Assembly: GCA_023247725.1 (NCBI GenBank)
Contig: JAHFFW010000025.1
Coordinates: 1 to 37,925 of the forward strand
Direction of reading: 5' to 3'
Origin: Candidatus Omnitrophota bacterium
Lineage (GTDB): Bacteria > Omnitrophota > Gorgyraeia > Zapsychrales > JAHFFX01
DNA length: 37,925 bases
Shown: one piece after another, positions 1 through 37,925 of the stretch
Position numbering within the stretch: position 1 is the stretch's first letter
Layout: every line of letters starts with the position of its first letter
The notes under the pieces: model-generated
Seen by the model: the letters and a program-made list of their open reading frames with translations, nothing else
Told to the model about the DNA's origin: nothing
Database searches by the model: none
Program-made: the position numbers and the translations under genes

Positions 1-89
1 GTCCGCTGCCGATTCTCAAAGTTTCCGACGTAACATTGACTGCTTCCGTCGCAAGGTGTCATTAAATGATTTACAATCGCTGGCTCGGA

Positions 90-185
90 TCAGCGTCTGA
101 TTTTGCCAAACTCAAGTTTTAAAGATAAAAGACTGGCCATAAAAACCAGGGCCCCGACTAACAACGGAATAAAGCTTTCATCCAT
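90..185 (-). CDS. 31-residue membrane ORF, possibly a truncated transporter N-terminus
   Basis: This ORF is too short for most gene callers. It begins at an ATG preceded by a near-consensus Shine-Dalgarno (AAGGAG, 7 nt away) and ends at TGA after 31 codons. Residues 5-22 form one hydrophobic helix, and the C-terminus is basic (KIRR), so an N-out/C-in single-pass topology is likely. Its first residues (MDESFIPLLVGALVF) remind me of the first helix of CPA2-type cation:proton antiporters. It could therefore be a decayed antiporter N-terminus rather than a free small protein. It is the last gene before the window edge and lies behind the fba terminator. No promoter of its own is obvious. Confidence 0.45.
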   Translation of the reverse strand: MDESFIPLLVGALVFMASLLSLKLEFGKIRR

Positions 186-285
186 GGACTGTCTCCTTAT
201 GTACGGTTATTAGCAAAGCGCCGCTCTTGCAGATTGAGATTTAAACCTATCATTGTGGAAGGTTGTATCTCCATTTAGTGACAAT

Positions 286-315
286 AAAAAAACTCCCACC
301 TGTAAGGTAGGAGTT
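286..315 (-). terminator. Intrinsic terminator downstream of fba
   Basis: A 10-bp stem with one mismatch (arms 291-300 and 306-315, loop TGTAA) is followed on the minus strand by a run of seven T. It lies about 125 nt past the aldolase stop codon and would end that transcript. Confidence 0.8.
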
Positions 316-368
316 ATCGGCTAAAAATTCTTTAGCGTTGATCGGCGAACTCCATCGCCTGTTCCCGA

Positions 369-399
369 GGGCCGCGCTGGCATTGGCCAGCGCGGCCCC
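369..399. repeat. GC-rich perfect hairpin after fba
   Basis: GGGCCGCGCTGGC and its exact complement are separated by ATTG, giving a 13-bp perfect stem. It lies 40 nt past the aldolase stop, ahead of the real terminator. It has no U-tract on the minus strand, so it is more likely an mRNA 3'-end stabiliser or a palindromic element than a terminator. It belongs to a series of similar hairpins in this window. Confidence 0.65.
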
Positions 400-438
400 T
401 GATTTTATTTTCTTACGACACCGACGAGCTACGACCTC

Positions 439-1488
439 TTAGGCCACCGTCACATGCTTATCCAAATACACGTCCTGAATCGCGTTTAGAATCGCGACCC
501 CGTCCTTAAAAGGTTTTTGAAAGGCCTTGCGGCCGGAAATCAAGCCTGATCCACCAGCACGTTTATTGATGACCGCTGTCTTAACCGCCTGCACAATGTC
601 GTTTTCTCCCGATGGTCCGCCGGAGTTAATCAATCCGATCTTTCCCATGTAGCAATTGGCGACCTGATAACGGCAAAGGTCGATGGGGTGGTCAGAGGTC
701 AACTTTTCATAAACCAGTTTGTGGGTCTTGCCGAATTTGACGGCATTATAACCGCCATTATTCTCGGGTAACTTTTGTTTGATGATGTCTGCCTGGATCG
801 TGACGCCCAAATGATTGGCCTGGCCGGTTAAGTCCGCGGCGGTATGATAATCCACGCCGTCTTTCTTAAAAGCCGGATTGCGGGTATAGCACCAAAGAAT
901 CGTGGTCATTCCGAGTCGATGGGCTTCTTCGAAAGCTTTAGAGATTTCTTCAATTTGCCGGTTGGATTCCACCGACCCAAAATAAATCGTGGCCCCGACG
1001 GCGATCGCTCCCATATCGTAGGCTTGGCGGACCGAGCCGAACAATCTCTGATCATGGATCTCAGGCACGGTAAAAAGCTGGTTATGGTTGATTTTGACGA
1101 TGAAGGGGATTTTGTGGGAATATTTTCTTGAATAAAGCCCCAAAACTCCGACGGTCGAGGCAACCGCATTGCAGCCGCCTTCGATCGCGAGCTTGATGAT
1201 ATTCTCGGGATCAAAGTACATTGGGTTGGGCGCAAAGGAAGCTCCGGCAGAATGTTCAATGCCTTGATCGACAGGCAGGATGGACAGATAACCCGTACCC
1301 GCCAACCGGCCGTGATGATAAAGCCAGCTCAGATTCTTAAGGACATTGTTATTGCGATCGGAATGGTAAAGAACCCGGTCGACAAAATCCGGACCGGGAA
1401 GCTCGAGATTTTCTTTGGGAATGGTTTTGCATTGATGCTCCAGGAGACTTTGGGCCTGTGCGCCCAACATTTGGACTACATCCGTCAT
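439..1488 (-). CDS. fbaB: Fructose-bisphosphate aldolase class I (DhnA/FbaB type)
   Basis: This cytosolic glycolytic and gluconeogenic enzyme cleaves fructose 1,6-bisphosphate to dihydroxyacetone phosphate and glyceraldehyde 3-phosphate through a Schiff base. The 349 residues match the usual length of the archaeal-type class I family (E. coli FbaB about 350). Visible family features are LPVDQGIEH near 71-79, IVKINHN near 130, and ADIIK with the probable Schiff-base Lys237. SGGPSGEND (about 293-301) is a phosphate-binding loop. The start is the ATG behind AAAGGAG, 8 nt upstream. It has its own promoter (1530-1557) and terminator, so it is probably monocistronic. No class II zinc-binding histidine pattern is present. 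Function is secure at family level; preference for other aldol donors cannot be excluded. Confidence 0.93.
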
Positions 1489-1529
1489 GATTTGTGCTCC
1501 TTTGTCTGGTCTGCCAACAGAAGGATTTT

Positions 1530-1557
1530 ATTCTAACGCACAAATACCCGATTTCAA
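1530..1557 (-). promoter_or_regulatory. Sigma-70-type promoter of fba
   Basis: TTGAAA (1552-1557), a 16-nt spacer and TAGAAT (1530-1535) read on the minus strand. The predicted transcription start near 1523 gives a 5' UTR of about 35 nt that contains the aldolase Shine-Dalgarno. Confidence 0.65.
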
Positions 1558-1627
1558 AGGTAAAATTCCTGTTTCTGCAAATTCCCTACGTTACCTCTGT
1601 AAATTTTCTTTATGCGGTAAAAATACG

Positions 1628-1674
1628 CGGGGGGCCGGGCGACCTCGCCTAACACTGGGTCGCCCGGCCCCCCG
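1628..1674 (-). terminator. Very stable GC hairpin behind the second cold-shock gene
   Basis: A perfect 17-bp stem (1628-1644 with 1658-1674) encloses a 13-nt loop. On the minus strand it is followed after a few bases by TATTTTT. It lies 18 nt past the csp stop at 1692 and upstream of the fba promoter, so it probably terminates the csp transcript. The U-tract is imperfect. Confidence 0.65.
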
Positions 1675-1691
1675 TCGGACTTCTAAAAAAT

Positions 1692-1895
1692 TCAAGCAAT
1701 CGCCCGCACATTCAGGGCCCGTGGGCCTTTGGGAGACTTCTCTACCTCAAATTCCACACTCTGGTCTTCTTTAAGATCACTGAAAGGAATACCAATCAGA
1801 CTTTGCATATGAAAAAATACTTCTCTGCCGTCGGTGGCGTTGATAAACCCGAATCCTTTGTCACGAACGACCTTCTTGATTTTTCCGGTATGCAT
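1692..1895 (-). CDS. Cold-shock domain protein (second, terminator-gated copy)
   Basis: A 67-residue single cold-shock domain, expected to bind single-stranded RNA/DNA and act as an RNA chaperone. The RNP1-like GFGFI and RNP2-like VFFH motifs are present, although the canonical KWFN near the N-terminus is replaced by KIKKVVRDKGFGFI. It is more divergent than its upstream neighbour. The start at 1895 is chosen because GAAGGAGG lies 7 nt upstream; the longer open frame reads back into a terminator hairpin. That Shine-Dalgarno starts one or two bases after the U-tract of the terminator between the two csp genes, so this gene seems to depend on read-through. Family assignment is firm. Confidence 0.88.
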   Translation of the reverse strand: MHTGKIKKVVRDKGFGFINATDGREVFFHMQSLIGIPFSDLKEDQSVEFEVEKSPKGPRALNVRAIA

Positions 1896-1913
1896 CAGAC
1901 GCCCTCCTTCAAT

Positions 1914-1943
1914 AAAAAAGGCCCGGGACAACCGGGCCTTTTT
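1914..1943 (-). terminator. Symmetric intrinsic terminator between the two csp genes
   Basis: A perfect 12-bp stem AAAAAGGCCCGG/CCGGGCCTTTTT has loop GACAA and T-rich flanks on both strands. It starts 14 nt past the stop of the first csp gene, and its U-tract abuts the Shine-Dalgarno of the second. Only read-through transcripts can carry the second gene with its ribosome-binding site. Confidence 0.88.
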
Positions 1944-1957
1944 GGTTTCTTGGAGAT

Positions 1958-2158
1958 TTATCTCTTCACGACATTGGTCGCTTGCTGACCTTTGGGACCA
2001 GTGGTGATTTCAAACTCCACCTTTTGGCCTTCACTTAAGGTCTTAAAGCCTTCTCCCTGGATAGCACTGTGATGAACAAACACATCACTGCCATTCTCTG
2101 GGGTGATAAAACCATACCCTTTTTGGTCATTGAACCATTTGACTGTTCCGGTAACCAT
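1958..2158 (-). CDS. cspA: Cold-shock protein, CspA family
   Basis: A 66-residue canonical cold-shock domain with the nucleic-acid-binding signatures [12 protein letters not shown] (RNP1) and VFVHHSAI (RNP2), ending in the usual [10 protein letters not shown]. It is predicted to be an RNA chaperone and transcription antiterminator that melts weak RNA hairpins. The start is supported by AGGAGG upstream. The gene is first in a two-gene unit with the divergent csp at 1692-1895. It is driven by a strong promoter through a 5' UTR of about 176 nt, long UTRs being typical of cold-inducible csp genes. Which E. coli paralogue it corresponds to cannot be told. Confidence 0.93.
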
Positions 2159-2236
2159 TATTCACTTTCCTCCTTTCTTAAAAATTGAGTAAATAATGGC
2201 AGCCTGTCCCACGTTGATGCGCTTTTTCAGGAACAA

Positions 2237-2300
2237 CTCTGGCGTTTAACCCAGAGGCAGAAAAAAAGCCGCCAGAGAATGATCTTAACTCCCTCGCGGC
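2237..2300 (-). promoter_or_regulatory. Long csp 5' leader with competing hairpins (candidate thermosensor)
   Basis: On the minus strand, GCCGC (2300-2296) can pair with GCGGC (2272-2268). CTCTGGCG (2277-2270) can instead pair with CGCCAGAG (2244-2237), using part of the same GGCG. A second CTCTGG (2256-2251) competes for that same CCAGAG. The pairings exclude one another, as expected of a temperature- or protein-responsive leader. This was read by eye and not folded computationally. Confidence 0.5.
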
Positions 2301-2340
2301 AAAAGATTTCTACTCCCTTATTTACTTCTATGTTGAGGAA

Positions 2341-2369
2341 AGCTTAATGGAAATTCTTCTCTGTGTCAA
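2341..2369 (-). promoter_or_regulatory. Strong sigma-70 promoter of the csp operon
   Basis: TTGACA (2364-2369), a 17-nt spacer and TAAGCT (2341-2346) lie on the minus strand. The predicted start near 2334 gives a 5' UTR of about 176 nt. The promoter lies just past the stop of the UDP-glucose dehydrogenase gene. Confidence 0.78.
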
Positions 2370-2395
2370 GCGATATTTCTTTTTGAGGGATTGTT

Positions 2396-3724
2396 CTACA
2401 ACTTCCCCCGGCCAATGCCGAAATATTCAAAACCCGTTTTTTCCATGAGCTTCTTGTCAAAGAGATTGCGCCCGTCAAATAAGATGGGCTGGCGCATCGA
2501 GGTCTTCACTTTTTTGAAATCCAATTTCAGGAATTCTTTCCATTCCGTCAGAACCAGCAAACAATCGGCGCCAGAGGCTGCCGCATAAGCATCCTTGCTA
2601 AACACAACGCCGGGCAATTCCATCTTTGATTTGTCCATAGCCTTAGGGTCGTAGGCCTTGACTTTGGCTCCTTCGTGCTGCAGGGTTCGAATGATTTCAA
2701 GGGAAGGAGCATTGCGCATGTCGTCGGTATCGGGCTTAAAGGCCAGGCCCCAGACACCGATCATCTTGTTCTTAATGATCCATAACTTGTCCTCAATCAA
2801 TCTCAGGAAGTACTGCCTCTGCTCTTCATTGACCTGGCGAACTTCTTTGAGGAGATTAAAGGAATAACCACTTTTTTCACTCAGACGAATAAACGCGTCA
2901 ACATCTTTGGGAAAACAGCTGCCGCCATAGCCTATCCCGGCGTTTAAAAACGCGCGGCCGATCCGTTTGTCGTATCCCATCCCTTCGGAGACTTTAAGAA
3001 CATCGGCGCCCACCAAATCGCAGATCCGCGCGACGGCGTTGATAAAAGAAATTTTGGTCGCCAGAAAAGAATTGGACGCGTGTTTGATGAGCTCCGCCGA
3101 ATTGATGTTCGTGACAACGATGGGCGCCTTGAGCGGCTTGTAGACATCGCGTAAGAGTTCCTCGGCCCTGGGCGATTCCACCCCCATCACAATCCGGTCC
3201 GGATTCATGAAGTCCTCCATGGCGCAGCCTTCGCGAAGAAATTCGGGGTTGGAGGCCACATCGAAATCCAGGCCGTTCTTTTTGGGATCAGGATGACGGA
3301 ATTTTTTGGGCAGGTTGAGTCGGATGGTCCGTTCGATCCGCCGGCCAGTGGCGGTGGGGACGGTGGATTTTTCGACAATCAATTTGTAAGAATCCATATT
3401 AACGGCAATTTCACGCGCCACATTCTCCACATGAGTCAGGTCCGCCTCTCCGTTTTTCTTGGAGGGGGTGCCCACGGATATGAAAATGACCGTCGAGGAT
3501 TGAGTGGCCGCCTTGATGGACGTCGTAAAGGTGATCCGTTTCTTGGCCAATAGCTCTTTGAGCTTTGGTTCTAATCCCGGTTCATAGATAGGAACCTCAC
3601 CGGCTTGCAAAGATTGGATTTTTTTCTTGTCGTTATCCACACACATCACTTCATGACCGATATGACCCAGACAAACACCCGTGACCAAACCGACGTATCC
3701 TGATCCAATGATGGCGATCTTCAT
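2396..3724 (-). CDS. ugd: UDP-glucose 6-dehydrogenase
   Basis: This cytosolic enzyme oxidises UDP-glucose to UDP-glucuronate with two NAD+, supplying sugar for polysaccharide or LPS. The 442 residues match the family. The N-terminal Rossmann fold shows GSGYVGLVTG (7-16), the central domain carries the catalytic Cys270 in GGSCFPKD, and the C-terminal UDP-binding domain has GLAFKPDTDDMR. The start is the ATG one base after the lptD stop codon, implying translational coupling; the open frame further upstream overlaps lptD. It is the third gene of the ROK kinase-lptD-ugd operon. The related GDP-mannose dehydrogenase is a less likely alternative. Confidence 0.93.
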   Translation of the reverse strand: MKIAIIGSGYVGLVTGVCLGHIGHEVMCVDNDKKKIQSLQAGEVPIYEPGLEPKLKELLAKKRITFTTSIKAATQSSTVIFISVGTPSKKNGEADLTHVENVAREIAVNMDSYKLIVEKSTVPTATGRRIERTIRLNLPKKFRHPDPKKNGLDFDVASNPEFLREGCAMEDFMNPDRIVMGVESPRAEELLRDVYKPLKAPIVVTNINSAELIKHASNSFLATKISFINAVARICDLVGADVLKVSEGMGYDKRIGRAFLNAGIGYGGSCFPKDVDAFIRLSEKSGYSFNLLKEVRQVNEEQRQYFLRLIEDKLWIIKNKMIGVWGLAFKPDTDDMRNAPSLEIIRTLQHEGAKVKAYDPKAMDKSKMELPGVVFSKDAYAAASGADCLLVLTEWKEFLKLDFKKVKTSMRQPILFDGRNLFDKKLMEKTGFEYFGIGRGKL

Positions 3725-3725
3725 T

Positions 3726-5963
3726 TTATAATCCCGTGCTTGTACTTTGCGAGCCTGCCTTGCGTCGATTGAAACTGGTTCCAATATCAATGGGCGATTC
3801 CGGAAAGGCCTTTAACCGAAAAATGAGAAGGATCTCTTCTCCTTCATTTCTTTTTTCATTGAAAACCATATCCATATCCCACTCGTGCAAGTTGCGGGTG
3901 ATCGTGTAGCCGTGTTCTTTATACAATCCGCGCTCCACATCGTAACGTTCATAAACCCGGAACTTCCATTTGGGGTTGAGCCGGTAACCTAACTCCGTCG
4001 TGATTTGATCATCGACGGCCACATTGAGGCGCTTGCCCAAGGCCAAGTACCATTTGTCATCCTGGTCATTGATATACAATTCGAAATTGATTGTGCTCAA
4101 GCGGTCGCGGACCGCATTATAATCCGTATCCATGGAAAAGGTCAACCAATCAATGGGCTTAAAATCGGTCTGCGTCGTAATGTGATCAAACCCACCTTTG
4201 TTGGTCGGATACTCCTTGAGCCGGAACGGAAAGCTGACGATATTGCGCAACAATTCTATGCCCGTGTTGTCGCGCTTGGTCTGCAATTTATTCTCCACGG
4301 AAAATCCAATCGTGTGATCTCCCGCGAGCGTATCGATCGTATCGAACTCATCCAGCTGACTGGCGGGAACGGTTGGATCGGGAGAAAATCGATAGGCAAT
4401 CGAAGGGGTGATGATATGCCGCAGACGATTGATGGCGATTCCCCAAAAATTTTTCTTCAAGTCATAGACCTTATGAAATTTTGTGCTTAAGTCCGCGCCC
4501 GTCGTAAAGATCCCGCGCACAATATCGTACTGCTGCCGGTCCTTGGTGCGGCTATAGTAGGTGGTCCGGCCGCCCACCAGGGGCTTGAATTCCACAATGG
4601 AGACCTTCATCGGATACGAAATCTCATTGTTGGAATCCATCCGGACGGTTTCTTTATTGACTTCCGTTGGTGAGGCATCTTTGCGGACCAGATTAGAAAA
4701 GGTGTCGGTCGTTTTCAAATAAAAATTTGAGTGCCACAGCTGCTGGTTGGCAACGTCGTACTTAATCTCGGGGAGTCTTTCAACCGACGAGACAAAATGA
4801 TTGATGCGCACATCGGTGCGAAAACTCAAAGAGCCGTTGGGCATCGTTCGGTTCAGCACGAAAAATGAAGCCGGGTTCGATTCTTGACGGTATTCGTTTT
4901 CAAAAAAATCCTTTAAAAAGGTGGGACCGCTCAATTTGTAATACTGCCAGACCGCCTGAGTCTGCTTGTCAATGTCCCACTTGTGCCGCGATTCAAATTT
5001 GTAACGCTCCTGTTCGGGGGTGGGCGACGGACGCGGCTGGTAAAAATGTTTGGAAGTGATCCGGCGTTGTAGGGTGTAATAGCCCTTGATGATGCCGTTG
5101 CCGGTTTTGGGCGTATGGTACTCGACGTCGAAGCCTTCCCCGACATCCAGACGTTCGCGAAAATCCAGATGCAGATTGCCTTTGAGGCGGGGATTCAATT
5201 CGTAACGGTAACTGGTTAAAAGAAACATCCCCCACTCCTTGCTGTAACCGGGAACAAACGTCAGACGCGGCTTTCCATCCAGGCGCTGAGTGTAACGCGG
5301 CAAATAAAATACCGGCACACGGCCTATGATCATGTGCACGTTCTGCGCCACGGCTTTCTCCCCGGGAAAGACATCGAGTTTACGTGAAGCCATGCGGAAA
5401 TGCGGTTTGTCAAGATCGCAGGTTGTCAGATAACCTTCACCAAGCACGATGTGCTTGGGTCCCAATTTCTGCATGGTCTTGGCCTCGCCATAAAATGGCG
5501 CCGAGGCAATCTTGGCCCCCATGAACTCGCCGGTCATGGTTCCAAAGTTAAAAGTCATTTTGTCGCCGGTGATTGTACCCTGCGGCGAATTTAATCGCAC
5601 GTGGCCTTCGGCCACCGCAATTTTGGAATCCTTGGAGAAGACCACTTTATCACCGGTCAAGCGCGTCGTTCCTTTGACGATGGAAACATTTCCTTGCGCC
5701 ACGAGTTTATTTCCCGCCATCATGTATTCCACCTGGTCGCCGTTGATTTCCACAGAATTATTTTCGGGCTCGGCTTTTTCGGGCGTGGCAACAGTGGGGG
5801 ATTCGGCAGGATTTTTTTCCTGATTTTGCAGATACTCTTCGAATTTGGAAAGATCTTTGGCCAAGGCTTCCAATGATGAAAGGCCAATAACAAAACAGCC
5901 CAGGCTAAGAAGAAACAGCCATCTGGAAAGAAAACAACTACCAGGATTAACGGATGGTGGCAT
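3726..5963 (-). CDS. lptD: LPS-assembly outer-membrane protein LptD
   Basis: LptD is the outer-membrane beta-barrel that, plugged by LptE, inserts lipopolysaccharide into the outer leaflet. The 745-residue product has a signal peptide (hydrophobic 15-30, likely cleavage after ALA near 35). A charged linker leads into an OstA/LptA-like beta-jellyroll (about 70-190, with NGDQVEYMMAGNKLVAQGNV). The rest is a long region of alternating aromatic strands typical of the barrel. The four conserved inter-domain cysteines of the E. coli protein are not present: in the mature region I see only a single Cys (TTCDLD). The start overlaps the upstream kinase gene by 17 nt, and the stop is 1 nt from ugd. Its presence is the best evidence for a diderm envelope. 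Confidence 0.88.
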   Translation of the reverse strand: MPPSVNPGSCFLSRWLFLLSLGCFVIGLSSLEALAKDLSKFEEYLQNQEKNPAESPTVATPEKAEPENNSVEINGDQVEYMMAGNKLVAQGNVSIVKGTTRLTGDKVVFSKDSKIAVAEGHVRLNSPQGTITGDKMTFNFGTMTGEFMGAKIASAPFYGEAKTMQKLGPKHIVLGEGYLTTCDLDKPHFRMASRKLDVFPGEKAVAQNVHMIIGRVPVFYLPRYTQRLDGKPRLTFVPGYSKEWGMFLLTSYRYELNPRLKGNLHLDFRERLDVGEGFDVEYHTPKTGNGIIKGYYTLQRRITSKHFYQPRPSPTPEQERYKFESRHKWDIDKQTQAVWQYYKLSGPTFLKDFFENEYRQESNPASFFVLNRTMPNGSLSFRTDVRINHFVSSVERLPEIKYDVANQQLWHSNFYLKTTDTFSNLVRKDASPTEVNKETVRMDSNNEISYPMKVSIVEFKPLVGGRTTYYSRTKDRQQYDIVRGIFTTGADLSTKFHKVYDLKKNFWGIAINRLRHIITPSIAYRFSPDPTVPASQLDEFDTIDTLAGDHTIGFSVENKLQTKRDNTGIELLRNIVSFPFRLKEYPTNKGGFDHITTQTDFKPIDWLTFSMDTDYNAVRDRLSTINFELYINDQDDKWYLALGKRLNVAVDDQITTELGYRLNPKWKFRVYERYDVERGLYKEHGYTITRNLHEWDMDMVFNEKRNEGEEILLIFRLKAFPESPIDIGTSFNRRKAGSQSTSTGL

Positions 5964-6873
5964 GACGAACCAGAACCTGTGCTCCTAAAATTCCGGCATC
6001 TTCACCGAGGAGACTTTTTTTAATGAGGAGTGGTTTGACCGGAATTTTTAACGCCCTTTTTTTTAAAACCGTCTTGATCGTTTTTTCCATGTAAGGAAAA
6101 TTGTTGGCCACGCCTCCGCCGATCACGATACAACGAGGATTGAGCAAATTGACAACACTGACCAAACCGTTGGCCAAATGGGTAGCCGCTTCCTTCCAGA
6201 AACGCAGGGCCCGGGCATCGCCTGCTTGGGCTCTCTGGCCCATCTGCTCGGGGGTCATCTCCTTTCCGTAAACCTGCGCCGCCTTCTCGGACAAATAGCG
6301 ATTACCTATTGTCCGTTCCAGACAAGCGCTTCCTCCGCAATGACAGAGGGGTCCTTTTTCATTTAAAGGCACGTGGCCCAATTCTCCGGCGGTATTGGTT
6401 TGGCCCCGGTACAAGCGCCCGTCGAGGATTAAGCCACTGCCGACACCGGTTCCCAGGGTCAGGCAGACCAGATGCTCAAAACCTTTGCCGGCTCCCAATT
6501 TCCATTCCCCAAGCGCAACCACTTTAGCATCATTATCGAGGAAAACCGGAAGATGCAATTTCTTTTCAAGAATTTCTTTCAGCGGAACATTTTTCCAGCC
6601 GGGGATGTTGGGAAGAAAATTGACCATGCCCTTGGCAGGATCAATCAACCCAGGCAAACCGATCCCAATTCCCAGGATGGATTTTTTATCCACTTCCCCT
6701 CGGCGGATAAGCTCTTTGATAGCGACGGCCAAGGCATTGATGAGTGATTTTTTACTTGAGGCGTAAGGCGCTGTCAGGAAATTATTTCGGGCGGTAATCT
6801 TTCCTTGGGAGTCGACCAATCCTAGCTTAATATTGGTTCCCCCGACATCTATACCGATGACATATGATTTCAT
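5947..6873 (-). CDS. ROK-family sugar kinase, probably glucokinase
   Basis: Predicted cytosolic ATP-dependent hexokinase of the ROK family, most likely making glucose 6-phosphate. N-terminal GIDVGGTNIKLGLVD is the phosphate-1 motif. The sugar-binding residues lie in ELGHVPL and the ROK zinc site follows (the His in GH, then CHCGGSACLE). C-terminal GGGVA binds nucleotide. At about 308 residues it has the usual length and no N-terminal helix-turn-helix, so it is an enzyme rather than a NagC/XylR-type repressor. The chosen ATG at 6873 follows an in-frame TTG; neither has a strong Shine-Dalgarno. It is first in the operon with lptD and ugd. N-acetylmannosamine or fructose kinase activity is possible. 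Confidence 0.87.
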   Translation of the reverse strand: MKSYVIGIDVGGTNIKLGLVDSQGKITARNNFLTAPYASSKKSLINALAVAIKELIRRGEVDKKSILGIGIGLPGLIDPAKGMVNFLPNIPGWKNVPLKEILEKKLHLPVFLDNDAKVVALGEWKLGAGKGFEHLVCLTLGTGVGSGLILDGRLYRGQTNTAGELGHVPLNEKGPLCHCGGSACLERTIGNRYLSEKAAQVYGKEMTPEQMGQRAQAGDARALRFWKEAATHLANGLVSVVNLLNPRCIVIGGGVANNFPYMEKTIKTVLKKRALKIPVKPLLIKKSLLGEDAGILGAQVLVRHATIR

Positions 6874-6928
6874 CAAAGCGATGATAAAGGATAGATTTTT
6901 TGAGCGTTTAGCGTTCTACTTGGGGCCC

Positions 6929-6957
6929 ATTGTAAAGGAATTCGGCAGGCTCTTCAA
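6929..6957 (-). promoter_or_regulatory. Promoter of the ROK kinase-lptD-ugd operon
   Basis: TTGAAG (6952-6957), a 17-nt spacer and TACAAT (6929-6934) lie on the minus strand. The predicted start near 6922 gives a leader of about 50 nt to the kinase ATG. No terminator was seen between accD and this promoter. Confidence 0.72.
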
Positions 6958-7040
6958 GGGTATTTCCGGTTTTTGGCCGATGGAAAAAATTTTCTCGTAT
7001 AGAAACATATGTCCCTGAAACAAATGATGGGCGGGGACCG

Positions 7041-7886
7041 TTAAGAATGCTGCGTAAACGCAAGGATTTGACCGATCGTTGCTTTCATATCCTTGCGCTG
7101 GACGATCATGTCGATGAGACCGTGGGCTTGAAGAAATTCGGAACGCTGAAAGCCCTCCGGAAGTTTCTGACGAATGGTCTGCTCGATGACCCGAGGGCCG
7201 GTAAAGCCGATGAGGGCCTTGGGCTCGGCCATAATGATGTCGCCGATTCCGGCAAAGGAGGCCATGATGCCGGCCATGGTGGGATTGGTCAAGACGGAAA
7301 TGTGCAAAAGCCCTGCCGCATGATGACGGGATAATGCGGCGCAGGTCTTGGCCATTTGCATGAGAGAATAAATCCCTTCATACATGCGAGCGCCGCCGCC
7401 AGAACCGGAGACAATGACGACCGGTAAACGATTGGCCGTGGCGAATTCCACGGCCCGGGTGATCCGCTCGCCCACGACCGAGCCCATGGATCCCATGATG
7501 AATCGGGAATCGGTGACGCCGATCGTGATGGGCTTTTGCAGAAGCTGTCCATGACCGGTGATGACGGCTTCTTTCAACCCCGTCGCTTTTTGATCCTCTT
7601 CCAATTTATCTTTATAGGTTTTGGGGCCTTTGAAATCCAAAGGATCGATGGAAGAAAGATTCCCATCCAATTCTGTAAAAGTTCCGGCATCCAGCAAAAG
7701 CTCGAGGCGTTCGTGAGCGGTTAATCCAAAATGAAAATTGCATTTGGGACAAACATTCCAGTTTTCTTTCAAAACTTTCACATACATCGGGCTTGCGCAG
7801 CCCGGACACTTGGACCAAAGTCCCTCCGGAATTTCTTTTTTCTTAACTTTAACAAGGGTGTATTTATTTTTTCCAAAAAGGGCCAT
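7041..7886 (-). CDS. accD: Acetyl-CoA carboxylase carboxyltransferase subunit beta
   Basis: AccD with AccA transfers carboxyl from carboxybiotin to acetyl-CoA, giving malonyl-CoA for fatty-acid synthesis. An N-terminal four-cysteine zinc ribbon (C27, C30, C46, C49) is followed by the crotonase-fold carboxyltransferase domain. The oxyanion/CoA loop reads SGSGGGARMYEG, where the family normally has SASGGARMQEG. Length (281) is typical. The gene starts 19 nt after the DUF1015 gene and probably shares its transcript. accA is not in this window. Confidence 0.94.
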   Translation of the reverse strand: MALFGKNKYTLVKVKKKEIPEGLWSKCPGCASPMYVKVLKENWNVCPKCNFHFGLTAHERLELLLDAGTFTELDGNLSSIDPLDFKGPKTYKDKLEEDQKATGLKEAVITGHGQLLQKPITIGVTDSRFIMGSMGSVVGERITRAVEFATANRLPVVIVSGSGGGARMYEGIYSLMQMAKTCAALSRHHAAGLLHISVLTNPTMAGIMASFAGIGDIIMAEPKALIGFTGPRVIEQTIRQKLPEGFQRSEFLQAHGLIDMIVQRKDMKATIGQILAFTQHS

Positions 7887-7905
7887 GGGTTTTGGGGTTT
7901 TGGAT

Positions 7906-9174
7906 CTACCCGTCGAATTTGTAAATAGTCAAACCCGAAAGGACCTTAGGATAAAAATAGGTCGTCTTAGGAGGCATGCGTTCGCCATTTAAGGCAATCT
8001 CTTTGAGCTGCTTGATGCGAACGGGATTGAGGATGAAGCTGGCATCGGCCTGATGGTCATCGACGAGCCACGTGGCTTGGGAAAAATCCTTGGTATAGAG
8101 GATGTCGTCGGATTTTATTCCCAATCGATCGATGATGAAGTGTTTTAAAATCGTGGCGTCCAAACGGCGGAAGGCCGCTGAACCTTCTTTGATTCGTTCA
8201 TCGATCAACATTTTGTTTTTCAATCGCAAAAGCCGCGGACCTTCCGAAGTATAAAGTCCAAAGGCATGCTCATTGAGTCCAGCCCGGGCTAATAACAAAA
8301 TCAAATCCTCTTTGGATTTGACTTTATCGATGCGAAAGTCTTCCTCGAGAAAATCCAGTTTTCCCGGCAGGCGGCGGAGCACTCGATGCAAAGGAAAGAT
8401 CTGCAGGTCCGGGGAATCCATATTGGTGAAATAGGTCATGACGTAATTGAAGGGCTCATCCCCATTGGCCTTTGTCCGCTTATTGAGTCTTTCTTTGCGA
8501 ATCTCTTGAGCGACTTTATATCGGTGATGCCCATCGGCAATAAAAAAATTTTGATTCTCCAGTTCCGTACTAATCGAAGCGATGAGAGCGGGATCCTCCA
8601 ATTTCCAGATGATATGGCGGACCTTGCCCTGATCGGTGACGTCGATCAGAGGCGTCGTCGTGACCACATCCTGGCGAAAAATTTTCTCCACTTTTTTATT
8701 CTTGTCCGAGAAACAGACGAAAATCGAACTCAAATTGGCCTTCAAGAAGCCCCACAATTGCTGCCGATCCTCAACGGCATGGCTGTGAGTATTCTCGTGA
8801 GGATAAACCCCCGCCTGGCCTTCTTGTTCTAATTTCAGGAGGGAGATAAATCCCAGACGGCTGTGTTTCTGTCCCAGAATGCTATATTCCTGCTTGTAAT
8901 AATAAAGGCAAGGCTTCGCATCTTCGATGAGAATTCCCTTTTCGATCCAGCCCTCAAAAATTTTTTTGGCCCGCGTGTATTTATTTTCTTCGCGATTGTC
9001 TCCCGAACGCTCTTTGCCCAGCTCAACCCAGATAAAATTATGCGGACTCAAATTGTGGTATTCATTTTGTTCTTCAGAAGAAATAACGTCATACGGCGGG
9101 CACATGACCAAAGAAAAATTGCTCACCTTGGCAGGGTTGTAGTGAAAGGCTTTAAATGGTTTGATTCTGGTCAT
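7906..9174 (-). CDS. DUF1015 family protein
   Basis: A 422-residue cytosolic protein of the DUF1015 family. Recognisable features are the N-terminal CPPYDVIS, a central PHENTHSHAVEDR segment, and the invariant ADGHHRYKVA (about 215-224), whose His/Asp/Arg cluster looks like an active or ligand-binding site. No transmembrane segment or signal peptide is visible. Biochemical function is not established as far as I know; a relationship to SerK/ParB-type kinases has been suggested for similar proteins, and I do not rely on it. The start overlaps the VanZ-like gene by 23 nt and has AGGAGG about 13 nt upstream. It lies in a VanZ-DUF1015-accD cluster. Confidence 0.85.
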   Translation of the reverse strand: MTRIKPFKAFHYNPAKVSNFSLVMCPPYDVISSEEQNEYHNLSPHNFIWVELGKERSGDNREENKYTRAKKIFEGWIEKGILIEDAKPCLYYYKQEYSILGQKHSRLGFISLLKLEQEGQAGVYPHENTHSHAVEDRQQLWGFLKANLSSIFVCFSDKNKKVEKIFRQDVVTTTPLIDVTDQGKVRHIIWKLEDPALIASISTELENQNFFIADGHHRYKVAQEIRKERLNKRTKANGDEPFNYVMTYFTNMDSPDLQIFPLHRVLRRLPGKLDFLEEDFRIDKVKSKEDLILLLARAGLNEHAFGLYTSEGPRLLRLKNKMLIDERIKEGSAAFRRLDATILKHFIIDRLGIKSDDILYTKDFSQATWLVDDHQADASFILNPVRIKQLKEIALNGERMPPKTTYFYPKVLSGLTIYKFDG

Positions 9175-9520
9175 GGGTATAAATCCAACCTCCTAAAAAA
9201 CCGCCAACGCCATCGGCCATCAAATCAAAAAAACTGCAATCCCTTCCCGGTACGAAACTCTGATGCCATTCATCCGTCATCCCATAAGCAATGGCTCCGG
9301 CCGTCACCATAACAATAATGACCCGCCGTTGCCAAAAGGGGATGGTTTTTCTGACGGCCCTAGCCAATAAGAACCCAAAAATGCCATATTCGATGGCATG
9401 AAGGATTTTATCGACGGGCAATATCCCCTGGAAAGGAAGATGCAAATTCGGCCGGGAAGATATGGTAAAGATCATACCAGAATAAAGAATAACGGGGAAC
9501 CAAAATTTCAGGATTCTCAT
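9152..9520 (-). CDS. VanZ-like membrane protein
   Basis: A 122-residue inner-membrane protein with four predicted helices (about 5-21, 40-56, 66-81, 98-112). It carries the VanZ-family signature DEWHQSFVPGR at 83-93, which is followed by DLMADGVGG. VanZ of Enterococcus gives low-level teicoplanin resistance; most homologues have no known role, so I do not infer resistance. The gene overlaps the DUF1015 gene downstream. It has no clear Shine-Dalgarno and begins 52 nt after fmdB. Confidence 0.85.
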   Translation of the reverse strand: MRILKFWFPVILYSGMIFTISSRPNLHLPFQGILPVDKILHAIEYGIFGFLLARAVRKTIPFWQRRVIIVMVTAGAIAYGMTDEWHQSFVPGRDCSFFDLMADGVGGFLGGWIYTHDQNQTI

Positions 9521-9572
9521 GGAATTTTCGGATTCGAATGAAAGCTTATGCCCGCATTAGATTAACGGCTTG

Positions 9573-9860
9573 TCAAGCAGCACACCCACAATTCGGAGAA
9601 CATCCGTGGGAGGAACCCGGTTGGGAAAGGGGAGAAACTTTATCTTTGGATGGTTTTTCATTGGCCGGAGCAGATTTTTTCTTGTAATCCGTTTCATAGA
9701 ATCCGCTCCCTTTGAAAATAATTCCACTACCGGTGCCAATGAGGCGGTGCAAGGCATTTTTTTTGCATATTGGACATTTCTTCAAACGATTTTCGTTGAT
9801 GGATTGCAGCTGCTCAAATTGATGGCCGCAATCCGCGCATTCATATTGATAGGTTGGCAT
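9573..9860 (-). CDS. FmdB-type zinc-ribbon protein
   Basis: A 95-residue protein starting MPTYQYECADCGHQFE, the hallmark of the FmdB putative regulatory family. CxxC pairs at 8-11 and 34-37 form one zinc ribbon. The tail is Ser/Pro/Lys-rich and ends in an extra cysteine cluster (HGCSPNCGCAA). Function is unknown; FmdB was linked to formamidase/amidase regulation in Methylophilus. The start is backed by AAGGAGA. A small ORF lies 41 nt upstream and VanZ 52 nt downstream. Confidence 0.88.
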   Translation of the reverse strand: MPTYQYECADCGHQFEQLQSINENRLKKCPICKKNALHRLIGTGSGIIFKGSGFYETDYKKKSAPANEKPSKDKVSPLSQPGSSHGCSPNCGCAA

Positions 9861-9901
9861 GGTTGATCTCCTTCTCGATACTCGTTTTTATCGCGGCCGA
9901 A

Positions 9902-10012
9902 CTATTCAGAACACTCGCCAACATAAGGGCACCGTGCTCTGTGAACGCTTATGGCAATTGCGAGCAGAAGAATCTTTGGTGCGATCGATTCCTTGTGATA
10001 AATAAGCTTCAT
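9902..10012 (-). CDS. 36-residue Cys-containing small ORF upstream of fmdB
   Basis: A short frame begins at the ATG at 10012 behind AAGGGGG, 6 nt upstream, and ends with TAG. The product begins MKLIYHKESIAPK, has a short hydrophobic stretch LLLAIAIS (15-22), and ends RARCPYVGECSE with two cysteines. The tail loosely resembles the CRF.P.CSEYA motif of YidD, but the protein is too short and the spacing differs. It could be a small membrane-associated metal- or redox-binding peptide co-transcribed with the zinc-ribbon fmdB gene. A possible promoter (TTGAGA, 17 nt, TTATCT) lies upstream. Coding status is unproven; the rest of the dnaJ-fmdB gap shows no other gene. Confidence 0.4.
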   Translation of the reverse strand: MKLIYHKESIAPKILLLAIAISVHRARCPYVGECSE

Positions 10013-10127
10013 AGTTATCCCCCTTGGTTTCATAACCGGTGAATCGAGACGGCTGGGTAGATAACCGATGTGTTAATATCTTCTCAATGAGCACAAAGTC
10101 ATGTGACGGGAGGGCATGACCTGATGA

Positions 10128-11270
10128 CTACTTAAACACGTTCTTAATCTTATCCGCAAATGAACTGGAATTTCCAGTTTCTTCTCCGCTCACACGGGCA
10201 TATTCCTCTAACAAACGTCTTTGTTCTTCAGAAAGCCGGGTTGGAACCTGTAGCATGACGCGAACATATTGGTCACCGTGGCTGGTCCCATTTAAATCCG
10301 GCATCCCTTTATTTCTTAACCGGAAGATCCTGCCACTCTGAGTCCCGGCGGGAATTTTCATACTTACGGGACCACTTAAAGTAGGAACTGATACCTCTGC
10401 TCCTAAAGCCGCCTTGACAAAACTCACCGGAAGCTGCATGTGCAAATCACTGCCATTGCGCTGAAAAATCGCATGCGGACGAATTCTCAAAGAAACATAA
10501 AGATCTCCTCGACCTGCCGTGCCCGCCTCGCCTTCTGTGCGTAATCGTAATTGAGAATCATTGTCCACCCCGGCGGGAATATCCACCTCAATGGTCCGAA
10601 CGACTCTGACGGAACCCTTTCCGCCGCACTTCGGACAGTATTCGGTGATGATTTTGCCTTCGCCGCCGCACTGATGGCAGGTTTGAGCCATACGAAAAAA
10701 CCCGCTCGACATCACAATCTGTCCCTGCCCTTTGCACGTTGGACAAGTTTTGGATTTGCTGCCCGGTTTGGCGCCCGACCCATGGCAGACATCGCACAAA
10801 TCATTGCGCGGAACCCGGATTTCTTTTTTAATCCCCGAATAGGCTTCCTCTAACGTCAAATCCATCTCATAGTGAATGTCCCGTCCTCGTCGAGCCCGCC
10901 GTCCACCAGCCGCAGGGCTGCCTGCGAAGATATCAAATCCACCCTCGCCAAAAAATCGGCTAAAAATATCTCCCAATCCTGCGCCTTCAAAAACACTGCT
11001 AAAATCTGCTCCCCGAAAAATATCTTCGGCGGTATATCTCTGATCGATTCCAGCGTGACCATATTGGTCATACATGGCTCGCTTCTGCGGATCGGAGAGG
11101 ACACCGTAGGCTTCGGAAATCTCCTTGAATTTTTCTTCGGCCTCTTTCTTTTTATCTTCGGGAACGCGGTCCGGATGGTGCGACAAGGCCAAGGATCGAT
11201 AAGCCTTTTTGATATCTTGAAGCGTGGCGGTTTTGGGGACGCCAAGTATTTCGTAATAATCTTTTTTCAT
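10128..11270 (-). CDS. dnaJ: Chaperone DnaJ (Hsp40, type I)
   Basis: DnaJ delivers unfolded substrates to DnaK and stimulates its ATPase. The full type I layout is visible: J domain with HPD at 32-34, a Gly/Phe linker (about 75-120), four CxxCxGxG zinc motifs ([32 protein letters not shown]), and two C-terminal beta-barrel domains with the dimerisation tail. Length 380 is standard. It is the last gene of hrcA-grpE-dnaK-dnaJ, separated from dnaK by 108 nt containing a small hairpin. No good Shine-Dalgarno precedes the ATG, so initiation may be modest. Confidence 0.96.
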
Positions 11271-11280
11271 GATGTCGAAT

Positions 11281-11299
11281 AAAAGGGCACCTAGCGCCC
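11281..11299 (-). terminator. Weak hairpin plus U-tract between dnaK and dnaJ
   Basis: Minus strand GGGCGC/GTGCCC (6 bp including one G-U) with a 3-nt loop is followed by TTTTATT, 14 nt before the dnaJ ATG region. It could act as a partial terminator or an RNA processing site that lowers dnaJ relative to dnaK. Confidence 0.35.
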
Positions 11300-11378
11300 A
11301 ACTCCTTGCGTCCAGTTAATGAATTTCGGCTGGGAGCAGAGAGCTAGGCAACAAGGAGCCCGGCTGCAGTCAATTCAA

Positions 11379-13316
11379 TTACTTCTCATCCTTTGCCTTA
11401 AAATCCGCGTCGATAATGTCGTCGTTGCCGCCTTTGCTACCGTCAGGCCTTTCTTGTTGTTGACCCGTCTGGCCAGCATTATTCTCGAAATTTTCAGCGC
11501 CTTGAGCCCCGGCCGTTTTGCCTTGGGCCTGCTGCGAAGCCGACGATTTATAAATTTGTTCAGCAAGTTTATGGCTGGCCTGCTGCAGAGATTCCATCCC
11601 TTGTTTAATGCGCGACAAATCTTTGGAATTGATCGCCTCCTTCAAAGAAGCCAATTCTTTCTCGATCGCCTGTTTATCCGAGGCCGGAACCTTATCCGCA
11701 TATTCCTTAAGGGATTTCTCCGTCGTATACATAAGACTATTCGCCTGATTGACGGTTTCAGTCTCCTCTTTCTTTTTCCGATCAGCATCAGCGAATTTTT
11801 CTGCTTCCTTCACCATCTTCTGGATCTCCGCATCGGAAAGTTTATGCGGGGCGGTGATGCGGATGGATTGCTCTTTGCCCGTCCCCTTGTCTTTGGCGGA
11901 AACGTGCACGATCCCATTCTGATCGATATCAAAGGTGACTTCAATCTGCGGAAGTCCGCGCGGTGCCGGAGGAAGTCCGACGAGGTCAAACCGGCCCAAT
12001 TCCGTGTTATCGTTGGCCATTTGCCGTTCGCCCTGCAAGACCCGGATGGTCACGGCGGGCTGGTTGTCTTCGGCAGTTGAAAAAATCTGGCTCTTTTTGG
12101 TTGGGATGGTGGTATTGCGCTCAATCAACTTTGTAAAGACACCGCCCAGCGTTTCAATTCCTAACGATAACGGAGTAACGTCGAGCAACAGCACTTCTTT
12201 GGCTTCGCCCTTGATAATGGAGGCTTGAACGGCCGCGCCTAATGCCACGCATTCCATGGGATCAATCCCGCGTTCGATCTTTTGCCCGACTTCTTTTTCC
12301 ACAAACTGCTGAACAATGGGCATGCGGGTGGGACCGCCGACCATAATGACTTTGTCCACCTTGATGTCCCCGCCAATCTTGGCCGAGGCATCCTTGACGG
12401 CCTGACGAATCGGTCCGCGGCAACGATCCACAATGCCGGAGACCAAATCTTCCAGTTTGGCCCGATCAATGCTCATGGTCAAATGCTTTGGTCCCGTGGC
12501 ATCCGCGGTAATAAAGGGAAGATTGATATCCGTCGAGACCGTGCTCGAAAGCTCCACCTTCGCCTTCTCGGCGGCTTCCCTTAAACGCTGGAATGCCATC
12601 CGGTCATTTTTCAAATCAATGCCGCTTTCTTTTTTGAACTCATTGATGATGTGGTCAATGAGGGCATTATCCATATCCGTGCCGCCGAGTTGAGTGTCGC
12701 CACTCGTCGAAAGAACTTCAAAGGTGGCGGCCTTGTGCGTATCGTCCCAACCCATTTCCAGGATCGTCACATCGAGAGTTCCTCCGCCTAAATCAAAAAC
12801 CATGATCTTCTGTTCTTTACCCGCCTTGTCCAGACCATACGCCAAACACGCAGCGGTGGGTTCATTGATGATGCGAAGGACCTTGAGACCCGCAATCTCA
12901 CCGGCATCCTTGGTCGCCTGCCGCTGATTGTCATTAAAATACGCCGGAACCGTGATGACGGCTTCCTCGACCTTATCCCCAAGATATTTCTCGGCATCGT
13001 TTTTAATTTTTTGCAGGATAAAGGCCGCGATCTGTTGCGGAGTATATTCCTTGCCGAAAACCTTGAACTTATGATCGGTTCCCATCTTGCGTTTGGCCGC
13101 ATAGACGGTTCCTTCTGGGTTGATGGCCGCTTGCCGGCGGGCCGGTTCTCCAACGAGTCTTTGCCCGTCTTTTGTAAAAGCAACAAACGAAGGAAAGGCC
13201 TTGCCTGAGGCAACGCCCGCTCCCTCCGCCGACGGGATAATGACCGGTCGGCCACCTTCCATGACCGCGGTAGCGGAGTTTGATGTCCCTAGATCGATTC
13301 CTATCACTTTAGCCAT
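11379..13316 (-). CDS. dnaK: Chaperone DnaK (Hsp70)
   Basis: Main Hsp70 ATP-dependent foldase. The 645 residues comprise the nucleotide-binding domain ([13 protein letters not shown] at the start, then [13 protein letters not shown] and GGPTRMP), the substrate-binding beta-sandwich ([11 protein letters not shown]) and a helical lid. A Gln/Gly-rich linker leads to the tail [14 protein letters not shown]. The start is the ATG at 13316 with AAGGAGG 9 nt upstream; the open frame further upstream lacks a signal. It lies 93 nt after grpE in the CIRCE-controlled operon. Confidence 0.97.
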
Positions 13317-13409
13317 TGGTTGTTCCTCCTTCAGTGTCGGCAAAATTTATTCATGAATCAATTAGTTTGCCGACGGATGAGTCCGATATTACGCGAACGA
13401 TTTTTTGAA

Positions 13410-14045
13410 CTAATCCTTTTTCGGTTCGGTTGACTTCTTTTGTGCCACCTTGACTTTGGCGGTCCGTAACACCCGATCACCAAACAGATAGCCTTTCTGA
13501 AACTCCTCAACCACGGTGTGCTCGGGATGTTCATTCGTCTCTTGTTGCATCAGGGCCTCATGGACGTGAGGATCAAATTTTTTTCCTTTTGCTTCAATGG
13601 GCCGGACCTGATTCTTTTTTAACATCTCGTAAAGCTGGGCCATCACCATTTCAATGCCTTTGAGGAAGGCACTGTAATCCTCATGATTGGCCTTGGCTGC
13701 ATCGACGGAGCGCTCCAAATTATCCAGGGTGTTCAGGAAATCGCTGAGCAGGGCTTCGTTGGCATATTTGACAAATTCCGCTTTTTCCCGTTCGGCGCGT
13801 TTGCGGGCATTTTCAAATTCTGCCAAAAGACGCATGTACTTGTCCTTCCAATCCGCCGCCTCAGCCGCCAATTTTTGGTATTCGTCTGGCTTGGCCGTTT
13901 CGGTTTTATCTTCGGTGGAATTCCCCGACGAAGCAGATTTGGGGCTCTCGCCCGGGAGCTCCGACTGGTCCAATGATTCTGGTTCATTGGACTCATTTGC
14001 CTGCGCTTCCTTTTTAGCTTTCCGCTCCGAGAACAAAGAACACAT
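13410..14045 (-). CDS. grpE: Nucleotide exchange factor GrpE
   Basis: GrpE releases ADP from DnaK and acts as a thermosensor through its long helices. The 211-residue protein has a low-complexity acidic/Ser N-terminus (1-55), a long coiled coil (about 56-110, DWKDKYMRLLAEFENARKR), and the C-terminal beta domain ending GYLFGDRVLRTAKVKVA. It starts 25 nt after hrcA with only a weak ribosome-binding site, suggesting coupling within the operon. Confidence 0.95.
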   Translation of the reverse strand: MCSLFSERKAKKEAQANESNEPESLDQSELPGESPKSASSGNSTEDKTETAKPDEYQKLAAEAADWKDKYMRLLAEFENARKRAEREKAEFVKYANEALLSDFLNTLDNLERSVDAAKANHEDYSAFLKGIEMVMAQLYEMLKKNQVRPIEAKGKKFDPHVHEALMQQETNEHPEHTVVEEFQKGYLFGDRVLRTAKVKVAQKKSTEPKKD

Positions 14046-14070
14046 TTTTCGCAGATTCCGTTTAAGGCGT

Positions 14071-14805
14071 TTAGAGAATTTCCTCTATGAGCGCCGAAAT
14101 GTAATCCAGTGTACTGACCACCCTCTCATAATCCATGCGAGTCGGTCCTAAAACGGCGATGCGACCGCTGATGCCTCTGGCCTTCTCAAATTTGGAAATC
14201 GCCAGCGAACACGTTTCGATCCTGGAACAGGAGATTTCATGACCAATATAGATTTCAATTTTATTTTGCAAACCGCGGTTAATGACCTCCAAAAGTCGTT
14301 CCTTCTCTTCTAAAATTTCCAGGATATCCTGAATTTTTTTGTAATCCTGAAATTCCGGATAACCAGCGACAAAATTGGTCCCTCGACAGTAAACCTGATC
14401 CGGTCGACCATCCACAGAAATAATACTCGGGTAATGGGTCAAATCCGCTACGACCGCCGAGGTTTTTTCTAACAGCCGCTCTAATTCCAGAATTTGGTTT
14501 CGGTATTCCGCCTTGATGCGTTTTTTTTCACCTTCCAGAAGCTGAATTTCCTCCATGAGATGATCCACATAATACCGATAGCCGGCCTCGGTGGGAATTC
14601 GACCAGCGGAGGTGTGCGGATGGGTCAGATACCCCAAGTCTTCCAATTCCGCCAAGATATTGCGGATCGTGGCTGGGCTAAGATCCAATCGGTATTCGTC
14701 CACAATGAGAGCCGAGCTCACCGGATTAATGGTTTTGACATACTTCTGTACCACAATCCCTAAGACTTTATCTTTTCTTTCTTTAAAATCTAAGCGCTTA
14801 TTCAT
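14071..14805 (-). CDS. hrcA: Heat-inducible transcription repressor HrcA, shortened
   Basis: HrcA binds CIRCE and represses the groE/dnaK heat-shock operons; in Bacillus it needs GroEL to fold. The N-terminal winged helix is intact (VSSALIVDEYRLDLSPATIR, then TSAGRIPTEAGYRYYVD). The C-terminal signature is also present (NFVAGYPEF, YIGHE, GRIAVLGPTRMDYERV). The protein has only about 244-252 residues against about 340 for the family. The segment that normally holds the first half of the GAF-like domain and the inserted dimerisation domain is absent: LTHYPSII runs almost directly into GTNFVAGYPEF. The reading frame is continuous. The start used is ATG at 14805; an in-frame TTG at 14829 lies closer to CIRCE. 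First gene of hrcA-grpE-dnaK-dnaJ. Confidence 0.92.
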   Translation of the reverse strand: MNKRLDFKERKDKVLGIVVQKYVKTINPVSSALIVDEYRLDLSPATIRNILAELEDLGYLTHPHTSAGRIPTEAGYRYYVDHLMEEIQLLEGEKKRIKAEYRNQILELERLLEKTSAVVADLTHYPSIISVDGRPDQVYCRGTNFVAGYPEFQDYKKIQDILEILEEKERLLEVINRGLQNKIEIYIGHEISCSRIETCSLAISKFEKARGISGRIAVLGPTRMDYERVVSTLDYISALIEEIL

Positions 14806-14837
14806 AGCGTTCGCTTTCTTCCGATCCAATCTTTAAA

Positions 14838-14864
14838 TTAGCACTCTTGATGGTAGAATGCTAA
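14838..14864 (-). promoter_or_regulatory. CIRCE operator
   Basis: TTAGCACTC-N9-GAATGCTAA matches the CIRCE consensus (TTAGCACTC-N9-GAGTGCTAA) with a single mismatch. It covers roughly +1 to +27 of the predicted hrcA transcript, so HrcA bound here would block its own operon. Confidence 0.95.
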
Positions 14865-14870
14865 TGCGGA

Positions 14871-14899
14871 ATTATAAAAAATTTTTTTCAATTTGTCAA
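14871..14899 (-). promoter_or_regulatory. Consensus promoter of hrcA-grpE-dnaK-dnaJ
   Basis: TTGACA (14894-14899), a 17-nt spacer and TATAAT (14871-14876) match the sigma-70 consensus exactly. With CIRCE at the start site, this is the classical arrangement for a vegetative promoter repressed by HrcA. Confidence 0.93.
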
Positions 14900-14980
14900 A
14901 TATTCTTTTTGCCAAAAATGAGGAAGAACGACGCTAAAGCAAGGTCGAAGGATCTCGAAAGCAAGAACCTTCGTCCTGCG

Positions 14981-15439
14981 CTATTCGGAAAGAAATGGAT
15001 CGGATGTGAATCGGAGCTTTACTTGCGGGTGAAGCAAATAAAAAATCACCCCAAATAACCAAAGGATATAAATGGGAATAAGACCGCCGAGGATGGCCTT
15101 GAAAGTTCCAGGGGAAAGATGATACTCAAGGCTTTTGTTCGCAATGATCACATTGAACGAGGGGCCGCTTAAAGAATATATGGCCCAAAGCACCCACAAA
15201 AAATGCAGGGCGAATAGTCCAACGGTTAGGGATCTTGCCCAGGGGCGGAGCCGCAAAAGCCCAATGGCACAGACAATCCCACTCAAATAAAATCCCCATT
15301 CCAGAGTTGCCAATGGCGACATGAGAACTTCTATTCCCTGTTGGTAATCCCGGTAAAAACCAGGCAAAGGCAAAAGAAACATCCATAAAGCGATGATCTT
15401 TATTCCACGCGACTTTTGTTGGATGCCTTCTTCAAACAT
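14981..15439 (-). CDS. Hypothetical four-helix membrane protein
   Basis: A 152-residue protein I do not recognise. It has four hydrophobic segments (about 13-27, 45-62, 72-92, 113-135) joined by short loops, a basic first loop and a charged C-terminus. This fits a small inner-membrane protein with both ends in the cytoplasm. It has its own candidate promoter and an 11-bp direct repeat just before the start codon. The next gene downstream is hrcA, which has its own promoter, so there is no reason to link the two functionally. Confidence 0.65.
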   Translation of the reverse strand: MFEEGIQQKSRGIKIIALWMFLLPLPGFYRDYQQGIEVLMSPLATLEWGFYLSGIVCAIGLLRLRPWARSLTVGLFALHFLWVLWAIYSLSGPSFNVIIANKSLEYHLSPGTFKAILGGLIPIYILWLFGVIFYLLHPQVKLRFTSDPFLSE

Positions 15440-15452
15440 GAATTCACTTAAG

Positions 15453-15477
15453 TTATTTCCGTGGATTTATTTCCGTG
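15453..15477. repeat. 11-bp direct repeat in the 5' UTR of the membrane protein gene
   Basis: TTATTTCCGTG occurs twice with a 14-nt period (15453-15463 and 15467-15477), starting 14 nt before the ATG at 15439. Its position over the ribosome-binding region suggests a protein- or RNA-binding site. Chance duplication is possible. Confidence 0.4.
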
Positions 15478-15503
15478 AAAAAAATCGAGTTATGAATGGC
15501 GAT

Positions 15504-15532
15504 ATCTTACAATAAAATAAAATTTTTGACCA
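15504..15532 (-). promoter_or_regulatory. Candidate promoter of the four-helix membrane protein
   Basis: TGGTCA (15527-15532), a 17-nt AT-rich spacer and TAAGAT (15504-15509) on the minus strand put the start near 15497, about 58 nt before the ATG. The -35 box matches the consensus at four of six positions. Confidence 0.45.
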
Positions 15533-15571
15533 GTTTTTTATGGGGAAAGGAGATTCGGTTGTCGCAGATAT

Positions 15572-15916
15572 TTATTCAGAAGGATTCCAGTGAGCGATTT
15601 TGACCGTGCACCGATCTCCATCGTTCCAAGGCCAAAACATGGCGCAGTTTTGAAAGCCTAGGTTTTCGTTGTAATAAAGGGTCTGATACTGTCTGACTCC
15701 TCCCCAGCGAGCAGCATGCCGTTTGTCTTCCAGAGAAGGATTTTGACCGGGGGACTTGAATTCCTTGCCAAAGAATTCCTGGAGGATTAAATGCAACGGG
15801 GTGATCTGATTACTCTCAATGACAAACTCCTTCATGTCCTCCTCATCAATCCTTGACTCGAACACAGGGATTTTGCGAATTTCGTTCAGTAAGCCTTCGA
15901 AAGTCAGTGTGGGCAT
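15572..15916 (-). CDS. Hypothetical 114-residue protein
   Basis: Not recognised. It is a soluble, mildly acidic protein with several Trp residues near the C-terminus (ARWGG, MFWPWNDGDRCTVKIAHWN). That end looks like a compact beta-rich fold, while the N-terminus (LLNEIRKIPVF, ESRIDEEDMKEFV) is probably helical. There is no signal peptide. It lies 37 nt downstream of the two-receiver response regulator and may be co-transcribed with it. Confidence 0.6.
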   Translation of the reverse strand: MPTLTFEGLLNEIRKIPVFESRIDEEDMKEFVIESNQITPLHLILQEFFGKEFKSPGQNPSLEDKRHAARWGGVRQYQTLYYNENLGFQNCAMFWPWNDGDRCTVKIAHWNPSE

Positions 15917-15953
15917 GATGCTTTTTGACTAAAACGATTTTCTTTAAAAAATT

Positions 15954-16769
15954 TTAATTTCCTGGATATAAATATCGTTGGAGTCTCTGCAAAAAAATAG
16001 CGGGATAAAAGCGACCGAGAAATTCCGTTGCTCCGGCGGACATGCAGACGGAGGATTTATAATCTTCCGAACCCATGTCTTCCGTAAGACTGAGGCTGTC
16101 GACGCCTTCTTGAGGAAAATAGTTGTAGACAAGAATAATTTTATGAAGCATCTTAGGCATATTACGAAGAAGAGTGATGACTTTATGCCCCGGGGCATCT
16201 CCCATGGCCACATCCAATAAAATGATGTCCGGGTTAAATTCCAAACATTTGACCAAGGTATCAATGCCGCTGGTGGCGACCAATGTTTTACAGCCAATCG
16301 CTTGCAACTGGAGCTGCATGTCCTGAATCACATGCCGCATTGTTCCGGCAATGAGAACCAACTTATAACTTTTGGGCTGCGCTGGTTGCGCGGTTGTGGT
16401 GGCCATTTCCCCGGGACCGATCAATTCCGCAATTTTAGCCAACAATCCTTCCATCATAAACGGTTTGGTCAAGAATACTTCAATGCCCAGGGCTCGAAAG
16501 GAATCGCCCATCTGGGCCCGCTCCGTCAAAATCAAAACGGGAATTTGGGCAATTTCGGCTTCTTTTTTGAGACTCTTATAAAAGGTGAAGCCGTCCATGC
16601 GCGGCATCAGATAATCGGCAATGATAAGATCGGGAATTTCTTTCTTGGCCTTCTTTAATGCGGAGAGCCCATCGGAGGCGGCGAGGACCTCATAACCATG
16701 GTCATGAAGTTTGTTCTCCAATAATCGGACGACGACGGGATCGTCATCCACCACCAAAATCTTTTTCAT
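15954..16769 (-). CDS. Response regulator with two receiver domains and no output domain
   Basis: The first receiver (1-120) is complete: acidic pair DDD 8-10, phospho-acceptor Asp52 in ADYLMPRMDG, and Lys102 in TKPF. A Thr/Gln/Pro linker (123-134) leads to a second receiver-like domain (135-265). That domain keeps the acceptor-like Asp186 (LLDVAMG) but has lost the N-terminal acidic pair (VLIAGTMRHV), so it is probably not phosphorylated normally. No DNA-binding or enzymatic domain follows, so output must be by protein contact. No histidine kinase is in the window. It has its own promoter and is followed by the 114-residue hypothetical. Confidence 0.85.
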   Translation of the reverse strand: MKKILVVDDDPVVVRLLENKLHDHGYEVLAASDGLSALKKAKKEIPDLIIADYLMPRMDGFTFYKSLKKEAEIAQIPVLILTERAQMGDSFRALGIEVFLTKPFMMEGLLAKIAELIGPGEMATTTAQPAQPKSYKLVLIAGTMRHVIQDMQLQLQAIGCKTLVATSGIDTLVKCLEFNPDIILLDVAMGDAPGHKVITLLRNMPKMLHKIILVYNYFPQEGVDSLSLTEDMGSEDYKSSVCMSAGATEFLGRFYPAIFLQRLQRYLYPGN

Positions 16770-16807
16770 GTTCCAATCGTTGATTCAATGTTTCTAGACA
16801 ATAATTG

Positions 16808-16836
16808 ATTTTACCCAAGAATGTCAGGAACAACAA
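16808..16836 (-). promoter_or_regulatory. Candidate promoter of the response regulator gene
   Basis: TTGTTG (16831-16836), a 17-nt spacer and TAAAAT (16808-16813) on the minus strand. The predicted start near 16801 leaves about 32 nt to the ATG. It lies just downstream of a strong terminator, consistent with a new transcription unit. Confidence 0.55.
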
Positions 16837-16862
16837 TATCGATCAGGTTTTTTCTAAAATTT

Positions 16863-16896
16863 AAAAAGAGGCAACCCATACAGGTTGCCTCTTTTT
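16863..16896 (-). terminator. Strong symmetric intrinsic terminator
   Basis: A perfect 14-bp stem AAAAAGAGGCAACC/GGTTGCCTCTTTTT has loop CATACA and a U-tract on either strand. It lies 20 nt past the stop of the secreted 141-residue protein and separates it from the response regulator unit. Confidence 0.92.
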
Positions 16897-16916
16897 AACC
16901 TCTTTCGGAAAAACTT

Positions 16917-17342
16917 TTAATAGCCTCTTTCCTTAACGGGTGTTTTCGGAACGGTTGTTGTCGTTGTTGTTTTAGTTCCCATTGGGCTCGAGGGCGCCGG
17001 GGTCGTGACGGTTTGGGGGGGCACGGTGGCTTCTTTCGCTACGGGAGCCGTACCCTTTTTTTCCACGACTTTGATATTCCTGGCGATTCTGGTGCCTTTC
17101 TTGAAGAATACAATCACTTCCTGATCTCGGAGTAAGGTTCCCAATGTCGATTGATCAGCGCTAAAGGATTGCTCGCTTCCCGAATCATAATCCCAAACCG
17201 TGACTTCATTGGTTTGGTGGTTGACCAGAGTCACCTTGCCTTTAACGACTCCGATGTCCCGGCGCAACTGCGCATGGCTGGGCGAGCTGAGGCCCGCAAG
17301 AAAGATGGCGCTTAACACGAAAACTGCTAATCCTCTGAACAT
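16917..17342 (-). CDS. Small secreted protein with Thr/Pro-rich tail
   Basis: A 141-residue protein with a clear Sec signal peptide (MFRGLAVFVLSAIFLAG, cleavage probably after SHA near 23). A small beta-rich domain (about 28-92, GVVKGKVTLVNHQTNEVTVWDYDSG) resembles OB-like or DUF5666-type periplasmic modules. The low-complexity tail is rich in Thr, Pro and Val and ends in KERGY. The start at 17342 is fixed by AAAGGAG 7 nt upstream. It appears monocistronic, between its own promoter and a strong terminator. Function is unknown. Confidence 0.7.
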   Translation of the reverse strand: MFRGLAVFVLSAIFLAGLSSPSHAQLRRDIGVVKGKVTLVNHQTNEVTVWDYDSGSEQSFSADQSTLGTLLRDQEVIVFFKKGTRIARNIKVVEKKGTAPVAKEATVPPQTVTTPAPSSPMGTKTTTTTTVPKTPVKERGY

Positions 17343-17435
17343 ACGTATCTCCTTTCTACAGTTGAGCTCAGGCACTAAAACGTTATCCGATCTTTTTTGG
17401 AGAAAATAATTTTGGAAGCTTCACTATCCTATAAT

Positions 17436-17464
17436 ATCCTATAATTCAAAGTCGCTTTTGTCAA
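17436..17464 (-). promoter_or_regulatory. Candidate promoter of the secreted protein gene
   Basis: TTGACA (17459-17464), a 17-nt spacer and TAGGAT (17436-17441). The -10 region lies inside a tandem ATTATAGGAT repeat, so a second, shifted -10 is possible. The leader would be about 90 nt. Confidence 0.5.
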
Positions 17465-17538
17465 GCAATCAACAATTTAAAAATTCAAGCCAGTGACCAA
17501 CGCATAACCTTTAATCTAATCATTGAACAAAACAGATC

Positions 17539-18420
17539 CTATTTTACCAAAAACTCCAAACCCTGCTCCTTGCCGTTGACATTAACCGTCAACGAATCTT
17601 TCTCTTTGATCTCGCCCTTGAGCAGTTTTAAAGCAATAGGGTCCTGAATGAGTCTTTGGACAACACGCTTGAGAGGACGCGCCCCATAAGCAGGATCATA
17701 TCCCTGCTGGGCCAAATATTCCTTGGCACTTTTGGTCAATTCGACCGAAATATTTTTATCCTTAAGGCGATTCTGAAGCTGGCGGATTTGGATATCCACA
17801 ATTTTTTGCAGATCTTTTTTCTCGAGTCGGTTGAAAATGACCACTTCATCAATGCGATTCAGGAATTCCGGTCGGAAATTCGCCCGCAAGGCTTCCTCAA
17901 TCCGGGCGTTGATGTCCTTTTTATCCTTAAGATCGGCGATCAATTCTGATCCGATATTAGAGGTCATGATGATAATGGTGTTCTTAAAATTCACGACCCG
18001 CCCTTGTCCGTCAGTCAAGCGGCCGTCATCCAAAATCTGCAAAAGCGCATTAAAGACATCTCGATGGGCTTTTTCAATTTCATCAAAAAGGACAACCGCA
18101 TAAGGCCGGCGCCTGATCGCTTCGGTCAACTGCCCGCCTTCTTCAAAACCCACATAGCCCGGCGGAGCACCGATGAGCCGAGCCACACTATGCTTTTCCA
18201 TATATTCACTCATATCAATCCGCACCATCGCGTTTTCATCATCGAATAAAAACCACGCCAGGGATTTTGCCAGTTCTGTTTTTCCCACACCGGTGGGACC
18301 GACAAAAATAAATGATCCAATCGGACGATTCGGGTCGCTTAAGCCCATTCGGGAACGACGAATGGAGGAAGCCACAAGGTCAATCGCCTCATCCTGTCCA
18401 ATCACCCGAGACTTTTTAAA
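17539..18420 (-). CDS. clpB: Disaggregase ClpB, C-terminal part (NBD2), reached by -1 frameshift
   Basis: This frame encodes the second AAA+ module of ClpB. It begins in [15 protein letters not shown] and contains [17 protein letters not shown], Walker A GPTGVGKT, the pore loop GYVG and Walker B VLFDEIEK. The sensor and small domain follow, ending [21 protein letters not shown]. It has no credible start or ribosome-binding site of its own; the nominal upstream start falls inside the N-terminal frame. Joining to the upstream frame by a -1 slip at 18414-18420 gives [11 protein letters not shown], matching ClpB (usually about ELHHRVIGQ) with one extra residue. It is either a programmed frameshift, a recent indel or an assembly error. 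Confidence 0.88.
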
Positions 18421-18424
18421 CTCT
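18402..18424 (-). other. Slippery heptamer and stop: possible -1 frameshift site in clpB
   Basis: In the zero frame the minus strand reads AGT TTA AAA AGT CTC GGG TGA. T TTA AAA (18420-18414) fits the X XXY YYZ -1 slippery pattern. The re-paired frame is exactly the one that encodes NBD2. The zero-frame stop follows 9 nt after the heptamer, and a purine-rich GGAAGAGAG precedes it. A five-A run is also a natural place for an indel or sequencing error. Confidence 0.55.
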
Positions 18425-20123
18425 CTTCCATATGAACCAATTTTTCCGTCTCGGCCTCCATCAGTTTTGATAAAGGAATGCCGGTCCATTTGGCCACAAT
18501 CTCGGCGATGTCCTGATCGTCCACCTCTTCTTTGAGAAGACCGCCTTTGGCCTGCAGCTGACGCAATTCTTTATTCTTAGCCTCAAGTTCTTTTTGCAAT
18601 TGAATCAAGGTCCCATAACGAATCTCCGCCGCCTTGCCAAGGTTGCCCTCTTTTTCGGCCTTGGCTCCAGCGACCTTGGCGTCTTCAATATCCGATTTGA
18701 TTTTGCGAATCCGATCAATCACCACTTTCTCGCCCTGCCAGCGCTCGCGCAAGATTTTATTCTCCTCCTTTAAAATTTGTAATTCTTGATCCAATTTCTT
18801 TAGCCGCGCGCGGGACGCTTCATCGGTCTCTTTCTTTAAGGCCTGGCGTTCGATTTCTAATTGGCGGATCCGGCGTTCATTGACATCCAATTCGTGCGGC
18901 ATGCTATCGATTTCAATGCGCAGACGGGACGCGGCTTCATCGATGAGGTCAATCGCCTTGTCAGGCAAGAACCGTTCGGAAATGTAGCGCTGCGACATGA
19001 CCGCCGCCGCAATGATCGCTGAATCTTGAATCCGCACCCCATGATGAACCTCATAACGCTCTTTCAATCCGCGCAAAATTGCAATCGTATCCTCGACGCT
19101 GGGTTCGCGCACAACCAAGGGCTGAAAACGCCGTTCGAGCGCCGGATCCTTTTCAATATGTTTGCGATATTCATCCAAGGTGGTTGCCCCAATGCAGCGC
19201 AAGGATCCGCGCGCCAGCGCTGGCTTGAGCATATTCGAGGCATCCATGGCCCCTTCGGCCTTGCCGGCGCCGACGATGGTGTGCAGCTCATCAATAAAAA
19301 GGATGATTTCGCCGCTGCGGGCTTCGATCTCTTTCAAGACGGCCTTTAAACGATCTTCAAATTCGCCGCGGTATTTGGCACCGGCAACGAGGCTGCCCAT
19401 ATCCAGGACAATCACCTTTTTATTTTTTAATCCCTCCGGAACATCGCCCGAAAAAATCCGCTGGGCCAGGCCTTCCACAATGGCCGTTTTGCCAACGCCG
19501 GGTTCCCCGATGAGGACAGGATTATTTTTGGTGCGGCGAGAAAGGATTTGAATCACCCGTCGGATTTCTTCATCTCTGCCGATCACCGGATCGAGTTTTC
19601 CTTTGCTGGCTAACTCGGTCAAATCGCGGCCATATTTTTCCAGGGCCTGGTACTTGTCTTCTGCGTGCATATCGGTCACCCTTTGGTTGCCGCGGATTTC
19701 GCGAACATCGTCAATCAAATCCGCATCGGTTACGCCATGACGGCTCAATTCCTGACCCAAGACACTGGCTTTATCCTCGGCCATGGCCAAAAAAATATGC
19801 TCGGAGGCCACATACTCATCTTTCATGGTATTGGCAATTCGTAAGGCCGAGGTGAGCGTCTGATTCAATCGGTGCGATAAAAAAGGCGCTTGACCTTCCA
19901 CCCGCGGTTTTGTTCCCAAAAATTGCTCCAGTGTATAAACAAACGCCGGGATGGGGATATGGAATCGAGTTAATATCTGAGGAAGGATCCCTTCTTCATC
20001 CTCCAAAAAGGCGAACAACAGATGTTCGGGCTCAATCTGTTGATGTCCTCTTTGTTGCGCCACCTCTAAGGCCTTTTGAATCGCGGCTTGAGCTTTCGCC
20101 GTGAAATTATCTAGATTCACCAT
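18402..20123 (-). CDS. clpB: Disaggregase ClpB, N-terminal, NBD1 and middle domain part
   Basis: ClpB is a hexameric AAA+ unfoldase that works with DnaK/DnaJ/GrpE to rescue aggregated proteins. This frame holds the Clp-N double repeat (1-145), the first AAA+ module (Walker A GEPGVGKT at 206-213, Walker B ILFIDE), and the middle coiled coil (about 390-530). It runs through [27 protein letters not shown] before stopping at TGA after SLG. Unshifted translation would give a 573-residue product without NBD2. Start: ATG behind AAGGTG, 37 nt after hflX. No CIRCE was seen, so its heat control is not visible here. Confidence 0.92.
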
Positions 20124-20160
20124 AGGACACCTTTTTTTCTAAAAATCTGCCGCTATTTTG

Positions 20161-21417
20161 TCATTTCCAAAATGATTTTGTCAAGAGTTTGAAACGGCTG
20201 GCTAATGATGCAGGAATGGTGGCAACCACATGAATGGAATCCGAGGCGTACTGAATTTTGTGCACCTGGCCTTGAGAATGAATGAGGTTAACCAGATCCA
20301 TCCGGTTGAGCGGCAGGTTCACATCAATGTTCACGTTCTCAAAGGACAAAAATTCCATCAATTTTTCTTCCAATTGCTCCAAACGATCTCCGCGCAAGGC
20401 CGAAATAGCGACGGAATCTTTAAAGGTGTTCTCCAATTCCGGAATGACGGCAGGATCAGCTAAACGGTCAATCTTGTTCAGAACCGTAAGGGTGGGTTTT
20501 TGACTGGCTTCCAATTGGGCCAAGACTTCTTGAACGACACTGTGAAGATTGCGGAAATTGGGATGGCTGACGTCAACGACATGCAAAAGAATGTCGGCTT
20601 CTTGAACCTCTTCCAGTGTCGCCTTAAAGGCCTCAATCAAATGATGAGGCAATGCGTGCATAAATCCAACGGTATCGGAGATGACGACTTTCTGCCCATT
20701 GGGCAACACCCACTGCCTCGATAAAGGGTCGAGTGTGGTAAAAAGGGCATCCTGAGTTTCTTGTCCGGCGCGGGTGAGGCAGTTGAGCAGCGTTGACTTT
20801 CCCGCATTCGTATAACCGACAAGCGAAACCGATGTCAAATGCTGATCGCGGCGTTTTTTTCGTTTCAATTTCCTTTCTTGAGCGACCTTCTCAAGGTCCT
20901 TGCGTAAGCGATCGATCCGCTGGGAAATTCTTCGCCGATCCACTTCCAGTTTGGTTTCACCGGGGCCCATCGTTCCGATCCCGCCTCCGAGGCGCGAAAG
21001 CTCTACTCCCTTGCCGACCAGCCGCGGAAGCCGATACTGCAATTGGGCCAATTCCACCTGCATCTTTCCTTCCGGGCTTTTGGCCCGACGGGCAAAGATA
21101 TCCAAAATGAGTTGAGTCCGATCGATGGTCTTGACCCCAAAGGCTTCTTCCAGATTTCGCTGCTGATTTCCTTTTAGATCGTAACCAACGACGACCATGT
21201 CTGCCCCGAGCGTGGCGCGTGCCAGCGCAATCTCCTCGACTTTTCCCTTCCCGAGAAAAAAGGCGGCGGTTGGTTCCTTGATTTTACAGATGATCGTTCC
21301 GACCACCTCTCCTTGACAGGCGGTGACGAGCTCTTTGAGCTCGTGCAAATGGTCCGGCGCACTCCATCCATCCCGAACGTTCGTATCGACGGCAGCGATG
21401 AGGACTTTCTCACTCAT
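20161..21417 (-). CDS. hflX: Ribosome-associated GTPase HflX
   Basis: HflX is a GTPase that binds the 50S subunit and splits stalled or heat-damaged ribosomes. The N-terminal glycine-rich subdomain contains GGGIGTMGPGETKLE (144-158), followed by a basic coiled coil (160-192). The G domain has the P-loop GYTNAGKS (201-208), DTVGF and NKID, and a C-terminal domain follows. Length 418 is typical. The ATG overlaps the miaA stop as ATGA. It lies between miaA and clpB; the miaA-hflX order is conserved in many bacteria and suits a heat-stress unit. Confidence 0.95.
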   Translation of the reverse strand: MSEKVLIAAVDTNVRDGWSAPDHLHELKELVTACQGEVVGTIICKIKEPTAAFFLGKGKVEEIALARATLGADMVVVGYDLKGNQQRNLEEAFGVKTIDRTQLILDIFARRAKSPEGKMQVELAQLQYRLPRLVGKGVELSRLGGGIGTMGPGETKLEVDRRRISQRIDRLRKDLEKVAQERKLKRKKRRDQHLTSVSLVGYTNAGKSTLLNCLTRAGQETQDALFTTLDPLSRQWVLPNGQKVVISDTVGFMHALPHHLIEAFKATLEEVQEADILLHVVDVSHPNFRNLHSVVQEVLAQLEASQKPTLTVLNKIDRLADPAVIPELENTFKDSVAISALRGDRLEQLEEKLMEFLSFENVNIDVNLPLNRMDLVNLIHSQGQVHKIQYASDSIHVVATIPASLASRFKLLTKSFWK

Positions 21418-22337
21418 AGCGTCAACATCTCCTTCATACGCAACGCGACATTTTGAGCTCGATCGTTTTTATGGAGCATGGTCCACGAAATCCTTTTGTC
21501 TTTCCGAAACCAAGTCAATTGTCTTTTGGCATAGCGACGAGTATTACGTTTGACCAAATAGCGGGCCCGTTCCAAGTCGTAATCGCCGGCGATCAATCCA
21601 AGGATTTCCCGGATGCCAATACTTTTGACCGCGGTTTGGCTCAAATTCATTTTGTTTAACTGCCGGACCTCCTCGACCAAACCTTCCTGGAACATGGCAT
21701 CGACGCGATGGTCAATGCGCTCATAAAGTTCGGGCCGTTCGCGGTTGAGCCCAATCATTTGAATAGCAAATTTTCCCCAGAGTCCTTCACGCTTTTTTTG
21801 TAGTTCCGAAATAGGCTGCCGCGTTAATTCCACGACCTCCAGCGCCCGGATCGTACGGCGTTCGTCATGCGGGTGAATTTTGGCGGCGGCCTGCGGATCG
21901 AGTTGTTTAAGACGCGCGTAGAGGGATGCGTTGCCTTCCGCTTGTGCTGCTTTTTTCAAAGCGTGACGAATTTCCTCATTATGAACTTCTTGAGCAAAAA
22001 TTCCGTCGATCAAAATGGAAACATACAGACCGCTTCCACCTACCACCAAAGGAATTTTTCCTTCCTTTTGAATTCGTGCCATGACCTCCCATGCGAATTT
22101 ATGGTACTTGGCCACATCAAAAGATTCTTCTGCCGAAACGATCCCGATCAAATGGTGCGGGATCTTCCTCAAATAATCTGATGGCGGCTTATTGCTCGCA
22201 ATCATGATTTCGCGGTAGATTTGCATGGAATCGGCAGAGATGATTTCCGCATTAATCATCGGAGCCAGACGAAAGGCCACTTCACTTTTTCCCACCGCCG
22301 TGGGGCCGACGATGAAAATGATTCTTTGACTCTGCAT
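21414..22337 (-). CDS. miaA: tRNA dimethylallyltransferase MiaA
   Basis: MiaA transfers dimethylallyl to N6 of A37 in tRNAs reading UNN codons. The 307-residue product has the P-loop GPTAVGKS (11-18), DSMQIYR with the catalytic Asp, the HLIGI segment, and the C-terminal ARYLVKRNTRRYAKRQLTWFRKD signature. The start is the ATG 4 nt after the stop of the SPOR gene, although the open frame extends further upstream. Coupled by overlap to hflX. Confidence 0.95.
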   Translation of the reverse strand: MQSQRIIFIVGPTAVGKSEVAFRLAPMINAEIISADSMQIYREIMIASNKPPSDYLRKIPHHLIGIVSAEESFDVAKYHKFAWEVMARIQKEGKIPLVVGGSGLYVSILIDGIFAQEVHNEEIRHALKKAAQAEGNASLYARLKQLDPQAAAKIHPHDERRTIRALEVVELTRQPISELQKKREGLWGKFAIQMIGLNRERPELYERIDHRVDAMFQEGLVEEVRQLNKMNLSQTAVKSIGIREILGLIAGDYDLERARYLVKRNTRRYAKRQLTWFRKDKRISWTMLHKNDRAQNVALRMKEMLTL

Positions 22338-22341
22338 GAAA

Positions 22342-23115
22342 TTAAGGATAGATCTGGGTAGGATAACCGAGCTGGGCAAGACGGGTCATGAGGTCCTGGG
22401 CTTCTTTAAGGCCAGCGAGTTGTCCAACGCGAACGCGGTAGAACTTTTGTCCCTGCGCGTCGGTGGTTTCCACAATGTAAGCGTACTCACCTCGCGCCTT
22501 CAATTCTTCGGTAAGACTCTGGGCCCGGTCTGGATCAAGAAAGGCACCGAGCTGAACAGCGAAATATTGTTTCTCCTCCAGAAGCTGCCGGGCAAGATGC
22601 CATTCGACGCTGTCAGGGAATCCCTGAACGATTTTGTTCAGATACTCCCGGGCGGTGTCCCAATGAGCCAGTTTCAAATTGGCGCGGCCGAGTTTCAAAT
22701 AAATCAGACTCAAGAATTCCGAATTAGGGCTATTGTGCAACAATTGTTCGGCCTGTGCCAAGGCCTGCGGATAATTGCCTTCCAGTGAATAAGAATCGAT
22801 AATTCCTAGGGCGGCTTGATCCTTCAATTTCTGGTTCTTCGTCTGCTTGATCAACCGCCCGAAGAGTTCCCGGGCCTGGCTGAATTCATTCAAACGCAGA
22901 TGGCTTAAACCCCAGTAATACGAAGCTTCCTGAGTTGGCTCAAGACCGGGGCGGGTGTTAATGAATTGCTCGGCCAACTGCTTCGCCGTCGGGTAATCCT
23001 TCTCGATAATGGCTGTCTCAATCTCATGCAAGGCGATCTTTCCACTTCCGAGGCAAAGCCAGGAAAGAAGCAAGGTTAACATAAGATTGAAAGAAGTTTG
23101 CAGTCGGAATTTCAT
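22342..23115 (-). CDS. Secreted TPR protein with C-terminal SPOR domain
   Basis: A 257-residue envelope protein. A hydrophobic N-terminal segment (about 9-24) looks like a signal peptide or anchor; C21 lacks a good lipobox. Helical TPR-like repeats (about 30-180, for example ASYYWGLSHLRLNEFSQARELF and YLKLGRANLKLAHWDTAREYL) lead to a SPOR domain (183-257: YFAVQLGAFLDPDRA to GYPTQIY). SPOR domains bind denuded peptidoglycan at division sites, so a role in cell-wall or division processes is likely. It leads a tight unit with miaA, hflX and clpB. The start has no Shine-Dalgarno; see the promoter at 23122. Confidence 0.82.
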   Translation of the reverse strand: MKFRLQTSFNLMLTLLLSWLCLGSGKIALHEIETAIIEKDYPTAKQLAEQFINTRPGLEPTQEASYYWGLSHLRLNEFSQARELFGRLIKQTKNQKLKDQAALGIIDSYSLEGNYPQALAQAEQLLHNSPNSEFLSLIYLKLGRANLKLAHWDTAREYLNKIVQGFPDSVEWHLARQLLEEKQYFAVQLGAFLDPDRAQSLTEELKARGEYAYIVETTDAQGQKFYRVRVGQLAGLKEAQDLMTRLAQLGYPTQIYP

Positions 23116-23121
23116 GAGGCT

Positions 23122-23150
23122 ATCTTAACAAAATCATTTTGGCATTTCCA
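23122..23150 (-). promoter_or_regulatory. Candidate promoter giving a nearly leaderless transcript
   Basis: TGGAAA (23145-23150), a 17-nt spacer and TAAGAT (23122-23127). Seven bases past the -10 is the A of the SPOR-gene ATG itself, which would make the mRNA leaderless and explain the missing Shine-Dalgarno. This is suggestive only. Confidence 0.35.
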
Positions 23151-23184
23151 TGAAAAATAAGGAATGGACATGGTACAGGGTAAA

Positions 23185-24081
23185 CTAAGGCGTCGAAGCA
23201 GTTCCGGGGACCAAAAGATCGCAAATCTCCAAGTACTTGCGGCTGGTCACCTCAATCACATCGGCGGGAAGTTTGGGAGCAGGATAGGTTTTATTCCAAT
23301 CGAGGGTTTCCAGATAATCCCGGACGTACTGCTTGTCAAAACTGGGTTGACTTTTTTCCGGGGAATATTCTTTGAGCGGCCAAAAGCGTGACGAATCCGG
23401 AGTGAGAACCTCGTCGATCAGAATAATCTCTTCGCCCAAAAAACCAAATTCAAATTTGGTATCGGCGATGATGATGCCTTTTTTTTCTGCGTAGGCGTTG
23501 GCTTTTTGATAAAGTGCGATGCTGGCGTTTTTCAGGGCCTGGAACGTCTTTGAACCGACCTCTTTTTCCATGGATTCGGGAGAAATATTCTCATCATGCC
23601 CGGTATCGGCTTTGGTCGACGGCGTAAAGAGCGGTTCGGGAAGTTTGTCAGATTCTCTGAGTCCTTTGGGCAAAGGAATTCCGCAAACGCTCTGACTGAG
23701 TTTGTATTCTCTCCATCCGGATCCCGATAAATATCCGCGGACGACGCATTCGAAAGGAATGAGTTTCGCCTTTCGGGTCAACATGGAACGGCCTGCCAAT
23801 AAGGAACGATAAGCCTGTAGTTCGCGGGGAAAGCGATCAAGATCCGCGGTGACAAAATGATTGGCGATCACATCCTGCGTGTATTGAAACCAAAACCTTG
23901 AAAGCTTCGTGAGGACCTCACCTTTGTGCGGGATGCAATCCGGCAAGACGACATCAAAACAAGAGATCCGATCGGTCGAGATCAAAAGGAGTTCAGTCCC
24001 CAAGTCATAGACATCCCGGACTTTTCCTCGTCGGAATAAACGCTGACCTTTCAACTCGACCTTTTCGACCGTCTTCGTCAT
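23185..24081 (-). CDS. purC: SAICAR synthetase PurC
   Basis: Purine biosynthesis: joins CAIR and aspartate with ATP to give SAICAR. The 298-residue product has the signature segments RRGKVRDVYDLG (17-28), ISTDRISCFDVV, PFECVVRGYLSGSGW and ADTKFEFG. The ATG at 24081 has AAGGA 6 nt upstream and fits family length; an in-frame ATG at 24108 with its own AAGGA is also plausible. It belongs to the longer, yeast-like PurC group rather than the short E. coli type. purE, its pathway neighbour, lies about 13 kb away in this window. Confidence 0.94.
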   Translation of the reverse strand: MTKTVEKVELKGQRLFRRGKVRDVYDLGTELLLISTDRISCFDVVLPDCIPHKGEVLTKLSRFWFQYTQDVIANHFVTADLDRFPRELQAYRSLLAGRSMLTRKAKLIPFECVVRGYLSGSGWREYKLSQSVCGIPLPKGLRESDKLPEPLFTPSTKADTGHDENISPESMEKEVGSKTFQALKNASIALYQKANAYAEKKGIIIADTKFEFGFLGEEIILIDEVLTPDSSRFWPLKEYSPEKSQPSFDKQYVRDYLETLDWNKTYPAPKLPADVIEVTSRKYLEICDLLVPGTASTP

Positions 24082-24137
24082 GTCGCTTCCTTCATTTTGA
24101 ACGAGCATGTTCTCAATCCTTCAATGGCAGCAGCAAC

Positions 24138-26027
24138 TTAAAAGGTCATGGGGATTAATTTTTTATAATCCTCCAACGTTCCTTTGTAAAGGCAACATTC
24201 AATAATATTTTTTCCAGGGTCATCCAGCTCTGCGGTCAAATATTTGCTCAATTCCTCCCGGAAAAAATGATAAAGGATCGCGGCGCCTTCATCATAGCCT
24301 TGTTCTCCCACCTCGGACTGCCTTTGGACTTGAATCAACCAATCCGGAATCCGGTTGCCTTCGAAGAGAATGCCTTTGGGGACATAGCCCAAAAGCGGAC
24401 AGCGGGCTTCGGCGAGCTGTTCGGGTTTGAATTTAGCAATTCCTCGACGGGCAATGTATTCACGGGAAATCCATTGCGGCATGAACCCAACCTTCCAGGC
24501 GCCGACGTGCTGGTTTGGCAAAAGGAGATAACGGGTTTTAGGGGTGGCAACGATCTGGCGCAAAAGCAGGTTCGCATGATTCACGTAACGTCCGGTCGCA
24601 AATGGCCAGAAAGAACCAACGCCTTCGCTCGTAAGCCCGCCAGAGGCTGTAATACTGGGATTATCATCGCCTCGAGGAGAAACCAGGCGCCACAACCAGG
24701 CCAGGGCGGGAGGTATGATATGCAAAATTCCGAAAATACCGTACGTGGGATGATCGAACGTGCATCGCGGGGCCCGCACGCCAAAACTGCGGTAATCCAC
24801 CTCCGTCCGGCCTTCCCAGATATTGGGAACTAATCGACGGGGTAAGATGACCCGCGGATTAGGGCAAGGTTTTCCAGGGTCATCCAAGGTATGTTCCCAG
24901 ATCAGGCACGTGGCATGCGGAATTCCGTCGATATTTAAAAAAATAATCGGCTCCGGGTTGTGGATGCAAATCCCTTCGAGTTGCGGGTCCGTGTTGTAAT
25001 GCGTGATGTGATTTAAACGGATAAACCAGGCCGTCTCGGCATCGGCCACGACCAGGTGCCCTTCCTCAGAAGTAAAACGCGGATGAGAAATGGCCATATC
25101 ATCGGTGACCGGCCGCAGGGAACACCCTTGCGTGAGGGTCACATAAATCTTTTCTCCGGTTTGCGAATTTTCTCCCAGCAGAAGCCGGCCGTCGGTTTCG
25201 CGATGAGGATATTCGAGCATTTCACTTTTTCCTCCTCCCGAGGCGCCCTCATGGAGAATGGTCACGACATTTTCGTACGGGGTGATCACTTGCACCGTCG
25301 AGGCATGGAGAGTAGTCCAGCCTTCCTTCTCGCCGATTTGCAAAAGAATTCCATAAACCCCTTTCTTGGCGCTCGGTCCCGGATAAAGATTATACGAATA
25401 GATCTCGTGCAGATCGTCGAGCCGATTATGCACGACCACCTGCCTTCCCTTAAAATGGATGTGGCGAAAAGGGGGAGCCAGATAAATGATGGCCTGTGGA
25501 TCAAAATGCGGCGGCAGGGTATCGACGCTGAGCATCCCCTGCAGGTCAGCCAAGGCCCCGGCAAAGAAACCGGCATTCGCCGGCGCGATCAGCAAACCCG
25601 TATAACTTAACTCACTTCCGCCGACGGTGAATGGCAACAAAAGGAGTTCCTGCGCTTTGAGCCAAGCGAGAGTTTGAGCCCTGACGGTATCAAAGGGAAC
25701 CGAAAAAATGTCTTTGAATTTGGGTTTATCTGTTTCCTCTTGGTCGCCAATGACCAGGCTGTCGGGATCCCGGCGGCGCATATATTTTTCCGTGTAGTTG
25801 ATGACCAGACCATTTTTGCATTTGGCGACGGTGGCCTCCTTGACCCATCCCTTCCCGGAAATTTCATAACCCACCTCATAAAGGTCCTTATCCCCACCGC
25901 AGGCCAAAGAGAATATTTCTTGCCGGGTTTTGGGAATATGGACTCTGGGACAACCGTCGATCGTTTCTTTCACCTCCGAGGGAATGACCCAATTTTTCCA
26001 AATATTCATGGTCTGCGTGTTTTGCAT
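24138..26027 (-). CDS. DUF4914 protein, phosphoenolpyruvate carboxykinase-like
   Basis: A 629-residue soluble protein resembling the DUF4914 family, related in fold to PEP carboxykinase. A kinase-type glycine loop EGASGGGKSEM (about 260-270) corresponds to the PEPCK P-loop (usually G.SGTGKT). HASTVQVI and FLNIDG resemble neighbouring PEPCK elements. Substrate and reaction are unknown to me; ATP/GTP-dependent carboxykinase or kinase activity is inference. The open frame reaches a GTG at 26069, but that codon lies inside a leader hairpin. ATG 26027 with GGTGAG just upstream is preferred; ATG 26009 is another option. Strong own promoter; purC follows after 56 nt. Confidence 0.78.
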   Translation of the reverse strand: MQNTQTMNIWKNWVIPSEVKETIDGCPRVHIPKTRQEIFSLACGGDKDLYEVGYEISGKGWVKEATVAKCKNGLVINYTEKYMRRRDPDSLVIGDQEETDKPKFKDIFSVPFDTVRAQTLAWLKAQELLLLPFTVGGSELSYTGLLIAPANAGFFAGALADLQGMLSVDTLPPHFDPQAIIYLAPPFRHIHFKGRQVVVHNRLDDLHEIYSYNLYPGPSAKKGVYGILLQIGEKEGWTTLHASTVQVITPYENVVTILHEGASGGGKSEMLEYPHRETDGRLLLGENSQTGEKIYVTLTQGCSLRPVTDDMAISHPRFTSEEGHLVVADAETAWFIRLNHITHYNTDPQLEGICIHNPEPIIFLNIDGIPHATCLIWEHTLDDPGKPCPNPRVILPRRLVPNIWEGRTEVDYRSFGVRAPRCTFDHPTYGIFGILHIIPPALAWLWRLVSPRGDDNPSITASGGLTSEGVGSFWPFATGRYVNHANLLLRQIVATPKTRYLLLPNQHVGAWKVGFMPQWISREYIARRGIAKFKPEQLAEARCPLLGYVPKGILFEGNRIPDWLIQVQRQSEVGEQGYDEGAAILYHFFREELSKYLTAELDDPGKNIIECCLYKGTLEDYKKLIPMTF

Positions 26028-26040
26028 GGACTCACCATCA

Positions 26041-26097
26041 CAATAAAAGCCAACATACCTTTCCAGCACGACTCTGCGCCGGCGAAGAATGTTGGCT
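26041..26097 (-). promoter_or_regulatory. Structured leader with terminator-like hairpin ahead of the DUF4914 gene
   Basis: On the minus strand AGCCAACAT (26097-26089) pairs perfectly with ATGTTGGCT (26056-26048), followed by TTTATTG. Nested inside, CCGGCGC (26082-26076) pairs with GTGCTGG (26069-26063) around loop AGAGTC. Six-nucleotide segments TCTTCG and AAAGGT face each other between the stems. A two-stem element ending in a U-tract within about 75 nt of the start site looks like an attenuator or riboswitch expression platform. It matches no riboswitch class I know. Confidence 0.5.
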
Positions 26098-26123
26098 GCT
26101 CTTTCTTTTCCAAACCATCCATA

Positions 26124-26151
26124 AGTATAATCAGCGAAAAAATGAAGTCAA
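26124..26151 (-). promoter_or_regulatory. Strong sigma-70 promoter of the DUF4914 gene
   Basis: TTGACT (26146-26151), a 16-nt spacer and TATACT (26124-26129). The predicted start near 26117 lies upstream of the structured leader and just downstream of a strong terminator, so a new transcription unit begins here. Confidence 0.78.
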
Positions 26152-26165
26152 GAAATTAGTAGAAC

Positions 26166-26228
26166 AAAAAAGCCCCCCGGGGGCGGCGCGCCCTCTGAAA
26201 AATCCTTGGCGCGCCGCCCCCGGGGGGC
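26166..26228 (-). terminator. 21-bp GC hairpin terminator after the D/R/E-rich protein gene
   Basis: A perfect 21-bp stem (26172-26192 with 26208-26228), loop of 15 nt, is followed on the minus strand by TTTTTTG. It is unusually long and GC-only for an intrinsic terminator. It lies 29 nt past the stop at 26258. Confidence 0.9.
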
Positions 26229-26257
26229 CGATGTCAATCACAACCTCCAATATGCTT

Positions 26258-26842
26258 TTATCGCCCTCTTCTTGGACCGGCTTGGCGAGGACGGTTCATC
26301 CCACCTTGGCCTTTCCCGCGGCCCGTTCCCTGTCCATGATCTCGGACGCCTGGATGTTCCTGATCACCCAGGTCCTCTCGCTTTTCCCGCACATCTTCCC
26401 GAGTGTCCGAACGATCTTGCAACTGCTCATTATGATCTTCGCGCCCTTGCTTCCATTGATCCATCGGGACATCCGGATGATTTTTATGGAATCGCCAGGC
26501 TCGGTGGAGTTCTTCCCTGCTCATATCGGGATGGTTTTTTTTAAACTCAGCGAGGTCAGGATGATTCTTGAGAAATTCATCCCAGTTTTCTTTTTGATCA
26601 ACCCAGTCCTCCCGGCGATCAGCCCAGTCTTCGCGTTGATCTCTGCGATCCTCCCTTTTGTCCAGAACATCTTCCATCCGATCCTTCGGTCCCCCGTTGT
26701 GCTGAGCATCCCCGACGTCTTCTCGATGATCGCGGACATCTTCTCGGGAATCTTTTTTATTTGACATCCCGGAAGGATCAGCCGCGCACGCCAAGGGGGC
26801 CAAGAGTAAACTGATGATACAGGCCAAGATTTTTTCGTTCAT
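26258..26842 (-). CDS. Secreted protein with DxREDxxD-type charged repeats
   Basis: A 194-residue protein with a Sec signal peptide (KILACIISLLLAPLACA, cleavage near 20). The mature part is dominated by short repeats of the form REDVRDHREDVGD and REDRRDQREDWADRREDW (about 33-90, and again at 145-160). A less repetitive middle contains NHPDLAEFKKNHPDMSREEL and NHPDVPMDQW, and the tail is Gly/Arg-rich. It is probably a long charged helix or disordered chain in the periplasm. Function is unknown. The start has AAGGAG a few bases upstream. The opposite strand shows a long hydrophobic frame that is only the antisense image of these D/R/E codons. Confidence 0.75.
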   Translation of the reverse strand: MNEKILACIISLLLAPLACAADPSGMSNKKDSREDVRDHREDVGDAQHNGGPKDRMEDVLDKREDRRDQREDWADRREDWVDQKENWDEFLKNHPDLAEFKKNHPDMSREELHRAWRFHKNHPDVPMDQWKQGREDHNEQLQDRSDTREDVREKREDLGDQEHPGVRDHGQGTGRGKGQGGMNRPRQAGPRRGR

Positions 26843-26892
26843 CCTCTTCTCCTTGTGAGTGGATAGTACCGATTTAAAACGTCTTCACGAAT

Positions 26893-28038
26893 TCAACCCT
26901 TTAACGCCTGATCCAGATCATCAATCAAATCCGAAGCGGCTTCAATGCCAATGGACACCCGAATGGTTTCTTTCATCATCCCGGAGGCCTCCAAGGCCTT
27001 TTCTCCCATGGAGGCGTGGCTCATGGACCAGGGATGCTCAATCAATGATTCCACTCCCCCTAATGACTCTGCCAGACAAAAATACTTAAGACTTTTAAAA
27101 AAATTGGCAAGGGGAATCTTTTTCGTATCCAATTCAAAAGCCAGCATCCCGCCAAATCCCTGCATTTGCTTTTTGATCAGAGCCTGCTGGGGATGACTTT
27201 TTAAGCCAGGATAATAAACTTTTTTTACGCGCGAATGTCCTTCCAAAAATTTGGCGACGGCCATCGCACCCGCCTGATGCGCCTCCATGCGTTGCGGCAG
27301 GGTCTTTACCCCGCGCAGGACCAGCCAGCTGTCAAACGGAGATTGGGAAACCCCCAGGGCATTGACCAGATACCGCAGACGATCCTTGATCTCTGGCGCG
27401 CGGTAAACAATGGCACCGCCGACGACATCGCTGTGGCCATTGATATATTTGGTCGTCGAATGAACGATGATGTCGGTCCCAAACGCAAATGGTTTTTGAA
27501 AATAAGGAGATAAGAAGGTATTGTCCACGACCGCCAGGATCGCTTTATTCTGACTCTTGACGGCCTTGATCACGCCTTCAATATCCACAATATGGAGAAG
27601 CGGGTTGGAAGGTGTTTCGATCCAAACCATTTTGGTGTTCTTCTTGACCGCCTTCTTCACTGCATCCAGATCGCGCATATTGATAAAAGAAAATTCAATC
27701 CCCATCTTGGCAAAGACATACGCAAAAACGCGGTAACTTCCACCATAGATATCATCGCCGGTCACCACATGATCGCCGGGCGCAAGCAAAAAAAGCACGG
27801 CGGTGATGGCCGCCATTCCGGTCGCAGTGGCCGAACATCCGATTCCTCCCTCCAACGCCGCAATATTTTCTTCAAGGGCAGCGCGGGTTGGATTGCCGCT
27901 GCGGGTATAATCAAATCCCTTGTGTTTTCCTAACTCGTCGAAGTAAAACGTGGAAGAAGGGTAAATCGGCGTTGTCACCGAATTGAAACTGGAATCTTTA
28001 TAAACGCCGGTGTGAACCGCTTTGGTTTTTATGTCCAT
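26893..28038 (-). CDS. Cystathionine gamma-synthase / gamma-lyase family PLP enzyme
   Basis: A 381-residue Cys/Met-metabolism PLP enzyme of fold type I. The active-site lysine is K197 in HSTTKYINGHSDVVGG. Other marks are YTRSGNPTR (44-52), VDNTF with the cofactor-binding Asp, and SLGGVESLIEHP, which contacts the substrate carboxylate. Likely reactions are cystathionine synthesis from an activated homoserine, or gamma-cleavage to cysteine; sequence alone does not separate MetB from the lyases. The ATG follows a GGAGG-containing region, 18 nt after the ygfZ-like gene, implying co-transcription. Confidence 0.9.
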   Translation of the reverse strand: MDIKTKAVHTGVYKDSSFNSVTTPIYPSSTFYFDELGKHKGFDYTRSGNPTRAALEENIAALEGGIGCSATATGMAAITAVLFLLAPGDHVVTGDDIYGGSYRVFAYVFAKMGIEFSFINMRDLDAVKKAVKKNTKMVWIETPSNPLLHIVDIEGVIKAVKSQNKAILAVVDNTFLSPYFQKPFAFGTDIIVHSTTKYINGHSDVVGGAIVYRAPEIKDRLRYLVNALGVSQSPFDSWLVLRGVKTLPQRMEAHQAGAMAVAKFLEGHSRVKKVYYPGLKSHPQQALIKKQMQGFGGMLAFELDTKKIPLANFFKSLKYFCLAESLGGVESLIEHPWSMSHASMGEKALEASGMMKETIRVSIGIEAASDLIDDLDQALKG

Positions 28039-28056
28039 CCTCGTTGCCTCCCATCG

Positions 28057-28734
28057 TTATCCATTGCGGAAAAAAACAAATCCTCTGGTCTGTTGGGTTC
28101 GGGGATTGATCGCTGTTGATGTCATTTTTTTCCGGCTCTCATCATCGAGTTCATTTTCAAATTTGACGGACAGCTTCCAGGTGGGCCGGGATCGGTTATG
28201 CACCTTGGCGACCGGTTCCTGTCCTAAAAAACACCCCTTCGTATAAGAGACAAACCGTTCCTCGTCGACATTGAGAATAAATTCATCCCCGTAATCAATC
28301 CCATGCAAAGGAATTTCCTGGTCGAGACGAAATTGGGTGAATTCCTCGGCGCTCATGGAATGAGGCAACGGGTTTCGAACCAGAACCAGCTGACCGGATT
28401 TTTGCCTGATCCTGTACTCGTTCTCTTTGGGTTGGTACTCATTAAGGACATCATAATAGACCGAAAGGTTTTCCTTTGCAAGCGTGACCTTGCTTAAACG
28501 CGCAAAGCGATCGAGATGGGCCAAAACCGCCGGAACAAAATCGGTGGTCACGACCGACAAATAATGATCATCCGAAAGTTTTAACTGATCAAAGGTGGCG
28601 ATGATGCGTCCATGAACATTAAGGAAGGCATTCTGCGGCTGGTCGAGGGTATTGGAGGTGATCCCGTTAAGAAAAGATGCGGCTTTCTCGCCGCGTATGG
28701 AAAGAACAGTTTTATTTAATGGATACACTCGCAT
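28057..28734 (-). CDS. ygfZ: YgfZ/GcvT-like folate-binding protein
   Basis: A 225-residue homologue of YgfZ (IBA57), which helps make or repair Fe-S clusters with tetrahydrofolate. The diagnostic KGCFLGQEP (K-G-C-x-x-G-Q/E) with the conserved Cys is present. So is the N-terminal GcvT-like fold (FLNGITSNTL, NVHGRIIATFDQL). The start is taken as ATG 28734 because the open frame upstream runs through a GC hairpin and has no ribosome-binding site. Shorter than E. coli YgfZ (about 326). Lies directly before the trans-sulfuration gene. Confidence 0.85.
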   Translation of the reverse strand: MRVYPLNKTVLSIRGEKAASFLNGITSNTLDQPQNAFLNVHGRIIATFDQLKLSDDHYLSVVTTDFVPAVLAHLDRFARLSKVTLAKENLSVYYDVLNEYQPKENEYRIRQKSGQLVLVRNPLPHSMSAEEFTQFRLDQEIPLHGIDYGDEFILNVDEERFVSYTKGCFLGQEPVAKVHNRSRPTWKLSVKFENELDDESRKKMTSTAINPRTQQTRGFVFFRNG

Positions 28735-28744
28735 AGCGTACGCG

Positions 28745-28806
28745 CGGGCGCGGCCTTGCCGCAAATCTCGCGGCGGTCTTTCCAAAATTTCGCGGCTAAG
28801 GCCGCG
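28745..28806. repeat. Imperfect GC-rich palindrome between SDR and ygfZ genes
   Basis: GGCGCGGCCTT (28745-28755) pairs with AAGGCCGCGCC (28796-28806), followed inward by GCCGC/GCGGC and AAAT/ATTT with single bulges. No U-tract. It occupies most of the gap ahead of the ygfZ start and may affect its translation. Confidence 0.6.
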
Positions 28807-28816
28807 CCGGCCATAT

Positions 28817-29548
28817 TCACCACGGAATTTCCTTGCGGTCCCGAAAAAATTTTCCTCTTGGTCCCCCATCGGGGAGAGTGGCTAACCACACCGCCGTACC
28901 TGCACCTTCTTCCACCGAACGGGTCGCATTGGGACCGCCCATATCCGTTTTCACCCATCCCGGGCACATGCTATTCACGAGAATATTATATTCTTGCAAT
29001 TCATCATTGAGAATCCGAGTCACGGCATTGATGGCCGTTTTGGAAATCCGGTAGCCCGGATAACCGCCGTTCATCTCGGCCAGCTGTCCCATGCCGCTCG
29101 ACATATTGACGACCCGACCGTAATTGTGTTTCTTCATGAGGGGAATGAAGGCCTGACACAATAAGAGCGGACCCAGGACATTGGTTTCAAAGGTCTGACG
29201 GATGGTTTCGATTTTGGCGGAAAAAACGCTGGGGAAATCTTCCTCTTCATTTTTTTGATCCTGAAATACGCCGGCATTGTTGACCAGGATGTCGCAGCGA
29301 CCAAATTCTTTTTGCATAAACGTCAACAGATGATTGATACTGGCGGCATGATTCACATCGAGGGGACAATAACGAACCGGCAATTCCATCGCCTCAAGCT
29401 TCTTAACCGCCGTCAGCCCCTTTTGCTGGTCGCGGCTGGTCAAGACCACGATCACACCGGCCTTAGCCAGCTGCCAACAGATCTCGAATCCAATGCCGCG
29501 ATTGGCGCCGGTGACAACGGCAATTTTCTCTTTGATGGTTATGTCCAT
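28817..29548 (-). CDS. Short-chain dehydrogenase/reductase (carbonyl reductase-like)
   Basis: A 243-residue NAD(P)H-dependent oxidoreductase of the classical SDR family. TGANRGIGFE (14-23) binds the cofactor, NNAGVFQ and NMSS (catalytic Ser) follow, and YRISK holds the catalytic Tyr and Lys. CPGWVKTDMGG closes the active site, a pattern typical of carbonyl reductase-like SDRs. The substrate cannot be told. It has its own promoter, whose -10 box is flanked by an inverted repeat, so regulated expression is likely. The ATG lacks a clear Shine-Dalgarno. Confidence 0.87.
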   Translation of the reverse strand: MDITIKEKIAVVTGANRGIGFEICWQLAKAGVIVVLTSRDQQKGLTAVKKLEAMELPVRYCPLDVNHAASINHLLTFMQKEFGRCDILVNNAGVFQDQKNEEEDFPSVFSAKIETIRQTFETNVLGPLLLCQAFIPLMKKHNYGRVVNMSSGMGQLAEMNGGYPGYRISKTAINAVTRILNDELQEYNILVNSMCPGWVKTDMGGPNATRSVEEGAGTAVWLATLPDGGPRGKFFRDRKEIPW

Positions 29549-29577
29549 AATGATCGCCAGCTGATTTTCTTCGAATT

Positions 29578-29627
29578 CAAAGGCTACAACTAATTTTTAT
29601 TATAAGCCTTTGATTCTCCTGGGGCAA
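29578..29627 (-). promoter_or_regulatory. SDR promoter with flanking inverted repeat (candidate operator)
   Basis: TTGCCC (29622-29627), a 17-nt spacer and TATAAT (29599-29604). CAAAGGCT (29578-29585) and AGCCTTTG (29605-29612) form a perfect 8-bp inverted repeat spaced 19 nt, enclosing the -10 box and start site. The layout is that of a repressor operator; an RNA hairpin is the alternative. Confidence 0.5.
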
Positions 29628-29655
29628 CAACTCCCTCTCATAGAATGACCAAAAT

Positions 29656-29778
29656 CCAAAGCACCAAATTCCAAACTGTGGTGCTTTGGCGATTGGTTAA
29701 TGAACCACCCCGCAGCAAGCTGACGGGGTATCCACAGCAAACTGCCAAAAGGAAGCGCAGCAAGCTGCGGGGAATTAT
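29656..29778. repeat. Cluster of intergenic palindromic repeats
   Basis: Three elements fill this gap. CCAAAGCACC/GGTGCTTTGG (29656-29665 and 29680-29689) is a perfect 10-bp stem. Two related units share GCAGCAAGCTG: one inside CCCCG...CGGGG (29708-29728), one as CGCAG-CAAG-CTGCG followed by GGG (29756-29772). The latter units look like dispersed REP-type palindromes; genome-wide copy number is not visible here. No gene was seen in the gap. Confidence 0.6.
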
Positions 29779-29813
29779 ACCCAAAGAGAATTAAAAAAGC
29801 AAAAAATCTGACG

Positions 29814-30422
29814 CTATCCTAATTCCGCTATTTTTTTAAGAATGACCAGCCCCGTCGCAATAAAGTCATCGAACCGCTCCTGCTCGCGTAAACGCGTGGC
29901 AATCTTCATATGAAATTGGCCCTGATCCAATGTAACCCGGGGATAAAAAAATTTCCAATCCAAGAGATGACGCCGGATTTCCGGAGTCAAAAGACTCAAA
30001 ACGAAGCCCGTGTCCGAACCCTTGACAATAAAGCACCGGTCAAAGGCTTCCTCATGAGTCAGGATATCCTGTACCCCGAAGATTTTTCCGATCCGGCTCA
30101 AAGGGCTTTCCCGATAGATCGTAATACGAACGTTGCGGGGCAATCGCAGCTGACTTTGAAAGTGAGTGTGGGGGGGAGAATTTTTTCCTCCCGGCGTGGT
30201 AAAGATCTCGGTTTGAATATCAAATTCATCGAGGCTCAATTTTGGATCGAACAAAAAACTGCTTTTGATCACCTTCCCGTTACGCTTTTTAGCAATTTCC
30301 TCAAAAAGTTTTTCATACCGTTGGCGTTCTTGTTGGGCAAAAAAAATCGCGCAGGCGAGGATGACTAAAATGATGGCCGATTGAATAAAAATAAAAATGG
30401 TTTGAGGATTGCCCCAATTCAT
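29814..30422 (-). CDS. Hypothetical single-pass membrane protein
   Basis: A 202-residue protein I do not recognise. One N-terminal transmembrane helix (about 9-28) is followed by a charged helix (QQERQRYEKLFEEIAKKRNGK). The soluble alpha/beta domain contains FIVKGSDTGFVLSLLTPEIRRHLLDW, a pattern common in uncharacterised membrane-anchored cytosolic domains. The ATG overlaps the macro-Nudix stop by 4 nt, so the two are translationally coupled. Confidence 0.65.
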   Translation of the reverse strand: MNWGNPQTIFIFIQSAIILVILACAIFFAQQERQRYEKLFEEIAKKRNGKVIKSSFLFDPKLSLDEFDIQTEIFTTPGGKNSPPHTHFQSQLRLPRNVRITIYRESPLSRIGKIFGVQDILTHEEAFDRCFIVKGSDTGFVLSLLTPEIRRHLLDWKFFYPRVTLDQGQFHMKIATRLREQERFDDFIATGLVILKKIAELG

Positions 30423-31384
30423 GGCGGTCTTGCCTGCAGGTAATCGTCCAAAATTTTTTTATGGTCAAAGGCGTAATCGTATTTAAGAAGATCTTCGTAG
30501 TCTACCAGCTTTAATCCCTTGGCATCGTCGCCGGCTTGGGGCGTGCCCTGGCCTTGCGCAATGTAAACAGTTCCAATCGTATGGAATCGTGGATCGCGGT
30601 GAGGTTGAGAATACGTCCTAAACTGGCGCAAGTTCACTAAGGCGAGATTCGTCTCCTCCTTGACTTCGCGGGTGATGGCCTCTTCCAGACTTTCTCCGTA
30701 ATCAACAAAACCTCCGGGCAAGGCCCAGCCGAAAGGAGGATTGGACCGTTCGATCACGATGACACCTTCTTTCATTTCAATGATGGCATCGACGGTCACA
30801 TAAGGCCCGAGAAAAAAGTCCTCCAACAGATGCCGGACATAACCGGTGACTTGTTTTTCAAAAATTTGAAAAGCCGCTTTTTCGTATAAACAAAAAATGA
30901 TTTCCCGAAGATGCGGGCGACGCGCCTTCGGCGGGTCGCCCGCATCTTCCGCCCGCCGAATATATTTAAGCACCTCCTGGGTCATAATCTTCGCCGCGGC
31001 CTCGAGGGGAAAGCGGCCTACCCCGCAGCCGAGCGCCGGAAAAGCAATGGAAAAAATCCTTAATTCCTCAGCAACCCGTAAAGCGCTGGCGCATGCCCCG
31101 CGGATTTTGTGCTCATCGGTTTTAAAATCAAGACCCATGGTCGCCGCATGGATGACATATTGAGCCTGGAGTTGACCAGCCTTCGTGGCGACCGAATCTC
31201 CGACTTTGATTGGACCTTTTTTGACCGCCTCGGTTTCGATTTCTTCTCCGCCCCTTTTTTTGATGATGCCAGCCACTCCGCCGCCCATCCAGAGTTCGTT
31301 GTTGGCGGCATTGACAATGGCATCGCAAACCAATTCCGTAATGTCGCCTTGAATGATTTTTAGTTCGGTATTCTTGATTTTCAT
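30419..31384 (-). CDS. Macro domain fused to a Nudix hydrolase
   Basis: A 321-residue fusion. Residues 1-180 form a macro domain (NAANNELWMGGGVAGII at 25-41, PALGCGVGRFP at 116-126) that should bind or hydrolyse ADP-ribose derivatives. Residues 185-318 form a Nudix hydrolase with box GFVDYGESLEEAITREVKEE (225-244), continuing TNL, where the usual Gly of the consensus is Asn. The pair suggests one protein that removes and then hydrolyses ADP-ribose or O-acetyl-ADP-ribose. Residues 146-160 are encoded by a near-perfect GC palindrome and look like an insertion between the last helix and strand of the macro fold. It starts 11 nt after the CCA enzyme gene and overlaps the next gene by 4 nt. Confidence 0.88.
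   Translation of the reverse strand: MKIKNTELKIIQGDITELVCDAIVNAANNELWMGGGVAGIIKKRGGEEIETEAVKKGPIKVGDSVATKAGQLQAQYVIHAATMGLDFKTDEHKIRGACASALRVAEELRIFSIAFPALGCGVGRFPLEAAAKIMTQEVLKYIRRAEDAGDPPKARRPHLREIIFCLYEKAAFQIFEKQVTGYVRHLLEDFFLGPYVTVDAIIEMKEGVIVIERSNPPFGWALPGGFVDYGESLEEAITREVKEETNLALVNLRQFRTYSQPHRDPRFHTIGTVYIAQGQGTPQAGDDAKGLKLVDYEDLLKYDYAFDHKKILDDYLQARPP
30907..30949. repeat. Palindrome inside the macro-Nudix coding sequence
   Basis: Arms 30907-30921 and 30935-30949 are exact 15-bp complements. After one mismatch, a further CGCC/GGCG pairs around loop TTC. It is in frame and codes for E146-R160 (EDAGDPPKARRPHLR), a hydrophilic segment that macro domains normally lack. Confidence 0.7.
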
Positions 31385-31395
31385 AAGAGTTATTT

Positions 31396-32835
31396 TCAGC
31401 CGAGCTTAAATTTGAGGCTCATCTCCCTCGCCAACTCCAAGGCTTCGGATTTTGTCTCAATCTTCCCCAGAACCTGCTGCTCCTCCACGCTTTTGAGAAT
31501 CCTGGCAAAGATGGGCCCGGGCTTCAACTTTATCTCGTTTATGAGATCAGTTCCATTAATCAGACGAACAAAGGTTTTTTCTTTTTTCTTTTCAAAAAAG
31601 CGTCGGCCCAATCCCAGACAAATCCGTTCATGATGTTCCTGATCCGCTTGCGTGGTCAACGGCCCGCGCGTCGAGCGCTGATCCGCGAGCGAAAGCCAGA
31701 GGATACTCGCCCCCTCTTCTTTGGCATCACGAAAATAGCGAAAGATCATCCGTTCGCTGGGTTTTTGAAAATTCGACAGATATCCAGGCCGCAGATGCCA
31801 TAACACCATGTCTTCGAGCATGTGCCTTTCTCGGAGCGAAAGCTTCAATAAAACCGCGATGTGATGGACGATCGTTTTTCCCACGCGTTCATGGCCATGG
31901 AAACTCATCCGATCCTTTTCCACCTTTTTTGTTTCGGGCTTGCCGATGTCGTGCAAGAGCGCCGCTAACTTCATGAGGGCGAATCGCCGCCTTTCTCCGG
32001 ACAAGCGCTCATCAAGATACGCCGAGGCATCGGGATTGGTTTTTGCCTCGAGGATAACCTTTTCCAATTGGCGCACGGTTTCCAACGAATGGGGCCAGAC
32101 ATCCAGATGATGATAACCGCCTTGGAAGCAATCTTCCATGATCTTAATTTGCGGGATCACCTTCTCTAGAATTCCCACCCGATCCATCAAGGCCAAAATC
32201 TCGGCGGCCTTCTCCGATGAAAGGATTTTAAAAAATTCGTCGCGGATCCGTTCATAGGAAACCGATGGCAACAAAGCCCGGTCTTTTTTGATCTGGTTCA
32301 GGGTCTTTAAATCGATGCGAAATCCCGCGAGGACTTGCAGCGAAAAGGCGCGCAACAGCCGCAGCGGATCTTCCTTAAATATCCGAGCCGAGGTCATCCG
32401 GATCTTTTGATTTCTTATATCTTTTAAACCACCCTTTTTATCAATCAAGGCCTTTTGTAAGTTGGTGGCTTTTTCCAGGCGCCGCAGGTCCAAGCACAGT
32501 GTATTGATGGTGAAATCGCGGTGGGCCAGATCTCCGCTCAGGGTTTTCTGGCGAAAGTCGGCAAAATCAAAGGTGTAGACCTGGCCGTCTTTGCGTTTGG
32601 CTACCCTCGCCGTGCCCCGTTGTCGATCGAGCACAATGTAGGCCCCTTTGATCGAACGGGAGAAATTTTGCGCTAAGGACAACGATCCCTGATTGACCGC
32701 AAAATCAAAATCCCCTTTGGGTCGTCCTAAGAAAAAATCTCGCAAGAAACCTCCGACGAGAAAAACCTTGATTTTGCGTTTTTGGGCAAGACGATGGATG
32801 GCTTGAAGTTCGGGGTAGGTGGTTAGTAGCGACAT
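31396..32835 (-). CDS. CCA tRNA nucleotidyltransferase / poly(A) polymerase family with HD domain
   Basis: A 479-residue class II nucleotidyltransferase that adds or repairs the tRNA 3' CCA end, or adds poly(A). The catalytic GG at 28-29 (LVGGFLRD) and metal-binding D42/D44 (GDFDFAV) are seen, then AHRDFTINTL, the EDPLRLLRAF neck motif and RRL. A C-terminal HD phosphohydrolase domain has its first motif at about 295 (LLHDIGKP). CCA-adding and poly(A)-adding members cannot be separated by eye. The start lies 100 nt after the DUF151 gene; macro-Nudix follows closely. Confidence 0.92.
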   Translation of the reverse strand: MSLLTTYPELQAIHRLAQKRKIKVFLVGGFLRDFFLGRPKGDFDFAVNQGSLSLAQNFSRSIKGAYIVLDRQRGTARVAKRKDGQVYTFDFADFRQKTLSGDLAHRDFTINTLCLDLRRLEKATNLQKALIDKKGGLKDIRNQKIRMTSARIFKEDPLRLLRAFSLQVLAGFRIDLKTLNQIKKDRALLPSVSYERIRDEFFKILSSEKAAEILALMDRVGILEKVIPQIKIMEDCFQGGYHHLDVWPHSLETVRQLEKVILEAKTNPDASAYLDERLSGERRRFALMKLAALLHDIGKPETKKVEKDRMSFHGHERVGKTIVHHIAVLLKLSLRERHMLEDMVLWHLRPGYLSNFQKPSERMIFRYFRDAKEEGASILWLSLADQRSTRGPLTTQADQEHHERICLGLGRRFFEKKKEKTFVRLINGTDLINEIKLKPGPIFARILKSVEEQQVLGKIETKSEALELAREMSLKFKLG

Positions 32836-32875
32836 GGGGACGGAGTCAATGGGAGATTATAATGGGGCCCGTGTT

Positions 32876-32911
32876 CCGTGACTCGTGGCCAGTGTCTGAG
32901 ACGAGTCACGG
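32876..32911. repeat. Intergenic hairpin between the DUF151 and CCA enzyme genes
   Basis: CCGTGACTCGT (32876-32886) and ACGAGTCACGG (32901-32911) form a perfect 11-bp stem with a 14-nt loop. It has no U-tract on the minus strand. A TATAAT-like box follows downstream without a good -35. Confidence 0.6.
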
Positions 32912-32935
32912 GCGGCGAGCCACAGATCGCGAATC

Positions 32936-33340
32936 CTACGGCTTAATCACCGCCGCTCGCTTGAGGACATCTTCTTCCACAAAAATCTGCGCACCGGTCC
33001 GCACCGCCAGGGCAATCCCGTCCGAAGGGCGGGCATCGACGATCTTGAATTTTCCATCGGCGGTTTTTAATTCCAGTTTCGCGTGAAAGGTGTTCTCGAC
33101 CAGCTTATCGATCACGAGGCGTTCCAGCTTGGCCCCCAGCGCGTCAATCGTGGAAACCAAAAGATCATGCGTCATGGGTCGGGGCACTTCCAGGCCGGAG
33201 ATCTTCATTTTGATACTGGAGGCTTCTAAGAAACCAATCACAATGGGAAATTGTCGCTCCCCGTTTTTTTCTTTGAGGACAATGATCTGGTCCTGGCGCT
33301 TTTCGTCAATGATAATTTTACTCAATTCGACGTGAATCAT
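32936..33340 (-). CDS. Bifunctional nuclease family protein (DUF151/BFN)
   Basis: A 134-residue protein of the BFN family, members of which show DNase/RNase activity in plants and occur as single domains in bacteria. Typical features are the N-terminal VELSKIIIDE, FPIVIGFLEASSI, RPMTHDLL and the C-terminal DARPSDGIALAVRTGAQIFV. The ATG at 33340 gives the usual N-terminus; a GTG at 33355 overlapping the nrdR stop as GTGA is an equally possible start and would couple the genes. Confidence 0.88.
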   Translation of the reverse strand: MIHVELSKIIIDEKRQDQIIVLKEKNGERQFPIVIGFLEASSIKMKISGLEVPRPMTHDLLVSTIDALGAKLERLVIDKLVENTFHAKLELKTADGKFKIVDARPSDGIALAVRTGAQIFVEEDVLKRAAVIKP

Positions 33341-33351
33341 AATCCTTTTAC

Positions 33352-33846
33352 TCACTTTCTCTTCTTTGGCAAGGCCACTCTTTCTTTGATTTTATCCCGA
33401 TCCAAAATGCTTTTGAGTTCGCTCATAAACTGATTGACGTCCTTGAACTGGCGATAGACCGAGGCGAACCGAACATAGGCCACCTCATCCAACTGCGACA
33501 ATTTTTCCATGACCAATTCGCCGATCACCTTGGAATCAATCTCGCGGTCAAACTTTTTTTGGACCAAACGTTCGATGTCCGTCGTGATTTCTTCAATCTT
33601 CTCAATGGAAACCGGGCGTTTCTCGCAGGCCTTCATGATTCCCGAAACGATGCGGGTGCGGTCGAAGGCCTGGCGCCGTCCATCCTTCTTGACCACCATG
33701 AGAGGTACCTGTTCTACGTATTCGTAGGTGGTGAAGCGATAAACGCACTTGAGGCATTCCCGGCGCCGGCGGATAGCGGTTCCGTCTGCGCTTAAACGCG
33801 AATCGATGACCTTGGTCTCTGGATGGGAACAGGTTGGGCATTTCAT
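33352..33846 (-). CDS. nrdR: Transcriptional repressor NrdR
   Basis: NrdR represses ribonucleotide reductase genes through NrdR boxes, sensing dATP/ATP. The 164-residue protein has the zinc ribbon (MKCPTCSHPETKV, then CLKC near 31-34) with the RRRRECLKC signature. An ATP-cone domain follows (VVKKDGRRQAFDRTRI and the following helices to YVRFASVYRQFKD). Length is slightly above the usual 150-155 because of a basic tail. Often found beside glyA, as here. No NrdR box or nrd gene was seen in the window. Confidence 0.96.
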   Translation of the reverse strand: MKCPTCSHPETKVIDSRLSADGTAIRRRRECLKCVYRFTTYEYVEQVPLMVVKKDGRRQAFDRTRIVSGIMKACEKRPVSIEKIEEITTDIERLVQKKFDREIDSKVIGELVMEKLSQLDEVAYVRFASVYRQFKDVNQFMSELKSILDRDKIKERVALPKKRK

Positions 33847-33909
33847 CGTATTTTAAAAATTAACAACAGAAATCTTTGAAAGGGTTTGCGAGCCGGATGA
33901 GTGATGCAT

Positions 33910-35187
33910 TTATGGCTCATCGCGCAACCCCCGACCCGCCACCTTCAATAAATCTCGATAGATTGGAAATCTCCTGGCAATTTCTTCCACCTTTTGTTGA
34001 ATCTGAACCAGCGCGGCGTGATCATCCCGGCGCGCGATCACCTCATCGATCAACTGGGCGATTTCCTCCATTTCCTTTTCCTTCATTCCCCGGGACGTCA
34101 GGGCCGCCGTGCCAATGCGCAAGCCGCTGGTGATCATGGGCGGAGCGGGATCAAAAGGAATCAGATTTTTATTCACCGTGATTTGGACTTCATCGAGAAT
34201 ACCCGCGGCATCTTTTCCGGAAACATTTTGGGGCCGCAAATCCACCATGAACAAATGATTATCCGTGCCGCCCGTCACAATGCGAAATCCCCGACGGGCG
34301 AGAGCGAAAGAAAGGGCCTGACAATTTTTCACAATCTGTTTTTGATAATCTTTAAACTCCTGGGTGAGCGCCTCCTTAAAGGCCACGGCCTTGGCGGCCA
34401 CGACATGCATCAAGGGGCCGCCCTGGATTCCGGGGAAAACCGTCATGTCAATTTTTTTTGCGAACTCCTGGCGGCAAAGGATCATGCCGGCCCGCGGCCC
34501 GCGCAGGGTCTTATGCGTTGTGGTCGTGACAAATTCAGCAAAGGGCACCGGGCTAGGATGGAGTCCTGCCGCCACGAGCCCGGCGATATGGGCCATATCC
34601 ACGAACAGATAAGCTCCGACGGAGTCGGCCACCTCGCGAAATTTCTTAAAATCGATAATTCGTGAGTAAGCCGAAGCCCCGGCCAGGATCATCTTTGGTT
34701 TATGTTCCTTGGCCAGCACCGAGATCTCATCGAAATCGATCAGTTCCGTTTTCGGATTCACTTTATAAGTGACGATGTGATAGGTCCGGCCAGAAAAATT
34801 GATTTTATGGCCGTGAGTCAAATGCCCGCCGCAGGCCAAATCCATGGCCAGGACTGTTTCACCGGGTTGCAAGGCCGCATAATAAACCGCCATATTGGCC
34901 GAGGAACCCGAGTGCGGCTGCACATTGACATGCTCGGCGCCGAATAATTGTTTGGCGCGGTCAATGGCCAGATTCTCGACGACATCCACATTTTCGCAGC
35001 CGCTGTACCAACGGGCTTTCGGATAGCCTTCGGCGTATTTATTGGTCATGACCGAGCCCTGCGCCTCCAAAACCGCTTCGGAGACGAAATTTTCGGAGGC
35101 GATCATTTCCAGATTGTCATTCTGCCGCTGGATCTCATTGACAATGGCCTGGTAAACTTCCGGATCAGTTTTTTGTAAAGACGACAT
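33910..35187 (-). CDS. glyA: Serine hydroxymethyltransferase
   Basis: GlyA interconverts serine and glycine with tetrahydrofolate, the main source of one-carbon units (for example for PurE/PurC-dependent purine synthesis). The PLP lysine is K226 in [12 protein letters not shown]. Also visible are [23 protein letters not shown], and the C-terminal [13 protein letters not shown]. Residues 59-68 read [10 protein letters not shown], where most family members have RYYGGCEYVD. Length 425 is standard. The start has GGAGAA close upstream. It sits between rpiB and nrdR, as in Bacillus-type neighbourhoods. Confidence 0.96.
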
Positions 35188-35220
35188 AAATTCTCCGGTT
35201 TGTTCTTATGGCTACTGCGA

Positions 35221-35259
35221 CGGCGCCCCGCCGCGATTTAAAGTTCGGGCGGGGCGCCG
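35221..35259. repeat. GC-rich hairpin between rpiB and glyA
   Basis: CGGCGCCCCGCC (35221-35232) and GGCGGGGCGCCG (35248-35259) form a 12-bp perfect stem with a 15-nt AT-rich loop. No U-tract on the minus strand. It lies in the 98-nt gap of an apparently continuous operon. Confidence 0.65.
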
Positions 35260-35285
35260 CTGAAAATCCACTTTAGCTCCGTGTC

Positions 35286-35771
35286 CTAGCGGGAAGCTTC
35301 AAAATCTTGAAAAAATTTCTTTTCAATTTCCTGAATCTGCCGGAACCGACGCTGGTGCCGGCCGCCTGCAAATTCGGATTTCAGCCAGATTCGAACGATT
35401 TGCGCGATTTCCCTTTTCTGAACAAATTTGGCGCCAATGACGAGGACATTGGCATTGTTATGTTGCCGGGATAACTGGGCAGCCCGTTTCGTATAGCAGA
35501 GGGCTGCGTAAGCCCCGCGAATTTTATTGGCCGCAATACAGTGACCGATTCCCGTCAGGCAAATCAAAATTCCTTTAGCCTTGTGCTCGACGACCTTGCG
35601 GGCCAACCGGTCAGAGATCTTCGGATAATCGCAGGGCGGTTGGGGGACAAACGTTCCCAGGTCTTCAACGTCATAACCCTCCTTTTGCAATTGCCGAGCA
35701 ATCAGATTCTTGAGTTTAAAACCGCGGTGATCGGCACCGATAAAAACTTTTTGACTTGCACTGGTAGGCAT
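35286..35771 (-). CDS. rpiB: Ribose 5-phosphate isomerase B
   Basis: Interconverts ribulose 5-phosphate and ribose 5-phosphate (RpiB/LacAB family). The 161 residues include GADHRGFKLK (12-21), CDYPKISDRLA, the active-site Cys in ILICLTGIG, and AANKIRGAYAALC. After the catalytic Cys it reads LTGIGHCIAANK, where the family usually has GSGIGMSIAANK, so a second Cys sits in the anion-binding loop. It starts 6 nt after the TsaC-phosphatase gene. Confidence 0.92.
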   Translation of the reverse strand: MPTSASQKVFIGADHRGFKLKNLIARQLQKEGYDVEDLGTFVPQPPCDYPKISDRLARKVVEHKAKGILICLTGIGHCIAANKIRGAYAALCYTKRAAQLSRQHNNANVLVIGAKFVQKREIAQIVRIWLKSEFAGGRHQRRFRQIQEIEKKFFQDFEASR

Positions 35772-35777
35772 AGATCA

Positions 35778-36842
35778 TCAGATGAGATTGGCAATCTTGG
35801 CCACAGCTTCCTTGATCAGCATTAAGCATTCTTCATATTCCATGGGGGATTTTCCAATCGGGTCCGGGACATCCAACGACTGCGAAAAACTGCTTGGTAT
35901 ATTAGCAAATTCCCGCAAAAGATATACTCTTTTTTCCACCTCAGGCATCCGTTCGATGATTTGCTGTCGGTGGAGGCCGGTCATAACGAGAATCAAATCC
36001 GCCTTCTTAAGAAGGATGCTATTTAAAGGCTGGGATTGATGCATGGTCGCATCCATTCCCTCCCGACGAAGTACATGAATGGTTTCGGCGCTCGCCCCGG
36101 AACGAACAAAGACGCTCGTTCCCGCCGAGATGACCTCGACGTCATGGCGATGACCTAAAATTTTTTTGAGCAGATATTCGGCCATGACGGAACGGCAGCT
36201 GTTTCCGGTACAGACAAAAAGGACGGTTTTTTGTTTGACGACCCGTTCGATATCACCAAAGTGAATCACTCCTTCGCGGATGATCTTGGGTTCGGTCGCG
36301 GTGCAATCGACCACGGTCGAACTTTTTCCCCATTGAGCGGGTCCACCATCGATCGCCAAATCCACGAGGCCATTGAGATCGAGGAGCGCCTCGGCACAGG
36401 TTTTGGGTGGCTCTTTGCCTTCCAAATTTGCGGAGGGAGCCGCCACGATACATTGGGCTTCCTGAATCAAGTTGAGTGCAATCACATGATCAGGCATGCG
36501 GATGCCAATGGTTTCACCTTCCTTCATTGAAGGGACGACCATGGTCAAAGGTCCTGGCCAAAAACGATCCGCCAGTTTATACACCATGAGGTTTGGGGTC
36601 GTCGTCAATTGCAGAAGATTCGCCCTCTGGGAAACAAGGACGCTGAAAGGCTTATGTTCGCTACGGCGTTTCACCTCCCGCAAACGATCCATGGTTTTTT
36701 TATTCTCATAATCCACTGCGATTCCGTAAACCGTTTCCGTCGGAAAAATCACCAGCCCTCCTTGCCGGATGACTTTCGCCGCCTGAGCAATTTTGTCCAT
36801 TTCGGGAAATTGCGGATGGATTTCCAGGATCTTCGTGGGCAT
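35778..36842 (-). CDS. Threonylcarbamoyl-AMP synthase (TsaC/Sua5-type) fused to low-molecular-weight phosphatase
   Basis: A 354-residue two-domain protein. Residues 10-200 form a YrdC/TsaC domain (FPTETVYGIAVD, RFWPGPLTMV, APSANLEGKEPP, STVVDCT) that makes threonylcarbamoyl-AMP for tRNA t6A37. Residues 205-354 form a low-molecular-weight phosphatase with P-loop CTGNSCRS (C211, R217) and the general-acid DPIG near 327-330. Position 215 is Ser; arginine phosphatase YwlE has Thr here and tyrosine phosphatases usually Ile, so specificity is open. The Sua5 C-terminal domain is absent. ATG 36842 is used because longer starts overlap purE. Confidence 0.92.
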   Translation of the reverse strand: MPTKILEIHPQFPEMDKIAQAAKVIRQGGLVIFPTETVYGIAVDYENKKTMDRLREVKRRSEHKPFSVLVSQRANLLQLTTTPNLMVYKLADRFWPGPLTMVVPSMKEGETIGIRMPDHVIALNLIQEAQCIVAAPSANLEGKEPPKTCAEALLDLNGLVDLAIDGGPAQWGKSSTVVDCTATEPKIIREGVIHFGDIERVVKQKTVLFVCTGNSCRSVMAEYLLKKILGHRHDVEVISAGTSVFVRSGASAETIHVLRREGMDATMHQSQPLNSILLKKADLILVMTGLHRQQIIERMPEVEKRVYLLREFANIPSSFSQSLDVPDPIGKSPMEYEECLMLIKEAVAKIANLI

Positions 36843-36885
36843 GATTACATTGAGAAGTGTAGCCGGATTTATGCGGGATCTTCCT

Positions 36886-37368
36886 CTATATCTTTGTTTT
36901 AAGAACCTTTTCTCTCTGATCGTTTCGGTACTTCTCCAATTTTCGGTCAATTTCGGCATCGCTCAAGGCCAAAATCCTTAACGCTAAGAGCGCGGCATTC
37001 TTCGCACCGCTTTTGCCAATGGCGACCGCGCCCACCGGCACACCCGGGGGCATCTGCACCGTCGATAATAAAGAATCCATGCCATGGAGAGCCGTCGACT
37101 CAATGGGAACCCCGATCACCGGCAGCAGGCTGTGGGCGGCAACCACTCCGGCCAAAGCCGCCGAACCGCCCGCTCCGCAAATAATAACCTTGGCACCGCG
37201 TCCCTTTAACTCTTCGGCGTATTGCGCACATTCTTTGGGAGAACGGTGGGCGGATAAGACCCGCAATTCATGCGTCACCCCAAAATCGTCCAAAATCTTG
37301 GCGGCCTCTTGCATCGTCGGCAAATCCGATTCACTGCCCATCATGATGGCGACTTGAATTTTTTTCAT
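36886..37368 (-). CDS. purE: N5-carboxyaminoimidazole ribonucleotide mutase PurE
   Basis: Class I PurE converts N5-CAIR to CAIR in purine synthesis; PurC (23185-24081) uses the product. The 160-residue protein shows MMGSESDLPTM (9-19), SAHRSP (39-44), GAGGSAALAGVVAAH and PVIGVP. It has the usual length. No purK lies next to it in this window. The start is 8 nt after the restriction endonuclease stop, with a weak AAGAGA ribosome-binding site overlapping that stop. Confidence 0.95.
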   Translation of the reverse strand: MKKIQVAIMMGSESDLPTMQEAAKILDDFGVTHELRVLSAHRSPKECAQYAEELKGRGAKVIICGAGGSAALAGVVAAHSLLPVIGVPIESTALHGMDSLLSTVQMPPGVPVGAVAIGKSGAKNAALLALRILALSDAEIDRKLEKYRNDQREKVLKTKI

Positions 37369-37376
37369 ATTTTCTC

Positions 37377-37925
37377 TTATTGTTGATCTTCTATTCTGAC
37401 TTCGCAGCTAGCAAGTTTTCTTTTTGCAGAATTCAGATAAACAATTTTATCCCATAAAATAGATCCATCTCGATGACAATACTCTTTTATAAATTCTAAA
37501 GTGAATCTATTAATAATTTTGGCATACTCTAGCTGGAATTTTTCGTTTCTCTCTTTTGCTTGATGTCCTAGCGGTTCGATAATCTCAATATATAATTTAT
37601 CATCTCCTGAAATAAAATCCCAAAAACGTTGGCCACACAACTTAATGTATTCACCTTTTTCAGGATTATCGTCACAACCATAACAACAACCATTAATAGC
37701 TACAATCGGGATCCCTTTAAGACCTTGACTTAAAATTCTCTTTGCCTTATTAAAGTTATTGACCATTTCACGAATCTGGCCACTATTCCCCCAATTTGGA
37801 CCAGATTTATTGAAATTTTCTCTTCCAACGATTGATTTAGTAGGATATCGTAATATGTATGAGACCAAATGGAAGCCAAGAAGAGATAGCGAAGCGAAGA
37901 CAGCTGGCGATAAAGTTGTTGAAGC
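37377..37925 (-). CDS. Type II restriction endonuclease, PmeII-like, partial
   Basis: The frame is open to the window edge, so the gene is partial. From KSGPNWGNSGQ onward it matches my memory of the PmeII-type endonuclease family: AINGCCYG, CGQRFWDFISG, IIEPLGHQAKERN, and a C-terminal INRFTLEF. Cutting unmodified foreign DNA is the expected role. Upstream of KSGPNWGN (beyond about 37806) the translation becomes hydrophobic and no longer resembles the family. One extra A near 37803-37806 would give ISIKSGPNWGN, closer to the expected catalytic strand, so a frameshift or broken 5' end is possible. The gene is visibly AT-richer than its neighbours, as for acquired restriction genes. No methyltransferase is in view. 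Confidence 0.72.
   Translation of the reverse strand, partial: ASTTLSPAVFASLSLLGFHLVSYILRYPTKSIVGRENFNKSGPNWGNSGQIREMVNNFNKAKRILSQGLKGIPIVAINGCCYGCDDNPEKGEYIKLCGQRFWDFISGDDKLYIEIIEPLGHQAKERNEKFQLEYAKIINRFTLEFIKEYCHRDGSILWDKIVYLNSAKRKLASCEVRIEDQQ

Follow-up and report, generated by a model that had tools for sequence, protein, structure and literature searches.

The window, that is, the whole 37,925-nt contig JAHFFW010000025.1 of an Omnitrophota-like genome (labelled G000:C18), carries two adjacent cold-shock genes, csp1 and csp2, on its minus strand, together with a leader and two terminators (Table 1). Omnitrophota is an uncultured phylum and is represented here by metagenome-assembled genomes. 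Each protein consists of one cold-shock domain that covers its whole length (PF00313, cut-off 27 bits; scores in Table 1), and both fell short of the 120-bit cut-off for the CspE-type equivalog NF049933 (114.3 bits for csp1, 63.9 for csp2). In a protein search the close relatives of csp2 were nearly all from Omnitrophota, the best being from Candidatus Omnitrophota. Unlike csp1, the csp2 product (GKIKKVVRDKGFGFI) lacks both the Trp and the Phe that a KWFN segment usually supplies, which suggests a different nucleic-acid preference. The GC hairpin 3' of csp2 is the probable end of the operon.

Table 1. Features of the csp1-csp2 locus, with positions in the window.
Feature	Position	Strand	Evidence or remark
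Sigma-70-type promoter of operon, TTGACA-N17-TAAGCT	2341..2369	-	TTGACACAGAGAAGAATTTCCATTAAGCT, 211 nt upstream of csp1 ATG
P1a, leader 5'-end strand AGUAAAUAA	2318..2326	-	Pairing with P1b, with covariation support
Motif GGGAGUAGAA, complementary to 3' side of T1 loop	2308..2317	-	Alignments A1 and A2
T1, leader terminator: hairpin 2300-2268 and seven-U tract 2267-2261	2261..2300	-	R1 match and covariation
P1b, GCCAUUAUUUACU; partner either P1a or csp1 start codon	2188..2200	-	Pairing, folding and covariation tests
csp1 Shine-Dalgarno AAGGAGG, inside loop of P2	2175-2169	-	
P1c, AGUGAAUAAUGGU, around csp1 start codon	2154..2166	-	Pairing and covariation tests
csp1, 66-aa CspA-family cold-shock protein	1958..2158	-	Pfam CSD, 108 bits
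T2, csp1 intrinsic terminator: stem 1943-1915, loop 1931-1927, U6 1919-1914, AUU	1911..1943	-	
csp2 Shine-Dalgarno AAGGAGG, adjoining T2 U-tract	1903..1909	-	Sequence
csp2, 67-aa divergent cold-shock protein	1692..1895	-	Pfam CSD, 68.9 bits
16-bp GC hairpin 3' of csp2	1623..1673	-	Sequence; T-run starts a few bases past stem

The csp1 stop codon (TAA, 1960-1958) is followed on the minus strand by T2 and then by the csp2 ATG at 1895, the spacer reading AAAAAGGCCCGG-TTGTC-CCGGGCCTTTTTT-ATT-G-AAGGAGG. The T2 arms AAAAAGGCCCGG (1943-1932) and CCGGGCCTTTTT (1926-1915) form 12 perfect pairs about the loop TTGTC; a 7-bp GC core lies within this stem, with the six U residues directly 3' of the core, and these are followed by AUU (1913-1911), G1910 and the csp2 Shine-Dalgarno. 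By sequence T2 is thus a GC-rich hairpin with a U-tract, i.e., an intrinsic (Rho-independent) terminator, and the perfect 12-bp terminator described in an earlier sequence-only reading of this DNA was confirmed. That reading had the U-tract ending one or two bases before the Shine-Dalgarno; the near-contact is real, but the interval is three bases (AUU) past the last contiguous U, or none when AUU is counted with the tract. An inverted-repeat scan listed the 12 pairs of T2 on the plus strand, because the minus-strand U-run sits within the stem.

The csp-terminator-csp order of the window recurs in relatives. Loci collected with the csp2 protein and with the leader model described below included 58 csp1-csp2 tandems, of which 48 were distinct; 47 of these homologous pairs had a spacer long enough to be counted, and a hairpin of -10 kcal/mol or lower was predicted in 46 (median -22.8), which is more than chance. 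At least seven pairs (L009, L016, L041, L086, L159, L160, L187) resemble the window in having the GC stem about 8-11 nt from the Shine-Dalgarno. The U-tract score of T2 in the window, 4.76, is in the upper quarter of the pairs, and because this U-tract is strong, read-through of T2 may be small. The spacers of L011, L013, L017, L033 and L042 hold a second short hairpin, which ends at GGCAGA(GA/AA)GG, the csp2 Shine-Dalgarno region. Sequestration of the csp2 Shine-Dalgarno by a CCU/CUCC following the csp1 stop was considered and set aside; CC occurs there in 28 of the 48 pairs but is not specific to them, since it was also found at 29 of 65 csp1 genes without csp2.

The sequence-only reading argued that no room remains for a promoter ahead of csp2, so that the gene needs read-through, and this was supported by a scan in which the promoter score was the best TTGACA-N16-18-TATAAT match out of 12. 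The csp1 coding region plus spacer gave at best 7/12 in the window and no more than 8/12 in all 48 pairs, whereas 116 of 128 leaders upstream of the first gene held matches of 10/12 or better, a comparison tilted somewhat toward the leaders by the longer stretches (420 nt) scanned there; a same-length control, csp2 with its downstream sequence, reached a score of 10. Because promoter-like sites are common in the leaders and absent before csp2 in the 48 pairs, csp2 very probably depends on read-through. An own promoter of non-canonical type within csp1 or T2, with T2 merely insulating two genes, would fit a scan that covered sigma-70-type sites and found none inside csp1 or T2, and some pairs (L006, L023, L145) do have a long spacer. 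Nevertheless, transcripts starting upstream of T2 must still cross it, a start downstream of T2 would give a transcript with practically no 5' UTR in the case of the window, and no candidate exceeded 8/12 among the 48 pairs; we regard such a promoter as very improbable.

Several observations bear on what kind of terminator T2 is. The GGCCCGG..CCGGGCC hairpin is found as well 3' of csp1 genes with no csp2 behind them, CCCGG lying within 80 nt of the csp1 stop in 33 of 65 such genes versus 29 of the 48 pairs, and because this is the identical hairpin type, T2 is probably the ordinary 3' terminator of csp1 and not a dedicated switch. The stem core is modestly weaker in the pairs (median -16.5 versus -20.1 kcal/mol, p = 0.003) and U-tract quality is alike (p = 0.94), both p values being optimistic for related sequences. 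In the closest relative found, G001, a csp1 that is 86% identical has nearly the same leader and a strong terminator with no csp2 behind it, and in G003 (L085) and at about eight other loci csp1 is missing and the leader terminator precedes csp2 only. Since csp1 has its terminator without csp2 and csp2 occurs without csp1, csp2 is a passenger behind one terminator or another. These data leave unsupported the earlier suggestion that the first Csp could switch on the second via T2. Its premise that CspA-family proteins are antiterminators does hold in E. coli, where CspA, CspC and CspE make the metY-rpsO terminators less efficient and CspD does so at several terminators (PMC4347634, PMC9765468), but nothing links this activity to T2 in particular. 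A feed-forward circuit, with Csp1 protein melting or blocking T2 to turn csp2 on, would agree with those effects, with the need of csp2 for read-through and with the CspE-like character of Csp1, which scored just below the equivalog cut-off. Against it, the T2 type is unchanged where csp1 has no csp2, csp2 can follow the leader terminator with no csp1 between them, neither an antiterminator specific to T2 nor a conserved loop was found, and the action of Csps on terminators is selective, E. coli Csps differing in the terminators they affect; we consider the circuit unlikely. Less probable again is that T2 serves mainly in RNA processing or stability, the dicistronic mRNA being cut near T2 and the hairpin protecting the csp1 3' end: hairpins lacking a good U-tract in L008, L011, L013, L021, L028 and L103 would suit such a role, but most T2 hairpins, including that of the window (U score 4.76), have a classical U-tract.

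With T2 as the ordinary terminator of csp1, the control point would move from the intergenic region to the csp1 leader. The plan of csp1 leaders is a promoter, then GUAGUAAAUAAg-GAUUAGAAAUCU-nGCCGnAAGG...CUAACCUUnCGGUUUUUUU...CAUUAUUUACUAU...AAGGAGGUAGUGAAUA-AUG; the window is laid out likewise, in letters of its own (P1a, GGGAGUAG, T1, P1b, Shine-Dalgarno and start-codon strand), GGGAGUAG (2317-2310, minus strand) being the counterpart of the GAUUAG strand. The motif GGGAGUAGAA takes the form GAUUAGAA in many relatives. A covariance model of the leader 5' half, R1, matched the window at 2258-2335 of the minus strand (55.6 bits, 1.4e-7) and had matches in 181 of 285 Omnitrophota genomes; a local search with R1 matched most csp1 leaders of the order to which the window belongs. 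Among 31 sampled genomes with csp-bearing loci, either outside Omnitrophota or of uncertain placement, strong matches were confined to G305 and G306, two unclassified MAGs that the model already included; the weak matches, in Pediococcus and in one Bacteroidetes MAG, resemble ordinary intergenic terminators. The leader was not recognized as a member of the Rfam cspA family (RF01766): L027 with its coding region scored 78.6 against a threshold of 78, the match was gone without the coding region, and RF01766 matches were discounted because the csp coding region is part of that model. The L027 leader alone had no significant match in Rfam, RF01766 included. At gathering thresholds the window likewise showed no RF01766, its sole Rfam match being a fluoride riboswitch (RF01734, 45.9 bits, 301-368, minus strand) followed by a terminator-like hairpin at 315-291; the gene it serves presumably lies beyond the contig edge, because there is no ORF of at least 40 aa before the contig end.

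Covariation was assessed for three helices by tests that ignore relatedness, so clades may supply part of the signal in the values that follow. The T1 helix, in an alignment fitted to the R1 model, was paired in 93.1% of cells compared with 88.0% in shuffles (0 of 500 reaching it) and at most 60.2% in slid versions, and 49 cells were changed on both sides compared with 14.2 in shuffles. Helix P1, between the 5' end and P1b, was paired in 83.6% of cells (79.8% shuffled) with 47 both-sided cells (22 shuffled), and helix P2, between P1b and the start-codon region, in 74.2% (70.8% shuffled) with 80 (47 shuffled). Neither the paired percentage nor the both-sided cell count of P1 or P2 was equalled in any of 500 shuffles; columns with both-sided changes were not significantly more numerous than in shuffles for P2. 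One slid version of each of these two helices gave both-sided counts near or equal to the true register, with far fewer cells paired. Matched strands exceeded swapped partners for both helices, and a same-sense control showed no such gain. A csp paralogue in the same genome (G000:C30:12096-12177; L117/L004/L228) has a leader of the same plan, with a P1 helix and a U-tract hairpin, in which almost all letters are different; P1 is kept there as AGTTAGTTTATGA / TCATGAACTAACT (L004/L228), and L207 keeps it likewise. Complementarity between the motif and the T1 loop was 9.07 for matched versus 8.11 for swapped sequences (sd 0.12), whereas a local hairpin before T1, AAGAUU-AGAA-AAUCUU, did not covary (8.06 matched, 8.33 swapped); this comparison of sequences supports pairing of GAUUAG with the T1 loop over the local hairpin.

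Since P1b is the common strand of P1 and P2 and both helices covary, the two would be mutually exclusive, the pair of alternative folds expected of a cspA-like leader. Folding of the window placed the start-burying P2 below P1 by 3.6-8.1 kcal/mol between 4 and 45°C (equilibrium energies; 4.6 at 37°C and 8.1 at 4°C), and at no temperature in that range was the start-free fold the more stable. The folding thus predicts no equilibrium switch, and cold induction would therefore be kinetic or protein-driven, with the start-free state only transient, protein-held or cold-trapped; a lower energy of the start-burying fold is what a metastable switch would need.

The genes behind the leader were identified for the R1 matches. 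Of the 30 top matches in the phylum, 29 lay upstream of csp; the exception was at a contig end. A further 80 included 63 assigned automatically to a same-strand csp and five more with csp in place where the automatic pattern failed; the rest preceded a small Cys/His-rich protein and DEAD-box helicase (7), a B12-binding-domain protein (2) or one unknown gene, or were truncated (2). Both of these gene types, helicase and B12-binding, also lie 3' of csp2 in many tandems. In E. coli, csp genes and DEAD-box helicase genes are cold-shock genes, and the leader-linked genes largely have cold-shock functions. The Cys/His-rich protein, of about 55 aa (KVKTSYKGRKCKxPHCKHILSIYNHExYCHVH), lies with the helicase behind a T1-type leader in L125, L167, L171, L173, L185, L193 and L196; in L185 the leader U-tract abuts the Shine-Dalgarno, like T2 in the window. 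The B12-binding-domain protein (MKIVLIEPRA..ANVYSK) is behind the leader in L155 and L156, and 3' of csp2 in L007, L011, L013, L022, L024, L027, L032 and L033.

The sequences show how the locus is built, where promoter-like sites lie, what is conserved and that T1, P1 and P2 covary. The reading that we favour, at a probability of about 60%, is that the leader decides and T2 trims: an attenuator (T1) and a P1/P2 start-codon switch would control expression, and T2 would be a passive, leaky terminator of csp1. Both genes would form one transcription unit from the sigma-70 promoter, and the leader would control entry, T1 stopping most transcripts unless bypassed. Bypass could plausibly come from pairing of the T1 loop or arm with the GAUUAG/GGGAGUAG strand that lies upstream, through a weak A/U-rich helix that could form better in the cold or with bound Csp. 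In transcripts past T1, UUAUUUACU (P1b) would first meet the 5' end to form P1 with the start codon free, and would later meet the start-codon region to form P2 with the start codon buried, giving a cspA-like translational switch. T2 would cap a short csp1 mRNA, a minority of polymerases continuing into csp2, which would then be made at a lower level by read-through. Abundant Csp proteins may raise this read-through without T2 being a dedicated sensor; by analogy such assistance is possible, and it is not specifically indicated here. Within this scheme we infer that the signal is temperature or Csp, and likewise the order and kinetics of these events and the csp1:csp2 ratio.

Neither an intrinsic terminator within an operon nor a csp leader able to fold in alternative ways is new in kind. 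Like the E. coli cspA mRNA thermosensor (RF01766), the Omnitrophota leader is long, lies upstream of csp and can take up alternative folds that hide or expose the ribosome-binding region; it differs in carrying a terminator with a U-tract and in a defined exchange of strands between P1 and P2. The metY-rpsO case, with CspA, CspC and CspE, and that of CspD share with T2 an intrinsic terminator inside an operon and Csps as candidate antiterminators, but T2 is the csp gene's own 3' terminator, is not specific to csp-csp pairs, and is known here at the level of sequence. The conserved motif, alternative helix, terminator before the Shine-Dalgarno and reuse at several operons are shared with riboswitch and ribosomal-protein leader attenuators, from which the present leader differs in a gene set that points to temperature or Csp/helicase status and in having been found, in the genomes searched, only in Omnitrophota. 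Where partial terminators lie inside operons, the upstream gene is similarly made in excess and the downstream gene by read-through; here both genes encode small cold-shock proteins, and the second Shine-Dalgarno touches the U-tract. A literature search found no description of a terminator-bearing, start-switching csp leader across one phylum, the one paper that mentions Omnitrophota together with cold shock doing so incidentally. On balance we lean toward seeing in the leader a cis-regulatory RNA that is new and occurs across the phylum. As a cold-shock attenuator it would have T1 under the control of a GAUUAG-type strand, and one partner strand would be contested by the 5'-end strand and the csp start codon; it would serve repeatedly, ahead of operons for csp, DEAD-box helicase and B12-binding protein, and csp2 would be further gated by T2 read-through. 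If so, a whole uncultured phylum would govern its cold-shock genes by a single conserved leader that combines a terminator with a start-codon switch, and a cold-shock regulon of csp, helicase and B12-binding protein would be defined by this RNA element. It would then be testable by what means Csp levels are set and a second Csp is held sub-stoichiometric by read-through.

Some csp1 leaders (L017, L022, L024, L027, L031, L032, L042) have an extra domain, CCCGUUAGAAAUC...GGUAAAGGUGAUAAAGAUUUCUAACGGG, within P1b; UUUAC is repeated on both of its flanks, as if an element had been inserted, and the domain repeats the GUUAGAAAUC motif.

Follow-up and report, generated by a model that had tools for sequence, protein, structure and literature searches.

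A terminator-like hairpin preceding a DUF4914 gene in Omnitrophota and an associated leader RNA motif upstream of PEP carboxykinase genes

The DUF4914 locus and its leader hairpin

We analyzed a 37,925-nt stretch of DNA from an Omnitrophota bacterium (the window), in which a gene encoding a DUF4914 protein is preceded by a terminator-like hairpin (Table 1). A purC-like gene starts 29 nt behind the DUF4914 gene, and the two probably constitute an operon. As the sequence-only reading had noted, the hairpin lies close behind a sequence resembling a strong promoter, from which transcription would start at about position 26117. The same reading had dismissed the upstream GTG as a start codon, and our analysis agrees. 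This codon (26069-26067) falls within the 3' arm of the inner stem of the hairpin and, when residues are numbered from it, the Pfam DUF4914 domain starts at residue 29, so that the ATG at 26027 or at 26009 is the likelier start.

The next gene upstream (26258-26842, minus strand) encodes a 194-amino acid protein without a Pfam match, which is hydrophilic, has many D, E and R residues and contains repeated REDVRD-like stretches. Between this gene and the DUF4914 promoter lies a very G+C-rich inverted repeat with a T-run (26172-26228, minus strand), a strong terminator-like site. A gene that by eye resembles the one encoding the 194-amino acid protein is found upstream of DUF4914 in one related locus (L168). 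The window also contains a fluoride riboswitch (RF01734; 301-368, minus strand), which at 45.9 bits scores above the gathering score.

The predicted fold of the leader region 26120-26030 (minus strand), which includes the terminator-like hairpin, consists of an outer stem of nine uninterrupted base pairs, with moderate G+C content, and an inner stem with a short loop. The outer stem is followed on its 3' side by a U-rich tail. Stems and tail had been described from the sequence beforehand, and the fold bears them out. A 6x6 internal loop had also been proposed between the stems. Both stems stand, but the loop is not open: in the minimum-energy fold three pairs between CUU (26087-26085) and AGG (26060-26058) interrupt it, so that a U-U mismatch and a 2x2 loop remain. 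The folding energy is -28.9 kcal/mol (z -2.26), which is equalled by six of 200 shuffles. A perfect stem of at least 9 bp followed by a T-rich tail is present in six of 5000 shuffles of the 133-nt leader. Across both strands of the whole window there are 11 such stems, compared with a mean of 0.9 and a maximum of four in 100 shuffles. The hairpin has the stable stem and subsequent U-rich tail expected of an intrinsic terminator. Consistent with the view that no known riboswitch class fits, searching the leader against Rfam returned no match, and no family reached its curated threshold.

Table 1. Features of the DUF4914 locus in the window
Feature	Position	Strand	Basis
Promoter-like TTGACT (26151-26146), 16-nt spacer, TATACT (26129-26124)	26124..26151	-	10/12 bases, consensus match only
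Presumed transcript start, place of hairpin I in relatives	26093..26117	-	Nascent fold -2.8 kcal/mol; no match with R1 or R2
5' arm of outer terminator stem, AGCCAACAU	26089..26097	-	Fold; shares register and letters with relatives
Inner stem CCGGCGC (26082-26076) with GUGCUGG (26069-26063), 6-nt loop, holds upstream GTG	26063..26082	-	Fold; interior sequence diverged in relatives
3' arm of outer terminator stem, AUGUUGGCU	26048..26056	-	Fold; comparison with relatives
U-rich tail UUUAUUG	26041..26047	-	Sequence
Possible ribosome-binding site GGTGAG before ATG 26027	26031..26036	-	Sequence; inferred
DUF4914 gene (predicted PEPCK fold)	24138..26027	-	Pfam PF16260, E 2.2e-299; Foldseek
purC-like SAICAR synthetase gene	23185..24108	-	Pfam PF01259

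A terminator stem and an upstream hairpin in related leaders

DUF4914 is found in eight of 54 related genomes, one match being a 40-residue fragment. The best 80 of 87 homologous loci were taken, and the leader scan covered 85 loci, three of which lack a gene start, leaving 82 with usable upstream DNA. CCAACA...TGTTGG with a T-rich tail precedes DUF4914 in four of the 82: the window, L011, L052 and L013, the last from an assembly labelled Actinomycetota (79%, 75% and 65% identity to the window, respectively). In the window, L011 and L052 the outer stem and tail are retained while the hairpin interiors have diverged. The pattern CCAACAN{20,50}TGTTGGNTTT matches 16 times in 14 of the 54 genomes, and the reversed pattern six times. 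Two of the matches are DUF4914 leaders (G000 and G001), the spacer of the G002 leader being too long for the pattern; among the other 14, L097 lies by eye in a coding region. Within the window's genome the pattern matches solely the DUF4914 leader site.

Wider searches identified DUF4914 in 18 of 384 Omnitrophota genomes and in five of 120 relatives of the genome carrying L013, and contributed five further leaders (L109, L111, L123, L124 and L126). These five and L013 share the same terminator type and carry a second hairpin upstream of it, hereafter hairpin I, with flanks like GGAAGACUAA ... AGUAAGCCAACA. Relatives have the outer stem GCCAACAU/AUGUUGGC before DUF4914 as well, and the window stem is in register with those of 17 full leaders (those carrying hairpin I, see below) as well as with L011 and L052. 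When membership is defined by this stem preceding DUF4914 or the PEP carboxykinase (PEPCK) gene, the window leader is included.

Several other DUF4914 leaders were set aside. The L110 leader (G358) has a different terminator stem (CCCAGCAU/AUGUUGGG) and a different upstream hairpin, neither hairpin I model (R1 and R2, below) scores on it, and it was not counted; this two-hairpin leader of another layout (L110 1322-1430) may be a divergent version of the leader described here. In L125 (G419) a terminator lies immediately behind the promoter but its stem differs. The L107 leader could not be judged, as only 136 nt of contig precede the aligned start. At L127 (G386:C60), a second contig of that genome, the first 37 DUF4914 codons, at 100% identity, and the 3' half of the terminator are preceded by unrelated DNA; either the assembly is broken here, or a partial copy of the gene has been rearranged.

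Hairpin I is about 55-64 nt long, unbranched in our model, and has conserved purine-rich internal loops within a covarying helix. RNAalifold applied to a MAFFT alignment of the six leaders predicts a single irregular helix, nested throughout, in which nine of 15 pairs show compensatory changes, and unaided it predicts the outermost UGG/CCA pairing. The sequence-only reading had proposed a covariation test on DUF4914 leaders; it proves positive in the fuller leaders of relatives. In a trimmed, plain MAFFT alignment of the six leaders (A4), nine cells have changes on both sides that keep the pair, compared with a shuffled mean of 2.6 (0 of 500 shuffles as high), for a structure derived with RNAalifold from nearly the same six sequences. 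With 13 leaders, in an alignment fitted to the model, there are 24 compensated cells compared with 7.9 in shuffles (0/500) and at most seven in slid controls. The number of further pair types is not clearly above shuffles (40/500 for six leaders, 64/500 for 13). The outermost helix, on which the exclusivity of hairpin I and terminator depends, is short and little varied: its GG/CC pairs are found in 13 and 12 of the 13 leaders and a third pair in seven, with a single compensatory change.

A model built from the six DUF4914 leaders alone (R1) gave nine matches in the 384 Omnitrophota genomes, two of them training sites. The seven new sites are all in genomes with no reported DUF4914 and all lie behind mpsC; six precede a GTP-type PEPCK gene (that of G219 is cut by the contig end) and one, in G212, a second mpsC. 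With the rebuilt model R2, searching 384 genomes of the class yielded 12 matches, four of them new and all in this type of layout. The same layout surrounds four of the six R2 matches in 40 genomes of the class of G386, and four of the five in 396 genomes of its phylum, the remainder lying inside ORFs; some genomes belong to more than one of these sets, and filters were stricter whenever more than 40 genomes were searched. In total we count 17 hairpin I sites: nine before PEPCK (G257, G337, G248, G219, G230, G165, G272, G562 and G187), seven before DUF4914 (G261, G233, G584, G390, G417, G386 and G415) and the one before mpsC (G212). In each of the 17 a stem with a T-rich tail follows hairpin I.

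Matches inside long ORFs that resemble pheS and hisZ by eye (G386:C222, L176, and G394:C141, L175) and the match at L075 (E 2.3) were not counted, and a weak antisense match at L163 was excluded from alignment A6. No hairpin I match was obtained at L014, L060 or L064, where mpsC is found near DUF4914.

Neither R1 nor R2 matches the window up to an E-value of 5; R1 likewise finds nothing in L011 or L052, nor R2 in L168 or L169. In the nascent window transcript a weak pairing is possible between UGGUU (26117-26113) and AGCCA (26097-26093), and this helix may be what remains of hairpin I. The residual 5' helix has -2.8 kcal/mol in the window, -2.4 in L011 and -4.8 in L052, and a short UGG/CCA-type helix is still possible in the window and L052. 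In the DUF4914 tree one clade of 15 rows (support 99/96) comprises full leaders, terminator-only leaders (the window, L011, L052 and, with its other stem, L125) and five rows with neither. The three-row clade of the window lies beside the L013/L126 group (80/67), and leader labels cluster only moderately on the tree (about 50 of 500 shuffles are as low). The simplest reading, though not a firm one, is that the window's family has lost hairpin I. The window leader belongs to an undescribed leader family, in a form reduced to the terminator, and its terminator-like hairpin is genuine. The proposal that the leader is an attenuator or small riboswitch survives in part: a terminator-like leader is kept before homologs, but a riboswitch role for the window hairpin itself is not supported. 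The candidate sensor in relatives is a separate upstream hairpin whose models miss the window.

Genes associated with the leader

DUF4914 and PEPCK take the same position, behind mpsC and the leader. The mpsC gene is directly upstream of 15 of the 17 sites (one copy is cut by a contig end), the exceptions being G386 and G415. Among 28 draft genomes MpsC is found in 13 and was not found in G000, G001, G002 and G419, nor in G386 and G415. The GTP-type PEPCK domain is found in 12 of the 28 and was not found in, among others, G000, G001, G002, G358, G386, G415, G417 and G419, all drafts; no PEPCK was scored in the G219 draft, yet its contig ends inside a PEPCK gene. Three genomes (G261, G233 and G390) have a GTP-type PEPCK as well as DUF4914 with the leader. 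Two GTP-type PEPCKs with 33% identity (L154 4711-6606 and L155 5434-7257) follow the same leader type; with these two rather unlike PEPCKs and DUF4914, the locus would hold any of three enzymes that share a fold.

The DUF4914 protein had been called carboxykinase-like, a description that holds given its predicted PEPCK fold and agrees with the finding that leaders of this type also precede genuine PEPCK genes. The predicted model (pLDDT 89.8) resembles the fold of GTP- and ATP-dependent PEP carboxykinases over its length (Foldseek E 2.5e-23; TM 0.66 by query and 0.76 by target), and the 50 matches listed are PEPCK entries, one a PCKA-QOX2 model. A profile comparison also gives a weak match, 1j3b (E 0.0074), with the KK, H and P-loop regions aligned. 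However, identity to the carboxykinases is about 12-18% with an rmsd of about 5-7 Å, Pfam gives solely DUF4914, and BLAST between the two found nothing significant (best E 0.2). Our literature searches found no paper on DUF4914.

The products of several neighboring genes, assigned mostly by eye, act on CO2 or bicarbonate or come after such a reaction. The purC gene lies nearby in the window, L154, L164, L166, L168 and L169, purE and a biotin carboxylase gene in L155, and purE in L162; carbonic anhydrase-like hexapeptide proteins are also found nearby, below curated cut-offs. Some of these neighbors hint at CO2. Others at L162 and L163 have no such link, comprising transporters and HAD-type or replication genes (mostly by eye). 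According to one report, pckA is down 5- to 100-fold in an S. aureus mpsABC mutant under bicarbonate shortage (PMC11394868). It could be proposed that hairpin I is the sensor of an inorganic-carbon (CO2 or bicarbonate) or carboxylation-state switch, through direct binding of a ligand or an RNA-binding MpsC, and that PEPCK and DUF4914, which would stand next to other genes whose products use CO2, are under its control. We consider this unlikely. The literature searched names no bicarbonate or CO2 riboswitch.

Possible modes of regulation

In nascent folds hairpin I pairs one to seven bases of the terminator 5' arm in all 17 full leaders. In full-length folds the terminator forms in all 17 and is 5.4 to 12.0 kcal/mol better than the fold without it. 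Hairpin I and the terminator constitute a mutually exclusive antiterminator/terminator layout, and full members of the family look like attenuators. Since fold energies alone favor the terminator, switching would need kinetics or a factor. As the RNA emerges, hairpin I would form ahead of the terminator and occupy the terminator 5' arm by pairing UGG with the CCA of GCCAACAU. Were it stabilized by a small ligand or a protein, the terminator would be blocked and the gene transcribed; otherwise the GCCAACAU/AUGUUGGC hairpin would form and transcription would stop in the U-rich tail. We think it probable that the window hairpin is the intrinsic-terminator half of an undescribed leader RNA family that controls PEPCK and DUF4914 by attenuation. 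A 2017 survey of candidate RNAs could hold an earlier description of the family, which has no Rfam match. Because the window lacks the hairpin I core and has only a weak short helix, its terminator is probably a fixed or otherwise controlled attenuator, which would set the flow of polymerase into DUF4914 and purC.

The full leaders are similar to riboswitches that terminate transcription in that a conserved helix with unpaired purines lies upstream of, and is exclusive with, a terminator; no Rfam family at threshold was found in the window leader, in seven loci of relatives, or in 16 loci that yielded only a tRNA. It is possible, though we would not favor it, that the irregular hairpin I serves as the receptor for a small molecule linked to the PEPCK reaction, to carboxylation or to purine synthesis, and that termination is prevented in this way. 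The purine-rich conserved internal loops in a covarying helix, the overlap with the terminator, and the fact that this leader precedes two enzymes unlike each other, PEPCK and DUF4914, at one and the same locus are consistent with such a metabolite riboswitch, whereas the small size and unbranched form of hairpin I argue against it and the ligand is hypothetical.

The BglG/SacY/LicT antiterminator (RAT) is a hairpin overlapping the terminator 5' arm, and BglG and LicT proteins bind their RNA hairpin, so preventing termination. The full leaders are alike in having one short irregular hairpin over the 5' arm of an intrinsic terminator, in all 17 cases, whereas the window has a weak helix only in its place. 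The context differs, being PEPCK or DUF4914 with mpsC in the neighborhoods seen, in which no BglG-type gene was noticed by eye. The conserved letters of hairpin I, GGAAGACU..AGUAAGCC, also seem unlike the RAT consensus. By analogy a protein, perhaps the upstream-encoded MpsC (PF10057), might bind hairpin I and prevent termination, an idea that we hold to be rather doubtful. It accords with the position of mpsC directly upstream of most sites and with the failure to find MpsC in the hairpin I-less genomes of the window, G001, G002 and G419. In addition, a study in S. aureus states that mpsC deletion has no growth effect, that mpsC is dispensable for bicarbonate uptake, and that it does not adjoin mpsAB outside staphylococci (PMC6689103), which leaves room for another function. 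However, the G386 and G415 drafts carry hairpin I with no MpsC found, and G224 and G284 have MpsC and DUF4914 with no model match. A known RNA-binding fold was not recognized in MpsC: its model (pLDDT 82, three sequences) has no fold match at E <= 0.001, and a search returned TRAPPC3 as its best row (9.4e-3), with ribosomal proteins among some weak rows.

The window hairpin might also be a mere terminator or 5' structural hairpin, a relic or insulator with no present regulatory role. The missing matches to hairpin I models, the failure to find MpsC in genomes of the window's family, and the weakness of the remaining 5' helix would all fit. Against this, outer stem and tail are retained in the window, L011 and L052 despite their diverged interiors, and the UGG/CCA-type helix persists as a possibility in two of these leaders; we regard the explanation as doubtful, to about the same degree as antitermination by a protein. 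Attenuation by a ribosome translating a leader peptide is very improbable. Ten of the 17 leaders do have some ORF of at least six codons behind a sequence resembling a ribosome-binding site, and the window has one starting near 26118. However, these ORFs vary in place and sequence, seven leaders have none, no ORF is shared, and the recurrent start 'MLAF' is the terminator 3' arm read as codons.

The attenuation reading that we prefer directs interest more to the leader family than to the copy in the window. It proposes that PEP carboxykinase, one of the points at which carbon metabolism is controlled, has a leader RNA family supported by covariation, and it raises the possibility that MpsC plays a part. 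DUF4914 is tied to PEPCK by locus, leader and predicted fold, and its function thereby becomes testable.
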